From assembly GCA_017399145.1 (NCBI GenBank), contig JAFQEG010000033.1, positions 1-60,861 of the forward strand: a stretch of DNA of 60,861 nt, written 5' to 3'. The stretch is from Clostridia bacterium. Its GTDB lineage: Bacteria > Bacillota > Clostridia > Oscillospirales > CAG-272. The position numbers and the translations under genes are program-made. Positions 1 to 60,861 of this stretch are shown here, piece by piece. The notes below the pieces were generated by a model that saw only the letters and a program-made list of their open reading frames with translations, made no database searches and was not told where the DNA came from. Each line of letters starts with the position of its first letter. The stretch's first letter is position 1.

Positions 1-225
1 GGTCGTGGCTATGACTTGTTTGAATTAAGAATTACAGGCTTTACCGAGGAGTCTCACAAAACTGTCGAGATTGCAATGGGTGGCTTCGTTGCCGTGGCAG
101 ATGAAAACGGCACAACATACTCATATATGCAAGCAGGCGCACCACAAGAGGGTGCTGTGTATGAATTTGTTTCATATAATGGTATTATAGGAACACCTTC
201 AACAAATGAAGATACAGCACAATAA
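1..225 (+). CDS. C-terminal end of an unidentified protein (partial)
   Basis: The reading frame is open from the first base, so the gene begins upstream of the window and only its last 74 codons are seen, starting GRGYDLFELRITG. The residues alternate hydrophobic and polar in short runs, which suggests a beta-rich domain, and the protein ends in a polar Ser/Thr/Asn/Asp tail. No family can be recognised from this piece. It stops at TAA shortly before a strong bidirectional terminator. A TTG at base 16 could be read as a start, but it has no ribosome binding site and lies inside the open frame. Confidence 0.6.
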   Translation, partial: GRGYDLFELRITGFTEESHKTVEIAMGGFVAVADENGTTYSYMQAGAPQEGAVYEFVSYNGIIGTPSTNEDTAQ

Positions 226-266
226 AATAGTTAATGCCGAAAGCAACAGTATTTATAATAACAAAA

Positions 267-298
267 AATCACTTGTGGGTCACCACAAGTGATTTTTT
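267..298. terminator. Bidirectional intrinsic terminator
   Basis: A perfect 12-bp stem (AATCACTTGTGG, loop GTCA, CCACAAGTGATT) is flanked by A and T runs. It separates the partial plus-strand gene from the convergent sodium symporter gene and can serve both. Confidence 0.9.
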
Positions 299-300
299 AG

Positions 301-1689
301 CTATTTTATAAATGGTGAAACAACACCGTAAACAAGGATTATTGCCATAATGATTGGAAGGATGTAGGTAAGGTAAAAGCTCATCCATTTTTTGATTTTT
401 ACGCCCTTGCCGGTGTTTGCTTCCTTCATAAATTTCTTGAAGCCCCAGCCTCTTTTACTTGTACAGTAAACTACAAACAAAATTGAGCCAAGAGGTAAAA
501 GAATATTGCTAACAATGTAGTCCTCTAAATCAAGCACACCGGACCCTGTGCCAAAGGGCTGAAAATCAGACCAAAGGTTAAAGCCAAGGATACAAGGAAT
601 GGACAAAAGGAATATACCGATTCCACAAATTAAGCAAGCCTTCTTTTTGTCCCATCTAGTTAAATCCTGTACACAGGATAGGATGTTTTGGAAAACTGCA
701 AAGATTGTAGAAAGTGCTGCAAAGGACATAAACAAGAAGAAAAGAGTGCCCCAAAGCCTACCAAGTGGCATATTTATAAATACACTTGGAAGTGTTACAA
801 AAATAAGGTTAGGACCTGCATCAGGGGTGATTCCATAGGTAAAGCAAGCGGGGAAGATAATAAGACCCGACATAACTGCAACAAAGGTATCAAGGACGGC
901 AATATTTATGCTTTCGCCAAGAAGCGAGCGCTCCTTGTCAATAAAGCTACCGAAGATAGCCATTGAGCCAATTCCAAGGCTAAGAGTAAAGAATGCTTGA
1001 TTCATAGCACCAACTATAATGTTGAAAACACCGTTTTCCTTCATTCTGTCAAGAGATGGCACAAGATAAAACTTAAGACCCTCTCCAGCGCCCGAAAGTG
1101 TAAGGCTATTTATAACTAATGCTACAATTAAGAAAAGAAGTGCAACCATCATTACCTTTGAAACCTTTTCAAGTCCCTTTTGAATATCGAAGGAGCACAC
1201 CAAAAAGCCAATTATAACTACAAATCCAACAAATAGAATTAGAGTAGAGGGTGAGGAAAGCATACCGCTAAAAATACCCTCAATTTCCTGTGTAGTTGTA
1301 ACACTATCAAACTTACCTGTCATCATCATAACAAAGTATTGAAGCATCCAACCGGTAACTGATGTATAAAACATCATAAGAATAACATTACCAATTAAGG
1401 CAAGAGGACCATGTACTCTCCACCCCTTTTTTTCTGGTGTAAGCTTAGAATGAATTTTAACAGGGCTAGTCTGTGATGCACGACCAAGAGAAAATTCCAT
1501 AGTCATTACAGGAATACCCATAATTGCCAAGAAAATAAGATAAATAAAAACGAAAAAGCCACCACCATATTGACCGGCAATATAAGGAAACTTCCAAACG
1601 TTACCAATACCAATGGCACAGCCTGCACTAAGTAGAATAAAGCCGATTCTACTACCAAGTCTTTCACGTGGCGCGTTGTCCATAGTCAA
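301..1689 (-). CDS. Sodium-dependent transporter, neurotransmitter:sodium symporter (NSS/SNF) family
   Basis: This is a 462-residue polytopic membrane protein, the usual length for bacterial NSS proteins, with about 11 or 12 hydrophobic segments. The family hallmark in TM1, GIGNVWKFPY, lies near residue 30 after GSRIGFILLSAG; these residues bind sodium and substrate in LeuT-type transporters. The family imports amino acids or related small molecules with Na+; the substrate cannot be told from sequence. The ATG start is preceded by AAGGAG. The gene lies downstream of a small conserved gene, with a terminator hairpin between them, so it may be read through at reduced level or have its own weak promoter. 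The C-terminus ends in a hydrophobic helix, as in 11-12 TM bacterial members. Confidence 0.92.
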   Translation of the reverse strand: MTMDNAPRERLGSRIGFILLSAGCAIGIGNVWKFPYIAGQYGGGFFVFIYLIFLAIMGIPVMTMEFSLGRASQTSPVKIHSKLTPEKKGWRVHGPLALIGNVILMMFYTSVTGWMLQYFVMMMTGKFDSVTTTQEIEGIFSGMLSSPSTLILFVGFVVIIGFLVCSFDIQKGLEKVSKVMMVALLFLIVALVINSLTLSGAGEGLKFYLVPSLDRMKENGVFNIIVGAMNQAFFTLSLGIGSMAIFGSFIDKERSLLGESINIAVLDTFVAVMSGLIIFPACFTYGITPDAGPNLIFVTLPSVFINMPLGRLWGTLFFLFMSFAALSTIFAVFQNILSCVQDLTRWDKKKACLICGIGIFLLSIPCILGFNLWSDFQPFGTGSGVLDLEDYIVSNILLPLGSILFVVYCTSKRGWGFKKFMKEANTGKGVKIKKWMSFYLTYILPIIMAIILVYGVVSPFIK

Positions 1690-1712
1690 AACTCCTTAAA
1701 TTTATTTAGTAT

Positions 1713-1738
1713 AAAAAAGGTGCATAAAAATGCACCCT
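1713..1738 (-). terminator. Intrinsic terminator after the 76-residue gene
   Basis: Read on the minus strand, GGTGCA and TGCACC form a stem around AAAAA/TTTTT, followed by a run of T. It lies between the small gene and the symporter gene downstream. Confidence 0.75.
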
Positions 1739-1743
1739 TTAGA

Positions 1744-1974
1744 TTAGTTGTTTTCCAACCACTCTTTAACTGCCTTAGCGCTCATTCTCTTAATTGACTC
1801 AGTTGTGTAAATAGAATCAGCACCACCGTTTGTGTAAAGGAAATAAAATCCCTCTGGTGTAACGTAAAGTGTTTCCTCGTAGCCACAAGGGTCACCGAAG
1901 TTACCAACGGTATTTTTCTTTACAATGCTAGCAGTCTCAGTATCATATAGCTTCTTACAAATAATTTTTTGCAT
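1744..1974 (-). CDS. Small conserved hypothetical protein
   Basis: The 76-residue product starts MQKIICKKLYDTETA and contains EETLYVTPEGFYFLYTNGG followed by a short C-terminal helix ending in AKEWLENN-like residues. This layout (basic start, YDTETA, EETLY..GEFFLY.GG) resembles a family of short uncharacterised Firmicutes proteins; no function is known to me. AAGGAGT lies upstream of the ATG and a clear promoter precedes it, so it is a real gene and not a shadow. It is followed by its own terminator. Confidence 0.75.
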   Translation of the reverse strand: MQKIICKKLYDTETASIVKKNTVGNFGDPCGYEETLYVTPEGFYFLYTNGGADSIYTTESIKRMSAKAVKEWLENN

Positions 1975-2010
1975 AACTAAAAGACTCCTTTTTTTTAATT
2001 TTACATAAGC

Positions 2011-2039
2011 ATAATAACATAAAAGAGGGACTTTGTCAA
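2011..2039 (-). promoter_or_regulatory. Sigma-A promoter for the 76-residue gene
   Basis: On the minus strand TTGACA and TATTAT are separated by 17 bp. Confidence 0.75.
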
Positions 2040-2062
2040 TTAAAATATTTTACCAAATAAAA

Positions 2063-2791
2063 TTAATTGATATTCTCAACAATAATTTCGCCCTCAACGT
2101 TTACGCTTCCGTCCTCGTGAATTGAACGGAAGAAATATTTCCCATCAGTATAAGCCATATAAATTTTAAGATTATCTCCAATCTTAGCTTCCTTAAGATA
2201 TGTAATCGAAATAGACTTAACAAGCTTATTCTCAGGCTTAGGCAAGCAATTAAAAATCATATCGGGGTAATTTGTATTATTCATATGATTGTTCATATCT
2301 GTATCGGAATATCTTACTGTATATTCACCAACAAGGTTCATTTTAACCTCGCTAGGTATTCTTACACGCATAGGTCCCTCAAGCACAAGAGGGTCCTCGC
2401 CCTCGTAATTTGTAAAGTCAACCTCGCTAATTCTTAGTAGCTTCTTGTCAGCTATTGAAACAAGCGCCCACGCAGAGGCACTTTCGCTAATCAACTCCTC
2501 ACCCCTGTACATTTGATAGGAACGGATAGTAGAAAAGCCCTTGTTATTATTTCCTGCCCAGGTTTTAACAGATATCTTCTCGTAAGGATAAACAGGGGAG
2601 TACATTTCAACTCTCATACTACTTAAAATAAGCGCCTTACCTTGATTAACAAGGTCCTGATATGAAGGACGACAGTCTCTCATTTGACGCATAGCGGACT
2701 CCTGCAAAAGCTTAAAAATATTTGAAATTCCAACTATTTCGTTTGAGTGAGTGTCGTGATATCTAATCTCATAATTTTCTGTCCACTTCAT
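2063..2791 (-). CDS. Acyl-ACP thioesterase (double hot-dog fold)
   Basis: The 242-residue protein starts MKWTENYEIRYHDTHSNEIVG, the N-terminal hot-dog domain of the FatA/FatB-like bacterial family that hydrolyses acyl-ACP to release free fatty acids. A second hot-dog half follows with YTVRYSDTDMNNHMNNTNYPD at about residues 155-175, holding the conserved Asn/His catalytic region. The frame is open 14 codons further upstream, but the ATG at 2791 is preceded by GGAG at good spacing and gives the family's usual N-terminus. It is transcribed alone, from a promoter just upstream, away from the mazF gene. Confidence 0.9.
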   Translation of the reverse strand: MKWTENYEIRYHDTHSNEIVGISNIFKLLQESAMRQMRDCRPSYQDLVNQGKALILSSMRVEMYSPVYPYEKISVKTWAGNNNKGFSTIRSYQMYRGEELISESASAWALVSIADKKLLRISEVDFTNYEGEDPLVLEGPMRVRIPSEVKMNLVGEYTVRYSDTDMNNHMNNTNYPDMIFNCLPKPENKLVKSISITYLKEAKIGDNLKIYMAYTDGKYFFRSIHEDGSVNVEGEIIVENIN

Positions 2792-2823
2792 TTTTATATC
2801 TCCAATAAAAAATTCCAGTAAGT

Positions 2824-2852
2824 ATTTTATCATCTTTAATTATATATTTCAA
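2824..2852 (-). promoter_or_regulatory. Sigma-A promoter for the acyl-ACP thioesterase gene
   Basis: Minus strand TTGAAA, 17 bp, TAAAAT. The spacing to the ATG at 2791 leaves a leader of about 25 bases. Confidence 0.75.
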
Positions 2853-2871
2853 GCCTAAATTAAACATAAAC

Positions 2872-2908
2872 AAAAAGAGATTTTGCAAATTTTTGCAAAA
2901 TCTCTTTA
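2872..2908. terminator. Bidirectional intrinsic terminator
   Basis: A 14-bp stem (AAAGAGATTTTGCA with TGCAAAATCTCTTT) lies just below the stop codon of the mazF gene and ends its transcript before the thioesterase promoter. Confidence 0.85.
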
Positions 2909-2912
2909 AGAA

Positions 2913-3335
2913 TTACCCAATTGAGCTATTTCCAAGCCTTGTTGCAGGCTGGTCTATGATTGTTGTGGCAGGAATTGATTCATCAACCTGTGGCACAAGC
3001 CCAAAGGAAACGGTTATAGCATTATTTACCCTTAACATAGTATCTGTATCAAGATGCCCCATTTTTTCCTTTAGTCTGCTTTTATCTATGGTACGAATTT
3101 GCTCAAGCAACACAACGGAGTCCTTAAGTAAGCCAACAGAATCGGCAAAAACGTCAATATGTGTAGGTAGCTTTGCCTTAGACATTTTACTAGTAATCGC
3201 AGCTGCAATAACGGTAGGACTGTACTTGTTACCAACGTCGTTTTGTACTATAAGCACAGGCCTAAGCCCACCTTGCTCCGACCCTATAACAGGGCTTAAA
3301 TCTGCATAAAATATATCTCCTCGCCTTATGTTCAA
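2913..3335 (-). CDS. mazF: MazF/EndoA-type mRNA interferase (PemK family)
   Basis: The product matches the NdoA/MazF endoribonuclease family, which cleaves mRNA at short specific sequences. Family features are the start [49 protein letters not shown] and [13 protein letters not shown], in the usual order. A TTG start at 3335 has GGAG eight bases upstream and gives exactly the family N-terminus; a GTG three codons upstream is the alternative. The C-terminus is about 20 residues longer than Bacillus EndoA. No antitoxin gene adjoins it: the upstream neighbour is a divergent-looking membrane protein gene after a terminator. It is therefore either an orphan or its antitoxin is elsewhere. Confidence 0.93.
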
Positions 3336-3451
3336 AATTCTCACTCCTATTCCTTTTCCTTGTAAACCTATTATTTACATAAAGCTTAGCTTTTAATCAT
3401 CTGTTTATATTTTATGCAAGCAGAGAAGAAAATTCGACACAAGACAACAAA

Positions 3452-3473
3452 AAAGCACCATATGGTGCTTTCG
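3452..3473 (-). terminator. Intrinsic terminator
   Basis: The palindrome AAAGCACCATATGGTGCTTT is followed on the minus strand by a T run, directly after the stop codon of the 260-residue gene. Confidence 0.85.
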
Positions 3474-4256
3474 TTATTTCAAATTATTTAGTTGGTTTTT
3501 TTCGTTATCGTTTAGAGTGTAAGGCAAATACTGCTTTTCAACCTTAGTCTCAACGCCGTCAACTATCTCAATTTTGTAGGTTTCGTGTATGCAAAGATTA
3601 CCAGCTACGTACTTGCTACCTATCTTGTCCTGAAGATATGCAGGGGTAGTGTCGGTTTCCTTAACCCATTCAACGTCGTTTAAGGTCATTACAATATTAA
3701 GAGAATCAAGGGTAAAATCAATTCCGTCAAACTCTAGCTTGAAATACTTGTAATTGAATTTTTCCTCACTTGCAATCACCACAGGCACAAAGCTATTGCC
3801 CTTTGAGTCAGTAAGAGTAAAGGAAATTTTGTCCTCGGTAAAGTTAGGACATTGACTCTTAACTGCTTCAATTTGATTCTTATTATAGCGTACAGAGATT
3901 TGCAAATATCCAGCCTTAGGAATATAGAAAAGAGAATAAGGGAAAACGGACCCCTCACTGCTTGTCATAAATGCACTTTCTGTGTCGTGCGTAAATATTT
4001 CCTCGCTAACAGAATAGTTATCTCCAAAGCCTTCCGTAATATAAAGACCATTTAAAGCCTTATAGTCAGACTGATAAATTCTAATGCACAAAAAAACTAC
4101 AAAGGCAAGAATGCTAATACCAAAGATAGCTGAAAAAACTCGTGAAATTATTTTAGCATTTTTTTCGTACCTAGCACTTTTAACATCAAAATCCTCAATT
4201 TCCTTCTCAGCCACAGCTGGGTCGAAGGACTCTTGGATATTTTTTTCGTTTTTCAA
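3474..4256 (-). CDS. Hypothetical single-pass membrane protein
   Basis: The 260-residue protein has a charged cytoplasmic N-terminus of about 35 residues, one transmembrane helix near residues 37-60 (VFSAIFGISILAFVVFLCI), and an extracellular domain of about 195 residues rich in beta-strand pattern. No family is recognised. The only in-frame start before the membrane helix is TTG at 4256, with AAGGA 11 bases upstream, which is a loose spacing. It has its own promoter and terminator and diverges from the DUF177-rpmF genes. Confidence 0.75.
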   Translation of the reverse strand: MKNEKNIQESFDPAVAEKEIEDFDVKSARYEKNAKIISRVFSAIFGISILAFVVFLCIRIYQSDYKALNGLYITEGFGDNYSVSEEIFTHDTESAFMTSSEGSVFPYSLFYIPKAGYLQISVRYNKNQIEAVKSQCPNFTEDKISFTLTDSKGNSFVPVVIASEEKFNYKYFKLEFDGIDFTLDSLNIVMTLNDVEWVKETDTTPAYLQDKIGSKYVAGNLCIHETYKIEIVDGVETKVEKQYLPYTLNDNEKNQLNNLK

Positions 4257-4291
4257 GATAAAATAAATCCTTTCCTTTTATGTTTTAACTA

Positions 4292-4320
4292 ATTGTAGCA
4301 CACATATTATAATCTTTCAA
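4292..4320 (-). promoter_or_regulatory. Sigma-A promoter for the 260-residue membrane protein
   Basis: Minus strand TTGAAA, 17 bp, TACAAT. It is back to back with the plus-strand promoter at 4339. Confidence 0.75.
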
Positions 4321-4338
4321 GATTTTTCTAAAAAATAC

Positions 4339-4367
4339 TTGACAAAAGGACAAAGTTTATATATAAT
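4339..4367 (+). promoter_or_regulatory. Sigma-A promoter for the DUF177-rpmF pair
   Basis: Consensus TTGACA, 17 bp, TATAAT; one of the best promoter matches in the window. Confidence 0.88.
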
Positions 4368-4406
4368 AAATAGCTGTGAAATGCTATGCAAAAAGGGGGA
4401 TAAATA

Positions 4407-4877
4407 ATGGCACTTAATATTACCTCATTAGTAAATGGTCGTCTCAATCGAATTGATTTTGAGTATATCATTGAATCAAGCGAGGATAATGCTATTATTC
4501 CACCTAAGGATGTTTCTTTCACAGCCCCTATCAAGGTTAAGGGCTACGTTGACGGGTCTCAAGGCTTTATTGAGTTGACTGTAAACGCAAGCATTGACTA
4601 TCGTGGAAGCTGTGCAAGATGTCTCGGGGACGTTTTTGGCACATTCGTCCTTGATTTCAATCGTACCGTTGTACCCTTCGGCACTCTACAAAATGAGCTT
4701 AACGATGATTATGTAATCGTTAAGGGCGGAGTCTTGGACATCGACCGCTTAATAGTAGAGGAATTATTGCTGGAGTTTCCATCAAGACTTCTGTGTAAAG
4801 AGGAATGCGCAGGGTTTTGTTCAAGCTGTGGTGCAAACCTAAATGTTGAACAGTGCGATTGCCCGAAGTTAAAATAA
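4407..4877 (+). CDS. yceD: DUF177/YceD family protein
   Basis: The 156-residue protein belongs to the DUF177 family, encoded next to rpmF in most bacteria and linked to 23S rRNA accumulation or ribosome assembly. The N-terminal half is beta-rich (FTAPIKVKGYVDGSQGFIEL, then RGSCARCLG near residue 73). The C-terminus carries the typical cysteine cluster CKEECAGFCSSCG followed by CDC, likely a metal site. The ATG has AAAAGGGGG upstream. It precedes rpmF in the standard order. Confidence 0.93.
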   Translation: MALNITSLVNGRLNRIDFEYIIESSEDNAIIPPKDVSFTAPIKVKGYVDGSQGFIELTVNASIDYRGSCARCLGDVFGTFVLDFNRTVVPFGTLQNELNDDYVIVKGGVLDIDRLIVEELLLEFPSRLLCKEECAGFCSSCGANLNVEQCDCPKLK

Positions 4878-4913
4878 TTTAGAAGCATAAGCTTGCATTT
4901 TTACAAAAAAGAC

Positions 4914-4942
4914 TTGAAATTGTCAAAATTGTGTAGTATAAT
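4914..4942 (+). promoter_or_regulatory. Sigma-A promoter for rpmF
   Basis: TTGAAA, 17 bp, TATAAT in the 108-bp gap after yceD, giving rpmF a second start of transcription independent of yceD. Confidence 0.8.
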
Positions 4943-4985
4943 ACTACAGTAAACTGTATCATATTACTTAAGGAGGTTACTCACA

Positions 4986-5168
4986 ATGGCAGTACCAAAG
5001 AGAAAACAGTCTCATTCCCGTACAAACTTGAGAAGATCACAAAACAGCAAGTTAACAGCACCTTCAATGGTTAAGTGTGCAAAGTGTGGCGAGTACAATC
5101 GTACACACCGTGTTTGCTCAGCTTGCGGTTACTATGGCGACAAAGAGATCGTAAAGAAGGACAACTAA
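4986..5168 (+). CDS. rpmF: 50S ribosomal protein L32 (bL32), zinc-ribbon form
   Basis: The 60-residue protein starts MAVPKRKQSHSRTNLRRS and has the two CXXC pairs CAKCG and CSACG about 13 residues apart that bind zinc in the C+ form of L32. AAGGAGG precedes the ATG. It follows yceD and is ended by a terminator. Confidence 0.98.
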   Translation: MAVPKRKQSHSRTNLRRSQNSKLTAPSMVKCAKCGEYNRTHRVCSACGYYGDKEIVKKDN

Positions 5169-5180
5169 TTTTTAATACAA

Positions 5181-5209
5181 GAAGCAGGAGAAAATCTCTT
5201 GCTTTTTTG
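5181..5209 (+). terminator. Intrinsic terminator after rpmF
   Basis: AGCAGGAGA and TCTCTTGCT pair with one G-U, followed by six T. The downstream ribosome binding site for the next gene begins about ten bases later. Confidence 0.8.
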
Positions 5210-5229
5210 TTATACTAAGGAGGAAGGCT

Positions 5230-5751
5230 ATGAGCTTTAAGCCCCCGCACAACGACAAGGGATTAAGAGTGGTATATTCAATTCTGTTTTTAGCCTTTGT
5301 TCTATTTTTACTAATAAAAAACCCTCAATATAATTGGCTTTATATGTCACTTGCAATTGTTTGCTTGATAGGTGCAACCTATCTTGTAATTAGCTTTGAG
5401 CTAACCACATACAGCTATATATTTGTAGAAAAGGACAAGAAAATAGAGTTCTTTGTTGATAAGGCAACAGGCAAAAGAAATAACTACGTTTGCTACTATC
5501 ATCTAACGGACCTGTGCTATTTCGACAAATACGACGAAAAGGCAAGAGCTACACTTGACAAAAAATACGAGGGCATTAGCTTTTTTAGATACTATCACAA
5601 TTTGTTTACTAAAAATAAATATGTAATGGTATTTAAGGGCGAAAAGGGTTATGAGGCTGTAATAATCGAGGCTCACACACCATTTATAAATCAGGCAAAT
5701 TCACTAATTAAACGGCAAGGCATTTCCCTTGATACCATAGAGGAGCAATAA
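5230..5751 (+). CDS. Hypothetical membrane protein with two N-terminal helices
   Basis: The 173-residue protein has two adjacent membrane helices at about residues 12-29 and 36-55 and then a soluble basic domain of about 115 residues with FVDKATGKRNNYVCYYHLTDL and a C-terminal helix. I recognise no named family with certainty; proteins of this layout occur downstream of rpmF in related Clostridia. AAGGAGGAAG precedes the ATG. It probably depends on read-through from rpmF, as no separate promoter is evident. Confidence 0.78.
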   Translation: MSFKPPHNDKGLRVVYSILFLAFVLFLLIKNPQYNWLYMSLAIVCLIGATYLVISFELTTYSYIFVEKDKKIEFFVDKATGKRNNYVCYYHLTDLCYFDKYDEKARATLDKKYEGISFFRYYHNLFTKNKYVMVFKGEKGYEAVIIEAHTPFINQANSLIKRQGISLDTIEEQ

Positions 5752-5760
5752 GGGACTAAT

Positions 5761-5798
5761 AAGGTTGCCATAGACAGGTGCTATGGTAACCTTTTTTA
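5761..5798 (+). terminator. Intrinsic terminator
   Basis: AAGGTTGCCATAG pairs with CTATGGTAACCTT (one G-U) around a 7-base loop, followed by TTTTTT. Confidence 0.88.
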
Positions 5799-5818
5799 TT
5801 GTGTATATAAAAAAATGA

Positions 5819-5847
5819 TTGCAAATACCCCGACAATATGATATAAT
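5819..5847 (+). promoter_or_regulatory. Sigma-A promoter for the noncoding RNA
   Basis: TTGCAA, 17 bp, TATAAT. Transcription should begin near 5854, exactly where the long closing stem of the RNA begins. Confidence 0.85.
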
Positions 5848-5853
5848 GAAGGT

Positions 5854-6064
5854 GCTAAACTAACTGAATAAATCGGAGCACGGGCGTAGTTTCTTCAATG
5901 GGGATATTATACCTTTTTTTCGCATCCTAATTTCGAATTTGACGAAAATGCAAATTCCACCAATTAGGATGTTGAGGTTTTCCCCGTTCTGGTTTCGGTT
6001 AGTTTAGCGACAATCGGAGTTTGCGTTTTGTAGAGCGTTTAACTTCGGTTGACGCTCTTTTTTA
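5854..6064 (+). ncRNA. Rod-shaped noncoding RNA, possibly 6S RNA
   Basis: Between its own promoter and its own terminator this 210-nt stretch has no ORF but a strong fold. A perfect 15-bp closing stem pairs 5854-5868 with 5994-6008. Inside are a large unpaired bubble (about 31 bases 5', 8 bases 3'), a stem GGGGA/TCCCC (5900-5904 with 5981-5985), ACCT/AGGT, and a 10-bp stem CATCCTAATT/AATTAGGATG (5923-5932 with 5962-5971). A GNRA-free terminator hairpin with loop TTCG (6033-6057) and a T run ends it. A closed rod with a central bubble is the architecture of 6S RNA, the decoy that binds sigma-70-type RNA polymerase. I cannot align it to known 6S sequences, so the name is tentative, but transcription as an independent RNA is well supported. 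Confidence 0.5.
6033..6064 (+). terminator. Intrinsic terminator of the noncoding RNA
   Basis: GAGCGTTTAAC, loop TTCG, GTTGACGCTC, then seven T. It ends 20 bases before the start codon of the next gene, so that gene is read only by leak-through or an unseen promoter. Confidence 0.85.
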
Positions 6065-6083
6065 TATTTTAGGAGGGGAAACT

Positions 6084-9000
6084 ATGAAAGGAAGACGACT
6101 TTTAGCACTTTTAGTGGTAGTAATGGCAGTATTGCTTCTTGGCTTGTGCGCCTGTGGCGACACTGAGCAGACACCACCACAAAAGCTTTCAGCGCCAACA
6201 GTTACACTTAATGGAGACGTAGCTAGCTGGGAAGCTAACAGCAAGGCAGACAAATTCGAAATTAGCATAGACGGTAGCTTGTCCTATTTGGAAAACACAG
6301 TTACTCAAAAGACATTAACAGATGGACAAAGCTTCAAAATTCGTGCAGTAGGTAACGGTACTACTTACTCAACTAGTGATTGGAGTAATACTGTAACCTA
6401 TGAGGCGGGTACAACACCACCAGCACCAACAGAGCCAACAAAATTGCAAGCACCTGTTGTGTCAATTTCACAAACAGGACTTGCTACTTGGCAGATTGTA
6501 GCAAACGCAGTTAGCTACACTTATAAAATCAATGGTGGCACAGAGATTTCAACCTCTACAACTGCCGTACAATTAACAAACGGACAAAGCATTGTAGTTA
6601 AGGCAGTAGGAAATGGCACAGATTATCTTGATAGTGATTATAGTGCTAGTCAAACCTACGAGGAGGGTACAACACCACCAGCACCAACAGAGCCAACAAA
6701 ATTGCAAGCACCTGTTGTTTCAATTTCACAAACAGGACTTGCTACCTGGTCAGTTGTGCCAAACGCAGTTAGCTACACTTATAAAATTAATGGTGGCGCA
6801 GAGATTTCAACCTCAACAACTGCCGTACAATTAACAAATGGACAAAGCATTGTAGTTAAGGCAGTAGGAAACGGCACAGATTATCTTGATAGTGATTATA
6901 GTGCTAGTCAAACCTACACCGAGAGTACAGAAAATCCAAATCCTAACCCAAATCCAAATCCAAATCCTAACCCAACACCAAGCGAGGCACCGACCTATCT
7001 AGGTATTGTTGCATCTAATCAGGAGCCAACACCTGAAAATTCATCGTCAGGCGTTTTGGCAATGGCATACAGAACGTCGCTTACCTTTGAGGAATCACTA
7101 AGAGCATTCCTAGGAAAGAGCGAAAACGCGCTAGGAGATAGTGAGCCAATTGCTAGTGACTATGAGGTGTATAGCAGAGGTGAGCAGGTTGTATATATTC
7201 AAATATGGCTTGACAACCCTGACCAAAATACAATTCTTTCACTAAAGCTAAACGGTGTAAAGTATCAAGCAGGTGGTGCACTTCAGTCCTTCTTCGTACA
7301 GGACGACGACACATACCTAAACTGCGTTTACGTTGCAGTTACAATTCCACAGGACGCTTATGAGGAAATTTCCTACCAGGTTACCGAAATTGAATACGTT
7401 GAGGGCGCCAACATAAGCCAAGATGGTAAGGCGGTTTTAATTGATGAGGAAAAGGACACGGTGACCATAGGCTTAATCTATGAGGAAACCCTAATTGCCT
7501 CTGAAATGTTAACCACTGACAGAACAGCGTCATCACTATCCTTTAGTTTAACTATTGTGGACGATAGCATAGTACCAAAAATCGGTGGCTGGCTACGTGT
7601 TATAATTTTCAATCAACAAAATGAAATTTTAGGACAACATAAGCTAACAAAGGGCGAAAACACCTTTACCTTTGATAACCTAAGCGCAGATACCTACTAT
7701 TCAGTAATGGCATTTATGCTAGGTGATGCACACGACGGTCAAGGCGTAACCGTTCATAGTATGGCATGGAAATACTTAAGCACCGATTCAGCAATTGACG
7801 TGATTATGGCCAGTGATATCGCATACAACGACCAACAAGGAAAATACTTGCCTGCCATTGAGGTTTATACAACAGTTAACGACCCAACCTTTACTCTTAC
7901 TAAGGTCGAGCTTTACGATTGGGATAGCGAGGAATTAGTTTACTCAAGTGAGTACGATGGTGAAATAGTTATTACCGAGGGCTTGCTTGCCGAACATAGC
8001 TACAATGCACGTGTATATTACAAAAATGCAAGCGATAATGAACAATATTATCAGTCATATATTAGCACTATCAACTTGGATTCACCATGGGTTAACCAAG
8101 AAATGAGCTATGGTATGCTAAACCATGCTATCTTAGGCTTTGACTTTGGAAGTGGCAAGTACAACGTAAGCAACGTAAAAATCCAAATTTGGGACGAGGA
8201 CAGTAAGCAATATATCGCACAGGATGCACTATATCTTTTAGAAAATCCAACTGCTATTGCTGACCTTGAAGCATTGATGGAAACTCTAGATATGAGAAGC
8301 GAGGAATACTACGAGGCTTACAAGAGGTGTAATAGTCTTCGCCAGGCACAAGAAAAAATCAATGAATATTATAGCGATTTAACAATTCAAGATTGGGAAG
8401 CACTTGCAAGTCAGGGTATTTACATTTATGAATACGTGCTAGGACAAGATGATAGCTTCTTTAAGGGCGCAAATAATTATTATTACGTTGTTTTGAGAGA
8501 TTACCACAAGCTTCATCTTGACAATTCATGGCAATACAAGCTCACAGCCGACGTTGATTTTTGCAATGGCAACGAGCCTGAAAATAATCAATTATGCTCA
8601 GGCTATTTTGAAATCTCACCAGCAATCGGCGAGGGCGACTTCTTATTCCCAGACAATGACGAGGATTACAACGATATATTTACAATAGATGAAAATAACG
8701 TTGTATATCTTGAGCTTATGTCAAGGACAGGTGGCGGCTACGAATCTTACGCAAAGATTGGCTATGTAAACCAATTTGTATTGCTAAAGGATTATGAAAT
8801 AGTTAAGGTGCTTTGGTCAAAGACCGAGGAATCAGCCCAAATCAATGAGGAGGAATGGCTACAAAACGTTAAGACTGCCTTGATAAATGGCAACGAGCCA
8901 GAGTCAGCATTCCCACTAGGCGAGCTTGAGCCAATTACCTTTGACCTTGACGACGTTGATTTGTCAGATATGGCACCTGGAAATTATGGCATCACGTTTA

Positions 9001-10076
9001 CCTACATTATGTATGGTGAAACTTACGATGAGGAGCACAAATTTGATAGATACGGCAACCCAATTGAATATAAGATAAAGGGTAAATTGCCACTAGCATC
9101 TATAAATATCAATACCTCAAGCATATATGATTATGGTAATATCGAAATTGTAATTCCAGAAAGCCTAAATTATGGTAACTGGAGTAGCTATTTAGTTGAG
9201 ATAAAGAACCAAGACGGACAGCTAGCTGGCACCTACGACCGTGATAGCCTTTGGGGCGTTAAGCTAACTGCAAATCAATCCATAAGAATTAAGCTAACTG
9301 CTAATGATTATATTGATTACTATACAGATGGCGACTGGAGTGAATGGTTTGTTTGCACACCAGGTAAGCTTCAAGCACCTGAAATCACAGAAAAATCCTA
9401 CAACTCAGAGGGTATGGCAATATGTTGGAATTGGGTTGAGGGCGCTGAAAAATTCATTTACGTGCTAAATGGTGGCGAGGAGACAGAAACCTACGACACA
9501 AGCCTAGGCGGTCTTAAAAATGGTGACACAATTAAGATAAAAGCAGTGGCAAGTGGCGATGTTGACTTTGATGATTCAGACTACACAGAGATAACTCTAG
9601 TTGACGAAAGAACACCTCTTGGTGCACCGGTTGTGACCTTTAATCAGGATTCCAAGTGCCTTGAATGGCAAGCAGTAGCAAACGCAAGCTATTACAGAAT
9701 TTACAATGCAGACACAGGCGAACACCTAACAGAGGTATATGATACATACTATTCAGCACCAATAGGTAGCAATTATAAGGTAAGAGCACTAACTGATGAT
9801 TATCAGTCATATTCACCAAGTGATTATTCAGCACCAGTCTTTTGTGGTGTGAAGCTAGACCCACCTGAAATTACAATTTCAGCCGAGGGAGCAGTAACCT
9901 TCACAAGCTACGACCTAGGCACAAGAGTATATTATACCTACGTTATAAACGACGGAGAGGAAATGCGTTCAACTAAGGCAGACCCTGGAATTACTCTTGA
10001 AAAGGGCGATACCATAAAGGTAAAAATGATGTGTGGCGTTTACGTAAGTGACTGGAGCGAGGCAAAGCAATACTAA
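6084..10076 (+). CDS. Large surface lipoprotein with fibronectin type III-like repeats
   Basis: The 1330-residue protein starts MKGRRLLALLVVVMAVLLLG with a lipobox ending at Cys (LCAC), so it is probably lipid-anchored on the cell surface. The ATG at 6084 has AGGAGGGG upstream; the open frame continues 21 codons further but overlaps the RNA terminator. Three FN3-like units fill residues 32-282, each opening with 'KL.AP.V' and having 'DGQS..I.AVGNGT.Y..SDYS'. Units two and three are almost identical at DNA level. A proline/asparagine hinge (NP repeated six times, residues 284-297) follows, then about 800 residues of acidic Tyr-rich sequence without recognised domain, and three more diverged FN3-like units at the C-terminus (from about residue 1095). 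It probably binds or displays extracellular ligand; no catalytic motif was found. Confidence 0.85.
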   Translation: MKGRRLLALLVVVMAVLLLGLCACGDTEQTPPQKLSAPTVTLNGDVASWEANSKADKFEISIDGSLSYLENTVTQKTLTDGQSFKIRAVGNGTTYSTSDWSNTVTYEAGTTPPAPTEPTKLQAPVVSISQTGLATWQIVANAVSYTYKINGGTEISTSTTAVQLTNGQSIVVKAVGNGTDYLDSDYSASQTYEEGTTPPAPTEPTKLQAPVVSISQTGLATWSVVPNAVSYTYKINGGAEISTSTTAVQLTNGQSIVVKAVGNGTDYLDSDYSASQTYTESTENPNPNPNPNPNPNPTPSEAPTYLGIVASNQEPTPENSSSGVLAMAYRTSLTFEESLRAFLGKSENALGDSEPIASDYEVYSRGEQVVYIQIWLDNPDQNTILSLKLNGVKYQAGGALQSFFVQDDDTYLNCVYVAVTIPQDAYEEISYQVTEIEYVEGANISQDGKAVLIDEEKDTVTIGLIYEETLIASEMLTTDRTASSLSFSLTIVDDSIVPKIGGWLRVIIFNQQNEILGQHKLTKGENTFTFDNLSADTYYSVMAFMLGDAHDGQGVTVHSMAWKYLSTDSAIDVIMASDIAYNDQQGKYLPAIEVYTTVNDPTFTLTKVELYDWDSEELVYSSEYDGEIVITEGLLAEHSYNARVYYKNASDNEQYYQSYISTINLDSPWVNQEMSYGMLNHAILGFDFGSGKYNVSNVKIQIWDEDSKQYIAQDALYLLENPTAIADLEALMETLDMRSEEYYEAYKRCNSLRQAQEKINEYYSDLTIQDWEALASQGIYIYEYVLGQDDSFFKGANNYYYVVLRDYHKLHLDNSWQYKLTADVDFCNGNEPENNQLCSGYFEISPAIGEGDFLFPDNDEDYNDIFTIDENNVVYLELMSRTGGGYESYAKIGYVNQFVLLKDYEIVKVLWSKTEESAQINEEEWLQNVKTALINGNEPESAFPLGELEPITFDLDDVDLSDMAPGNYGITFTYIMYGETYDEEHKFDRYGNPIEYKIKGKLPLASININTSSIYDYGNIEIVIPESLNYGNWSSYLVEIKNQDGQLAGTYDRDSLWGVKLTANQSIRIKLTANDYIDYYTDGDWSEWFVCTPGKLQAPEITEKSYNSEGMAICWNWVEGAEKFIYVLNGGEETETYDTSLGGLKNGDTIKIKAVASGDVDFDDSDYTEITLVDERTPLGAPVVTFNQDSKCLEWQAVANASYYRIYNADTGEHLTEVYDTYYSAPIGSNYKVRALTDDYQSYSPSDYSAPVFCGVKLDPPEITISAEGAVTFTSYDLGTRVYYTYVINDGEEMRSTKADPGITLEKGDTIKVKMMCGVYVSDWSEAKQY
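6411..6926 (+). repeat. Tandem 258-bp duplication inside the lipoprotein gene
   Basis: Two head-to-tail copies (6411-6668 and 6669-6926) are nearly identical in DNA, including silent positions. Each encodes 86 residues, one FN3-like unit plus its TTPPAPTEPTKLQAP linker. The few differences cluster around QIVANA/SVVPNA. Copy number could vary by recombination. Confidence 0.92.
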
Positions 10077-10080
10077 AACA

Positions 10081-10109
10081 AAAAAGAGAGTCGAAAGACT
10101 CTCTTTTTT
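10081..10109. terminator. Bidirectional intrinsic terminator
   Basis: AAAGAGAGTC, loop GAAA, GACTCTCTTT between A and T runs, separating the convergent lipoprotein and Nudix genes. Confidence 0.9.
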
Positions 10110-10569
10110 AATGTGGTTTTTTTAAGAACGTGGTATTTTCAGTTGCCTCACCAAAGCGTGACTTGATAAACTTTAGCGCCTCTTTAAAAATAAGCTTGTC
10201 ATTATCAAAGGTATGGTCGTAAGGAAATTCATCCTCGAAAAACCAATGGAATGCAGATATTTCCTCAGCCTGAGGCACAACGTAAGCACGAGTTGTTAGG
10301 GCAGTGAAGTAAACTACCTTTTTTTCTGTATTTTTCTTTTTGCCGATTAAGTAAACAGACTCCATTCTAAAGCCGTTTTCAATCTTAACGTCAATTCCTG
10401 TTTCTTCCTTAGTCTCGCGAATGGCAGTTTGATATTCGTTTTCCCCTGCCTCAACGTGTCCCTTGGGAAAGGACCAGAAATCAGTATATTTGTTTTTAAT
10501 CAAAAGAACAGCATATTTTCCTCTAGTCTTGCGAAAAACAACTGTACCACAGGATTTTTCAAACTTCAT
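10108..10569 (-). CDS. Nudix hydrolase (MutT/Ap4A hydrolase-like)
   Basis: The 153-residue protein carries a full Nudix box, GHVEAGE followed seven residues later by RETKEETGI, at about residues 37-59. This motif binds Mg2+ and hydrolyses nucleoside diphosphates linked to another moiety. The N-terminus MKFEKSCGTVVFRK and the FWSFPKGH segment resemble diadenosine polyphosphate hydrolases; the true substrate cannot be fixed from sequence. GGGGGAGG precedes the ATG. It is the downstream neighbour of the ABC transporter operon, separated by a 168-bp AT-rich gap. Confidence 0.9.
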   Translation of the reverse strand: MKFEKSCGTVVFRKTRGKYAVLLIKNKYTDFWSFPKGHVEAGENEYQTAIRETKEETGIDVKIENGFRMESVYLIGKKKNTEKKVVYFTALTTRAYVVPQAEEISAFHWFFEDEFPYDHTFDNDKLIFKEALKFIKSRFGEATENTTFLKKPH

Positions 10570-10737
10570 AAATCCTCCCCCTTTCTAATAAATAGAAGTA
10601 AATAGGATTATTTCATTCACCTATAATAAAATATTTTACCATATATTAGTAAAAAAGTCATTATTTTTGTTGAAAAAAATACAAATTCTCAAAATAAGAC
10701 ATAAAATCAAGCAAAATGCTTTTTAATTTGTTAAATA

Positions 10738-11712
10738 TTACAAAACAGCCTTCAAGAATTGAATTGTTCTTGGATTTTTAGGATTGTCGAATACCTCAGT
10801 AGGTGTACCTTCTTCGGCAATCTTACCGTCAGCCATAAGTAAAATTCTTGTGCCAACCTCTTTTGCAAAGCCCATTTCGTGAGTAACGATAACCATAGTC
10901 ATACCCTCGTTTGCAAGGTCCTTAATAAGGTCCAAAACCTCGCCAACCATTTCGGGGTCAAGGGCAGAGGTAGGCTCGTCGAAAAGCATAACCTTAGGAT
11001 TCATATTAAGGGCACGAATAATAGCAATTCTTTGCTTTTGACCACCTGAGAGGGTAGAGGGGTAAACGTTTGCCTTTTCCTCAAGACCAATTCTCTTAAG
11101 TAGCTTCATTGCATTATCAGTTGCTTCCTTAATAATTTCCTTCTTAGACTTAGATTCAATAAGTGGCTTCTTTTCCTTTCTAAAGGCATTACCAATTTTA
11201 ATAAAGAAATTCTTAAATTGTGCACGTCTTAGCCTTTTAACACCTAAGTGAATAGGCGCAACCGTAATGTTTTTCAAAACGGTTAGATTGTTAAAAAGAT
11301 TGAATTGCTGGAAAACCATGCCGATTTTCTCTCTGTGCTTATTGATATCAACCTTTAGGTCGGCTAAATCCTCGCCGTCAAATATGATAGACCCACCGCT
11401 AGGGTCCTCCATACAGTTAAGACAACGTAAAAAGGTACTCTTACCACTACCAGAGGGACCAATAACAACAACCTTTTCACCGGGGTAGATATTTGTTGAA
11501 ATATCATTTAAAACAACTAGGTCCCCAAAGCTTTTTACAAGATTTTTAACCTCGATAAGTGGATTTGAATAATCAATTTCGATAGCTTTTTCCTTTGCTA
11601 CCTCTTCAAATTTTTCCTCGATTTTTTCTTCAACCTTTTCTTCAACTACTTCTAAATTTTTAGTGGGCTTTACAACAGGTGTAAAATAAACTACGTTACG
11701 CTTTTTTTTCAT
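10738..11712 (-). CDS. Amino acid ABC transporter ATP-binding protein with extra segments
   Basis: The ATPase of a polar amino acid uptake system (GlnQ/ArtP type). Walker [10 protein letters not shown] (residues 85-93), Q-loop VFQQFNLF, signature LSGGQ (221), Walker [13 protein letters not shown] and switch histidine VTHEM are intact. Two features are unusual. There is a 50-residue N-terminal extension rich in Glu and Lys that should form a helix or coiled coil before the normal start PLIEVKNL. There is also a basic insertion of about 35 residues (roughly 160-195, [10 protein letters not shown]...[14 protein letters not shown]) in the helical domain, where standard GlnQ proteins have a few residues. 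The ATG at 11712 has GGGGG upstream and overlaps the permease gene by 17 bp, implying translational coupling; an earlier in-frame start at 11757 is less likely. Confidence 0.93.
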
Positions 11713-12433
11713 TTTTCTTACCCCCGTTTCTGTCACTCTTAGAAAGTACCTTTTCAAGAATTCTAATAAGCTGAGTGATTAAGAATATCAAAATAATATA
11801 GCAAATCGCCATAAATAGGAACGGCACCATAGGCTCGTAGTTGTTTTGACCTATCTTGTTAAGTGCAACGTATAAGTCGGCTGCACCAACAAAGCTGATA
11901 ACAGAGGTTTCCTTAATCAAGGAAATAAACTCATTACCAAGAGAGGGCAAAATATTTTTAATAGCTTGAGGCACAACGAATTTCATCATAGTAGTAGGGT
12001 AGCTAAGACCAAGGGCACGACCTGCCTCCATTTGACCCACGTCAACGGAATTGATACCACCACGCATAACCTCGGATACGTAAGCACCACTATTCAAGCC
12101 AAAGATTACAACACAGACGTTTTCAGAGGAAATTCTACCAAGACCAATAAGTGGTAAAATAACAAAGTAGCCTACAAGTAGCTGTACTACAATAGGTGTA
12201 CCTCTAAAAAATCCAACGTAAAGCGCACAGATTTTATCAAGAATCCTTGGCAAAAGCTTATACTTAGGCATAACACGTACAGATGCAATAATAGTACCGA
12301 TAACAATACCAATTAAAAGACCTAAAATTGCAATCTTAAGAGTATTACCAAGACCCTTGATAACCTCTTTATAGCCATCATCATAAATAAAGCTTTCTAT
12401 AAATCTGTTAATTTTGCTTCCAAAATTACCCAT
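11696..12433 (-). CDS. Amino acid ABC transporter permease (HisM/GlnP type)
   Basis: The 245-residue inner membrane protein has the GlnP/HisM layout: [16 protein letters not shown] near residue 25, [11 protein letters not shown], and the EAA loop [17 protein letters not shown] followed by [26 protein letters not shown], which contacts the ATPase. About five membrane helices are visible. ATG at 12433 is preceded by AAAGGA; the open frame starts five codons earlier with TTG. It lies between the binding protein and ATPase genes and overlaps the latter. Confidence 0.95.
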
Positions 12434-12469
12434 AAATTTTCCTTTCAAAAAGCTATAATCATAACAATT

Positions 12470-12489
12470 CCTCGCCCATTTGGGCGAGG
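12470..12489 (-). other. Intercistronic hairpin between binding protein and permease genes
   Basis: CCTCGCCC, loop of four, GGGCGAGG forms a perfect 8-bp GC-rich stem without a good T run. In ABC operons such hairpins usually protect the upstream binding-protein mRNA from 3' decay, giving more binding protein than permease; that role is inferred here. Confidence 0.7.
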
Positions 12490-12496
12490 AAGAGAA

Positions 12497-13345
12497 TTAG
12501 TTATTCATTGATTTTACAATGATTTGTGCAGGACCCTCGTCAACTACAACGAAGTCGATTTGTCCGTTTACAAGTGCTTGTGCTGCACTTACAGCAGAGT
12601 CAAAGCCCTTAGCTGTAACAGGGAAGCCGTCAAAGCCCCAGTCAGCGTCGCCCTCAACGTAAAGACCACCGGTTGTACCATTTTGGTAACCGATAATTAT
12701 ATTGTTGTCCATACCATTAAGAATAGCCTCAACCTGAGCAGCAGTTGTGCACTCAGCAAAGGTTGTGTCGCCTGCCTTAATAATGATTACCTGTGAAGCA
12801 TTGTAGTAGGTGTCAGAGAATGTAACCTGCTCCTCACGGTCAGGTGAAACTGTAAGACCTGCCATAACGATGTCAGCCTTACCTGTTTCAACAGCTGTCA
12901 AAACTGCATCGAAGTTCATGTCCTTAATAACAAGCTCAGCATTCATTTTTTCAGCAATAAGCGCTGCGATTTCAATATCAATACCACAGTACTTGTCGCC
13001 AATCTTGTATTCGAATGGTGAGAATGGTGTGTTTGTAGCAACTACAAGCTGATTTTTGCTTGCGTCCTCAGTACCAGCTGGGAATGTTTTAATGTTAGCT
13101 GTGTCGCCAGAGAAGTACTTGTTTACAATCTCGTTAAGCTTGCCATTAGCCTTAATCTCAGCTAAAACTTCGTTTACAGTAGCTAAAAGCTCTGCATCGT
13201 TTTTGTTTACGCCGTAAGCGTATTGCTCGTCAGTCAATTTGATTTTTACATAGTCTACAACGTCCTGTTGTCCACAAGAAGCGAAGCAGATAACTGAAGA
13301 AAGAATCATAATTGCAACGAGTGCAATTGAAAGAATTTTTTTCAT
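12497..13345 (-). CDS. Amino acid ABC transporter substrate-binding lipoprotein, apparently circularly permuted
   Basis: A type 2 periplasmic binding protein with a lipoprotein signal (lipobox FASC, Cys 24). The core (residues 99-282) has LVVATNTPFSPFEY, GIDIEIAALIAEKM, FDAVLTAVETGKADI and AGLTVSPDREEQVTFS as in GlnH/ArtJ proteins. It stops at DFVVVDEGPAQIIVKSMNN, just where family members normally continue with a strand and a final helix reading roughly 'YGIAV.K.N.ELL..VN..L.E...NG....I..KY'. That missing segment is instead found at the mature N-terminus, residues 32-78, as KIKLTDEQYAYGVNKNDAELL and then VNEVLAEIKANG and EIVNKYF. This is best read as a natural circular permutation. The gene opens the ABC operon, behind a promoter and Arg-box-like palindromes. 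Confidence 0.93.
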   Translation of the reverse strand: MKKILSIALVAIMILSSVICFASCGQQDVVDYVKIKLTDEQYAYGVNKNDAELLATVNEVLAEIKANGKLNEIVNKYFSGDTANIKTFPAGTEDASKNQLVVATNTPFSPFEYKIGDKYCGIDIEIAALIAEKMNAELVIKDMNFDAVLTAVETGKADIVMAGLTVSPDREEQVTFSDTYYNASQVIIIKAGDTTFAECTTAAQVEAILNGMDNNIIIGYQNGTTGGLYVEGDADWGFDGFPVTAKGFDSAVSAAQALVNGQIDFVVVDEGPAQIIVKSMNN

Positions 13346-13379
13346 TTTTAAATCTCCTAAAATAAAATATTACTGTTAT

Positions 13380-13407
13380 ATTCTATCATATAATATTTAT
13401 TTGTCAA
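13380..13407 (-). promoter_or_regulatory. Sigma-A promoter of the amino acid ABC operon
   Basis: Minus strand TTGACA, 16 bp, TAGAAT, followed by AGGAG and the binding-protein start codon. Confidence 0.78.
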
Positions 13408-13414
13408 TAGATTC

Positions 13415-13479
13415 TTGAATATTTTTTCAAAAAAATCTATGAATATACGAATAATATTCAAAAATCAATGAATATTCAT
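13415..13479. promoter_or_regulatory. Cluster of Arg-box-like palindromes upstream of the ABC promoter
   Basis: Three inverted repeats lie just upstream of the -35 box: TTGAATATTTTTTCAA (13415-13430), TGAATAT/ATATTCA (13440-13460) and ATGAATATTCAT (13468-13479). The last fits the TNTGAAT-ATTCA pattern bound by ArgR/AhrC hexamers. This suggests arginine-responsive control, which would match a basic amino acid substrate; it is inference. Confidence 0.5.
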
Positions 13480-13483
13480 ATTT

Positions 13484-14503
13484 TTATGCATCAATCTCGT
13501 AATCAGAGACCTCGCTTTTCTTAGTGCCCACTAGTAAAACAAGTAAAATCGAAACTAAAAGAATAAGAGTTACACAAAGGCTACCCTCAAGACCGAAGGA
13601 CCCACCGCTAATAAAGGACAAATCCTCGTTATATGTGGTAACAAAAACAGACTTGTCAATTATAATTCCACTAACTCTTGCACCAAAAATATTGCCCTGT
13701 ACAAAATTCCACATTGAGTGAATAGCACACGCACCCCAAATATCACCACGCTTGAAAACGTAAATTCCAAGGAAAATGCCCATCAAAACAATATTTATAA
13801 AGGCAATAAAGGTAAAGCCTGCATTTGCAATATGAAGTAAGCCAAAGAAGATAGAGGAAAGACCAATTGCAACAGGAATTGTAGTATCTCTTGCAAGAGA
13901 TATCATATAGTAGCCTCTTACCAAAAATTCCTCAGAGGCACCCTGTATAACAAAGCCTAAGAAAAATAGAATTATAAAGGGACTAATATAGGAATTTACA
14001 GAAATTGTAACAGCTCCACAGAGGTAAGCAAACAAATAAGAAAGGGCAAACATACCTGTACCTATGCCCATACCGATTAGGTATTCCTTTGCAATATCCT
14101 TTTTGCGTACACCCATTGAGGTAATAGGTCTTTTCTCAAATTTTACACAGTAAACGATTGACGTAACTATAATTAGTGCAGTTGAGAAAAGAGTAATAAG
14201 TGTAACCCAAAAGGGCAGAGATGTCATTATTGATGTAATTAAGCTAGTTGCAAGCTCAGTATATTCCTCTAAGGAAATAGACCCTGACTCAAGCTGACCT
14301 ATAAGAGTATGGTATTCCTCGCTACTAAAAATAGCGCTAAAGGAATAAATTGTAAGTGGCACGCTTTGTATCACTGACGAAAGCATATTGCCAATAAAAA
14401 ATACTAAAACAAAGATTAAAGAAACCTTTAAAATGCCTTGCCTTTTGTGACCTAAAACAGCCTCGTCAAGCATTTTTGTCTTTTTTATTTTAAATCTGTT
14501 CAT
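13484..14503 (-). CDS. CPBP family intramembrane metalloprotease (CAAX protease/abortive-infection-like)
   Basis: The 339-residue membrane protein has the three family motifs: EEFLVRGYY (the Glu-Glu and Arg pair) near residue 193, FGLLHIAN with the first His, and HSMWNFVQG with the second His/Asn. About eight hydrophobic segments are seen. Family members are Rce1-like proteases, in Gram-positives often linked to bacteriocin self-protection or unknown maturation steps. It overlaps the upstream Nudix gene by 4 bp (ATGA), so the two are translationally coupled. Confidence 0.92.
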   Translation of the reverse strand: MNRFKIKKTKMLDEAVLGHKRQGILKVSLIFVLVFFIGNMLSSVIQSVPLTIYSFSAIFSSEEYHTLIGQLESGSISLEEYTELATSLITSIMTSLPFWVTLITLFSTALIIVTSIVYCVKFEKRPITSMGVRKKDIAKEYLIGMGIGTGMFALSYLFAYLCGAVTISVNSYISPFIILFFLGFVIQGASEEFLVRGYYMISLARDTTIPVAIGLSSIFFGLLHIANAGFTFIAFINIVLMGIFLGIYVFKRGDIWGACAIHSMWNFVQGNIFGARVSGIIIDKSVFVTTYNEDLSFISGGSFGLEGSLCVTLILLVSILLVLLVGTKKSEVSDYEIDA

Positions 14504-15042
14504 TTTCTACCACCTAAAATCTTGTGTGCCTTCAAAATGGCAATCTGTGTTTTTGCATCCTTGATTTCATCATTCATAACCATATTTACAAGAGTGTCAA
14601 GAGGTATTCTTTCAACCTCTAAAAACTCGTCCTTATCAGGATGGGCGTTTATAAATGTTAAATCAGTTGCTAAATACATTTGAATTTTCTCGTCAAATAT
14701 AGCAACAGTAGTGTAAAGCTCACCAATATGCTCAATCTTGCCGGCAACGGCACCACTTTCTTCCTCTAGCTCTCGCTTAACTGCCTCGTAGGGGTCCTCA
14801 TTTGGCTCAAGCTTGCCAGCAGGAATTTCCAAAAGCACACTTTCGAAGGGGTATCTAAATTGTCTTACCATAATAACCTCGCCCTCGTCTGTCACAGGCA
14901 CAACACATACAGCACCGGGGTGACGGACGATTTCTCTTATTGCAAGGTCACCATTTGGCAATTCTACCTCATCAACAAAAAGCTTAACGATTTTTCCATC
15001 AAAGATTTGCTTTGAGGAAACCTTTTTTTCAAAAAGCTCCAT
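14500..15042 (-). CDS. ADP-ribose pyrophosphatase-type Nudix hydrolase
   Basis: The 180-residue protein has GKLEPNE followed by RELEEESG, a Nudix box in which Thr is replaced by Ser, preceded by the AGK/PAG element typical of ADP-ribose pyrophosphatases (LLEIPAGKLEP). It should cleave ADP-ribose to AMP and ribose 5-phosphate. The start has GGTGAAATT before ATG. It is the sixth gene of the seven-gene minus-strand run that begins with the alkD-like gene. Confidence 0.93.
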   Translation of the reverse strand: MELFEKKVSSKQIFDGKIVKLFVDEVELPNGDLAIREIVRHPGAVCVVPVTDEGEVIMVRQFRYPFESVLLEIPAGKLEPNEDPYEAVKRELEEESGAVAGKIEHIGELYTTVAIFDEKIQMYLATDLTFINAHPDKDEFLEVERIPLDTLVNMVMNDEIKDAKTQIAILKAHKILGGRK

Positions 15043-15050
15043 AATTTCAC

Positions 15051-15896
15051 CTATTTCTTTCTTGTAAATACTTGTTCAATTTTCTTTGAATTGCTATCAT
15101 AACCAAAGATGGTTAGAGTATCACCCTCGATAGAGTAGTCAAAGCATAAAACGTCACCACTTGTAATGTCGGGAGTGTCCTCAAATATAATTACGTATAG
15201 CATATACATTTTATTACCACTCAAGGAATAACGGAAGTTGTCCTTTAGTGTTGGGTTAGTTACGTTTCTTGCCTCGCCAATAAAGGTGTCAAAAAACTCA
15301 AATTCCTCGTTTTCATTTGCATTTGATACCCAAGTGCCAAAAATCTTACTTGCATTTTTGTTGTATTCAATATCATTCTTAACAAGAGGTCTTTCCACAA
15401 AGCCCATGTCTCCTAGAGTATAAAGCACAAGGGACCCACCCTCGTCAATAGAGAAGTTGCTAGTTTCCTTGTTATCACCATAGGTAATAGTTATGGTATT
15501 TGTGCCACTTGTTTCATAGGTACCACTTAATTCCTGGTCAAAAATGCCATAGGTGTAGGATTTTAGATTGATTTTTCCATCACTGGTAAATTCAAAGATT
15601 TGATAAAACTTGTCTTCCCAGTAATATTCTCTCCATGAGCCAACTAGGGAATTGCCATCATAAACATATTTTTCGTCATACTTAGGTGGCTTTTCTCTTG
15701 TAACGGAATAAACAATAAAGAAGACTAGTGCGCCTATACAGAGAAGACCTAAAATTATAGCAAACGCCTTTTTCAAGGGGCTATTTTTCTTTTTAGGCTT
15801 CTTTTCCGTGTCATTGTCCTGTGACTTCTTTACAGATTTTCCGTTTTTTGTAAATTTTGGCACTATTAAAGTGCTTTTTTTCTTATCATTACTCAT
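15051..15896 (-). CDS. Membrane-anchored protein with two lipocalin-like (DUF5640-type) repeats
   Basis: The 281-residue protein has a 40-residue Lys-rich cytoplasmic head, one membrane helix near residues 46-67, and an outside domain with two similar halves: LVGSWREYYWEDKFYQIFEF...DGKINLKSY (from about residue 88) and IFGTWVSNANENEEFEFFD (from about 186). The 'GTW' and 'F..DG' pattern recalls the small DUF5640/lipocalin-like domains common in Clostridia. No catalytic residues are evident. GAGGTAAAA precedes the ATG. It is packed 8 bp from each neighbour. Confidence 0.8.
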   Translation of the reverse strand: MSNDKKKSTLIVPKFTKNGKSVKKSQDNDTEKKPKKKNSPLKKAFAIILGLLCIGALVFFIVYSVTREKPPKYDEKYVYDGNSLVGSWREYYWEDKFYQIFEFTSDGKINLKSYTYGIFDQELSGTYETSGTNTITITYGDNKETSNFSIDEGGSLVLYTLGDMGFVERPLVKNDIEYNKNASKIFGTWVSNANENEEFEFFDTFIGEARNVTNPTLKDNFRYSLSGNKMYMLYVIIFEDTPDITSGDVLCFDYSIEGDTLTIFGYDSNSKKIEQVFTRKK

Positions 15897-15903
15897 TTTT
15901 ACC

Positions 15904-16539
15904 TCATATAAGGTCCTTTAGGTGAGAGGGCGAAATATTGTACCCTTCCATTAAGACCTCATTACCATCATAGGAATAAATTATCATACAGCAGTTGCCA
16001 AGTAACTCGTTGTAGTTAGTTACCGAGGGGTCCTTTTTTGCTTGAAGTGCAAAAATCTTAGTAGCAGAGCCGTGACTAACAGCCACAGTTGTTTCACCAA
16101 TTTTTACGTTATCACGAATAAAGCTATTAATTCTTTCAATAACCGAGGCAATAGATTCAAGACCCTCGATGGTTACGTCCTCGGTAATAGCCTTGCTATT
16201 AGGACTATACTGTGTGCCGGATAGTGCACCAAAATCCCTCTCAATCAAGCGAAAATCGGTGGTATAGGTTGAATTAGTCGCCCTAGCTATAATTTCACCG
16301 GTTTTACTAGCACGGGACAGAGGACTTGTTATAATCCTGTCAATTTTTAAGCCTCGCTTGCAGGCAGAGGCAAAGCCAAGAGCGGCAAAAAGCGCTTCCC
16401 TTAATCCCTCTTCATTTAGTGGAATATCGTCACGTCCTTGCATTTTTCTTTGTATATTCCAGTCGGTCTTACCATGCCTTAAGAAAAGCAGATAGCCCTT
16501 TTTTTTGTCAAATAAATTCAAATTAAACCTCATCCTCAT
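15904..16539 (-). CDS. Histidine phosphatase family protein (phosphoglycerate mutase-like)
   Basis: The 211-residue protein has the RHG motif FLRHGKTDWN at about residue 20, MQGRDDIPLNEEG, SPLSRASKTGEI and the second catalytic histidine in VAVSHGSATK near residue 160. The family includes cofactor-dependent phosphoglycerate mutases, alpha-ribazole phosphatase and broad phosphatases; the exact substrate is unknown. It overlaps the upstream gene by 17 bp. Confidence 0.92.
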   Translation of the reverse strand: MRMRFNLNLFDKKKGYLLFLRHGKTDWNIQRKMQGRDDIPLNEEGLREALFAALGFASACKRGLKIDRIITSPLSRASKTGEIIARATNSTYTTDFRLIERDFGALSGTQYSPNSKAITEDVTIEGLESIASVIERINSFIRDNVKIGETTVAVSHGSATKIFALQAKKDPSVTNYNELLGNCCMIIYSYDGNEVLMEGYNISPSHLKDLI

Positions 16540-16858
16540 AGGGCACTAGCATGCCCTTAATTTCCTCGTCTGTGATTTCCTTTCGAAAATGCTTGTAAAA
16601 GGTATCTCTGTTGTCAAGCAAATACTTAGGTATTGATGGAAAACGGTCATATAATAGCATCATTTTTCCAATCATCGAGCAAGCAGGGTATACCTCTTCA
16701 TATATTAAAATAGTTACATTTTGTCCGTTAATATCAAAGAAAACAAAAAGCTCATCCTCAAAATCCTTGCTAAAGGGTATTCCAAAATCAAAGGGAAGCT
16801 TGCTTTCCTCCTTTGTGACAATAATCATATTGTCCTTATCAAATACACGTCTTGACAT
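16523..16858 (-). CDS. Conserved-looking hypothetical protein
   Basis: The 111-residue soluble protein starts MSRRVFDKDNMIIVTKEESK. It has a strand-rich first half (ELFVFFDINGQNVTILIYEE) and an acidic helical C-terminus. I do not recognise it. Its position, between dut and a phosphatase gene with overlap, and a GGAAG ribosome binding site make it a real gene. Confidence 0.7.
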   Translation of the reverse strand: MSRRVFDKDNMIIVTKEESKLPFDFGIPFSKDFEDELFVFFDINGQNVTILIYEEVYPACSMIGKMMLLYDRFPSIPKYLLDNRDTFYKHFRKEITDEEIKGMLVPYEDEV

Positions 16859-16860
16859 AT

Positions 16861-16893
16861 TATTTTCTTCCTATTTTCTTCCTATTTTCTTCC
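16861..16893. repeat. Three tandem copies of an 11-bp unit
   Basis: TATTTTCTTCC occurs three times in a row at the 3' end of dut. On the minus strand the unit reads GGAAGAAAATA, so one copy supplies the last dut codons and its TAG stop and the last copy supplies the ribosome binding site of the next gene. It is a slippage-prone spacer. Confidence 0.9.
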
Positions 16894-17319
16894 TGTTGAC
16901 CCAAAGCCACCCTCACCACGTGCAGTGTCGGTAAGGTCTTCAACAAGACAAAAATCAGCCTTTAAATAAGGTGCAATAACTAGCTGTGCAATTCTTTCAC
17001 AGGGCACAATTGTTTGGTCAACTAATGAATGATTGTGAAGGGCAACCATAACCTCGCCACGATAGTCACAGTCTACAACTCCAACCTTGTTAGCAGGAGC
17101 TAAGCCACGCTTTGAGGCAAGACCACTTCTTGCATAAATAAATCCACCATAGCCAAAGGGAATTTCAATTGCAAGTCCTGTCTTTACAAGCACAGTTTCA
17201 CCAGCCCTTATGCAAAGGTCCTCGTCGATACAAGCATATAGGTCGGCACCGGCAGAGAAGTCGGAGCCGTAGGTAGGAATAATTGCTTTTTCATTTAGCT
17301 TTTTAATATTAACCTTCAT
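16882..17319 (-). CDS. dut: dUTP diphosphatase
   Basis: The 145-residue trimeric dUTPase converts dUTP to dUMP and PPi, keeping uracil out of DNA and feeding thymidylate synthesis. All five motifs are present: GADLYAC, ARSGLASKRGL, GVVDCDYRGEV, ERIAQLVI and the C-terminal RGEGGFGSTG arm. The gene overlaps the end of the alkD-like gene by 11 bp. Confidence 0.97.
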   Translation of the reverse strand: MKVNIKKLNEKAIIPTYGSDFSAGADLYACIDEDLCIRAGETVLVKTGLAIEIPFGYGGFIYARSGLASKRGLAPANKVGVVDCDYRGEVMVALHNHSLVDQTIVPCERIAQLVIAPYLKADFCLVEDLTDTARGEGGFGSTGRK

Positions 17320-18010
17320 TTTTAAACCTCTTTATTTTTAATGTAGATAAATAATCCTTAATTTCCTTTGATATTTGATAGCTTTCCCTAGCCTTTTGAA
17401 TAGATTTATTGTGCACCCAAGGGTCAAGGGCCTTGCTTTTTATCAAGGGCAGAGTCCTTTCATATTCCTTAATAAGCATAAAGGATATAAGCCAAGCGCT
17501 CGCCATATTTATGTAGTATTCTTGACTTTTAATAGTGGGCATTAGCAATACTAGGTCGTTTATGTATTCTTCATTTATAAAATAGATAAGACAAACTATA
17601 CCAAAGCGCCTTTTGTAGGTGTGAGTGTCGTTTATTAAATCCTTTAAAAAGCTATACCATTCGTTGCCATTTAACTGGTGGGAAATACTGCTGGCAAGTG
17701 TGTCGCACACAGCCCAGTTGTCAACAAAGGGCAAAAAATCAAGTAGCCTCCTCTTAAGTGACTCATTGTCAAGCTTAAGATGGCCAAGCATATATGCATG
17801 TACCATATTTTCATCGTGATAGGTGTGAGGCAAACAGGACAAAAACTCAAGCCCAGTCTCATTTTTAGAATATTCCCTAGCAAGCCTTTTCAAATCCTTT
17901 GACCTAACCCCAATAAACGAGTCCTTGTCAAGAGTAGGAATAAGCTTTTTTGAAAAGTCCTTGTAGGACGAGTCACCTAACTCAAAAAGCCTAGTAGTAA
18001 TAGGATTCAT
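17309..18010 (-). CDS. AlkD-like DNA alkylation repair / HEAT-repeat protein
   Basis: The 233-residue helical protein starts MNPITTRLFELGDSSYKDF and contains FIGVRSKDLKRLAREY, VDNWAVCDTLASS and KRRFGIVCLIYF, as in the AlkD family of HEAT-repeat DNA glycosylases that remove bulky alkyl bases. ATG at 18010 with GGGGGT upstream is chosen over an ATG five codons earlier that would bury the ribosome binding site. It is the first gene of the seven-gene operon down to the CPBP gene. Confidence 0.9.
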   Translation of the reverse strand: MNPITTRLFELGDSSYKDFSKKLIPTLDKDSFIGVRSKDLKRLAREYSKNETGLEFLSCLPHTYHDENMVHAYMLGHLKLDNESLKRRLLDFLPFVDNWAVCDTLASSISHQLNGNEWYSFLKDLINDTHTYKRRFGIVCLIYFINEEYINDLVLLMPTIKSQEYYINMASAWLISFMLIKEYERTLPLIKSKALDPWVHNKSIQKARESYQISKEIKDYLSTLKIKRFKNEG

Positions 18011-18033
18011 AAACAATACCCCCATAATAATTT

Positions 18034-18062
18034 ATTATAACAAATAAATTTAATTATTTCAA
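18034..18062 (-). promoter_or_regulatory. Sigma-A promoter of the alkD-like operon
   Basis: Minus strand TTGAAA, 17 bp, TATAAT, directly after the rhaD terminator. Confidence 0.85.
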
Positions 18063-18081
18063 TATGAAGGAAAAATAAAAC

Positions 18082-18112
18082 AAAAAAGGCACGAAAAATT
18101 TCGTGCCTTTTC
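18082..18112. terminator. Intrinsic terminator of the fucO-rhaD operon
   Basis: AAAGGCACGAAA and TTTCGTGCCTTT form a 12-bp stem, with T runs on the minus strand. Confidence 0.88.
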
Positions 18113-18124
18113 CATATTTAGTAA

Positions 18125-18940
18125 TTATTCAGCGATAATGCCACTTCTGTATGTAAGATTAAATCTCTTAGCTAGTTGCTTTAGCTGGTCGTCAGAAATC
18201 TTATTCTTAATACCGATAGGTGCAGTCATCATGTAAACCTGTGCAGCCTTTTCAACAGTTTCAACAAGACCGAAGGTTTCATCAAGGTCGTGACCTGCGC
18301 AGTAAATACCGTGCATAGACCAAATAACTGTACGGCAGTTAGCAATCTTTTCAGCTGTTGCCTCACCAATTTCGTTAGTGCCACAAAGCATCCAAGGAAG
18401 CACCTCAACACCATCAGGGAATACAACGATACACTCAGTATTCATTTGCCAAAGTGTATGTGTAAATAGGTTAGTGTCAAGCTCGTGTACATAAGTCATA
18501 GCAAGAAGATTTGTTGGGTGTGTGTGCATAACAACACGGTTAGTTGGGTCAACGCCAAGTCTTGCAATATGGCTCATTAGGTGGGCAGGGAGCTCACTTG
18601 TAAATCTACCACCGTCTGCGTAGCCCCAAAGAAGCTCAGCATTTTGTCCGTCGGCAGAGATTCTAAATACACCAACGTTGTTTTCTGGGTCCTCAACGAA
18701 ATTCTTAAAGTACTTACCAGTACCACTTACAAGGAAGTATTTTCCTGCAAGCTTTGTTGCGTCAAAGCCAAGTGGGATAAGTCTTATAACCTTAGTTACG
18801 TCAAGCACTGCCTTTACCTCCTCCTCGGTAAGAAGGTAGGAGATGTTACCGCCGTTACGCTCGTCCCAGCCGAGACGATACATATTAGCAGCAGTAGCGC
18901 AGTATTCCTTTAAAAATTTTGCTTCAAGTATATTAGCCAT
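18125..18940 (-). CDS. rhaD: Rhamnulose-1-phosphate aldolase
   Basis: The 271-residue class II aldolase splits L-rhamnulose 1-phosphate into dihydroxyacetone phosphate and L-lactaldehyde. It matches RhaD over its length: GWDERNGGNISYLL near residue 25, the zinc pair in MHTHPTNLLAMTY and the third ligand in WSMHGIYCAG. E. coli RhaD is 274 residues. It lies 19 bp below fucO, the enzyme that reduces the lactaldehyde. No isomerase or kinase of the pathway is in the window. Confidence 0.96.
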   Translation of the reverse strand: MANILEAKFLKEYCATAANMYRLGWDERNGGNISYLLTEEEVKAVLDVTKVIRLIPLGFDATKLAGKYFLVSGTGKYFKNFVEDPENNVGVFRISADGQNAELLWGYADGGRFTSELPAHLMSHIARLGVDPTNRVVMHTHPTNLLAMTYVHELDTNLFTHTLWQMNTECIVVFPDGVEVLPWMLCGTNEIGEATAEKIANCRTVIWSMHGIYCAGHDLDETFGLVETVEKAAQVYMMTAPIGIKNKISDDQLKQLAKRFNLTYRSGIIAE

Positions 18941-18959
18941 TTCCTAAACCGCCCTTAAA

Positions 18960-20108
18960 TTAATATGCCTTCTTGTAAAGCTCAAGGATATCAGCCTCAG
19001 TAATTTCTCTTGGGTTACCACCTGTGCAAACGTCGTTGAATGCGTCGTTAGCAAGTTGCTCAAGAGCTTCCTCAGGAATACCGATTTCTCTTAGAGTTTG
19101 TGGAATCTTTAGGTCAAGTGAAAGCTTCTTAACAGCCTCAACTGCAGCCTTAGCCCCCTCAGCTGTTGACATACCGGATACGTCAACACCCATAGCCTCA
19201 GCGATTCTGCAGTACTTAACCTCACATGCTGGCATATTGAATTCCATTACGATTGGAAGTAGAAGTGCGTTAGCAACACCGTGAGCAATATCAAATCTTG
19301 CGCCAAGTGGGTGAGCCATTGAGTGAACGCAACCAAGACCAACGTTAGAGAATGCCATACCTGCAACGTACTGACCAAGAGCCATTTGCTCTCTAGCCTT
19401 CATGTTAGCACCGTCAAATGTAGCAGTTCTTAGGTTGTCGGAAATAATCTTAATTGCATTGATTTCAAGAATATTTGAAAGATGCCAAGCACCCTTAGTA
19501 ATGTAGCCCTCGATTGCGTGTGTAAGAGCGTCCATACCGGTAGCAGCAGTCAAGCCAGCAGGCATTGTAGCCATAAGCTCAGCGTCAACAATAGCAAGAA
19601 CAGGAATGTCGTTAGGGTCAACGCAAACCATCTTTCTACCAGATTCCTCGTCTGTGATTACGTAGTTAATTGTAACCTCAGCAGCAGTACCAGCTGTTGT
19701 AGGAAGAGCGATGATATCAACACACTTTTTCTTTGTGTCAGCAACACCCTCAAGGGATACAACGTCAGAAAACTCAGGGTTGTTGATAATGATAGCGATA
19801 GCCTTTGCAGTATCAATTGCAGAGCCACCACCTACGGCGATAACAAAGTCAGCCTCGGAAGCCTTAAATGCTTCAACACCAGCCTTAACGTTGTTAACAG
19901 TTGGGTTAGCCTTGAAATCAGAGAAGATTACGTAAGGGAACTCGCCAAGTGCGCTTGTTACAAGGTCAACGATACCAAATTTGATAAGGTCCTTGTCAGC
20001 AACAACGAATGCCTTGTTGTAGCCTCTCTTTGCAACCTCAGAGGCAAGAACCTCTCTTGAGCCTGCGCCAAAGTAAGATGTTTCGTTTAGAATAAATCTG
20101 TTTGCCAT
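18960..20108 (-). CDS. fucO: Lactaldehyde reductase (iron-dependent alcohol dehydrogenase)
   Basis: The 382-residue group III alcohol dehydrogenase reduces L-lactaldehyde to 1,2-propanediol with NADH. Motifs: GGGSAIDTAKAI for NAD, PTTAGTAAEVT, and the metal-binding stretch HSMAHPLG followed by FDIAHGVANA. AAAAGGAG precedes the ATG. With rhaD it forms a two-gene operon disposing of deoxy-sugar-derived lactaldehyde. Confidence 0.96.
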   Translation of the reverse strand: MANRFILNETSYFGAGSREVLASEVAKRGYNKAFVVADKDLIKFGIVDLVTSALGEFPYVIFSDFKANPTVNNVKAGVEAFKASEADFVIAVGGGSAIDTAKAIAIIINNPEFSDVVSLEGVADTKKKCVDIIALPTTAGTAAEVTINYVITDEESGRKMVCVDPNDIPVLAIVDAELMATMPAGLTAATGMDALTHAIEGYITKGAWHLSNILEINAIKIISDNLRTATFDGANMKAREQMALGQYVAGMAFSNVGLGCVHSMAHPLGARFDIAHGVANALLLPIVMEFNMPACEVKYCRIAEAMGVDVSGMSTAEGAKAAVEAVKKLSLDLKIPQTLREIGIPEEALEQLANDAFNDVCTGGNPREITEADILELYKKAY

Positions 20109-20140
20109 TGGAAAAACTCCTTTTAAATATATTTTTGTTG

Positions 20141-20169
20141 ATTATATTATATCATAAGAAATATATCAA
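20141..20169 (-). promoter_or_regulatory. Sigma-A promoter of fucO-rhaD
   Basis: Minus strand TTGATA, 17 bp, TATAAT. A shifted alternative (TTGAAA, 18 bp, TATAAT) overlaps it. Confidence 0.75.
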
Positions 20170-20227
20170 TTTCAATATATAGTTGTCTTATTTACAAATT
20201 TTTGTAGAAAATAGTTAAAAATCCTTC

Positions 20228-20248
20228 AACATTAAGTGAAATAATGTT
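20228..20248. promoter_or_regulatory. Inverted repeat in the fucO-marR divergent region
   Basis: AACATTA and TAATGTT (7-bp arms, 7-bp spacer) lie between the two divergent promoters, a plausible operator for either gene pair. No regulator can be assigned. Confidence 0.35.
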
Positions 20249-20285
20249 CAAAAATAACGCAAAAATGGGCATTTTTGGAAAAGGG

Positions 20286-20314
20286 TTGACAAATTTAAGG
20301 TTGTGATGTATAAT
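20286..20314 (+). promoter_or_regulatory. Sigma-A promoter of the marR-acyl-CoA synthetase operon
   Basis: Perfect TTGACA, 17 bp, TATAAT. Confidence 0.9.
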
Positions 20315-20319
20315 TAAAA

Positions 20320-20335
20320 TGTTGATAAGTCAACA
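20320..20335. promoter_or_regulatory. Candidate MarR autoregulatory operator
   Basis: TGTTGA, TAAG, TCAACA is a palindrome with 6-bp arms beginning six bases after the -10 box, covering the expected start of transcription. MarR proteins commonly repress their own operon from such a site. Confidence 0.6.
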
Positions 20336-20364
20336 GAAATGCTAAAAATTACAAGGAGGGATAG

Positions 20365-20814
20365 ATGAATACTGAGAGATTTACACCGTTTGTTCTTTAC
20401 ATAGAAAGAATATCAAAGAACATAAAAAGAATAGCGGACGAAAAGATGGAGCCCTATGGACTTCGCAGTGCACACGTTATGTGCATTTTACAGTTAGGCA
20501 AAAGCGAAGGTGGACTTTCCTCAAGCGCCCTTGCTGAGGTGTGCGGTGTAGATAAAGCATTTGTTTCACGCATAACAAACGAGCTATTAGAGAAAAAATA
20601 TATTACAAAGCAAGATGGTCACCAAGGTAAGTATAAGGTAAAATTTGTGCTAACCGAAAGTGGCAACCAGATACACAAGATAATGAATAGCATAGTTATG
20701 GAGTGTCTTACACAGGTTGATTCACGCATATCTATGAAGAAGCTAGAAATCTTTTACGAGGTTTTAAATGACGTTGACAACGGCATTGCTAGCTTAGTTA
20801 AAAAGGAGAAATAA
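20365..20814 (+). CDS. MarR family transcriptional regulator
   Basis: The 149-residue winged-helix protein has LSSSALAEVCGVDKAFVSRI as recognition helix region (about residues 52-71) and the wing with KYITKQDGHQGKYKVKFVLTESG. Helices at both ends form the dimer interface. AAGGAGGG precedes the ATG. It overlaps the start of the acyl-CoA synthetase gene (TAATG), so it likely senses a fatty acid, acyl-CoA or aromatic acid and controls that enzyme; the ligand is inferred from context. Confidence 0.93.
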   Translation: MNTERFTPFVLYIERISKNIKRIADEKMEPYGLRSAHVMCILQLGKSEGGLSSSALAEVCGVDKAFVSRITNELLEKKYITKQDGHQGKYKVKFVLTESGNQIHKIMNSIVMECLTQVDSRISMKKLEIFYEVLNDVDNGIASLVKKEK

Positions 20815-22553
20815 TGAATAATCAAATTTTAGATATAAATAAGCTTGAAAATCTGTATCAGCTTTTCGAAAGAGGAGCACAGATTGCAGGCGAGGGTCAC
20901 CCACTATATAGATTTAACAGGACAAACAACAAAGAGGAGTCAATGGTAACAGTTACCTATGACGAGTACCTACCATTCCTTCAAAAAATGATTTTGGCTT
21001 ACCAAAAGCTAATTAAAAAGGGTGACAAGGTTGTTTTGATAGGTGAAACCTCTGTACAATGGATTACAACCTATATGGCAACCGTATGCGCAGGTGGTAT
21101 AATTGTACCACTAGACCCAGGTATTCTTGATGACGAGGTTATAAACTTTACAAACCTTGCAGAGGCTAAGATGGTTGTTTCTTCTAAGACATGGGAAAAG
21201 AAGCATATTTTGGTAGACAGAGAAAATGAGTTTAAGACCGTTGAGCATTTTGTTGAATTAGACAAGAGTACCTTTACAACAACATCAAACGAAACCTTTG
21301 TAGAGGGCAAGAATATGACCTTTAATAACATTCTTGCACTTGGCGAAAGCGAATATGCAAAAATCGGTGGAGAATTTGTACTTCCTGAGCAAAATACAGA
21401 GGAAATGTCCGTATTATTGTTTACATCAGGTACAACAGGTACAAGTAAGGGCGTTATGCTTTGTCAAAGAAATATTTGTGCAGTTATGATTGGTATTGAC
21501 CCAGTTTTAAACGTGCTTGACAAGTATGATTCTGTGCTTTCAGTATTGCCAATTCACCATACCTATGAAATGAGTGCTGGTATTCTTGCACCAATGATTT
21601 ATGGTATGACAATTAATATTTCAGACGGAATAAAATACGTACAGCCTAATGCAAAGCAATTCAAGCCAAGCGTGCTTACTTTGGTTCCATTGTTTGTTTC
21701 AACTCTTCACAAAAAAATTTGGAAGAATATTGAAAAGCAGGGCAAGGATAAGCTAGTTAAAACTATGAGTAAGGTGTTCAAGCATGCACCAACCTCTGTG
21801 CGTCGTAAAATCTTCAAATCAGTACTAGAGGCACTTGGTGGCAACGTTAAATACTTTATTGTTGGTGGTGCCCCATTAAATCCAGATATTGCTGACGACT
21901 TCAAAACCTTTGGTATTCACATTTCACAGGGCTATGGTATTACAGAGTGCGCACCACTTATTTCCGTTGTTAGCTTAAAGGTTTATAAGCCTGCCTCCTG
22001 CGGTAAGCTAATGCCAGGACTTGAAATTAAGTTCGACAAGGAAAGAGAGGACGAAACCTACGGTGAGGTAGTAGTAAGAGGCAAAAACGTAATGCTAGGC
22101 TACTACAAGATGCCTGAAATCACCAAGGACGTGCTAAGCGAGGACGGCTGGTTTAGGACAGGTGACTATGGTTACATGGACGAAAATGGCTATCTATACC
22201 TTACAGGAAGAAAGAAGAATATTATTATTGCTTCAAATGGTAAAAATGTATTCCCAGAGGAAATTGAAGAATATATTGAAACAATCAAGTATGTTGAAGA
22301 GGTTGTAGTTGTTGGTAGAGAGCATAAGGAAACTGGTGCTGTTGATATCGTTGCTATCGTTGTTCCAAATAAAGAGGAGTGCGATGCAGACCAGTTAACT
22401 GACGACGAAATTATCTACGACGCAATCTATCACAGAATTATGGATATCAATAAGAATCTTGAAATCTTTAAGCACGTAAGCCACGTTGAAATCAGAAAAG
22501 AGCCATTTGAAAAGACTCCTTCTAAAAAAATCAAGAGATATTTGGTAAAATAA
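20814..22553 (+). CDS. AMP-binding acyl-CoA synthetase (long-chain fatty acid:CoA ligase-like)
   Basis: The 579-residue adenylate-forming enzyme activates a carboxylic acid through an acyl-AMP to its CoA thioester. Motifs: LLFTSGTTGTSKGVML (A3; the usual Pro of TTGxPKG is Ser), GYGITECAPLIS (A5), YGEVVVRG and GWFRTGDYG (A7), GRKKNIIIASNGKN (A8) and the catalytic Lys in TPSKKIKRYL near the end (A10). It lacks a signal or membrane helix. Overlap of one base with the MarR gene implies coupled translation. Substrate chain length is not visible. Confidence 0.93.
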   Translation: MNNQILDINKLENLYQLFERGAQIAGEGHPLYRFNRTNNKEESMVTVTYDEYLPFLQKMILAYQKLIKKGDKVVLIGETSVQWITTYMATVCAGGIIVPLDPGILDDEVINFTNLAEAKMVVSSKTWEKKHILVDRENEFKTVEHFVELDKSTFTTTSNETFVEGKNMTFNNILALGESEYAKIGGEFVLPEQNTEEMSVLLFTSGTTGTSKGVMLCQRNICAVMIGIDPVLNVLDKYDSVLSVLPIHHTYEMSAGILAPMIYGMTINISDGIKYVQPNAKQFKPSVLTLVPLFVSTLHKKIWKNIEKQGKDKLVKTMSKVFKHAPTSVRRKIFKSVLEALGGNVKYFIVGGAPLNPDIADDFKTFGIHISQGYGITECAPLISVVSLKVYKPASCGKLMPGLEIKFDKEREDETYGEVVVRGKNVMLGYYKMPEITKDVLSEDGWFRTGDYGYMDENGYLYLTGRKKNIIIASNGKNVFPEEIEEYIETIKYVEEVVVVGREHKETGAVDIVAIVVPNKEECDADQLTDDEIIYDAIYHRIMDINKNLEIFKHVSHVEIRKEPFEKTPSKKIKRYLVK

Positions 22554-22561
22554 TTTAAATC

Positions 22562-22591
22562 AAAAACGGCAGATGAATCTGTCGTTTTTGT
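22562..22591 (+). terminator. Intrinsic terminator
   Basis: AAAAACGGCAGA, loop TGAA, TCTGTCGTTTTT with one G-U pair, directly after the synthetase gene. Confidence 0.85.
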
Positions 22592-22675
22592 GCTTAATAT
22601 GAAAATTGCACAAAAAATAGCTCTGTAAAAGCAAAAATTTTTCATAAAAATTTGTCTTTTTTTGATAAAAAACTA

Positions 22676-22704
22676 TTGAAAAATAAGGACAAAGCAATTA
22701 TAAT
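22676..22704 (+). promoter_or_regulatory. Sigma-A promoter of purC
   Basis: TTGAAA, 17 bp, TATAAT. The leader to the ATG is about 65 bases; I saw no purine riboswitch or PurR-box in it. Confidence 0.82.
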
Positions 22705-22776
22705 TAATCTGTAAGACGTGTATAAGGTTTTCGCCCATGCACTCTTAACATCTCATGCTAAAAGGAGTTATAAAGA

Positions 22777-23475
22777 ATGAAAAAGCTTTATACAGGTAAA
22801 ACAAAGGACGTTTACCAAATGGACAACGGCAATGTAATGCTAAAATTTAAGGACGACTGCACTGGTAAGGACGGCGTATTCGATCCAGGCGAAAACTCAG
22901 TAGGTCTTACAATTGATGGTATCGGTAGAGCAAATCTTGAAACCTCAGTATATTACTTTGAGCTTTGCAAGAAGGCAGGTATCAAGACTCACTATGTGTC
23001 AGCCGACATTGAAAATGCTACAATGGAGGTTTTGCCAGCTGAATGCTTCGGTAAGGAGCTTGGCGGTGGCGGACTTGAGGTTATCTGTCGTCTAGTTGCA
23101 ACAGGTAGCTTTATCCGCAGATATGGCGAGTACATTAAGGACGGCACACCACTTGAGGGCGGCTATGTTGAGTGTACATTCAAGAATGACGCAAAGGGCG
23201 ACCCACTAGTAACAGGAGAGGGCTTAGTTGCGCTCAAGGTTATGACTAAGGAAATGTTTGAAAGCCTTAAGGAGCAAACACTTAAGATTACAAAGATTGT
23301 TGCAGACGACCTAAAGACAATCGGTCTTGACCTTTGGGATATTAAGTTTGAGTTTGGCTACAACAATGGTCAGGTTGTACTTATCGATGAAATCGCATCT
23401 GGTAATATGAGAGTTTACAAGGGTAACGAAATTGTAAACCCTGTTGAGCTTACAAAGCTTATCCTTAATAGATAA
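22777..23475 (+). CDS. purC: Phosphoribosylaminoimidazole-succinocarboxamide synthase
   Basis: The 232-residue SAICAR synthetase joins CAIR and aspartate using ATP in purine synthesis. Motifs: [13 protein letters not shown], the [17 protein letters not shown] segment near residues 103-119, DIKFEFG and [18 protein letters not shown] precedes the ATG. It stands alone with its own promoter and terminator instead of in a pur operon. Confidence 0.97.
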
Positions 23476-23481
23476 TTCAAA

Positions 23482-23510
23482 AGGGGCACGACAAAATCGT
23501 GCCCTTTCTT
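23482..23510 (+). terminator. Intrinsic terminator of purC
   Basis: GGGCACGA, loop CAAAA, TCGTGCCC followed by TTTCTT. Confidence 0.85.
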
Positions 23511-23520
23511 AATAAGAAAA

Positions 23521-23562
23521 AGTCGAAAACAAGCACTCACGTGTCTGTTTTCGACTCTTTTT
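23521..23562. terminator. Bidirectional terminator
   Basis: AGTCGAAAACA and TGTTTTCGACT form an 11-bp stem around a 14-base loop, with T runs on both strands. It ends the DUF4430 gene transcript. Confidence 0.85.
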
Positions 23563-23948
23563 TACATTTGTGTAGCCACTAGGCTATAAACCGTGCCCTC
23601 TTCAACAATAGTAGAATCTGCGCCTGTCATTGCATACTCGCCATTGATTAAAAGTGACCAGTAAACACCAGAGGTATTCCAGTCATAATAAACACCATCA
23701 ACTGTTGTAATAGTAAGACCATAGGTGTCCTTGTAGCCATCAATTAAGCCCTTTTCTAAAAGCGCATCACCAAGGGTTGACTTTACTGTTTCATACTCAA
23801 AGGTTTTTTCAGTGCCGTCAAGATGTACAACAACCACAGTAAAGGCAACAGGGGTATCATAATCAGCAGGCTTAAAGCAACCACTAAGAGAGAAGCAAAG
23901 GCTAAGCAATATCAAAAGCGATAGGCTTAATAGAAGTCCTTTTTTCAT
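23562..23948 (-). CDS. DUF4430 (transcobalamin-like) lipoprotein
   Basis: The 128-residue lipoprotein has a signal peptide with lipobox LSGC (Cys 24) and a DUF4430 domain. Family features are the start of the domain FTVVVVHLDGTEKTFEYE, STLGDALLEKGLI, and YDWNTSGVYWSLLINGEYAMTGADS, followed by EEGTVYSLVAT. The domain is related to the C-terminal domain of transcobalamin and intrinsic factor, so a surface cobalamin- or corrinoid-binding role is likely. Control by a cobalamin riboswitch directly upstream supports that. GGAGAAAG precedes the ATG. Confidence 0.92.
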   Translation of the reverse strand: MKKGLLLSLSLLILLSLCFSLSGCFKPADYDTPVAFTVVVVHLDGTEKTFEYETVKSTLGDALLEKGLIDGYKDTYGLTITTVDGVYYDWNTSGVYWSLLINGEYAMTGADSTIVEEGTVYSLVATQM

Positions 23949-23988
23949 TTTCTTTCTCCTTTCATTCTATTTGAAATATAAAATAAAA

Positions 23989-24222
23989 GCCCACCAAATT
24001 TGGTGGGATAAAGAGCAAAAGCCTATAAAACAAACACGTGTAGTCACTTTTTTGTTAATATAGTTTTGGCTTTACGATTTCCCACTTGCCCAAAATCGTT
24101 TTATTAATGAGTAAGCCTCAATATGTAGGTGTGGCATTCCGACTTACAAGCTAAGCTTAATTACGGCAATGGCAGTTGCGACGGATTTTCACCGCACTTT
24201 CCCACAAGTACACTTATATTTC
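23989..24222 (-). promoter_or_regulatory. Cobalamin riboswitch with terminator platform
   Basis: On the minus strand the conserved core GGTGAAAATCC (24184-24194 region) follows GGGAA, then CGCAACTGCC, and later AAGTCGG and GCCACACC, as in the B12 aptamer. A kissing contact typical of the class can be drawn: TTGCC in the L5 region (complement of 24165-24169) pairs with GGCAA in the loop of the CGATTT/AAATCG hairpin (complement of 24086-24090). The expression platform is the hairpin CCCACCAAATTTGGTGGG at 23991-24008 with CTTTTATTTT after it, an intrinsic terminator. Binding of cobalamin should switch off the lipoprotein gene. Confidence 0.9.
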
Positions 24223-24228
24223 TACATT

Positions 24229-24257
24229 ATTATACTCCTAAAAATAATCAAAGTCAA
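24229..24257 (-). promoter_or_regulatory. Sigma-A promoter of the riboswitch transcript
   Basis: Minus strand TTGACT, 17 bp, TATAAT, ending just upstream of the aptamer. Confidence 0.85.
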
Positions 24258-24259
24258 TA

Positions 24260-24288
24260 TTGATTTTAGAAAAGCCTTGTGCTACAAT
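24260..24288 (+). promoter_or_regulatory. Sigma-A promoter of the amidohydrolase gene
   Basis: TTGATT, 17 bp, TACAAT. Its -35 box is two bases from the -35 box of the divergent riboswitch promoter, so binding of polymerase to one may affect the other. Confidence 0.7.
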
Positions 24289-24315
24289 TATTTTATCAAG
24301 CAAAGGAGACTTAAA

Positions 24316-25398
24316 ATGGCAAAATATATTACCCTGCCTAAGGAATTAGAGGCAATAGATGGACATCTTCATATTCATAAGCTATATGAAGAGGAAAGAC
24401 AAATGAATTTTATCGGTGGATACGAATGGTATAAGGAAAGAAATAACTTTCGCGGAATTAGCATTGCGTCATTGCCAAGAAAGGCAAGTAATAATATGGC
24501 AGTTGCACTTTATAAGGTGGCAAATCCAAACACCTATGCCCACGGCTGTATAGTTTACCCACATTCCCCGGTTGACGTATCTAAAATAGGCGATATGGAC
24601 CCACTAACACAGTATAAGGAAATGATGGAAATCGGCTTCGATGGAATAAAAATGCTAGAGGGCAAGCCTGAGGTTTACAAGAAAAACTGGATACCGCTTG
24701 ATAGCGATTTTTATGAGCCGTTCTTTAGCCAAATAGAAAAGGATGGCACCCACATTTTAGCCCATATAAATGACCCTGAAAGCTTTTGGGACGGGGATAA
24801 GGTATCAGACGAGCATAAGGCGAAGGGCTGGTATTATGGAGACGGCACATATCTTCCAAGCGAGGATATGTACAAGCAAATAGATAACCTACTTGCAAAG
24901 CACCCACTACTAAATATCACCCTTGCACACTTTTATTTTTGCTCAGGAAAGCCACAAAAGCTAATTGATATTTTCGAAAAGTACAAAAACGTAAACGTTG
25001 ACGTTACCCCTGGTGGTGAAATGTTCGTGGACTTTGCAAATAATCCCGAATACTATAAGGAGTTTTTTAACAAGTATTACGACAGAATAGAGTTTGGCAC
25101 CGACGGTGACTTCCCTCGCTGTGTAGAGGCAATGGATTGGCTTGTAGACAGAATTTATCGCTACTTTGCAACAGACGAAACCTTTATGGCATTTGAGGAT
25201 ACTCTAACAACGGGAATTAAGCTACCCTATGAAAAGGTAAAAAGAATCTTTTCATACAATTTTGTTGAGCGAGTAGGAAAGACCCCAAGACCGATAAACA
25301 AGGAAGCCCTTGCAAAATACATAGACAAGTATAAGCACCTAATCACCGACAAAGAGGACTATGACCTTATTACTAGCCTTGCAAAAAAGCTATTATAA
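24316..25398 (+). CDS. Amidohydrolase family (amidohydrolase_2-like) metal-dependent hydrolase
   Basis: The 360-residue TIM-barrel protein begins MAKYITLPKELEAIDGHLHIHK, with the HXH metal motif at residues 15-17. Further likely ligands are in LAHINDPESFWDG, TLAHFYFCSG and the late aspartate in EFGTDGDFPRC, the normal order for the amidohydrolase_2 group. Substrate unknown. ATG at 24316 has AAAGGAG upstream; the longer open frame runs antisense through the riboswitch and is rejected as start. Confidence 0.9.
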   Translation: MAKYITLPKELEAIDGHLHIHKLYEEERQMNFIGGYEWYKERNNFRGISIASLPRKASNNMAVALYKVANPNTYAHGCIVYPHSPVDVSKIGDMDPLTQYKEMMEIGFDGIKMLEGKPEVYKKNWIPLDSDFYEPFFSQIEKDGTHILAHINDPESFWDGDKVSDEHKAKGWYYGDGTYLPSEDMYKQIDNLLAKHPLLNITLAHFYFCSGKPQKLIDIFEKYKNVNVDVTPGGEMFVDFANNPEYYKEFFNKYYDRIEFGTDGDFPRCVEAMDWLVDRIYRYFATDETFMAFEDTLTTGIKLPYEKVKRIFSYNFVERVGKTPRPINKEALAKYIDKYKHLITDKEDYDLITSLAKKLL

Positions 25399-25402
25399 AA
25401 AG

Positions 25403-25436
25403 AAAAGCAACAGAGTCTAATCTGTTGCTTTTGCTT
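25403..25436. terminator. Bidirectional terminator between convergent genes
   Basis: AAAAGCAACAGA, six-base loop, TCTGTTGCTTTT; serves the amidohydrolase gene and nrdR. Confidence 0.88.
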
Positions 25437-25873
25437 TATAAGAATTTCTTTAATTCCTGCATAAATGTCTCAATGTCACTAAACTCACGATATACGGAAA
25501 CAAAGCGTACATAAGCCACAGGGTCGGCTTTTCTTAGCTCCTCCATAGCGATTTCGCCAATTTCAGTAGAGGTGATTTCTTGTCTTAGAGAATTGAGAAT
25601 AATAGACTCAACGGTGTTAACGATTTGAGCAGAGTTAACAGGTCTTTTTTGACAGGCCTTAATAATACCTGCTGCAAGCTTACTCTTGTCAAAATATTCA
25701 CGAGAGCCGTCCTTTTTGATAACCATAGGTTGAATAGTTTCAACCATTTCAAAGGTAGTGAAGCGAGATTGACATTTTAGACACTCCCTACGTCTTTTTA
25801 TGCTTGAGTTTTCCTCAATAGGACGAGAGTCAACAACCTTGCTTTCTTCATAGCCACAGTGTGGACATTTCAT
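25436..25873 (-). CDS. nrdR: Transcriptional repressor NrdR
   Basis: The 145-residue regulator of ribonucleotide reductase genes has an N-terminal zinc ribbon (CPHCG and CLKC, then RFTTFE) and an ATP-cone from about residue 48 (VIKKDGSREYFDKSKLAAGI) that senses ATP and dATP. GAGGTGATATT precedes the ATG. It lies 38 bp below a membrane protein gene and may share its transcript. No nrd gene is in the window. Confidence 0.97.
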   Translation of the reverse strand: MKCPHCGYEESKVVDSRPIEENSSIKRRRECLKCQSRFTTFEMVETIQPMVIKKDGSREYFDKSKLAAGIIKACQKRPVNSAQIVNTVESIILNSLRQEITSTEIGEIAMEELRKADPVAYVRFVSVYREFSDIETFMQELKKFL

Positions 25874-25911
25874 AATATCACCTCGTTTAGTTTATTTTAA
25901 ACCAGTTGTAA

Positions 25912-26733
25912 TTATTCGGATACTGCCTCAAGAGTTCTTTTTGCCTTGACAATTTTTACAACCCTTACAATTGCGTAAACAGTAAAGTAAGGTACTACTA
26001 GGTAAACAAGTGTAGCACAAATTGTGTAGAAGCTAAATGGTGCCTCTATCTTACCAACTAGGTCGTATAGCCAGTCAAGAGGGAAGGATTCTGGCAATGG
26101 AAGATGGCGAAGTAGCATAATGTTTGCTGTAAGAGCATTAGGAACAAAGTGTGAAACAACGTTTAGTGTAATAGAAACTAGGCAAGTGCCACCAACGAAA
26201 AAGCCATAGTATTTGTAATTTTTAAGGTCAAGGACATTAAATTCCTTGTTCATTATGTAAAGACATGCCAAATATATCATGCATGAATGGAAAAGCATTG
26301 AGTGAATGCTTAGAAAGTGGTAAATAGGATGGGCCATTAAAGAGGTGAGTGGCATTATAAGGAATGCACTACCACCAACGAAGCAACCACCGCAAATAAA
26401 TGAAGCACCTAAGTTATAAATAAAGCCCTTTCCAAGTGCGCACATCCACAAAACGTAGATAAATAAAGAACAAAACGCAAGAGGGAACCAGTGGTCAAGC
26501 TGTGCGGTGTCATTGTTTATGAATTTGTATGTGATTTTTATTATTTCCATAATGGTAAATACAATTGCCATTACGAGAGTAATAATACGAATTGTTTTCT
26601 TAGAAATGCCTCTTGAAACGTAAAGTGCTACGCAGATAAGTACAATGCAAGCAATGAGGCTAACTATGTGAGGTACTGTAAAGAGTCCGCAGGGCTCCTT
26701 AGTGCCTGGTGCTGAAAAGAAAATATCTAGCAT
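25912..26733 (-). CDS. YwaF/TIGR02206 family membrane protein
   Basis: The 273-residue protein has about seven membrane helices and the family's conserved spots FFSAPGTKEP-like start, ADHWFPLAFCSLFIY-type segment (here LDHWFPLAFCSLF) and HPIYHFLSIHSMLFH. The molecular role of this family is unknown. ATG at 26733 is chosen over the longer open frame because MLDIFF matches the family start and a promoter lies just upstream. Confidence 0.85.
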   Translation of the reverse strand: MLDIFFSAPGTKEPCGLFTVPHIVSLIACIVLICVALYVSRGISKKTIRIITLVMAIVFTIMEIIKITYKFINNDTAQLDHWFPLAFCSLFIYVLWMCALGKGFIYNLGASFICGGCFVGGSAFLIMPLTSLMAHPIYHFLSIHSMLFHSCMIYLACLYIMNKEFNVLDLKNYKYYGFFVGGTCLVSITLNVVSHFVPNALTANIMLLRHLPLPESFPLDWLYDLVGKIEAPFSFYTICATLVYLVVPYFTVYAIVRVVKIVKAKRTLEAVSE

Positions 26734-26774
26734 TTTAGCAATACACCTTTCAAAGATAATATTATACTTTGTAC

Positions 26775-26803
26775 ATTTTAACACACGCGAGGCAATATTG
26801 CAA
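26775..26803 (-). promoter_or_regulatory. Sigma-A promoter of the YwaF-like gene (and nrdR)
   Basis: Minus strand TTGCAA, 17 bp, TAAAAT. Confidence 0.78.
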
Positions 26804-26907
26804 GACAAATTTTTCATTTGTGCAAAATATTAGAAAAACGTCAAAAAAAAGACATAAATTGCGAAAATTTTGGTTAAAATCATCAAAAGAATAGGCAAAA
26901 GCCACTC

Positions 26908-26936
26908 TTGACAAATATACTAAAAAATAGTATACT
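26908..26936 (+). promoter_or_regulatory. Sigma-A promoter of glutamine synthetase III
   Basis: TTGACA, 17 bp, TATACT, with the operator array overlapping the spacer and -10. Confidence 0.85.
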
Positions 26937-26953
26937 AAAATAAATATACTATT
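26916..26953. promoter_or_regulatory. TATACTA operator array over the glnN promoter
   Basis: TATACTA occurs as direct repeats at 26916, 26931 and 26945 (spacings 15 and 14), and AATAGTATA/TATACTATT (26926-26934 and 26945-26953) is a perfect 9-bp inverted repeat. It does not fit the GlnR/TnrA consensus. It covers the -10 box, so repression of nitrogen assimilation is the likely role. Confidence 0.6.
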
Positions 26954-26972
26954 CGATGCGTGAGGAGACGAA

Positions 26973-29060
26973 ATGAGAACAGTAACTGATTTTTTTGGAA
27001 CTATGGTGTTTAACGACCAGGTAATGAAGGAGCGCTTACCTAAGGAAGTGTATGATTCCTTACAAAATACAATCCAAAATGGAAAACACCTAGACCTTTC
27101 CCTTGCTAACGTAGTAGCTAGTGCTATGAAGGATTGGGCAATTGAAAAGGGAGCCACCCACTATACTCACTGGTTCCAGCCTATGACTGGCATTACAGCT
27201 GAAAAGCACGATAGCTTTATTTCGCCAAAAAGTAACTCTACCGTCATAATGGAATTTTCAGGTAAAGAGCTTGTAAAGGGCGAAAGCGACGCGTCCTCAT
27301 TCCCCTCGGGTGGACTTCGTGCTACCTTTGAGGCAAGAGGCTATACTGCATGGGACCCAACCTCCTACGCATTTATCAAGGATGGGGCACTTTGTATTCC
27401 AACAGCCTTTTGCTCATATGGCGGTGAGGCACTTGATAAAAAAACACCACTACTTCGCTCAATGGAGTCACTAAATAAATCTGCCCTTAAGATTTTGCAT
27501 CTTTTCGGTCACGACGAGGTTACCTCTGTTAAGCCAACCGTAGGACCTGAGCAGGAATACTTCCTAGTTGATAAGGATACATATAATAAGCGTCCTGACC
27601 TTGTTTACACAGGCAGAACTCTATTTGGCTCAATGCCACCTAAGGGACAGGAGCTTGACGATCACTATTTCGGTACAATTAAGCCACAAATCAAGTCCTT
27701 TATGAAGGACCTTGACTATGAATTGTGGGCACTAGGCGTATTCGCCAAAACAGAGCATAACGAGGCAGCACCCTCACAGCACGAGCTTGCTCCCGTATTC
27801 ACTACAACAAACCTTGCAACCGACCACAATCAGCTCACAATGGAGCTTATGCAGAAGGTTGCAAAGAAGCACGGACTTGTTTGCCTACTTCACGAAAAGC
27901 CCTTTGATGGTGTTAATGGTAGTGGTAAGCACAATAACTGGTCCCTATCTACAAACACAGGTATGAACCTTTTTGAGCCTGGTGAAACTCCAAGTGAAAA
28001 CGCACAATTCCTACTATTCTTGTCTGCCGTAATTAGAGCAGTTGACGAGTATCAGGACGTTTTGCGTATTTCCGTTGCAAGTGCAGGAAACGACCACCGT
28101 CTTGGCGCAAACGAGGCACCACCTGCTATAATTTCAATCTTCTTAGGCGAGGAGCTTTCTGAAATTCTTTCTGCTATTGAAAAGGACGAAAAGATAGGCT
28201 CAAAGCAAAAGGAGCAAATGCGTGTAGGCGTTCACATTTTGCCAAAATTCCCTAAGGATACCTCTGACAGAAATAGAACCTCACCCTTTGCCTTTACAGG
28301 TAACAAGTTTGAGTTTAGAATGCTAGGTTCCTCTGCATCAATTGCAGATACTAACACAGCGTTAAATACAGCCGTTACACAGGTATTAAACGAGTTTTAC
28401 GATATTCTTTCCGACGCAAAGGACTTTAATCTAGCACTCCACAACCTAATAAGAGATACAATTAAAAACCATAAGCGTATTTTCTTTAACGGAAACGGAT
28501 ATGATGATGCTTGGGTTAAGGAAGCAGAGTCACGTGGACTTTCTAACCTAAAGTCAACACCAGAGGCGCTAAAGCATTTGCTTGACGAAAAGAATATTAA
28601 GCTTTACACAGAAAACAAGGTGTTTAGCGAAAAGGAATTAAGGTCAAGATACGAAATCCTTCTTGAAAACTATTCCAAGATAATAAACATAGAAGCTCTT
28701 ACAATGATTGATATGGCAAAGAAGCTTATTATTCCTGCAATCTCAAAATATACAAGGGAGCTTGCAGAAACCTGTAAGCTAAAGAGAGAAATGCGTATTT
28801 CCTCAAGCTACGAGCAAGAGGTGTCCTTTAAACTTTCACTATTGCTTTCCGAGGCATATAGCACAACCCTAGACCTTGAAAAGAAGAGAAACGAGGTTAA
28901 CCAAATTAAGGGCGCATACGAAAAGGCATCTGCTTGTGAGTCCATTGTTTTAGCTACAATGAATAAGCTAAGAAAAACCTGTGACGAGGCAGAAAAGCTA
29001 ACTGCACGTGAATATTGGCCAATGCCAGACTACGGTGAGCTACTTTTCGGTATTAGATAA
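26973..29060 (+). CDS. glnN: Glutamine synthetase type III
   Basis: The 695-residue enzyme makes glutamine from glutamate, ammonia and ATP and is of the long GSIII type. It has the GSIII N-terminal region ([25 protein letters not shown]) and the catalytic motifs [50 protein letters not shown] and [16 protein letters not shown], followed by the extra C-terminal helical region. The ATG has GAGGAG upstream. It is monocistronic, with its own operator array and terminator. Confidence 0.97.
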
Positions 29061-29063
29061 ACC

Positions 29064-29099
29064 AAAAAGCGATTTTCTTACGTGGAAAATCGCTTTTTT
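29064..29099 (+). terminator. Intrinsic terminator of glnN
   Basis: AAAAGCGATTTTC and GAAAATCGCTTTT form a 13-bp stem, then T. Confidence 0.9.
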
Positions 29100-29111
29100 A
29101 TTTGTATGCTA

Positions 29112-29140
29112 TTGACAAAAATACTTTAGTGTGCTAAAAT
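29112..29140 (+). promoter_or_regulatory. Sigma-A promoter of the T-box/trpB transcript
   Basis: TTGACA, 17 bp, TAAAAT. Confidence 0.87.
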
Positions 29141-29146
29141 ATCTGC

Positions 29147-29434
29147 ATATAGAAACCGTTGAGACGGAGATAAAGGTAGTCATGCTTCCACAGAGAGTCC
29201 ACGTTTGCTGAGAGTTGGGCGAAAAACAAGCTATCAAATGGACCGTTGAGGGCGTGGTCAAAGGCTTTGTTGCCGAGTATTCCACGACGTGTTGATATAC
29301 GTTAGTTATCGGGAATATGCTAGTATTCTAAAAGTGCACGCATAAGCGTGAATACAAGGTGGCACCGCGGATAATGTTATTCGTCCTTGGAAAAGAAAGC
29401 TAATTAGAGGTTTTCTGTCCAAGGCATTTTTATT
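29147..29434 (+). promoter_or_regulatory. T-box riboswitch, tryptophan specific
   Basis: The T-box sequence AAGGTGGCACCGCGG lies at 29356-29370. Stem I shows the AGAGAG bulge (near 29191), a GCTGAGAG apical element and the specifier loop GCTATCAAATGGACCG, giving codon TGG (29239-29241) followed by the usual purine. The terminator is CCTTGGA (29385-29391) with TCCAAGG (29418-29424) and a T-rich tail. Uncharged tRNA-Trp should favour the antiterminator and allow trpB transcription. Specifier and downstream gene agree. Confidence 0.93.
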
Positions 29435-29450
29435 TTCGCACTCAATTAAC

Positions 29451-29488
29451 TGCGTTGTGCGCGAAACTACAAAAATATGCGTTGTGCG
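29451..29488 (+). repeat. Short direct repeat between T-box and trpB
   Basis: TGCGTTGTGCG occurs at 29451-29461 and 29478-29488, within a 170-bp gap that is GC-richer than the rest of the intergenic DNA and includes related GTGCGTCGTTGCAC pairing. Origin unknown; perhaps a decayed repeat element. Confidence 0.5.
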
Positions 29489-29522
29489 TCGTTGCACCGC
29501 ATTAGCACAAAAGGAGTCAAAT

Positions 29523-29561
29523 ATGAATCTATACAAGCGATGGCGAGGCTTAGCCATTTAA
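29523..29561 (+). CDS. Possible 12-codon leader peptide with a Trp codon
   Basis: ATG at 29523 with AAGGAG seven bases upstream opens a frame reading [12 protein letters not shown], ending in TAA. It holds one TGG codon and overlaps a short hairpin (ATGGC/GCCAT). It lies between the T-box terminator and trpB. Translation could couple to trpB or be accidental; evidence is only the ribosome binding site and position. Confidence 0.3.
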
Positions 29562-29610
29562 TCAAAAATCGAAAATCAACATAAAAATAGAATTAAGGAG
29601 ATATATAAAA

Positions 29611-30828
29611 ATGGAATTTAACGGAATTAACTTTGATACTTATTTTAAAAACTATCCAAATGCTGAGGGTTACTACGGAAAATACGGTGGTGCCTACATT
29701 TCAGAGGAATTAAAGCAGGCTATGGAGGAGATAAACGAGGCTTATTTTACAATTTGTAAATCAAGTAAGTTTATTAGCGAGCTTCGTAAAATTCGCAAGG
29801 AATTTCAAGGCAGACCTACCCCAATTTCCTATCTTGAAAGGCTTTCAACAAAAATAGGCAACGTACAGCTTTACGTAAAAAGAGAGGATTTAAACCACAC
29901 AGGTGCCCACAAGCTTAATCACTGTATGGGTGAAGCGCTTTTAGCTAAGTATATGGGCAAGAAAAAGGTTATTGCCGAAACAGGCGCAGGTCAACACGGA
30001 GTTGCACTTGCAACTGCTGCTGCATACTTCGGTCTTGAGTGTGACATTTATATGGGTGCCGTTGATATTAAAAAGCAAGCGCCAAACGTTGCTAGAATGA
30101 AAATTCTCGGTGCAAACGTAATCGAGGTAACAGAGGGGCTTGCAACTCTTAAGGAAGCGGTTGATGCAGCCTTTGCAGCCTATTCAAGGGAATACAAGGA
30201 CGCAATTTATTGTATCGGCTCAGTTGTAGGACCACATCCATTCCCAATGATGGTAAGAGATTTCCAAAGCGTTGTAGGAATCGAGGCAAGAGAGCAATTC
30301 TTAGAAATGACAGGCGAGCTACCAGATGCAGTAGTTGCCTGCGTTGGTGGTGGGTCAAATGCTATGGGTATGTTTTCAGGCTTCTTAAACTACCCAGTTG
30401 ATATTTATGGTGTTGAGCCACTTGGCAGAGGCACAGCGTTGGGCGACCACGCAGCAAGCCTACAATATGGCGAGGAGGGCGTAATGCACGGCTTCAATAG
30501 CATTATGCTAAAGGATGAAAACGGCGACCCTGCCCCTGTTTATTCAGTTGCAAGTGGACTTGACTATCCATCCTCAGGTCCTGAGCATGCATTCTTGCAC
30601 GACCTTGGCAGAGTTAAGTATGATGTAATAGACGACGAGGAAACGATTGATGCATTCTTCGAGCTTTCGAGAATGGAAGGAATTATCCCTGCTATCGAAA
30701 GTGCTCACGCAGTTGCCTATGGAATTAAGCTAGCAAAGAAAATGAAGACAGGCTCAGTCCTTATTTGTCTATCAGGCAGAGGCGACAAGGATATGGACTA
30801 CATTATCGAAAAATACGGCATTAGATAA
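29611..30828 (+). CDS. trpB: Tryptophan synthase beta chain
   Basis: The 405-residue PLP enzyme joins indole and serine to tryptophan. Motifs: [10 protein letters not shown] start region, [15 protein letters not shown] with the PLP lysine (about residue 97), [11 protein letters not shown], the phosphate loop [12 protein letters not shown] and [13 protein letters not shown]. The length and EHA/GDHAASL region fit TrpB1. No trpA or other trp gene adjoins it, and it has a private T-box, so it may act as a salvage enzyme for free indole. AAGGAG precedes the ATG. Confidence 0.96.
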
Positions 30829-30833
30829 ACAAA

Positions 30834-30860
30834 AAATCCCAACAGTCGTTGGGATTTTTC
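30834..30860 (+). terminator. Intrinsic terminator of trpB
   Basis: AAATCCCAAC, loop AGTC, GTTGGGATTTTT. Confidence 0.88.
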
Positions 30861-30877
30861 TTTCTGCATGTTATATA

Positions 30878-30906
30878 TTGAAAAATAGCAAAATATATGG
30901 TATAAT
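30878..30906 (+). promoter_or_regulatory. Sigma-A promoter of the 140-residue membrane protein
   Basis: TTGAAA, 17 bp, TATAAT. Confidence 0.85.
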
Positions 30907-30936
30907 ATAAACAGAAAACAGGAAAGGAGCATTATT

Positions 30937-31359
30937 ATGGAAGAAAAAATGAATAATGAGATTATTTTGGATAATCAAAGCACACCTCAAAAATCCTCTA
31001 AGCCAACAAAGATTCTTTTGACAATTGGTGCAATAATTATTGGATTAGCAGTATTGATATACTTAGTTTTTCAGCTAGGAATATTTATAGAAACTATAAA
31101 CGTACAGCCAGACCCTGAGGCAACGATTGACCCTGAGGGAATAAGTAATGCTGCCTATGTTATATTCACTATGATTAGCACAATAATAGCAGTTATATTC
31201 CACGTGGTTGGCACAGTCCTGACTGCTATTGGCTTAGTTTTGAATAGTCAAAGACAAAAGGTAAAAGCACTTTATCTATGGGGTGCACTACAAATAATTA
31301 TACCATTAGTGATTTATATAGTTGGCTTTGTGTCAATATTTGCAATTCAGTACATTTAA
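30937..31359 (+). CDS. Hypothetical three-helix membrane protein
   Basis: The 140-residue protein has a polar N-terminus of about 28 residues, then hydrophobic helices at about 29-50, 72-98 and 108-135. The loop after helix 1 is acidic (QPDPEATIDPEG). No family recognised. AAAGGAG precedes the ATG; a second Met four codons later is possible. It is followed ten bases later by a zinc-ribbon gene. Confidence 0.75.
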   Translation: MEEKMNNEIILDNQSTPQKSSKPTKILLTIGAIIIGLAVLIYLVFQLGIFIETINVQPDPEATIDPEGISNAAYVIFTMISTIIAVIFHVVGTVLTAIGLVLNSQRQKVKALYLWGALQIIIPLVIYIVGFVSIFAIQYI

Positions 31360-31369
31360 GGGGTACATT

Positions 31370-31579
31370 ATGCAAAAGATTATAAAAAACTGTATTAGAT
31401 GCAAAATTTGTGGACAGGTAATTGTATCAAAGCACGTGCACGATTTTGTTACCTGTAAGTGTGGTGCTTGCTCAGTTGACGGTGGCAATGTAATGCTTCG
31501 TCGCTTATTCAAGGAGGAGGGCTGCTACGAGGAGCTTTCCAAGGTTAAAGAGGTTGACGAGGGTCAAGAAAACAAATAA
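31370..31579 (+). CDS. Small zinc-ribbon-like protein (resembles DUF7695)
   Basis: The 69-residue protein has CIRCKICG and then VTCKCGACSVDGG, the pattern of short clostridial proteins reading 'C..C...I.SK..HDFVTC.CG..SVDGG...L.R'. The cysteines probably bind zinc; the function is unknown. ATG at 31370 with AAGGGG upstream is used; the longer frame overlaps the previous gene. Confidence 0.82.
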   Translation: MQKIIKNCIRCKICGQVIVSKHVHDFVTCKCGACSVDGGNVMLRRLFKEEGCYEELSKVKEVDEGQENK

Positions 31580-31586
31580 GAGGCAG

Positions 31587-31627
31587 AAATTGCGAGATTT
31601 CCTTTTTGAAGTCTCGCAATTTTATTC
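31587..31627 (+). terminator. Intrinsic terminator
   Basis: AATTGCGAGA and TCTCGCAATT form a 10-bp stem around a 14-base loop, then TTTATT. Confidence 0.82.
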
Positions 31628-31687
31628 GTCAAAGGCTTTAATATCACTTCCTATAATGGAAATTTCTCCGTCTTTTTTCAATAACTG

Positions 31688-31716
31688 TTGCACAATTGGA
31701 AATATTGTGCTAAAAT
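31688..31716 (+). promoter_or_regulatory. Sigma-A promoter of the 158-residue gene
   Basis: TTGCAC, 17 bp, TAAAAT. Confidence 0.75.
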
Positions 31717-31737
31717 GGAAAAAAGGGGAGTGATAAA

Positions 31738-32214
31738 ATGGAAAACGAGAATAAACAACCAACTACACCTGAGGTGAAGGTGACTAAAAGAGAAAAGCCT
31801 AAAAAAGAAGGCAAGGAAGCACCTAAGCAAAACACACCCAAAAAGATAAATTACAATAGAGAAAAGACCTACATAAAAACGGGAGTTGTTTGTACTGTTA
31901 CTACTGCTTTGGTTGCAATTTTTACAATTATTTTCATCTCTACTGCAAAAAGCTTCAATCAAGAATTAGTAAGACTCTACGTTTGGATTTGTGTTGTTTT
32001 GTTTGTAGTTACACTTTTGCCGGTCTTTGTTGCATCTACAATTGCGCTAGTTAAGACAAGCAAAAGGTACAGAACAGAATATACTGTTAAGATAAGCGAA
32101 AATAAAACCGAGCAAAAGCCACTTCCACCTAAAAAGGTTATTGAAATTGTTTGGTATTCTGTCCTTATCGTTTTACCACTATTAATCACTTGCATAACCT
32201 TAACTAATCTATAA
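31738..32214 (+). CDS. Hypothetical membrane protein with Lys-rich head
   Basis: The 158-residue protein has a 45-residue head rich in Lys, Glu and Pro, then membrane helices at about 50-70, 82-102 and 138-156. The loop before the last helix is Lys/Pro-rich (NKTEQKPLPPKK). No family recognised. AAGGGGAG precedes the ATG. Confidence 0.72.
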   Translation: MENENKQPTTPEVKVTKREKPKKEGKEAPKQNTPKKINYNREKTYIKTGVVCTVTTALVAIFTIIFISTAKSFNQELVRLYVWICVVLFVVTLLPVFVASTIALVKTSKRYRTEYTVKISENKTEQKPLPPKKVIEIVWYSVLIVLPLLITCITLTNL

Positions 32215-32220
32215 ATTGCA

Positions 32221-32253
32221 AAAAGCCTCGACTAATCGAGGCTTTTATTTTTA
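32221..32253. terminator. Terminator overlapping the 3' end of the convergent gene
   Basis: AAAAGCCTCGA, loop CTAA, TCGAGGCTTTT. The right arm also encodes the last codons (KSLD and stop) of the phosphatase gene on the other strand. Confidence 0.85.
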
Positions 32254-32942
32254 CAGTCATTTTTTACATATATACATTCACAATTTTCAAGACAAAAGCA
32301 ACCTAAAACACCATTTTGCCAGGACCCTGTGTCTAAATGGACCTTGTGATAGCTGTGAATATCGTTTGAGGGTAGGTCCTCTTTTCTTTTGTGAGCAATT
32401 ATTTTTGCCTCACCACAAATATTGCTTGTAACAGTGTGACCGAAGAAGATACATTTGTTACCCTTGTTAATTATACTAGACTCACAAAAGCGTCTATCAA
32501 AGATAAGCTCCTCCTCAATCGCTTCCTTTAGCGACACAGGGTAGCCGTTTTTATCAAGAGGCAAGCCAGAGTGTACGCAAATAAAGTCCTTTTCCTCAAT
32601 GTAATAGGGAAGACTATCAAGCTTGTCAACTGTATCCCAATCAAGCAATTCCCCGTCCTCTAAAAAGAAATTCTGTAATGCTAGCAAAACCTTGTCATAG
32701 TCAGTAGGCGAGGACTCCATAATAGTATGATAATATTTAAGAAAATTACGGTCGTGATTTCCTATAATGCAAAAAATATTAGGCTTTGAAAAAATATGCT
32801 TTGCTAGTCTTACCGAGGAATCTCCCTTTTCTAAAATGTCACCACAAACGTACATTTTATCCTCATTTGAAAATTGTATTTTATCAAGCAATTTTAAAAA
32901 AAGCTCATATTCACCGTGCAAATCAGAAACGAAATAAGTCAA
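32232..32942 (-). CDS. Calcineurin-like metallophosphoesterase (PPP/ApaH type)
   Basis: The 236-residue protein has all metal motifs of the PPP phosphatase family: SDLHGEY (near residue 5), CGDILEKGD, IGNHDRN, HSGLPLD and FGHT. It may be a Ser/Thr phosphatase or dinucleotide tetraphosphatase. A TTG start at 32942 gives MTYFVSDLHG, the family's usual start, with GAGGTGG six bases upstream; a GTG three codons earlier overlaps that site. Its tail is Cys-rich and ends inside a terminator hairpin. Confidence 0.9.
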   Translation of the reverse strand: MTYFVSDLHGEYELFLKLLDKIQFSNEDKMYVCGDILEKGDSSVRLAKHIFSKPNIFCIIGNHDRNFLKYYHTIMESSPTDYDKVLLALQNFFLEDGELLDWDTVDKLDSLPYYIEEKDFICVHSGLPLDKNGYPVSLKEAIEEELIFDRRFCESSIINKGNKCIFFGHTVTSNICGEAKIIAHKRKEDLPSNDIHSYHKVHLDTGSWQNGVLGCFCLENCECIYVKNDCKNKSLD

Positions 32943-32960
32943 ATAAACCACCTCATCTCA

Positions 32961-32989
32961 ATTATACCCTTAAACCTATTTAAAATCAA
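32961..32989 (-). promoter_or_regulatory. Sigma-A promoter of the phosphatase gene
   Basis: Minus strand TTGATT, 17 bp, TATAAT. Confidence 0.78.
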
Positions 32990-33015
32990 TAGTTGTGTAA
33001 AATCTTCCAGTACAA

Positions 33016-33044
33016 TTGACATTTTAAATATAATGTGTTAAAAT
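33016..33044 (+). promoter_or_regulatory. Sigma-A promoter of the esterase-lipid kinase operon
   Basis: TTGACA, 17 bp, TAAAAT. Confidence 0.85.
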
Positions 33045-33078
33045 AACTTGATAAGATATTACCCAAGGGGAAATTAAA

Positions 33079-33729
33079 ATGGTAAAATATGAAAAAACAA
33101 GCACACAAAGGCTTGAGTCAACAGCACTCAATTATATACTAACCTGTCCTGACAACGTACAAAAGGACGAAAAGCTACCACTTATTGTATTTTTACATGG
33201 TGCTGGCGAAAGAGGAGATGACGTAAATCAAGTAAAGGTTTACTGTGTGCCTAAGCTATTTACCAACAATCAAGAGCACTTAGGAATAAGAGCATACACC
33301 CTTTCACCTCAATGTCCACAAAACACAACCTGGATTGATTATAAAAAGGAACTTTTCGCTTTAATAAACAAGGTGAAGAGTGAATACAATATAGACGAAG
33401 CAAATGTGAGCCTAACAGGTATTTCAATGGGTGGCTTCGGCACATGGGAAATGGCAATGACCTACCCCTACCTTTTCCACAAGATTGCACCCCTTTGTGG
33501 TGGTGGAATGAATTGGCGCGCATGGGCACTTACTATGCCTGTACGTGTTTTCCACGGTAGACGTGATGACGTTGTGCCAATTTCACAATCCGAGGCAATG
33601 GTAAATTCAATTAAGGTACAGGGTGGTCGTGTTGAGTTTACAATTTATGATGATTTATCCCACAACTGCTGGGATAGGGCATACGAGGAAACAGACCTTA
33701 TTAAATGGCTAGTAACTAAAGAAAATTAA
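33079..33729 (+). CDS. Alpha/beta hydrolase, PHB depolymerase/feruloyl-esterase-like
   Basis: The 216-residue hydrolase has IVFLHGAGERGDD (oxyanion loop, about residue 37), the nucleophile elbow GISMGGFG (about 115), the acid in FHGRRDDVVP and the catalytic histidine in LSHNCW. The family cleaves esters of various kinds. It has no signal peptide, so it acts in the cytoplasm. It lies 10 bp before a diacylglycerol kinase-like gene. Confidence 0.9.
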   Translation: MVKYEKTSTQRLESTALNYILTCPDNVQKDEKLPLIVFLHGAGERGDDVNQVKVYCVPKLFTNNQEHLGIRAYTLSPQCPQNTTWIDYKKELFALINKVKSEYNIDEANVSLTGISMGGFGTWEMAMTYPYLFHKIAPLCGGGMNWRAWALTMPVRVFHGRRDDVVPISQSEAMVNSIKVQGGRVEFTIYDDLSHNCWDRAYEETDLIKWLVTKEN

Positions 33730-33739
33730 GGAAAGAATA

Positions 33740-34651
33740 ATGGAAGAAAAGAAGAAACCTGGTAAGCTTAAGAAAATTATGCATATTCTTAACCCCTTGG
33801 CAGGCAAGGGCATAGCTACTCAAATTAAAGAGAAGCTAAAGGACTCTGACTACGTATATATGTCCAAAAGTGCCGACTCAACAACTGAGTTTATTAAAAA
33901 GACCTGTCTTGAGGACCCAGATACCTGCTTTACCATTTATGGTGGAGATGGCACAGTTTTCAAGGCTGTAAACGCACTTATGGAAAGTGGCTTTCAGGAC
34001 AGAGCCTCGCTTAAAATAGTACCACTTGGTAGTGGTAACGACTTTGTTCGCTCAATTCAAGATATGCCACAGGAGTTTACCTCTGACGTTATGCGTGTAA
34101 ACGATATGTATGCTATAAACGTTATAAATATTGGCTTTGACTGCTCAGTTGTGCAAAGAGCACAGGAGTTTAAGAAAAAGCCACTAGTTACAGGAAAAAT
34201 GGCATATATTATGGGCGTTGCAGGCGAGCTTATGAATAAAAAGCCAGTTCACGCAAAAATTACCTTAACCTATCAAGACGGCAAGCAAGAGGTCCTTGAG
34301 GACAACTTCCTTTTGATAGCTGTTGGAAATGGTAAATGGTATGGTGGTGGCTTTAAGGTAGCACCTGGTGCTAAGCTTGACGACGGCTTACTTGACGTAA
34401 ACATAATAAGAGATATAAGTGTACCAACCTTTGTAAGCCTCGTTGCCGACTTTAGAAAGGGTACTCACATAAAGGACGGAGAAAAATGCATTGTAAAGCC
34501 AGGAACCGAAAGGTTTTTGATTTACAAAAAGTGCATCGGCGTAAAAATCGAGGGGATTGAAACTGCCTGCTACGATGGTGAAATCTATAACGAAAGCACC
34601 GTTGATATTAAGGTTGTCCCTCACGCAATCAATCTAGTTAAGAATCAATAA
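33740..34651 (+). CDS. Diacylglycerol kinase-like lipid kinase (DagK/YegS family)
   Basis: The 303-residue protein has NPLAGKG at the start, the nucleotide motif YGGDGTVFKAVNAL (about residue 70), PLGSGNDFVR and the C-terminal beta-sandwich with GNGKWYGGGFKVAPGA and DGLLDVNI. The family phosphorylates diacylglycerol or related lipids at the membrane. GGAAAG precedes the ATG. Confidence 0.93.
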   Translation: MEEKKKPGKLKKIMHILNPLAGKGIATQIKEKLKDSDYVYMSKSADSTTEFIKKTCLEDPDTCFTIYGGDGTVFKAVNALMESGFQDRASLKIVPLGSGNDFVRSIQDMPQEFTSDVMRVNDMYAINVINIGFDCSVVQRAQEFKKKPLVTGKMAYIMGVAGELMNKKPVHAKITLTYQDGKQEVLEDNFLLIAVGNGKWYGGGFKVAPGAKLDDGLLDVNIIRDISVPTFVSLVADFRKGTHIKDGEKCIVKPGTERFLIYKKCIGVKIEGIETACYDGEIYNESTVDIKVVPHAINLVKNQ

Positions 34652-34678
34652 AAAAACCGACTAAGTGTCGGTTTTTTA
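34652..34678. terminator. Bidirectional terminator
   Basis: AAAAACCGAC, loop TAAGT, GTCGGTTTTT between the convergent kinase and lyase-like genes. Confidence 0.88.
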
Positions 34679-34679
34679 T

Positions 34680-36350
34680 TTATTCACAATCAATTGTAAA
34701 GCTAAAATAATTAAGACCTTCCTTAACTACAAGGTCGGTATAATAAACGATTTTTGTGTCCTTAGGCTTGCCATCATCGTCAACGGTTACTGTGTGGTAA
34801 TCTACACTTTCCAAGGTGGTGGCTAGGTCCTTATCAAAAATCACTCTAACATCACCAAAATCAACCACTCCATCGCTAATTTTTGGCTTTTCATAGGAAA
34901 CAAGCCTGTCAACAAAGCTAGTTGCACCCTCAAAGTATTCCTTAATTGCTACACTTTTTTCAAGAGGGCAAATTTCACGCACTAGCCTTTTTAGATTAGG
35001 CAGGTCGTAAAGGTCCTTATAGTCAATAGTGAATACACCATTTTCAAAGCGAGTGTAGGAGCGAGTTTCTGGAATGTTAGCTTGATACTGTCCGTCAATA
35101 ATTGGCACGTTGTGGCTTTTTGAGGATATTTCCATAAATCTATCGTATCTACCCTCGGTAAAGTAGTCCTTAGTGTAGGGACGGACACCGATATCAATTA
35201 AAACCTGTCTATTATTCTTTGAAACAATAAAAGACCCAACGTCATTGTGGTTGTGGCTTTCACCATTTGTACCACCCTTGCCACCTAATGCATAGCTTTT
35301 TGTCCTTTTAATATACCAGCCGGCGCTTTCCATATAGCACTCATATTCGCCAAGACTTTCAAAATCATACACAGGGTCGTAATATTTGATATATAAAAGA
35401 ATATTTATAAGTGGGTCAAGAGGCGTTGCATGCCTCTTTTTTGTTGGCATTATAAACTCATTTCCATATACGCTTTTAAGCATATAGAAAAGCATTGCGT
35501 TGGTTTTTACGTCCATAGGAGCATCACCATAAGAGGTAATAACGTCCTCGTCAAGCATTGTCTTTTGATAGAATAAAGCAATCTTCTTCGTTTTCTCAAG
35601 CTTGAAGTAATCACGCTCACCCTTTGTATATTCCCTCAATGCATAAGCATAGGCAAGAAATGAAACAAAGCCATAGCCCCAATACCCAGGACCCTCAAGG
35701 CATACACCGTCGTCAGGAAAGCCCTTGTAATACTTTTCCATATTCAAGTCAAAGCGAGGAAGTAGCTTGTCAAATTCCTCGGGAAAGACAAGCATAATTG
35801 TAATTCCCGTAAAGCCTGCGCAAACAGAGGTCCAGTTATTATATCTGTCCTCCCAGTGCCAAGCTTGACTCTTAAATGGGTCAAGGACTCTTCTTTTTAG
35901 CTCAGTTTTAATTCTTTTTGAAAGCTGAGGGTGGATTTTATCCCCTAGTAGATGATAAATCAATGCAAGGGAAGAGCTAAGTGCAGTTGAGCAAAGGTCA
36001 AGCTCGTAATAATTCTCCTCGTTTATGTCTGGTACGTGTGCAGGTAACGCCCAAGTGTAGATTGAAAGCATATCATAAATGCAATCCTCTAGCTGACCAA
36101 GATACTCACCACCATAAATAATTGCCATATATGCACAGATATGTAGCTTGTAGTAATGCTCATTCCAATCCTTTTCATAGGAATAGCGTTCTCCAAGCTC
36201 GGAAAATCTTCTAATCTTTGAGAAGGAAAGCGTCTTTAACTCCTTGTTGTGCTTTTCATATAATTCAAGATAAGCATCTCTTATAGACTTGTACTTGTCG
36301 GATTCTCTATATTCCTTAAGAAAATCCGTGCTAAGAAATTCTTCAAACAT
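34680..36350 (-). CDS. Heparinase II/III-like protein (copy 2)
   Basis: The 556-residue cytoplasmic protein has an alpha/alpha-toroid half (NNWTSVCAGFTG near residue 165, EGPGYWGYGF near 218) and a beta-sandwich half containing NGESHNHNDVGSFIV near residue 366, the hallmark of heparinase II/III and alginate lyase-type polysaccharide lyases. There is no signal peptide, so it would act on imported oligosaccharides. It is a paralogue of the preceding gene and overlaps it by one base (TAATG). Catalysis by uronate beta-elimination is inferred from the fold. It is the last gene of the cluster. Confidence 0.88.
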   Translation of the reverse strand: MFEEFLSTDFLKEYRESDKYKSIRDAYLELYEKHNKELKTLSFSKIRRFSELGERYSYEKDWNEHYYKLHICAYMAIIYGGEYLGQLEDCIYDMLSIYTWALPAHVPDINEENYYELDLCSTALSSSLALIYHLLGDKIHPQLSKRIKTELKRRVLDPFKSQAWHWEDRYNNWTSVCAGFTGITIMLVFPEEFDKLLPRFDLNMEKYYKGFPDDGVCLEGPGYWGYGFVSFLAYAYALREYTKGERDYFKLEKTKKIALFYQKTMLDEDVITSYGDAPMDVKTNAMLFYMLKSVYGNEFIMPTKKRHATPLDPLINILLYIKYYDPVYDFESLGEYECYMESAGWYIKRTKSYALGGKGGTNGESHNHNDVGSFIVSKNNRQVLIDIGVRPYTKDYFTEGRYDRFMEISSKSHNVPIIDGQYQANIPETRSYTRFENGVFTIDYKDLYDLPNLKRLVREICPLEKSVAIKEYFEGATSFVDRLVSYEKPKISDGVVDFGDVRVIFDKDLATTLESVDYHTVTVDDDGKPKDTKIVYYTDLVVKEGLNYFSFTIDCE

Positions 36351-38044
36351 TATAAAACCTCAATTGTAAAGGTAAAGGAGTTCTTTGGATTTTTTACCTC
36401 AATGCTTGTTAGGTAAATGTCCTCGCCAACCTTAATTTCACCATCGGGAGTTAGCTCATTTGCGTGAATATCCTTTTCATAGCTTGCTGTGGCAAGATAG
36501 GAATCAAAGGTAATTACAGCCTTGCCAATAGTTATTTTTCCGTTTTCAATAACTGGCTCCTTATAGGAAATTAGCCTTTCAACAAGAGAGGTTACACCCT
36601 CGTAGCTATCTGTTATAACAATTTTATTTTCACAAGGTGCATATTGACGCACTAGCTTAGTTACCTCGGGTGCATCATAAGCAACTCTAAAATCAACAGA
36701 GAATACACCGTTTTCGAAGCTTGTTGTTGGATAAGCCTCAGGAATATTTGCCTGATATTTTCCGTTAATAATAGGCACGTTGTGACCTCTTGAGGAGGTT
36801 TCAAGATAGGTATATCTTGTACCGTGCTCAAAATATTGTCTTGTATAAGGACGGCAACCCATATCGATAATAACCTGATCGTTGTCAATAGCCAAAATAA
36901 AGCTACCTACGTCGTTGTGGTTGTGACTTTCCCCATTACAGCCACCTCTTGCTGAAAAGCCGTATTTCAGGGTTCTCTTTGTAAACCAACCGCAATCCTG
37001 CATATAATATTCGGTAACCTGTGAAAGCTTGCCGTATGTATAGTCCTTATTTAAATAAACGAAAGCACTTACAGCAAAGGGGAAGTAGTGCACCTCCATA
37101 GTAAGTCTTTCTCTTGGTGGAAGCTCAAGTGCGTCTGGGTATAGATTTTTAAGGCTATACATAAATCCGTAAGGCACGGAAACGTCTGTACCTGCACCAC
37201 AGTCTCCGTAGTTTACTATTACATCTCTGTCTAAAAATAGCTTTTGTAAGAAGGTTGAAATGCTTTTAATCTTTTCGTCCTTTAATAAATCAACCTTGCC
37301 ACCTGTAAATTCTCTTTGCATTCTTGCATATTCTACAAAGTAGCCAAAGCCGTAGGACCAGTAGCCTGCACCCTCAACGCATACACCGTCGTTTTTGTAT
37401 GAGTCGATATAGCTTGCCATATCCTTGTTAAGCCTTGCTTGCGCCTTTTCAAAAAGCTCAGGACGGTTAAGCATAATAGCACAGCCCGTAGCACCTGCAC
37501 AAACTGCAGTCCAGTTGTTTTGACGGTATTCCCAATGCCAATCCTGTTTAAAGAAGGGCTCAATTAAACGTCTGTTGATTTCGAAATCAATTCTTGATTT
37601 AATAAGTGGGTGTAGTCTGTCCTTTAGCATTACCTTAATCATAGCAAGTGCCATAGACATAGTAGTTGCGTCAAGGTCAAGCTCACCTACGTTGCATACC
37701 TCGATATTATCAATATGTGCAGGCAAAGCCCATACATACAGGTCGCAAACTTCCCAAATAGTGTCCTGTAAGAGCTTAAGATAGTCCTCGTTTTCAGGAT
37801 ACAAAAGGCTCATAAGTGCCATAGCATAAAGCCTGTGCTGACGCTTGAAGAATACATTTTGATAAGTAGTTCTATCTCCCTTGTCCTTGAATAGACGGAA
37901 GGCTGAAAACTTAATAGTTTCAATTTCACCGTGACAATACTTCTCGTAGTCCTTCAACACCGCATCAATTAAGTGCTTGTATTCGGGCTTATCCTTTAAG
38001 CTTGCCCAAAACTCTGGATTTGATGCTTTTCCAAGTAAATTCAT
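36350..38044 (-). CDS. Heparinase II/III-like protein (copy 1)
   Basis: The 564-residue paralogue of the downstream protein keeps the same landmarks: NNWTAVCAGATG, EGAGYWSYGF, and CNGESHNHNDVGSFIL. ATG at 38044 has GGGGG upstream and lies one base after the stop codon of the isomerase gene; the open frame begins four codons earlier at TTG. No signal peptide. Tandem lyase copies usually split the work on one polymer's different linkages. Confidence 0.88.
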   Translation of the reverse strand: MNLLGKASNPEFWASLKDKPEYKHLIDAVLKDYEKYCHGEIETIKFSAFRLFKDKGDRTTYQNVFFKRQHRLYAMALMSLLYPENEDYLKLLQDTIWEVCDLYVWALPAHIDNIEVCNVGELDLDATTMSMALAMIKVMLKDRLHPLIKSRIDFEINRRLIEPFFKQDWHWEYRQNNWTAVCAGATGCAIMLNRPELFEKAQARLNKDMASYIDSYKNDGVCVEGAGYWSYGFGYFVEYARMQREFTGGKVDLLKDEKIKSISTFLQKLFLDRDVIVNYGDCGAGTDVSVPYGFMYSLKNLYPDALELPPRERLTMEVHYFPFAVSAFVYLNKDYTYGKLSQVTEYYMQDCGWFTKRTLKYGFSARGGCNGESHNHNDVGSFILAIDNDQVIIDMGCRPYTRQYFEHGTRYTYLETSSRGHNVPIINGKYQANIPEAYPTTSFENGVFSVDFRVAYDAPEVTKLVRQYAPCENKIVITDSYEGVTSLVERLISYKEPVIENGKITIGKAVITFDSYLATASYEKDIHANELTPDGEIKVGEDIYLTSIEVKNPKNSFTFTIEVL

Positions 38045-38045
38045 A

Positions 38046-38834
38046 TTAACCCCCAATTAAGCTATTTAAGGATTTTGCCTCACAGGGAAGAGAGGTAATC
38101 TCACCATCAGGCATAAACTCTAAAAATAGTATTCTGTCGCTTGCGTTTTCGTCATTTAGCACCTTGATATACTCACACCACTCGCATTTCCCTTCATCGA
38201 GAGGGAACTTTTCACCGCATTGATTCCAGTTGAAAACGTGTATGTTAGTAATGTAAGGCAAAAGCGCCTTTAGTGCCTCAAGATTATATTCAAAGGATTT
38301 TGAGTGATTAGGTTGCCAATAAAGTCTTAAATTGTCACAATCAACGTCATTTATAAACTTAAGTGTATCGTGATAATCGTCGGTAAGGGTTGCAAAATGG
38401 CACTCAATTGAAAGAGTTAAGCCATATTTTTCAGCTTGCTTGCAAAGACTCTTTGTAAGCGTTACGGTTTTTTCGTAATGCTCCTTACAAATATATTGGC
38501 ACTTACCCTTTTTACAGCCACACTTAGGCCAACCAAGCCAAACTCTAACAGTTTTAGCACCTAGTGCAACGGCAGTTTTTAAAACTCTTTTAAAGGGCAG
38601 AGGAAAATGCTCGTCACAATGGTACATAAGACCAAAATAAGACCCGTAGGACGCACATTTTAGCCCTGCACCATGCATAAGTCTTCTTACCTTGCGTGCA
38701 AGCTTAACGTCACCCATAGGGATATGCACGTCGCCACCCCACTCAATATATTCAAGCCCTGCCTCCTTGGTAGCCTTGATTAATTCTTTAATGCTTTTCT
38801 TTCTAAATGAAATAGAAACTAATCCACTTTTCAT
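38046..38834 (-). CDS. Sugar phosphate isomerase/epimerase-type TIM barrel (xylose isomerase-like)
   Basis: The 262-residue AP-endonuclease-2 family barrel has EYIEWGGDVHIP, VRVWLGWP, TLSIECHFATLTDD and LYWQPNHSKSFE, with Glu, Asp and His positions typical of the metal site. A cysteine-rich loop (CGCKKGKCQYIC near residue 105) is unusual and may hold metal or a disulfide. It probably isomerises, epimerises or dehydrates a sugar acid. AGGAG precedes the ATG. Confidence 0.88.
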   Translation of the reverse strand: MKSGLVSISFRKKSIKELIKATKEAGLEYIEWGGDVHIPMGDVKLARKVRRLMHGAGLKCASYGSYFGLMYHCDEHFPLPFKRVLKTAVALGAKTVRVWLGWPKCGCKKGKCQYICKEHYEKTVTLTKSLCKQAEKYGLTLSIECHFATLTDDYHDTLKFINDVDCDNLRLYWQPNHSKSFEYNLEALKALLPYITNIHVFNWNQCGEKFPLDEGKCEWCEYIKVLNDENASDRILFLEFMPDGEITSLPCEAKSLNSLIGG

Positions 38835-38872
38835 ATTTTTCTCCTGTGGCTAAATGCCAAAATGCTAATAAA

Positions 38873-38902
38873 GGGCTTGATTGCTAAGAAGCAACCAAGC
38901 CC
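38873..38902 (-). terminator. Hairpin between flavoprotein and isomerase genes
   Basis: GGGCTTGGTTGC, loop TTCTTA, GCAATCAAGCCC on the minus strand, followed by TTTATTAG. It is either a partial terminator that lowers expression of the three downstream genes or an mRNA stabiliser. Confidence 0.6.
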
Positions 38903-38912
38903 GTTGCTTGTG

Positions 38913-40862
38913 TTAATAAATATTTTTTGTTTCTCTGTAATCACGCCATACGTTTTCGAAGAAACCGCCACCCTCTGGAAGAGGTCTTACAGGACGTGAT
39001 TTTCCGTCAACGTCAACACCGTCAAGAGTTAACTCGAAAACCTTATCGTTGAAGTCACCATTATCAAGGACAAAACGGAAAACACCCTCCATTTTTTCAG
39101 GTGCTTGACCGTTTTCTGCGCTATAAATAGCAGACCCACGAGATTTTCCACCAACCATAACGTAAAATTCCATAGCTGAAACGTAAAGTCGCTGTGCAAG
39201 TAGCGCATCTCTTAGACGATAAGCTAGCCATAGCTTGCTTTCCTTATTAACCTTAACGATATCATTAAAGTTTAAAATGGTGTGAGAGATTTCCTTTCCA
39301 AATTCCTCAAAGCGAGAGGAATCTCTTATAGGACCTGCCACCTCGTCCATTTTTCTTTGATATACATCGGTAATTGAGGAAACGTTGTCCTCACTACCTA
39401 AAATGCTATTTGTAAGAGTAATGTGCTTAGAAACAACTGCCTCTGCAACCTTATCAAAATCGTCAACAAGCTGATTTTCTTGATGCTTAGAAATGTATTG
39501 CGCGCATCTCATAGAACCAACCTGACCTGCATTCAAGGCACTACCACCTGGACGATACACACCATGGCTACCTGCAACCTCACCACAAGCAAATAGGTGA
39601 GGCACATTTGTTTGCCACCACATATTAATGTCAAGACCACCATTATTGTGCTGTGCACAAAGAGCAATCTCAAGCATTTCCTTCTCTAGGTCAACGCCCT
39701 TGGACTTATACAAATCATAAGCAGGCATATTCATAAATTGAAGTCTTTCTAAAGGATTTCCAAAGCATGCGTGAGCATTTTCTAGATACTCCCTTGCCTC
39801 ACCATCTAGCTTGTCATAGGGAAGACTATCAAGACCATAAGGATTCTTTCTAAAGTCCAAATATACGCGTCTGCCTCTCATTACGCACTCTCTAAATACC
39901 AAAAGGTCTATAATAGATGAACCGTTTAATACCTTTTTGCAGTCAAATGGCCACTCGTAGCCCTTTCTAAATATCTTAGATAGGCAAGTACCAATATCAT
40001 CAAAGTATTCGTTCAAAAATTCATACTCGTTGCCCTTTTCGTCAACGGATACAAATCTAGGTAAAACCTGCATATATGTACCAGAAACGTTCCAACGAGG
40101 AGCAACGGAGGCAAGACCATACTGCCACTCGGTTAGATTTTTACCCTTAACTCCTGCCTCAAAGGCAACGCCACTAGCGCCGTGATGACCTAATGGATAA
40201 ACTGTGTTAGAGTAAATACCGGCAGGGCCACCTGTTGCTATAATTGTGTTTTGAGCTTGAACAAGCACGAAACGGTCGTTTTCACTCTGTGAAGCCTTGT
40301 TTAAGCACAAAAAACCTACACAGGTGTCGCCATTTTTAATAAATTCTACAATTTGAAGCTTGTCGTAAATATTAATTTGACGCCTGTTTACTTCTTTTTC
40401 AAGACATTCTGTCATCATCTTAGAGGTAAGAGGACCAACACTTGTAGCCCTTGCACGTGGGTCGTGGTCGGTTTTGTAGCCAACGTACTCACCATAACGA
40501 TTTACAGGAAACTCAACACCCAACTCGCAAAGATGCAAGAAGCAGGGCACAGAGAGTGCAGCCTCGGCATAAGCAATATCGCCATCAACACACTTGCCAT
40601 TAAAGAAATCCTGTGCCATTGCCTTAGGTGAGTCAGGGTAGTCGGCGCACAAATTCATTTTATAATAGGTTTGCTTGTCAGACCCTGTATTACGTGAGGT
40701 ACCCATGTTAATACCCTCTGTAACGATTGCAATATCATTAACCCCGTAGTCGCTTAATCTAAGTGCGGCATTATATCCGGCAGCACCTGTGCCGATAATT
40801 GCTGTATTTAGGGTAACCTTTTTGAGGCTTACCCCATTAAAAATTACATTTGTTTCAGTCAT
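38913..40862 (-). CDS. Fumarate reductase/aspartate oxidase-like flavoprotein
   Basis: The 649-residue FAD-binding_2 protein has the dinucleotide fold IIGTGAAGYNAALRL near residue 22, the catalytic-domain stretch DHDPRARATSVGPLTSKMM, IIATGGPAGIYSNTVYPLGHHG and the C-terminal FAD-contact GGSALNAGQVGSMRCAQYI, as in succinate dehydrogenase/fumarate reductase and L-aspartate oxidase flavoproteins. No iron-sulfur or membrane subunit is encoded nearby, so it may be a soluble enoate reductase or a dehydrogenase. AAGGGG precedes the ATG. Confidence 0.88.
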   Translation of the reverse strand: MTETNVIFNGVSLKKVTLNTAIIGTGAAGYNAALRLSDYGVNDIAIVTEGINMGTSRNTGSDKQTYYKMNLCADYPDSPKAMAQDFFNGKCVDGDIAYAEAALSVPCFLHLCELGVEFPVNRYGEYVGYKTDHDPRARATSVGPLTSKMMTECLEKEVNRRQINIYDKLQIVEFIKNGDTCVGFLCLNKASQSENDRFVLVQAQNTIIATGGPAGIYSNTVYPLGHHGASGVAFEAGVKGKNLTEWQYGLASVAPRWNVSGTYMQVLPRFVSVDEKGNEYEFLNEYFDDIGTCLSKIFRKGYEWPFDCKKVLNGSSIIDLLVFRECVMRGRRVYLDFRKNPYGLDSLPYDKLDGEAREYLENAHACFGNPLERLQFMNMPAYDLYKSKGVDLEKEMLEIALCAQHNNGGLDINMWWQTNVPHLFACGEVAGSHGVYRPGGSALNAGQVGSMRCAQYISKHQENQLVDDFDKVAEAVVSKHITLTNSILGSEDNVSSITDVYQRKMDEVAGPIRDSSRFEEFGKEISHTILNFNDIVKVNKESKLWLAYRLRDALLAQRLYVSAMEFYVMVGGKSRGSAIYSAENGQAPEKMEGVFRFVLDNGDFNDKVFELTLDGVDVDGKSRPVRPLPEGGGFFENVWRDYRETKNIY

Positions 40863-40876
40863 AGGGACCCCTTTGA

Positions 40877-41629
40877 TTATAATCTTTGAATGTGCATACC
40901 ACCGTCAACTATAATTGATTGACCTGTGGTGTAGCCAAGCATACCTGAGGAAAGAGTATAAATTGCGTTAGCGCAATCCTCTGGCAAGCCCCATCTTCCA
41001 AGTGGTACAAGACCACCGGCAATAAGGTTGTCGTATTTTTCCTTAACCTTTTCAGTCATACCTGTTGCAATAATGCCTGGGCAAATTTCGTTTACTGTAA
41101 TGCCCTCGCCTGCCAAGCGGTCAGCGAAAAGCTTTGTAATCATAGTAGCGCCTGCCTTAGAAATGCAGTATTCACCACGGCTTGTAGATGAAGTGTAAGC
41201 AGAGCAGGAGGAAACGTTTACAATGTAACCACGAATACCCTTTTCACACTCTTGCTTTAGCATTTGATTAGCAACTAGCTGAGTTAGGAAAAGTGTACCC
41301 TTTGTGTTAATATCCATAACAAAATCGTAGCTTTCCTCGGTCATTTCCAAAATATCATTTCTTACCTTTGGTGCAACACCTGCAACGTTTACAAGCACGT
41401 CAATTCTGCCAAAGCTATCAATAGCGCACTTAACAAGGTTAGCCCTGTCCTCGCCTGAGGCAAGATTTCCCTTAACGTAAACAAGATTTTCCATATCCTT
41501 AAACTTGTCTGCAACCTTATCAGCGTCCAAAATATCCATAGCTACAACACAGTAGCCCTCTTTGTTAAATTTTTCAACAGTAGCGTAGCCAATGCCACCT
41601 GCTGCACCTGTAATAATAGCAACCTTCAT
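40877..41629 (-). CDS. Short-chain dehydrogenase/reductase (SDR)
   Basis: The 250-residue Rossmann enzyme has TGAAGGIGYATVE, the NVAGVAP motif (NNAG variant), catalytic Ser in NVSSCSAYTSS and YCISKAG (YxxxK). The C-terminus GQSIIVDGGMHIQRL is typical of the 3-ketoacyl-ACP reductase/sugar dehydrogenase group. It lies between the flavoprotein and the Old Yellow Enzyme-type gene with 14-16 bp gaps. Confidence 0.94.
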   Translation of the reverse strand: MKVAIITGAAGGIGYATVEKFNKEGYCVVAMDILDADKVADKFKDMENLVYVKGNLASGEDRANLVKCAIDSFGRIDVLVNVAGVAPKVRNDILEMTEESYDFVMDINTKGTLFLTQLVANQMLKQECEKGIRGYIVNVSSCSAYTSSTSRGEYCISKAGATMITKLFADRLAGEGITVNEICPGIIATGMTEKVKEKYDNLIAGGLVPLGRWGLPEDCANAIYTLSSGMLGYTTGQSIIVDGGMHIQRL

Positions 41630-41645
41630 TTCTTAATCCTTTCTA

Positions 41646-42968
41646 TTACTTTCCTAAAACGTACTTTTTGTAAAGAGGTGCATAAACCTCTTGGTCACGA
41701 ATAACACAGCCTGGTGTACCACCTGGTTGTCTCATAATCTCTGTACACTTGCTACAACAAATACAAAGCTTTTTAGGGTCAAGATTTTGACCACTTGTAA
41801 TTGCATTTGCACAATCTGGATATGCAAGAGTCTGTCTACCATAGCCGGCAAAATCAAATTTACCCTCATTTATGTAGCCTGCACAAACGTTTGCACTCTC
41901 GGACCCTAAGAATGAAATGCCAGAGGAAATAACGGGCGTACCCTTAATTTCCTGTGCAATTTCGCCTATACCATCAAGCATTCTCTTAACACCAAACATA
42001 GGATGCTCGGGTGCCTCATAGCCACCTCTTGAATATGGACGATTTACGTGTGGATTGAAGTATGGGTTACCCATAGTCATATCAATCATATCAATTCCGT
42101 TTTCAACAAGCTTTTTGACAAGCATCTTAGACTCGGTAAAGTCAGGCACAATTCCTTGACCCTCCTTTACTGCAAAGCCGTATGGATATGGGAAGCCGTC
42201 GTATACGTTTAGTCTTGATGTAATAATGAAGTCCTTACCAGTTAAATCCTTAGCATTCTTAACTGCGTTTGTAAGAAGCCTTGTTCTATTTTCAAAGCTA
42301 CCACCATATCTGCCCTCACGCTCATAAGCGGAAAGAAGCTCGCTTAAAAGGTATCTGTGACAGCTCTTAATATCAGCACCATCAAAGCCTAATTCCTTAG
42401 CTACAACGGCACCATTGACAAGTGCCTCGCCAAGCCTGTCAAGATATTCGTCAGTTACTATTCTTGACTTATCAATGGGGTTGTCCTTTTCAAAAATAGG
42501 ATTATTGTAAGCAATAAGTGGAGCAGGTGTACCCTGAGGCTTAGAATATCTACCTGAGTGAGTCAACTGAATAATAACAATTGGCTCAAAGCCGTTTGCA
42601 CGATAGCATTCGTCCTTAATATCGTGAACAATTTGCTTAAAGGAATCCTTTGTTTTGTCGGTTAGGTACATTTGACGAGGATTAGCCCTGCCTTCCTCAA
42701 ATACAGCTGTCGCCTCAAACCAAATTATACCTGCACCACCACGTGCAAAACGAAGATATCTTCTCTTAGTTAGCTCATCTGGTGCACCCTCACGTGTACC
42801 ATCACAGCCCTCCATAGCTTGATAAACTATTCTGTTGTTTACTGTCTTACCAGCAATGACGATTTTCTGCGCAAGAGGAGAAATATCCTCAGAGTAAGGA
42901 AAGGAAACATTTGCTTCCTCGCACATTTTCAAAAAAGCGTCCTTGTTTTGTGGAACATTGTATGCCAT
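41646..42968 (-). CDS. NADH:flavin oxidoreductase (Old Yellow Enzyme family) with Fe-S motif
   Basis: The 440-residue protein has the OYE barrel (NRIVYQAMEGCDGT, IIQLTHSGRYSKP, FDGADIKSCHRYLLSELLS) and a C-terminal cysteine cluster CICCSKCTEIMRQPGGTPGC, as in the N-terminal part of 2,4-dienoyl-CoA reductase and 2-enoate reductases, where it binds a [4Fe-4S] cluster. It lacks the FAD/NADH domain of the long forms, so electrons may come from the flavoprotein next door (inference). GAGGTGA precedes the ATG; first gene of the cluster. Confidence 0.93.
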   Translation of the reverse strand: MAYNVPQNKDAFLKMCEEANVSFPYSEDISPLAQKIVIAGKTVNNRIVYQAMEGCDGTREGAPDELTKRRYLRFARGGAGIIWFEATAVFEEGRANPRQMYLTDKTKDSFKQIVHDIKDECYRANGFEPIVIIQLTHSGRYSKPQGTPAPLIAYNNPIFEKDNPIDKSRIVTDEYLDRLGEALVNGAVVAKELGFDGADIKSCHRYLLSELLSAYEREGRYGGSFENRTRLLTNAVKNAKDLTGKDFIITSRLNVYDGFPYPYGFAVKEGQGIVPDFTESKMLVKKLVENGIDMIDMTMGNPYFNPHVNRPYSRGGYEAPEHPMFGVKRMLDGIGEIAQEIKGTPVISSGISFLGSESANVCAGYINEGKFDFAGYGRQTLAYPDCANAITSGQNLDPKKLCICCSKCTEIMRQPGGTPGCVIRDQEVYAPLYKKYVLGK

Positions 42969-43001
42969 AAAGTCACCTCTATATAATATTATCTAATATA
43001 A

Positions 43002-43030
43002 ATGTTACCATATTATAGTAGCTTTGTCAA
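43002..43030 (-). promoter_or_regulatory. Sigma-A promoter of the redox/lyase cluster
   Basis: Minus strand TTGACA, 17 bp, TAACAT. Confidence 0.72.
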
Positions 43031-43083
43031 GAAAAATGCCATTGTAAATTCTAAAGAATTTAAAGCATAAAAGTCCAAAAGCC

Positions 43084-43112
43084 TTGACAAATCACCTCTT
43101 TTGTGAGAAAAT
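43084..43112 (+). promoter_or_regulatory. Promoter of the hydroxyacid dehydrogenase gene
   Basis: TTGACA, 17 bp, GAAAAT (weak -10), divergent from the cluster promoter 54 bp away. Confidence 0.6.
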
Positions 43113-43143
43113 AAGCATATAAGCACCTATGGAGGGTATACAA

Positions 43144-44154
43144 ATGAGAGCAATTTATTTAGCAAATAAGAAGTCGAATATTGACTATGTTTATTCAAAG
43201 GAAAGTCAAGAGAGAATAAAGAAGTATCTTGATATAGATAAAGAGGTTTACTGCCAAGAGGACCTAGAGGCAAATCCTAACGGATTTACTGACGTAGAAT
43301 ACGTATTTTCAACCTGGTCAATGCCTGGGGGTAGCGAGGATAAGGACGACTTTGCAAGATTTTTCCCTAACTGTAAGGCGTTTTTCTATGCAGCAGGGTC
43401 GGTAAAATATTTCGCTGACCATTGGCTAGATAAGGGAATTAGAATTTTTAGTGCCTTTGCAGCAAACGCAATTCCTGTTGCTGAATTTACAGTTGCACAA
43501 ATTGTGCTAGCAAGTAAGGGATATTTCCAAGCGCTAAGAGGCTATACAAAGCCTGATAACTACAAAAAGGCAAACGAAGCATCTGTTGCCCACAAGGGCA
43601 ACTATGATGAAAACGTAGGTATCATCGGTGCAGGAATGATAGGCAAGAAGGTAATCGAATTATTAAAGCCCTACAAATTAAACGTTTTTGTTTATGACGA
43701 ATTTTTAACAAGCGAGCAAATTGAAGCACTAGGTGCAAAAAAGGTAACCCTTGAGGAAATGTTTGAGTGCTGTGAGGTAATTTCAAACCACCTAGCAAAC
43801 GTGCCACAAACCGTTGGAAAAATCAAGGGCGAGCATTTTGAAAGAATGAGAAAGAATACTACCTTTATAAATACAGGCCGTGGTCAACAAATCAACGAGG
43901 AGGGTATGATAAATGTCCTTAAAAAGCGTAAGGATATTTGCGCACTTCTTGACGTAACAATTGACGAGCCTGTAAAAGAGGATAGTCCACTTTACAAAAT
44001 GAAAAATGTATTCTTAACACCACATATTGCAGGTAGCCAAGGTAATGAGGTACAGAGAATGTCCGAGCTTGTTGTGGACCAAATGGAAAACCTTTTGACA
44101 CAAAAGCCAGTCCAATATGAAATCACAAAGGAAATGCTTGCAAAAATGGCATAA
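43144..44154 (+). CDS. D-isomer-specific 2-hydroxyacid dehydrogenase family protein
   Basis: The 336-residue NAD-dependent dehydrogenase has VGIIGAGMIGKKVIELL (about residue 160), NTGRGQQINEEGM and DVTIDEPV, and the catalytic His in TPHIAGSQ. It would reduce a 2-keto acid or oxidise a 2-hydroxy acid. ATG at 43144 follows GGAGGG; the frame starts five codons earlier. It diverges from the lyase/redox cluster and is probably part of the same pathway. Confidence 0.93.
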   Translation: MRAIYLANKKSNIDYVYSKESQERIKKYLDIDKEVYCQEDLEANPNGFTDVEYVFSTWSMPGGSEDKDDFARFFPNCKAFFYAAGSVKYFADHWLDKGIRIFSAFAANAIPVAEFTVAQIVLASKGYFQALRGYTKPDNYKKANEASVAHKGNYDENVGIIGAGMIGKKVIELLKPYKLNVFVYDEFLTSEQIEALGAKKVTLEEMFECCEVISNHLANVPQTVGKIKGEHFERMRKNTTFINTGRGQQINEEGMINVLKKRKDICALLDVTIDEPVKEDSPLYKMKNVFLTPHIAGSQGNEVQRMSELVVDQMENLLTQKPVQYEITKEMLAKMA

Positions 44155-44157
44155 AAA

Positions 44158-44198
44158 AGAAAAAACAGGGGGATGTGTCGCATTTACCCCTGTTTTTT
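44158..44198 (+). terminator. Intrinsic terminator
   Basis: AAAAACAGGGG and CCCCTGTTTTT form an 11-bp stem around a 15-base loop, then TTAA. Confidence 0.88.
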
Positions 44199-44235
44199 AA
44201 CGCCTTTTAGAAAAGAATAAAGGTTGATAATAAAA

Positions 44236-44261
44236 AGCCCCTTTTTTTTACAAAGGGACTT
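44236..44261 (-). terminator. Intrinsic terminator
   Basis: On the minus strand AGTCCCTTT and AAAGGGGCT pair with one G-U, then CTTTTTATT, below the 356-residue membrane protein gene. Confidence 0.72.
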
Positions 44262-44308
44262 TAAAAATTTTCGAAAAAGTGGCACTAAGTGTATGATTTT
44301 TGCATTAA

Positions 44309-45379
44309 TTAGTGCTTTTTCTTGTTGTTTTTCTTTGAATTTGATTTATTACTCTTATTGTTCTTGTTGCTCTTTGGTGTAGCGGTATTCTTTTTGTCCT
44401 CTGCCTTTGGCTCAGCTGGAGTAATTTGCTCATCAATAGGTGCTTTTTCTACCTTAGCATTTTCCTCGGCTTTAGATTTGTTTGAACCGAATAGGCTTAA
44501 TTTTCTACGACCTCTTGCACTGATGTAGTGAGTAATATTTGTATCAATTACGTACTTTAAGGTTGTCTTGTAAGCAAATACCTTTGATAGTGCATATAGG
44601 GCAAAGGCGAATGAGCAAATAAGCTCAAACTCTGAAATTCCTATGAGTTGCATTGAAACTACCTTTCCAATAACGATACCGAAAATGGTAGATAGTGCAA
44701 ATGCTATCGAGGTAACAAACAACATAAGTGATGACAAAATTAAAAGCTTAGAGCAGGGCTTGACAAACATATTTTTTGCCTCAAGCAAGAAGAAGAGTGT
44801 CATCAAAACGTAGAAAACGATGTGAGTAACCTTGAAGTAGGTGTAGCCTTGACTTTCGTAAAACCAAACTGCCAAAAGACCAAACAAGCACCAAACAACG
44901 GCGGAAACACTACAAACTAATCTAAGCCAACGTGGGATTTCGATTTTTTGTCTGCGGAATCTTTTTGGAAATACACTTAAAATTAAGTGACCTAAGAATG
45001 GTACGGCAACTATTAGCCTTAAAATCTTAAATATTCTTGCTGTGTCTAGGGTTTGATACTGTAAAAATGTTGCAAGGTCATAAATTGTAAGTGCAAAAAC
45101 AACCAAGAAAACAAGTACTGAGCCAAACTGGAAGAATGGACAGTCGTGCTTTGTTTTCGAAATGTACACGTGGTCAATTTTGAAAACAAAGAAAATTGAA
45201 ATGCCGATTGAGATTAGCACAAATGCGAAAAATAGAATCGGCGCCGCCGCCTTGAAGTAAATACCTTGCTCGTCGGTATAGTTAAATGCAAGCATAAAAA
45301 TACCTAGAAGAGTGGATAGCAGGGTGAAGCCTATTATGATAGGCAAAAATAATTTAAAAAGCTTGTGAGTCTGCTTCAT
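44309..45379 (-). CDS. Hypothetical polytopic membrane protein with Lys/Asn-rich tail
   Basis: The 356-residue protein has about eight membrane helices in residues 10-275, then a cytoplasmic tail of about 80 residues of low complexity, ending in runs of Asn, Lys and Ser. No family recognised. The tail is coded by AT-rich repeats (AAC/AAG/AGT). AAAGGA precedes the ATG. Confidence 0.75.
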   Translation of the reverse strand: MKQTHKLFKLFLPIIIGFTLLSTLLGIFMLAFNYTDEQGIYFKAAAPILFFAFVLISIGISIFFVFKIDHVYISKTKHDCPFFQFGSVLVFLVVFALTIYDLATFLQYQTLDTARIFKILRLIVAVPFLGHLILSVFPKRFRRQKIEIPRWLRLVCSVSAVVWCLFGLLAVWFYESQGYTYFKVTHIVFYVLMTLFFLLEAKNMFVKPCSKLLILSSLMLFVTSIAFALSTIFGIVIGKVVSMQLIGISEFELICSFAFALYALSKVFAYKTTLKYVIDTNITHYISARGRRKLSLFGSNKSKAEENAKVEKAPIDEQITPAEPKAEDKKNTATPKSNKNNKSNKSNSKKNNKKKH

Positions 45380-45400
45380 TATTAAATCCTTTCACTTTGA

Positions 45401-45421
45401 TTTGTTAACTAGGCTAACAAA
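45401..45421. promoter_or_regulatory. Inverted repeat in the leader of the membrane protein gene
   Basis: TTTGTTA and TAACAAA, 7-bp arms with a 7-bp spacer, lie between the -10 box and the start codon, a possible operator or small RNA hairpin. Confidence 0.4.
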
Positions 45422-45435
45422 TATATTCACCTAGT

Positions 45436-45464
45436 AGTTTAACACAGTAGAGTGTAAAAATCAA
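45436..45464 (-). promoter_or_regulatory. Sigma-A promoter of the 356-residue gene
   Basis: Minus strand TTGATT, 17 bp, TAAACT. Confidence 0.7.
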
Positions 45465-45503
45465 GGCATTTAAGAAATAAAAATAAAATTATGATTAATA
45501 ATA

Positions 45504-45532
45504 TTGACTATTTGAAAAAAATTTGCTACTAT
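45504..45532 (+). promoter_or_regulatory. Sigma-A promoter of araD
   Basis: TTGACT, 17 bp, TACTAT. Confidence 0.72.
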
Positions 45533-45564
45533 TAATTATATAAGTAGAAAAAGGAGAAGCAAAA

Positions 45565-46269
45565 ATGCTAGAGCAACTAAAAAAAGAAGTATATGAAGCT
45601 AATATGATGCTTGTTAAATACAATCTAATTACATTTACCTGGGGTAACGTAAGTGGTATTGATAGAGAAAAGGGCTTAGTTGTAATTAAGCCATCAGGCG
45701 TTGAGTACGACGACCTAACACCTGATATGCTACCAGTTGTTGACCTTGAGGGCAACGTTGTTGAGGGTACACTTAAGCCCTCGTCTGATACACCAACTCA
45801 CCTAGAGCTATATAAGGCTTATCCAGAAATTGGTGGTGTTACACATACCCACTCACCTTGGGCAACAATTTATGCACAGGCAGGAAGAGGCATTACTCCA
45901 TACGGTACAACCCACGCAGACTATTTTGGCACTACAATTCCTTGTACAAGAAAAATGACCAACGAGGAAATAAAGGGTCAATACGAAAAGGAAACAGGTA
46001 CAGTAATTCTTGAGGCACTAAAGGATATTGGAGTAGAGCAAATGCACGCAGCATTAGTTTATTCACACGGACCTTTTACTTGGGGTGACAACGCAAAAGC
46101 ATCAGTTGAGGCAGCAGTTGTATTAGAGCAGGTTGCGATGATGTCCTACAACACAGAGCTTTTGATGCTTGGCGCAAATGGCAAAACTGAAAGAATGCAG
46201 GAAACACTTTTGCGTAAGCACTATGACAGAAAGCATGGACCAAATGCTTATTATGGGCAGAAAAAGTAA
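45565..46269 (+). CDS. araD: L-ribulose-5-phosphate 4-epimerase
   Basis: The 234-residue class II aldolase-fold enzyme converts L-ribulose 5-phosphate to D-xylulose 5-phosphate. It has [22 protein letters not shown], the zinc ligands in [21 protein letters not shown] and YSHGPFTWG, all as in AraD (231 residues in E. coli). It stands alone with its own promoter and terminator; related UlaF-type epimerases in ascorbate use are the alternative. AAGGAGAAG precedes the ATG. Confidence 0.95.
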
Positions 46270-46278
46270 TAAAGGATG

Positions 46279-46313
46279 GAAGCACAGGCTAAACTAGCCT
46301 GTGCTTCTTTTTT
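46279..46313 (+). terminator. Intrinsic terminator of araD
   Basis: GAAGCACAGGCT and AGCCTGTGCTTC form a 12-bp stem, then TTTTTT. Confidence 0.92.
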
Positions 46314-46314
46314 A

Positions 46315-46668
46315 CAAAAAAACTAGAAAAAAGTCTCAAAAATCTTAAAAATTCTCTTTAAATTGTTAAATTTTTGTTAACAATTGCTTTTCGGTAAAGA
46401 AAATACTTGCAAAAATCAAGCTTATCCGCTATATTATTAAACGCACGCATGTATATCTACTATATAATTAAATGAAAGAAATTGCACAGGTATCGAAAAA
46501 TAAGTCTTTGTGCAATCCTACAAAATTTTCACGATATTTTTGAATTTTTAAGACGTTTCAAGCCTTGAATACTAATAATATTTGCACTTTTATTGTGCAT
46601 AATATACAAAAACAGGGGTCTTGAAAAGTCGATAACAGACACTTGTCGAGAAAATATTGAAAAAAACA
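46315..46668. other. AT-rich region upstream of the S10 operon
   Basis: No gene is seen in these 354 bases. They hold a second upstream promoter (46407-46435) and a long-loop inverted repeat TTGCACA/TGTGCAA (about 46481-46515), and a related TGCAC/GTGCA pair near 46585-46600. The rest is A/T runs, as usual for the UP-rich region of strong ribosomal promoters. Confidence 0.5.
46407..46435 (+). promoter_or_regulatory. Upstream promoter of the S10 operon
   Basis: TTGCAA, 17 bp, TATATT, 262 bp above the main promoter. Confidence 0.55.
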
Positions 46669-46697
46669 TTGACAAATATAGTTATATATGTTAAAAT
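46669..46697 (+). promoter_or_regulatory. Main sigma-A promoter of the S10-spc operon
   Basis: TTGACA, 17 bp, TAAAAT, just before the structured leader; the start should be near 46704. Confidence 0.87.
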
Positions 46698-46703
46698 ATC
46701 TAG

Positions 46704-46969
46704 GCTTGACGCGTAGAGAAGCGAAAGGTTGCTACAAATGCCTTACTGCTATGGTGCTTGTAGGGAATTTTCGTGGAATGCGTCCGATTCACTAGCAGCG
46801 AATGCGGCAAGTGCAATCTCCAATCGGCATTGACCGAAAGATTTCACCGCTTGCATTATCCCGAACCTAAGAGTTGCACGGTTCGGTTTTGTTAAGTGGG
46901 TGGAAGAAACACACGGGACGGTGTAAGAGCAAAAAGTCCCCGCAAGTTTTATCTAAGGAGGAAAGCAAG
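46704..46969 (+). promoter_or_regulatory. S10 operon leader RNA (attenuator)
   Basis: The 266-base leader is GC-richer than its surroundings and folds into several hairpins: CTACAA/TTGTAG (46732-46737 with 46758-46763), GCAAG/CTTGC (46807-46811 with 46850-46854) enclosing TCGG/CCGA, and the terminator at 46861-46890. The terminator loop TTGCAC (46874-46879) is complementary to GTGCAA (46811-46816), and the pairing extends to GAG/CTC with one bulge, so an alternative or pseudoknot fold can compete with the other stems. By analogy, S10 leaders in other bacteria bind L4; the regulator here is not shown. Confidence 0.7.
46861..46890 (+). terminator. Intrinsic terminator inside the S10 leader
   Basis: CCGAACC (46861-46867) and GGTTCGG (46880-46886) form a perfect 7-bp stem followed by TTTTGTT, 80 bases before rpsJ. 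Termination here would shut off the operon. Confidence 0.75.
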
Positions 46970-47287
46970 ATGGCAGTATGTGAAAAGATTAAGGTTAAAG
47001 TGTTCGGCTACGATCACAAGCTCGTTGAGCTCGCTTCAAAGAAGATTGTTGAAATCGCAAAGAAGCAAGAGTGCAAGGTGTCTGGTCCTATTCCACTACC
47101 AACTGACAAGGAGATTATCACAATCCTTCGTGCAGTTCACAAGTATAAGGACAGCCGTGAGCAGTTCGAGCAACGCACACACAAGAGACTAATCGTTGTT
47201 ATGAAGCCTTCAGAGGGCCTTAAGTCAGCAATCGTTAGCCTTGAGTTACCTGCTGGCGTTGGTATTAAGCTAGACGAAACAAAGTAA
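46970..47287 (+). CDS. rpsJ: 30S ribosomal protein S10 (uS10)
   Basis: The 105-residue protein ([44 protein letters not shown]) is the first gene of the operon and also the NusE antitermination factor. ATG at 46970 follows AAGGAGG; the longer open frame covers the leader and is not used. A 165-base structured gap separates it from rplC. Confidence 0.98.
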
Positions 47288-47452
47288 TTAATACTAAACA
47301 CCAAAACAATCGCCAAACCTCACCGCACAGTAGCAAGGTTAAAGTTACTCACGACTTTAGACTATGATGACGGGGTGGGTCATGTTGATGTGTCGGGCGG
47401 CTCCGACGAATAGTAGACATCAACCAATAACCTAAAATGGAGGAAAAAAGAA
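47288..47452 (+). promoter_or_regulatory. Structured intercistronic RNA between rpsJ and rplC
   Basis: These genes are usually adjacent, yet 165 bases lie here. They contain GTTGATGT/ACATCAAC (47384-47391 with 47417-47424) enclosing GTCGG/CCGAC, and AAAGT/ACTTT (47341-47345 with 47354-47358), with CACC/GGTG pairing across. There is no T run, so translational control of rplC by a ribosomal protein is more likely than attenuation. Confidence 0.5.
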
Positions 47453-48085
47453 ATGAAGAAAGCAATTATCGGTAAGAAGCTCGGTATGACACAGATCTTC
47501 GCTGAAAACGGCGCAGTAATTCCTGTAACAGTTATCGAGGCCGGTCCTTGCGTGGTTGTTCAAAAGAAGACCACAGAGAACGATGGCTACAATGCCATTC
47601 AGGTTGGCTACGAGGATGTAAAGGCTAGCCACGTATCAAATCCAGTTAAGGGACATTTTGCAAAGGCAAACGTTTCCCTAAAGAAGCACTTAAAGGAGTT
47701 TAGACTCGAAAACGCAGATAGCTATAACGTAGGTGATGAAATAGCTGTCGATACCTTCGCTCAAGGCGAGAAGGTCGACGTTACTGGCATTTCAAAGGGC
47801 CACGGCTACTCAGGCGCAGTTAAGAGATGGGGTCATCACATGCTCCAAGCAACTCACGGTACAGGTCCAATCCACCGTCAAGTTGGTTCAATGGGTGCTA
47901 ACTCAACACCATCAAGAGTTTTCAAAAACAAGAAGATGGCTGGTCAATATGGTAACGAGCAGGTTACAGTATTGAATCTTGAAATTGTAAAGATCGACGC
48001 TGAGAAGAATCTCATCGCAGTAAAGGGTGCTATTCCAGGCGCTCGTGGCGGTATCGTAGTTCTTCGTGACAGCGTTAAAGCATAA
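47453..48085 (+). CDS. rplC: 50S ribosomal protein L3 (uL3)
   Basis: The 210-residue protein starts [16 protein letters not shown] and has [12 protein letters not shown] and the loop [25 protein letters not shown] that reaches near the peptidyl transferase centre (here read in parts). TGGAGG precedes the ATG. One of the first proteins in 50S assembly. Confidence 0.98.
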
Positions 48086-48102
48086 TTAAGGAGGAAATAA
48101 CG

Positions 48103-48726
48103 ATGCCAAGTATTAAAGTTGTTAATATGGCCGGTGCTGAGGTTAGTGAAATCACACTTTCCGACGTAGTATTCGGCGCAGACGTTAACGGTGCTGTCCT
48201 CCACGCTGCTGTAAGAGCATACCTTCTCAATCAAAGACAAGGTACACAATCAACACTTACAAGAAGTGAAGTTTCCGGTGGCGGACGCAAGCCTTGGAAG
48301 CAAAAGGGTACAGGTAGAGCAAGACAAGGCTCAACAAGATCACCACAATGGACACATGGTGGTATCGCACTTGGTCCAAAGCCACGTTCATACCGTACAA
48401 AGCTTAACAAGAAGGTAAAACAAATTGCTATGTTCAGTGCTCTTAGCGCTAAGGTAGCTAACAATGAAATGGTTGTAGTTGACGCTATCGTTGCAGAAAG
48501 CTACAGCACAAAGGTAATGGTAAATATGCTTACTGCACTTAACGTTGGTAAGAAGACACTCGTTGTTCTTGACGGACCAAACGATAAGGTAGTAAAGAGC
48601 CTAGCAAACATCGAAAACGTTAAGGTTGTATATACAAACACACTTAATGTATATGACATTCTTAACTGCAATACAATCGTATTTGCACAGGCTGCTGTAC
48701 AGAAAATCGAGGAGGTATACGCATAA
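48103..48726 (+). CDS. rplD: 50S ribosomal protein L4 (uL4)
   Basis: The 207-residue protein has the tunnel loop RSEVSGGGRKPWKQKGTGRA and GPKPRSY. In other bacteria L4 represses its own operon through the leader, so it is the prime candidate regulator of the leader at 46704. It shares one base with rplW (TAATG). Confidence 0.97.
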   Translation: MPSIKVVNMAGAEVSEITLSDVVFGADVNGAVLHAAVRAYLLNQRQGTQSTLTRSEVSGGGRKPWKQKGTGRARQGSTRSPQWTHGGIALGPKPRSYRTKLNKKVKQIAMFSALSAKVANNEMVVVDAIVAESYSTKVMVNMLTALNVGKKTLVVLDGPNDKVVKSLANIENVKVVYTNTLNVYDILNCNTIVFAQAAVQKIEEVYA

Positions 48727-49019
48727 TGAAATTTGCTCAAGACATAATCCTCGCACCTGTAATCACAGAAAAGGCTATGGATGGTATCGCATCTAAGAGA
48801 TATACGTTCAAGGTAGCAAAGGACGCAACAAAGCCAGAGATTGCAAAGGCAGTTGAAGAGCTTTTCAATGTTCAGGTTGCTAAGGTAAATACAATTAATA
48901 TGAAGAAAAAGCCAAAGAGACTCGGTTATCACTTCGGATACACGTCTGAATGGAAGAAGGCAATTGTAACACTTACAGCTTCTTCTAAGGAAATCGAATT
49001 CTTTAACGGCTTGAACTAA
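48726..49019 (+). CDS. rplW: 50S ribosomal protein L23 (uL23)
   Basis: The 97-residue protein (DIILAPVITEKAMD, VAKVNTINMKKKPKRLG) sits at the tunnel exit and docks SRP and trigger factor. It starts on the overlap with rplD, so translation is coupled. Confidence 0.98.
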   Translation: MKFAQDIILAPVITEKAMDGIASKRYTFKVAKDATKPEIAKAVEELFNVQVAKVNTINMKKKPKRLGYHFGYTSEWKKAIVTLTASSKEIEFFNGLN

Positions 49020-49037
49020 TAGTGGGAGGTAATTCAA

Positions 49038-49865
49038 ATGGCAACAATGAAATATAAACCCACCACACCCGCAAGAAGAAATATGTCAGTTGCTTCCTTT
49101 GATGAGGTAACAAAGTTTACCCCAGAAAAGAGCCTCATTGAGGTTAAGAAGAAGCACTCAGGCCGTAACAGCTACGGTAAGATTACAGTTCGTCATCAGG
49201 GTGGCGGAAACAAGCAGAAGTACAGAATTATCGACTTCAAGAGACAAGAGGGCACAGCTAAGGTTATCGGTATTGAGTACGACCCTAACAGAACCTCATA
49301 TATCGCGCTCCTCGAAAATGAAGAGGGCAAGAAGAGCTACGTAATCGCTCCTCTCGGTGTTACAGATGGTGACGTTCTTCACTCCGGTGCAGACGCAGAC
49401 ATCAAGGCTGGTAACACACTTCCTATTGAAAAGATTCCAGTAGGTACAATTATTCACAACATTGAAATTTATCCTGGCAAGGGCGGACAGCTTGTTCGTA
49501 CAGCTGGTGCACAAGCACAGTTGATGGCTAAGGAAAACGGCATGGCTCAAGTAAGACTTCCTTCTGGCGAAGTAAGACTTATTAGACTTGAGTGCAAGGC
49601 TACAATTGGACAAATCGGCAATATCGAGCATGACACAGTTAAGATCGGTAAGGCTGGTAAGACTCGTCATATGGGCATCCGTCCAACAGTACGTGGTTCA
49701 GTTATGAACCCATGTGATCACCCTCACGGTGGTGGTGAAGGTAAGTCTCCTGTAGGTAGACCAGGCCCTGTAACACCTTGGGGTAAGCCTGCTCTTGGTT
49801 ATAAGACCAGAAATAAGAAGGCAAGAACCAACAAATACATCGTTAAGAGAAGAAACGGTAGATAA
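49038..49865 (+). CDS. rplB: 50S ribosomal protein L2 (uL2)
   Basis: The 275-residue protein, standard length, has the conserved C-terminal segment [20 protein letters not shown] that supports peptidyl transfer and subunit bridging. GGGAGG precedes the ATG. Confidence 0.98.
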
Positions 49866-49879
49866 GGGAGGAAGGAATA

Positions 49880-50164
49880 ATGAGCAGAAGTTCTAAGAAA
49901 ATGCCTTATGTAGAAGAAAAGCTTTACAATCGCATTGTAGCTATGAACGAAAAAGGCGAAAAGAAAGTTTTGAAGACCTGGTCACGTTCTTCAACAATCT
50001 ACCCTGAATTTGTTGGCCACACAATCGCTGTGCATGATGGTAGAAAGCATGTTCCTGTATATGTTATAGAAGATATGATAGGACACAAGCTTGGTGAGTT
50101 CGCACTTACCAGAACATTCAAGGGTCACGCAGGATCAAAAACATCTAATAACGGAAAGAAATAG
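49880..50164 (+). CDS. rpsS: 30S ribosomal protein S19 (uS19)
   Basis: The 94-residue protein has [20 protein letters not shown] and [13 protein letters not shown]. It binds the 30S head with S13. Confidence 0.98.
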
Positions 50165-50173
50165 GAGTAAACA

Positions 50174-50521
50174 ATGGAAAATAAAGTAGCTAATGCATAC
50201 CTTTATGATGTTCGCATTGCTCCCCGTAAGGTTCAAATCGTTCTTGACCTCGTTCGTGGCAAGGATGTTGAGATGGCAGCAGCAATTCTTAAGAACACAC
50301 CTAAGAGAGGTGCAGCAATTCTTGAGAAGCTACTCAAGAGTGCGGTAGCAAACGCAGAGAACAATCATAACATGGATAAATCAAAACTCTATGTTTCATC
50401 ATGCTTCGTAACACCTGGAAGCCACATGCTCAAGAGAGTAATGCCAAGAGGTAAGGGAAGCGCAAACAGAATTTTAAAGAGAACAAGCCACATCACAATC
50501 AGTGTGGCAGAGAAAGAGTAA
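50174..50521 (+). CDS. rplV: 50S ribosomal protein L22 (uL22)
   Basis: The 115-residue protein has RIAPRKVQIVLDLVRGKD and the tunnel hairpin region PGSHMLKRVMPRGKGSANRI, normal in length at the loop where macrolide resistance mutations fall. Confidence 0.98.
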   Translation: MENKVANAYLYDVRIAPRKVQIVLDLVRGKDVEMAAAILKNTPKRGAAILEKLLKSAVANAENNHNMDKSKLYVSSCFVTPGSHMLKRVMPRGKGSANRILKRTSHITISVAEKE

Positions 50522-50535
50522 AGGAGAGCTGAATA

Positions 50536-51372
50536 ATGGGACAGAAAGTTAATCCTCATGGTTTACGTGTAGGCGTAATTAAAGACTGGGATTCAAGATG
50601 GTACGCTTCTGACGACAAATTTGGCGATATCCTTGTATCTGACTACAAAATTAGAGAGTATCTCAAGAAGACACTTTTCGACGCAGGCGTTGCAAAGATC
50701 GAGATTGAGAGACCATCAGACTCTATCATTAGAGTATATGTACACTGTGCAAAGCCAGGCTATGTAATTCATGGTCCAAAGCTACCAAAGGCTGAGAAAA
50801 AGGAAGAGCCAAAGGCAGAAGAGGCTGGAGCAGAAGAGGCTAAGAAGGCAAAGAAGCCAAAGCTTTTCGTTGAAGAAATTCGTGAAAAGCTTGCAAGAAT
50901 GACAGGCAAGACAGTATTTGTAAATGCTGTTGAGGTAGGCGCAATCGCACTTAACGCACAGCTCGTTGCTGAGAACATTTGCGGACAGCTCGAAAGAAGA
51001 ATTGCATTCCGTCGTGCTATGAAGCAAGCTATCTCAAAGACAATTGCTGCAGGCGCTAAGGGTATTAAGATCGCTTGTAGCGGTCGTTTGGCTGGTGCTG
51101 AAATTGCTCGTACTGAGCACTATCATGAGGGTACAATTCCTCTACAAGAAATCAGAGCTAACATTGAGTACGGTTTCTGGGAGGCTAATACAACTTATGG
51201 TAAGATCGGTGTTAAGGTTTGGATTTACACAGGTCAAATCCTTTCCGAGGTTAGCAAGACAGTAAGCGAAAAGAACGACAAGAAGGATTTCAAGAAGAAG
51301 TTTAACAAGAACTTCAACAAGGATCGTAAGGCGCCAAGAGCTTCTAAAAAGGTTGAAGGAGGCGAACGCTAA
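50536..51372 (+). CDS. rpsC: 30S ribosomal protein S3 (uS3) with an insertion in the KH loop
   Basis: At 278 residues it is about 55 longer than usual. The N-domain ([20 protein letters not shown]) and C-domain ([35 protein letters not shown]) are normal. In the KH domain, where others read PGYVIGRGG followed by a helix, this protein reads [20 protein letters not shown], then an Ala/Glu/Lys-rich stretch, and resumes with [13 protein letters not shown]. About 34 residues (79-112) replace the GXXG RNA-contact loop. The C-terminus also has a 40-residue Lys/Asn/Asp-rich tail. The frame is intact and overlaps rplP by one base. Confidence 0.96.
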
Positions 51373-51800
51373 TGTTAATGCCAAAGAGAGTTAAGTACAG
51401 ACGTGTACAAAGAGGCCGTTTAACAGGTAAGGCTTCTCGTGGAAATAAGGTTACAAATGGTCAATACGGTTTGATGGCAACTGAGCCAGCGTGGATCACA
51501 GCTAACCAAATTGAAGCAGCACGTATTGCTATGACAAGATACATTCGTCGTGGCGGTCAGGTTTGGATTAAGATATTCCCTGACAAACCAATCACAGAAA
51601 AGCCTGCTGAAACTCGTATGGGTTCTGGTAAGGGTTCACCTGAGTATTGGGTAGCCGTTGTAAAGCCAGGCAGAGTTATGTTCGAGATGGACGGCGTTTC
51701 CGAGGAAATCGCAAGAGAGGCTATGCGTCTTGCTATGCACAAGCTTCCAATCAAATGTAAGTTTGTGACAAAGGAACAGACAGAGGAAGAGGAGGAATAA
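51372..51800 (+). CDS. rplP: 50S ribosomal protein L16 (uL16)
   Basis: The 142-residue protein starts [19 protein letters not shown] and has [22 protein letters not shown]; it helps place tRNA in the A site. It starts in the rpsC stop codon. The acidic tail EEEEE is slightly longer than usual. Confidence 0.98.
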
Positions 51801-51803
51801 GCG

Positions 51804-51992
51804 GTGAAAGCAGCAGAAATCAAAAATTTGAGCATCGAAGAGCTTGAAAAGAAACTTAAAGAGCTCAAAGAAGAACTCTTTAACCTTCGTTTTCAGCACG
51901 AAATTAACCAGCTCGAAAATCCTCACAAGATAGCTGACGTCAAGAAGGATATCGCTCGTGTAAAAACCATTCTCAACGAGAAGAACGCATAA
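51804..51992 (+). CDS. rpmC: 50S ribosomal protein L29 (uL29)
   Basis: The 62-residue two-helix protein ([33 protein letters not shown]) starts at GTG with GGAGGAA upstream. Confidence 0.98.
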
Positions 51993-52009
51993 GTGGAGGA
52001 AAATGAGTT

Positions 52010-52270
52010 ATGACAGAAACACGTAACCTCAGAAAGACAAGAGTTGGTATTGTTGTAAGCGACAAGATGGATAAGACTATCGTAGTTGCAATCAGGGACA
52101 ATGTAAAGCACCCTGTATACAGCAAAATCATTAAGCGCACAACAAAGATTCATGCTCACGACGAGAAGAACGAGTGCGTTGTAGGTGACAAGGTAGAAGT
52201 AATGGAGACCAGACCTCTTTCAAAGACAAAGAGATGGCGCCTTGTTCAAATCATAGAAAAAGCGAAATAA
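52010..52270 (+). CDS. rpsQ: 30S ribosomal protein S17 (uS17)
   Basis: The 86-residue OB-fold protein has [35 protein letters not shown] and [15 protein letters not shown] 79-base gap follows before rplN. Confidence 0.98.
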
Positions 52271-52349
52271 TTAATCTCATCCTTTGGGTACATTAATAAG
52301 AACAAAATGTGCCGAAGTTTAGGGAAACCTTATTAGGAGGATAAATAAA

Positions 52350-52718
52350 GTGATTCAGCAAGAAAGCAGAATGAAGGTTGCCGACAACACAGGCGCTAAG
52401 GAGCTTTTGTGCATCAGAGTACTCGGTGGTACAGGCAGAAAATATGCTAATATCGGCGACGTTGTAGTTTGCTCTGTTAAGAAAGCTACCCCAGGCGGAG
52501 TTGTTAAGAAGGGCGACGTAGTAAAGGCTGTTATCGTTAGAAGTGCAAAGGGTGTTCGTCGTGCAGACGGCTCTTACATCAAGTTCGACGAGAACGCAGC
52601 AGTAATTATTAAGGAAGACAAGACACCTAAGGGAACACGTATCTTTGGCCCAGTTGCAAGAGAACTACGTGAGAAGGAATTCACAAAGATTCTTTCACTC
52701 GCTCCCGAAGTACTTTAA
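52350..52718 (+). CDS. rplN: 50S ribosomal protein L14 (uL14)
   Basis: The 122-residue protein starts at GTG with AGGAGG upstream; [20 protein letters not shown] and [13 protein letters not shown] are conserved. The 79 bases before it contain GGGTACA and TGTGCC, which can pair weakly, but nothing clear. Confidence 0.98.
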
Positions 52719-52734
52719 TTGGAGGTAAAATATA

Positions 52735-53064
52735 ATGAAGAAGCTTCATGTAAGACGTGATGACACCGTTATTGTTATCTCCGGTGATGACAAGGGTGTT
52801 AAGGGTAAGGTTATCGCAGTTAGCCCAGCAGAAGGCAAGGTAATTGTTGAGGGAGCAAACATTGTTTCCAAGCACCAAAAGCCAAGAAGACAGGGCGAAA
52901 CAGGTGGTATTCTTAAGGTTGAGGGTGCAATGTATGCATCCAAGGTACAAATCGTATGCCAAAACTCAAAGTGCGAAAAGTACAACAAGGGCACAAGAGT
53001 TAAGCACGCTATCGTAGATGGCAAGAAGGTACGTGTTTGTGCTAAATGTGGTCAAGCACTTTAA
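52735..53064 (+). CDS. rplX: 50S ribosomal protein L24 (uL24)
   Basis: The 109-residue KOW protein (KLHVRRDDTVIVISGDDKGVKGKV) has a C-terminal zinc-type element with CQNSKC instead of the usual CPKC pair, then CAKCG. The first pair is thus CX4C, an unusual spacing. Confidence 0.97.
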   Translation: MKKLHVRRDDTVIVISGDDKGVKGKVIAVSPAEGKVIVEGANIVSKHQKPRRQGETGGILKVEGAMYASKVQIVCQNSKCEKYNKGTRVKHAIVDGKKVRVCAKCGQAL

Positions 53065-53079
53065 TGGAGGTAACTTAAG

Positions 53080-53619
53080 ATGTCAAGAATGAAAGATCTA
53101 TATACAAATGAAGTTGCTCCAGCGCTTATGACTAAGTTTGCTTATAAGAGCACAATGCAAATTCCACGCTTCAACAAGATTGTTATCAACGTTGGTGCTG
53201 GTGATGCAAAGGATAATGCTAAGGTTATCGACAGCATTATTGCAGAAATTTCACTTATCGCAGGTCAGAAGGCAGTTCCTACTTACGCAAGAAAGTCAGT
53301 AGCTAACTTCAAGCTTCGTGAGGGTGTTAAGATTGGTGCGAAGGTAACACTTCGTGGCGAAAGAATGTACGAATTTATGGACAGACTCTTCACATTCGCT
53401 CTTCCAAGAGTACGTGACTTCAAGGGTATCAATCCTAACGGCTTTGATGGTCGTGGTAACTACTCAATGGGTCTTCGTGAACAGCTCATATTCCCAGAAA
53501 TCGAGTATGACAAGGTTGACAAGATTAGAGGTATGGATATTACATTCGTAACAACAGCTACTACAGATGAAGAAGCAAAAGAGCTCCTTACACTTATGGG
53601 CGCTCCATTTGCGAAATAA
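53080..53619 (+). CDS. rplE: 50S ribosomal protein L5 (uL5)
   Basis: The 179-residue protein binds 5S r[40 protein letters not shown] and [18 protein letters not shown] are conserved. Confidence 0.98.
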
Positions 53620-53638
53620 TTAGAGGAGGACGCAACAG

Positions 53639-53824
53639 ATGGCAAAGAAGGCTATGGTGCTTAAGCAACAAAAGGCACAAAAATATTCTACAAGAGAATA
53701 CAATCGCTGCAAAATCTGCGGCAGACCTCACGGTTATCTTCGTAAGTACGGTATCTGCCGTATATGCTTCCGTGAGCTTGCTTACGCTGGTGAAATCCCA
53801 GGTGTAAGAAAGGCAAGCTGGTAA
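53639..53824 (+). CDS. rpsZ: 30S ribosomal protein S14, zinc type (uS14)
   Basis: The 61-residue short form has [20 protein letters not shown], the four zinc cysteines, and ends [11 protein letters not shown]. This is the C+ form. Confidence 0.98.
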
Positions 53825-53963
53825 TTAATTAAAATATTTTAGAATACAAGGTATTCACTCCAAACTAATCGGAAGGAAACGGCATAGCTGTTTAACCACC
53901 GGTGAGCCGTCGCCCAACTGGGCGGCAGCAAGATTGGACTTGCATAAATAGGAGGAAAATAAA
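53825..53963 (+). promoter_or_regulatory. Structured intercistronic RNA between rpsN and rpsH
   Basis: This 139-base gap has four stems: GAATAC/GTATTC (53842-53856), ACGGC/GCCGT (53879-53883 with 53906-53910), CGCCC/GGGCG (53911-53924) and CAAG/CTTG (53929-53942). S8 controls this region of the spc operon in E. coli; a ribosomal-protein site before rpsH is therefore plausible but the fold is not the E. coli one. Confidence 0.45.
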
Positions 53964-54359
53964 ATGCAAATTTCAGACGTAATTGCAGACATGCTAACCA
54001 GAATCAGAAACGCAAGCAATGCAAAGCACGAGACTGTTGACGTACCTGCTTCAAATATGAAGAAGGCAATCGCTGACATTCTTCTCGAGGAAGGCTACAT
54101 TAAGGCTGTTTCTGTAATTGATGATGGTAAGCAAGGCGTAATCAGAATCACATTGAAGTACGAGGGCAAGGCAAAGGTTATCCACGGTATTAAGAGAGTT
54201 TCTAAGCCAGGTCTTAGAATTTACTCTAACTGCGAGGATATGCCAAGAGTTATGAATGGTCTTGGTATTGCAATCGTTTCTACTTCAAAGGGCATCATGA
54301 CAGACAAAAAGGCTAGACGTGAAAACGTTGGCGGCGAAGTAATCGCATTTGTTTGGTAA
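53964..54359 (+). CDS. rpsH: 30S ribosomal protein S8 (uS8)
   Basis: The 131-residue protein ([40 protein letters not shown]) binds 16S helix 21. AGGAGG precedes the ATG. Confidence 0.98.
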
Positions 54360-54377
54360 TAACGGAGGTAAAAGAAC

Positions 54378-54920
54378 ATGTCAAGAATCGGAAGAAATCC
54401 TATTAATGTTCCTGCTGGTGTTCAAGTAACTGTCGATACTGAGAACAACGTTATCACCGTAAAGGGCCCAAAGGGTACATTAACTCAAAACTATCACAAC
54501 AGAATGATCGTTAACTGCGAGGCTAACGTAATTACTGTTGCTCGTCCAACTGACGACAAGGAAGACCGTGCACTTCACGGACTTACAAGAACACTTATCT
54601 ACAATATGGTTGTAGGTGTTACTGAGGGCTACACAAAGAAGCTTGAGGTTGTTGGTGTTGGTTACAGAGTTGCTATGCAAGGCAAAGCACTTAACCTTAC
54701 ACTAGGCTACTCACATCCAGTAGTTGTAGATGCTCCAGAGGGAGTTACATTCGAAACTCCAGATGCTAACACAATCCTTGTTAAGGGTATTGACAAGCAG
54801 GTTGTTGGCGAAACTGCAGCATATGTTCGTTCTAAGAGAGCTCCTGAGCCATACAAGGGCAAGGGTATTAAGTACGAGGGTGAAAAGATCCGTCGTAAAG
54901 CTGGTAAGACCGGTAAATAA
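54378..54920 (+). CDS. rplF: 50S ribosomal protein L6 (uL6)
   Basis: The 180-residue protein starts [17 protein letters not shown] and ends in the conserved [20 protein letters not shown] region. Confidence 0.98.
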
Positions 54921-54938
54921 TGAAAGGAGAGGAAAAAG

Positions 54939-55298
54939 ATGGTATCAAGAAAAGATAGCAACGCACAACGTCTTAAGAGACACGCAAGAGTTCGTGGAAA
55001 GATTTCTGGAACTGCTGAGCGTCCACGTCTATGTGTATATCGTTCAAATAAGAATATTTCCTGCCAAATCATCGATGACGTAGCAGGTGTTACACTCGTT
55101 TCCGCTTCTACAATGGAGGCCGGATTTGAAGGTATCGGAAGCAACAAGGAGGCTGCTAAGAAGGTAGGCCTTATGATTGCTGAAAAAGCACTCGCAAAGG
55201 GTATAGACACAGTTGTATTTGACCGTGGTGGTTATGTATATCACGGCCGTGTATCGGAGCTTGCTGAGGGAGCAAGAGAAGGCGGACTTAAGTTCTAA
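54939..55298 (+). CDS. rplR: 50S ribosomal protein L18 (uL18)
   Basis: The 119-residue 5S rRNA-binding protein has [20 protein letters not shown] and [21 protein letters not shown] 71-base AT-rich gap precedes rpsE. Confidence 0.98.
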
Positions 55299-55369
55299 TT
55301 CTCGTTTTCCTAACAAGAAAACCGGTTTGTACACTGTTTAATTTAATTAAACACAAATAGGAGATAAAA

Positions 55370-55870
55370 ATGTCTAACATTAAAATTGAGAAAAGTAATC
55401 TTAAGGAAACAATGGTTGCACTCAACCGTGTTTCTAAGACAGTAAAGGGTGGTCGTATCGCTCGTTTCACAGCTCTTATGGTAGTTGGTGACGGTGCAGG
55501 CCACGTAGGTTATGGTCTTGGTAAGGCGTCTGAGGTTCCAGACGCAATCCGTAAGGGCATTGAGGATGCAAAGAAGAACATGATCACAGTATCAATTAAG
55601 GATACAACAATCCCACATGAAGTAATTGGTAAGTTTGGTGCAGGTACTGTACTTCTAAAGCCAGCTTCACTTGGTACAGGTATTATCGCAGGTCAAACAG
55701 TAAGAGCTGTTCTTGAGCTTGCAGGTATCAAAAATATCAGAGCTAAGAGCCTCCGTTCAAACAACAAGACAAACGTAGTTAAGGCTACATTTGAAGGTTT
55801 GAAGCAGCTCCGCACTATCGACGAGGTAGCAAACACTCGTGGTATTAGCAAAGAAAAGGTTATCGGTTAA
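55370..55870 (+). CDS. rpsE: 30S ribosomal protein S5 (uS5)
   Basis: The 166-residue protein has [20 protein letters not shown] and [14 protein letters not shown]; the fidelity and spectinomycin loop is normal. Confidence 0.98.
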
Positions 55871-55884
55871 GGAGGAACTATAAG

Positions 55885-56064
55885 ATGGAAAACGTAAAGG
55901 TAACACTCGTAAAGAGTCTTATAGCTTGCAAGCCTAACCAAAAGCTTACAGCTAAATCACTTGGCTTTAAGAGAATCGGCGATAGCATCGTTTGCAAGAA
56001 CGATAAGGTATTGGCAGGTAAAATAAAAGTACTTTCTCACCTTGTAAAGGTAGAAAACGTTTAA
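55885..56064 (+). CDS. rpmD: 50S ribosomal protein L30 (uL30)
   Basis: The 59-residue protein reads MENVKVTLVKSLIACKPNQ and ends LSHLVKVENV. AAGGAGG precedes the ATG. It lies between rpsE and rplO as in most bacteria; the following 95 bases hold CTGCC/GGCAG and short GAAATC repeats. Confidence 0.97.
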   Translation: MENVKVTLVKSLIACKPNQKLTAKSLGFKRIGDSIVCKNDKVLAGKIKVLSHLVKVENV

Positions 56065-56159
56065 TCTAACTGCCAACACGGGCAGCAGATTGAAATCGAA
56101 TTTGAAATCAAATAATGAAATCAATCAAACAAATTCAAATTAAATAAGGAGGACAAAAA

Positions 56160-56600
56160 ATGAAGCTCCATGAACTTTCTCCAGCTGCTGGTTCTGTTAA
56201 AGCAGCATGGCGTAAAGGTAGAGGTCCTGGCTCTGGTAACGGTAAGACTGCAGGTAAGGGACACAAGGGACAGAACGCACGTTCTGGTGGCGGAGTAAGA
56301 CCCGGCTTTGAAGGCGGACAACTTCCACTTTACAGAAAACTTCCTAAAAGAGGATTTAATAACAAATTTGCAAAGGAATACGCAACAATTAACGTAAGCG
56401 ACCTTAACAGATTTAACAACGGCGAAACTGTTAACCTTGAGACTCTTGTTAAATGCGGACTTGTTCGCAAGGAACTCGACGGACTTAAAGTGCTTGGCAA
56501 CGGTAACGTAAACGTAGCAGTTACTGTTGAAGCAAAGGTTTTCTCAGCAACAGCTAAAGAGAAAATCGAAGCAGCAGGCGGAAAAGCCGAGGTGAAATAA
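56160..56600 (+). CDS. rplO: 50S ribosomal protein L15 (uL15)
   Basis: The 146-residue protein has the Gly/Lys-rich head [19 protein letters not shown] and [20 protein letters not shown]. Translation leads directly into secY two bases later. Confidence 0.98.
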
Positions 56601-56602
56601 TT

Positions 56603-57979
56603 ATGTTTAAAACCTTAGCTAACGCTTGGAAAATTAAAGATTTAAGAAGTAAGCTTTTGTTCACTCTATTAATCATATTGATTTATAGAATTGGAACATC
56701 AGTACCAGTACCATTTGTAAGCTCAACTGACCTTTCAGTTGGCTCACAAACAATCTTTGGTTTCTTCAACACCCTATCAGGTGGTGCGTTTGAGCAAGGC
56801 TCACTCTTTGCTCTTGGTGTATCCCCATACATCACAGCATCAATCGTAGTTCAGCTTTTAACAGTTGCTATCCCAGCTCTTGAAAGACTTTCAAAGCTTG
56901 GCGAAGAGGGTAAGCGCAAGATTAACATTATTACAAGATACATTACAATCGGTATTTCAATAGTTACTGCTATTGGTTACTACCTATTGCTAAAGAACAA
57001 CGGTGCTTTGACACTTTTCGCAAGCGAAGAGTACTGGCTATTCTCAGCATTCGTAATTATCACCTGTTATGTTGCAGGCTCATGTCTTGTAATGTGGCTT
57101 GCTGAAAAAATCAACGATAAGGGTATCGGAAACGGTATTTCAATAATTCTTTTCGCAAATATCGTATCTCGTGGTGCTCCACTTCTCTTGAACTTCATTA
57201 GCATGTTCAAGACAGAGTACGAGGGCTACACACTTTATGGCTTCTACAAGGTTGCTGGTAACGGTCACGTAATCGGTTCAACAATCTTTACAATTCTTGT
57301 ACTTGCAGCAATGCTTGCAATGATTTGGTTTGTAATCTTCATTTCTGAAAGTGAAAGAAGAATTCCAGTTCAATATGCAAAGAGAGTACAAGGTAGAAAA
57401 ATGTATGGAGGACAAAACTCCAACATTCCACTAAAGGTAAATATGGCAGGCGTTATGCCTATCATCTTCGCAAATGCAATTATTACAATTCCATCAACAA
57501 TTGCAATGTTTGCAAAGCCACAAACTGGTACATTCTGGGCTTGGCTTGTAGACTTCTGCTCAAGCACCTCATGGTTCTATGCGTTGATGCAATTTATCCT
57601 AATTCTTGCCTTTGCATACTTCTACGTAGCTATTTCCTTCAACCCAACGGAGGTTGCAGGTAATATACAAAAGCAGGGTGGTGCAATCCCAGGTATTCGT
57701 CCAGGTAAGGCAACATCAGGCTTTATTCAAAAGGTTCTTTCAAAGGTAACATTCATTGGTGCACTTTCACTTTCAATTATTTCCGTAGTACCACTAATCG
57801 TTCACTTAATCGTAAACGCAATGCAGGATGTAAACATCGCATTCCAAGCATTTACAGCAGTACAAGAGCTTGCATTCGCAGGTACATCTGTTGTAATCGT
57901 AGTTGGTGTTATTATTGAAACTGTAAGAGAAATCGAAGCACAAATGACAATGCGTAACTACAAAGGCTTCCTTGGTTAA
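56603..57979 (+). CDS. secY: Preprotein translocase subunit SecY
   Basis: The 458-residue core channel of the Sec translocon has ten membrane helices, the plug region after helix 1 (FNTLSGGAFEQGSLFALGVSP), ERLSKLGEEG, ERRIPVQYAKR and FNPTEVAGNIQKQGG. It follows rplO by two bases. Confidence 0.98.
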   Translation: MFKTLANAWKIKDLRSKLLFTLLIILIYRIGTSVPVPFVSSTDLSVGSQTIFGFFNTLSGGAFEQGSLFALGVSPYITASIVVQLLTVAIPALERLSKLGEEGKRKINIITRYITIGISIVTAIGYYLLLKNNGALTLFASEEYWLFSAFVIITCYVAGSCLVMWLAEKINDKGIGNGISIILFANIVSRGAPLLLNFISMFKTEYEGYTLYGFYKVAGNGHVIGSTIFTILVLAAMLAMIWFVIFISESERRIPVQYAKRVQGRKMYGGQNSNIPLKVNMAGVMPIIFANAIITIPSTIAMFAKPQTGTFWAWLVDFCSSTSWFYALMQFILILAFAYFYVAISFNPTEVAGNIQKQGGAIPGIRPGKATSGFIQKVLSKVTFIGALSLSIISVVPLIVHLIVNAMQDVNIAFQAFTAVQELAFAGTSVVIVVGVIIETVREIEAQMTMRNYKGFLG

Positions 57980-57994
57980 TATACAAAGGAGAAT

Positions 57995-58651
57995 ATGATG
58001 GCTAAGAATCTTAAAATGATATTCCTCGGTGCTCCTGGTGCCGGTAAGGGAACACAATCTGACATCGTTGCTGAAAAGTATGGTATTCCAACTATTTCAA
58101 CAGGCGTTATGATCAGAGAAGCAATTAAAAACAATACTGAGATGGGACTTGCCGCAAAGGCATACACCGAAAAGGGTGCACTCGTTCCAGATGAGGTTGT
58201 AATAGGTATTATTGGTGAAAGACTAAGCAAGGATGACTGCCAAAACGGCTTTATCCTTGACGGCTTCCCAAGAACCGTTCCACAAGCTGAAGCGCTTGAC
58301 AAGATGGGTGTTGAAATCAACTGTGTTGTTAGCCTTGAGGTTGCGGATGAAAAAATCGTTACCCGTATGAGTGGCAGACGTGTATGCGCTAAGTGCGGTG
58401 CATCCTACCACATTGAATATAATCCTTCTAAGGATGGCGTAACCTGCGATAAGTGTGGTGAGCCACTTACTACAAGAAAGGATGACGCTGCAGAGGTTGT
58501 GCTTGATAGACTTAACGTATATCACAACCAAACAGAGCCCCTTAAGGATTTCTACGGTAAAAAGGGCGTGCTCGTTTTAGTAGAGGGTCAAGAAAAGGTA
58601 GAGGATACTACCAAGCTTACACTTTCTGCTATTGAGAACGCAATAAAATAA
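57995..58651 (+). CDS. adk: Adenylate kinase with zinc LID
   Basis: The 218-residue enzyme balances AMP, ADP and ATP. P-loop GAPGAGKGTQ, DGFPRTVPQAEAL and the LID cysteines CAKC and CDKC (zinc type of Gram-positives) are present. AAGGAG precedes ATG; a second Met follows immediately. Confidence 0.98.
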   Translation: MMAKNLKMIFLGAPGAGKGTQSDIVAEKYGIPTISTGVMIREAIKNNTEMGLAAKAYTEKGALVPDEVVIGIIGERLSKDDCQNGFILDGFPRTVPQAEALDKMGVEINCVVSLEVADEKIVTRMSGRRVCAKCGASYHIEYNPSKDGVTCDKCGEPLTTRKDDAAEVVLDRLNVYHNQTEPLKDFYGKKGVLVLVEGQEKVEDTTKLTLSAIENAIK

Positions 58652-58654
58652 GTT

Positions 58655-59413
58655 ATGATTCAGCTAAAGACACCTGAGCAAATTGAGATAATGAAGGTTG
58701 CTGGTAGAATTACTGGCGAGACATTACTCATGGCAAGGGAATTGATTCGAGAAGGAATTACAACTAAAGAAATTGATGACAAGATACACCAATACATCAA
58801 GAAATGTGGCGCAAGACCAACATTTCTTGGGTACGGTGGATTTCCTGGTAGCGCTTGCATAAGCATAAACAATGAGGTTATACATGGTATTCCCTCAAAG
58901 AAAAGAGTGCTAAAGAATGGTGACATCGTCAAGATTGACGTAGGCGCTGAATGGCACGGGTTTACAGGCGATAGCGCAGCTACCTTTGGCGTAGGTCAGA
59001 TTTCAGAGGACGCACAAAAACTTATTGACGTAACAAGAGAAAGCTTTTTCAAGGCTATTGAGGCACTTGAAAACACCCCTAACCCAAGGGTTGGCGACAT
59101 AGGCTACGCAGTGCAAAGCTACGTTGAGGCTAATGGCTTTTCCGTAGTGCGTGATTTCGTAGGACATGGAGTTGGAGCAAATCTTCACGAGGACCCCAAC
59201 GTACCAAACTACGGCACACAGGGACGAGGAGTAAGAATTTACCCCGGTATGACCCTTGCAATTGAGCCTATGGTAAATCAAGGCACGCATATGGTTAAAA
59301 TGCTCTCTGACGGCTGGGGAGTTGTTACAGCCGATGGCAAGCTATCAGCTCATTATGAGCATAGCATTGCATTTACTGACAACGGAGTTATCTTACTCAC
59401 AAAGGTTGACTAA
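58655..59413 (+). CDS. map: Methionine aminopeptidase, type I
   Basis: The 252-residue enzyme removes the initiator Met. Metal ligands are visible in KIDVGAEWHGFTGDSAATF (two Asp), VGHGVGANLHEDP (His), and AIEPM and YEHS (Glu). No good ribosome binding site precedes it, so translation is probably coupled to adk three bases upstream. Confidence 0.98.
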   Translation: MIQLKTPEQIEIMKVAGRITGETLLMARELIREGITTKEIDDKIHQYIKKCGARPTFLGYGGFPGSACISINNEVIHGIPSKKRVLKNGDIVKIDVGAEWHGFTGDSAATFGVGQISEDAQKLIDVTRESFFKAIEALENTPNPRVGDIGYAVQSYVEANGFSVVRDFVGHGVGANLHEDPNVPNYGTQGRGVRIYPGMTLAIEPMVNQGTHMVKMLSDGWGVVTADGKLSAHYEHSIAFTDNGVILLTKVD

Positions 59414-59542
59414 CTCGAAAAATCCAAGACCTTCACAGCGGCTGTTAAGTGAGGGTTGAGAATATTCCAAGGCTCGCTAACGTTACTCGAGCATGGAACT
59501 GAATAAAATTTATTCCGCAGAAAAACGAGAGGAAAAACAAAT
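59414..59542 (+). promoter_or_regulatory. Structured intercistronic RNA between map and infA
   Basis: The 129-base gap holds an 8-bp stem ACCTTCAC/GTGAGGGT (59429-59436 with 59449-59456, one G-U), a second hairpin TTCCA/TGGAA (59465-59469 with 59494-59498) enclosing GCTCG/CGAGC, and closing complementarity CTCG/CGAG (59414-59417 with 59526-59529), which places the infA ribosome binding site just outside the fold. It may control infA and following genes. Confidence 0.5.
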
Positions 59543-59761
59543 ATGGGAAAATCAGATGTAGTAGAATTTGAGGGCATCGTTACGGAAGCACTTCCTAACG
59601 CAACCTTCAAAGTGAAATTGCCTAACGAGCATATTGTTACTGCTCGTATCTCAGGCAAACTCAGACTAAATTATATAAGAATATTGCCCGGTGATAAGGT
59701 TACCGTAGAGGTTTCAATTTACGACCTCTCAAAGGGACGCATCACATGGCGCGCTAAATAA
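59543..59761 (+). CDS. infA: Translation initiation factor IF-1
   Basis: The 72-residue OB-fold protein ([40 protein letters not shown]) blocks the A site during initiation. GAGAGGAAAAA precedes the ATG. Confidence 0.98.
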
Positions 59762-59778
59762 GAAAGGCGGTTTTTATA

Positions 59779-59892
59779 ATGAAAGTAAAGCCTTCCGTAA
59801 AGAAGATCTGTGATAAGTGCAAGATTATAAAGAGAAAGGGTACCGTAATGGTTATCTGCGAGAACCCTAAGCACAAACAGAGACAGGGCTAA
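59779..59892 (+). CDS. rpmJ: 50S ribosomal protein L36 (bL36), zinc form
   Basis: The 37-residue protein reads [20 protein letters not shown], with zinc ligands CDKC, a later Cys in VICENP and His in KHKQRQG. Start follows AAAGGCGG. Confidence 0.97.
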
Positions 59893-59931
59893 TCAACAAT
59901 TCAAACCAAAAATTTAATGAGGTGAAAACAA

Positions 59932-60300
59932 ATGGCTCGTATAGCTGGTGTTGACATTCCGAACGCAAAGCGTGTTGAAATTGCTTTAACATACATTTAC
60001 GGTATCGGATTAAAGAGCGCACAGGACATTCTTGCAAAGACAGGAATCGATCCTAACACACGCGCAAAGGATTTGACAGAAGATGAAATCGCGAAGCTTC
60101 GTGAGGAAATCGAAACAAATTATCACGTTGAGGGTGAACTTCGTAGAGAGGTTAGCCTTAACATTAAGCGTCTAGTTGAAATTAACTGCTATCGTGGAAC
60201 TAGACACAGAAAAGGTCTTCCTGTAAGAGGACAAAGAACAAAGACAAATGCTAGAACTCGTAAGGGTCCAGCAAAGACGATAGCAAACAAGAAGAAATAA
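59932..60300 (+). CDS. rpsM: 30S ribosomal protein S13 (uS13)
   Basis: The 122-residue protein has [31 protein letters not shown] and [19 protein letters not shown]. Confidence 0.98.
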
Positions 60301-60313
60301 GGAGTGTAGCGAA

Positions 60314-60700
60314 ATGGCAGAAAAGAGAACAAGAAAACGCCGTGAGCGCAAAAATATTGAAAAGGGTGCAGCACATATCAGCTCAACCTTTAACAATACC
60401 ATTGTTACCATCACTGACGTTGACGGAAACGCAGTTTCTTGGGCTTCCGCAGGTGAGCTAGGTTACAAGGGTTCAAGAAAATCCACACCATTTGCTGCAC
60501 AAATGGCTGCAGAGGCTGCTGCTAAGGCTGCAATGGAGCATGGTATGAAGAGTGTAGAGGTTTACGTTAAGGGCCCAGGTCAAGGACGTGAATCAGCAAT
60601 TCGTGCACTTTCAACAGCAGGACTTCAGGTTACAATGATTAAGGACGTAACCCCAATTCCTCACAATGGTTGCAGACCACCAAAGCGCAGACGCGTTTAA
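60314..60700 (+). CDS. rpsK: 30S ribosomal protein S11 (uS11)
   Basis: The 128-residue protein ends in the conserved [20 protein letters not shown] and has [16 protein letters not shown]. Confidence 0.98.
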
Positions 60701-60721
60701 TCTAATAGGAGGATTAAAGAA

Positions 60722-60861
60722 ATGGCAAGATATACAGGACCTTCATGCAAGCTTTGCCGTAGAGAAGGTGTTAAGCTTTATCTTAAGGGAGACCGTTGTT
60801 TCTCAAATAAGTGTTCCATCAACACAAGAACAGTAAACGAGGGTAAGGTTCCTACAGTTAC
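60722..60861 (+). CDS. rpsD: 30S ribosomal protein S4 (uS4), partial at the window end
   Basis: The first 46 residues are seen: [20 protein letters not shown] and onward, with the zinc-type cysteines CKLC, C and C (DRCFSNKCS). The rest lies beyond the window. TAGGAGG precedes the ATG. Confidence 0.96.

Follow-up and report, generated by a model that had tools for sequence, protein, structure and literature searches.

A circularly permuted family-3 amino-acid-binding lipoprotein from a member of the Clostridia, and apparent recurrence of permutation among its relatives

The window, a stretch of 60,861 nucleotides (contig JAFQEG010000033.1, assembly GCA_017399145.1, Clostridia bacterium), carries on its minus strand a binding lipoprotein (SBP) gene followed by a permease gene and an ATPase gene. 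The features of this locus, with the source of each call where it matters, are as follows.

12497..13345, minus strand: circularly permuted family-3 amino-acid-binding lipoprotein, 282 aa, in the order tail, lobe-1 core, lobe 2 (sequence, Pfam, PDB matches, model)
13274..13345, minus strand: signal peptide and lipobox FASC, with lipidation at Cys24 (sequence, lipobox rule)
13106..13252, minus strand: transposed C-terminal tail, residues 32-80 (sequence matches, segment profiles, model)
13055..13105, minus strand: new 17-residue linker from the old C-terminus to the old N-terminus in lobe 1
12773..13054, minus strand: N-terminal core of canonical proteins, residues 98-191, which holds lobe 1 with the first hinge and the first strand of lobe 2
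12500..12772, minus strand: remaining lobe 2, residues 192-282, now the C-terminus (sequence matches, superposition)
12468..12491, minus strand: GC-rich hairpin between the SBP stop codon and the permease (folding)
11696..12448, minus strand: amino-acid ABC permease (BPD_transp_1; HEQRo_perm_3TM)
10738..11757, minus strand: GlnQ-like ABC ATPase with a basic insert between the Q-loop and LSGGQ

The first point is that the SBP does not have the canonical order of lobe-1 core, lobe 2 and tail. Its translation (12497-13345, minus strand) ends in VVVDEGPAQIIVKSMNN and a stop codon, and the piece downstream of the lipobox Cys24 is DYVKIKLTDEQYAYGVNKNDAELLATVNEVLAEIKANGKLNEIVNKYF. The PF00497 profile scores 117.8 bits, against a Pfam gathering cut-off of 26.4, in two stretches, the best of which pairs residues 100-196 with profile positions 1-98. 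In a phmmer search against the PDB, the core (99-279) aligned with AncQR 11-177 and residues 37-79 aligned separately with AncQR 190-232; for 6svf the corresponding pairs were 94-277 with 6-173, and 37-79 with 186-228 (i-Evalue 0.00038 for the second pair). Translation, Pfam stretches and phmmer pairs thus agree with the first-pass annotation, which had placed the family's C-terminal tail at the mature N-terminus and noted its absence after the core. The PDB matches equate residues 37-79 with the last 43 canonical residues, and the whole transposed piece corresponds to what in canonical proteins is the second hinge strand with the last two helices of lobe 1. As it also stated, neither a second copy nor leftover coding was seen after the stop, where the hairpin comes next. 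R170 and D269 are invariant in 10 type A proteins (those with the window's order) and occupy the ligand-contact positions of family 3, namely the Arg of the TVSPDR stretch and the last lobe-2 Asp.

A broken or chimeric gene, arising by assembly error or as a pseudogene, could have lost its true C-terminus, and the source genome is only 76% complete and in 44 contigs. However, proteins of 88% and 84% identity keep the same permuted order rather than a normal C-terminus, so that it is not an assembly error, the order is found in 55 distinct proteins, and the binding residues and the operon are intact. We therefore rejected an artefact or pseudogene as vanishingly improbable. The genome contains one clear family-3 SBP, the two other matches having E values of 0.005 and 0.06, and the two closest relatives with a name come from the colon and rectum of roe deer.

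Structure prediction from the single sequence was useless (pLDDT 36), and an alignment of 15 rows was used instead. The resulting AlphaFold model is one confident unit (pLDDT 94.3, pTM 0.87) with a predicted two-lobed type II fold, in which residues 32-78 do not form a separate domain. Superposition, of the core alone, places residues 99-282 (protein numbering) on GlnBP 4-171, ending where the missing tail would come. The PF00497 score and the type II model match argue against a TpMglB-2-like ‘Type Ic’ fold (type I, MglB-like, with a permuted N lobe). Circular permutation is thus supported by sequence, by structure prediction and by dozens of relatives. One detail of the first-pass annotation was wrong: it put the termini of canonical type II proteins in the C-terminal lobe, whereas they lie in lobe 1 and the new termini lie in lobe 2, with the lobe boundaries of GlnBP mapped on the window SBP through the superposition. 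Its proposal that the lipid anchor has moved follows from the segment topology, and since all three cut sites found in the family (A, B1 and B2, described below) are in lobe 2, the anchor has probably shifted from lobe 1 to lobe 2 in each.

A quite unlikely alternative is that chains exchange their N-terminal tails and so form a dimer or lattice instead of a permuted monomer. TmArgBP does dimerise by swapping its C-terminal helix (PMC4022495), and the type A tail sits on a linker of 13-27 residues. Against this, the monomer is modelled with confidence, the linker would, judging from the model, be long enough for closure within one chain, and in some proteins a lone permuted unit is fused to a permease (L062, of type A; L095, L100 and L111, of type B1).

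The permease and ATPase next to the SBP are of the polar amino-acid type, and SBP and permease are separate ORFs rather than a GlnPQ-type covalent fusion. The gene very probably encodes a working type II family-3 receptor, circularly permuted, for these adjacent partners, and the Venus-flytrap fold and amino-acid binding are likely to be unchanged. The hairpin is stable (dG -21.1 kcal/mol for a 50-nt stretch, z -5.2) and has no strong T-run; it is a candidate setter of the SBP:permease ratio. Such hairpins reportedly control this ratio in ABC operons of cellulolytic Clostridia. The first ~60 residues of the ATPase are a charged extension ahead of the nucleotide-binding domain, and its basic insert, ~33 residues long (about 11140-11240, minus strand), could touch the membrane or the coupling helices.

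Matches at E 1e-5 or better were found in 49 of 57 related genomes. Scanning ORFs with three segment profiles in 134 loci, which we chose ourselves and which are enriched for permuted forms, yielded 132 distinct SBP frames: 55 of type A (tail-N-C, the window's order), 41 of type B (C-tail-N), 22 canonical (N-C-tail), the remaining 14 being arrays or partial frames. The case that the first-pass annotation had treated singly is one of several recurrent permutations. Type B runs from lobe 2 through the tail to the lobe-1 core and has two cut points. The 11 B2 frames end 21-23 residues, or one helix, past the core profile; of the 30 B1 frames, 26 end 0-4 residues past it, one ends 10 residues past it and three continue into a permease. 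Permuted and canonical family-3 relatives coexist at roughly 30-50% identity, sometimes in one locus: A lies beside B2 in L008 and L021, beside a canonical gene in L011 and L086 (the second SBP of L086 being read as core and tail only), and B1 lies beside an array in L123.

Tandem units fused to a permease occur in the canonical frame (L065, L066) and in the B frame (L037, L038, L117-L124, some incompletely read). In L117, L118 and L120, tandem permuted SBP units, permease and ATPase are joined in one polypeptide of 1145-1210 aa, so that each of these chains is, as read from its domain content, nearly a whole importer. L038 (1132-5034, 1301 aa) and L119 (617-4288, 1224 aa) each show four core matches and one permease.

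The arrays bear on the origin that the first-pass annotation had proposed, a duplication followed by trimming. Tandem arrays and side-by-side permuted and canonical genes support it indirectly. An intermediate in which one unit has the tail at each end, for which it suggested searching related genomes, does not occur among the 132 classified frames. The permutants are most likely working receptors, as predicted here, that arose by this route. By eye, the linkers between tail and core in permutants (13-27 residues in A, 16-31 in B2, 6-18 in B1) resemble those inside arrays.

We then asked how many origins the trees imply. For the more careful tree, the segments of 64 representatives were un-permuted to one order and near-copies were thinned, and the B-frame array units and the rows L011_N and L123_B1 were dropped before changes were counted. 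This tree gives seven changes among A, B1, B2 and canonical, and six between permuted and canonical. Label A needs four changes, of which starred branches force three, and B1 needs three, of which two are forced. The B2 proteins form one clade (99/98) nested in the A + B2 clade (100/99), so that B2 seems to have been permuted a second time. With array units included, 113 representatives in a quick tree gave 14 changes for six labels. In AU tests, a single clade of all permutants was rejected (p 1.7e-86), as was B1 as a single clade (p 5.8e-46). For A + B2 as one clade the value was 0.0104, or 0.057 without the long-branched L021 row, and the count of type A origins is less firm.

One ancient permutation, overwritten later by gene conversion from canonical paralogues, would make the recurrence apparent only. 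Separate clades share their cut loops (in A after the last lobe-2 helix, in B1 right after the first lobe-2 strand), as a single event would predict, and permuted and canonical neighbours such as those of L011 and L086 would ease exchange. However, the AU tests speak against it, trees of each segment alone still require 11-13 four-state changes, though the segments are short and poorly resolved, and the cut points of A and B1 differ, B2 being a distinct cut nested in A. We regard this explanation as unlikely, although gene conversion among paralogues may make the origins seem more numerous than they are.

The ATPase partners help to narrow that count. Spacing from Q-loop to LSGGQ is 76-96 residues, against 53, in the readable partners that carry the basic insert: 28 of 37 for the A-main group, six of eight for B2 and both for A-third. 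The insert is absent from all 55 readable partners of the canonical (20), B1 (28) and A-second (7) proteins. Among the remaining A-main ATPases five have a spacing of 60-64 and four of 53, and the two remaining B2 ATPases have 53; since some A-main members are without the insert, it is not needed for permutation. An ATPase was unreadable or not found for seven A-main, three B2, one A-third, two canonical, two B1 and one A-second protein, and no permease or ATPase match adjoins the SBP of L084. In 15 ATPases compared, FNLFNN is found in 11 (A-main, B2 and A-third) and FNLFPH in the other four. Judged by these partners, A-main, B2 and the L021/L025/L030 group seem to belong to a single transporter lineage, which gives a conservative count of two A origins, two B1 origins and one secondary change from A to B2. 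Within the window's class, permutation thus appears to have arisen some five times at least, and in every case seen the new ends lie in lobe 2.

Wider surveys used a doubled query, which allows any rotation to align in one piece, so that the aligned range shows the cut position. In the window's order, 245 of 295 genomes matched, and the 150 matches listed, out of a larger number, comprise 24 A, 25 B, 6 arrays and 95 canonical; in its class, 145 of 196 genomes matched, and the 150 listed, again out of more, comprise 21 A, 10 B, 5 arrays, 107 canonical and 7 partial or other. In the phylum sample, 89 of 179 genomes matched at E 1e-20 or better, and of 101 rows 96 are canonical, the rest being one A (the window itself), one B, two spans over 300 and one partial. 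As the phylum sample is almost all canonical, the permutants look concentrated in the window's class, with the proviso that the three surveys used different E limits and that a type A query ranks type A higher everywhere. The near-universal canonical form in that sample is also our ground for taking the canonical order as the starting point, the tree being unrooted.

No complete unit cut in lobe 1 was present among the order, class and phylum matches listed. As a rough null, with about 9 loops per lobe (DSSP of the model, within the GlnBP-based lobe limits), five independent cuts would all fall in lobe 2 with a chance near 3%; a bias to lobe 2 beyond chance is suggestive only.

In a PDB sequence search, the best 60 matches each of 110 (A), 102 (A-second), 163 (B1) and 81 (B2) included no single-domain chain whose best stretch runs from tail into core, and none was a solved family-3 SBP of permuted order. 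The only chain among them whose best stretch crosses the tail-core junction is the tandem 6h30 (SBD1-SBD2 of GlnPQ), which aligns continuously with the window SBP from the SBD1 tail into SBD2. GlnPQ-type SBP-SBP-permease proteins have tandem family-3 units, as do the arrays seen here; their units have the canonical frame, whereas in the relatives of the window SBP a permuted unit stands alone, or an array has the frame lobe 2, tail, lobe 1. Among 72,556 plasmid records 142 matched, none with a place covering 80% of the window SBP. Viral contigs gave no relatives in two scans with type A queries and in one with a single canonical protein as query; a fourth scan, with an alignment of canonical proteins, found a partial unit and one canonical SBP that is complete. 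In L142 (204-1775), a contig from the viral collection, a C-terminal SBP-like unit passes almost directly from core to tail, without most of lobe 2.

The consequences for anchoring can be compared through the tether, counted in residues from the lipobox Cys to the point where the profile match begins, both excluded. With a permissive lipobox rule, which gave no call in three proteins, its median length is 9 in A (n=54), 2 in B2 (n=11), 14 in B1 (n=28) and 16, with a range of 3-64, in canonical proteins (n=22). A rank test that ignores relatedness separates A (p 0.005) and B2 (p 4e-6) from canonical proteins and does not separate B1 (p 0.94), whose tether by eye includes roughly a ten-residue helix.

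The canonical tail starts the mature chain, the 17-residue linker leads to the canonical N-terminus, and the chain ends after the last lobe-2 helix. In the mechanism that we propose, a tandem duplication, or an array intermediate like those in relatives, would have set a tail ahead of a core, and trimming would have reduced this to a single complete unit whose new ends are in lobe 2. Since the hinges and binding residues are kept, the receptor should still close on ligand. The lipid, or a fused permease, would then be attached at lobe 2, so the receptor could be posed differently above the transporter. It is conceivable, if doubtful, that the lobe-2 anchor or fused permease, with little or no tether in A and B2, holds the receptor in a fixed posture there. 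On this less likely reading, permutation would be a recurrent and selected route in the amino-acid importers of the window's class, with the same lobe-2 loops cut in separate lineages and one lineage permuted twice. If this were true, ABC importers could be tuned through the position of the tether.

The usual view of a natural circular permutation is of one ancient event, deduced by comparing distantly related structures. The present sequence family contains the canonical form, tandem arrays and three permuted topologies together, and at roughly 30-50% identity the order of events, the cost in folding and the effect of the tether become testable with natural pairs. Canonical family-3 SBPs (GlnH/GlnBP, ArtJ, TmArgBP, AncQR) share PF00497, the type II fold, the binding residues and the permease and ATPase partners with the window SBP; they differ in segment order and in having the anchor on lobe 1 rather than lobe 2. 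Glycine-betaine- and molybdate-binding proteins, which we take to be type II, offer a second comparison. They are described as related by circular permutation, a relationship detected by structure between remote proteins of under 24% identity (PMC2395249), in contrast to permutants within one sequence family. TpMglB-2 (Tp0684) and its relatives, some of them in Gram-positive gut bacteria, are reported to be naturally circularly permuted glucose-binding lipoproteins, and so provide another permuted, membrane-tethered SBP, for which the authors raise anchoring as a possible reason (PMC4990184). That case, as presented there, is type I, binds sugar and has one permutation, which moves N-lobe strands (PMC4990184), whereas the present family is type II, belongs to an amino-acid family and has three cut points and several apparent origins. 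In TmArgBP the C-terminal helix behaves as a detachable piece (PMC4022495), exchanged between chains (PMC4022495, PMC9402392) and not, as in the window SBP, covalently reordered. Searches of the open-access literature, which includes few subscription papers, brought up no paper on permutation in family-3 amino-acid SBPs, the broad searches being judged by their best matches, and a term search of the text of the OpuA paper (PMC2861598) gave no match. Other SBP families thus already offer examples of natural permutation; judged by these searches, what is new is its recurrence, together with the coexistence of three permuted topologies.

Rearranged receptors of this kind can be hidden by annotation that is blind to domain order, and permutants at loops that evolution has accepted are ready-made starting points for amino-acid sensors. 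Elsewhere in the window, a lipoprotein-like ORF of 1351 aa (6021-10076, plus strand) has repeated segments, APVVSISQTGLATW...VKAVGNGTDYLDSDYS, near its start.
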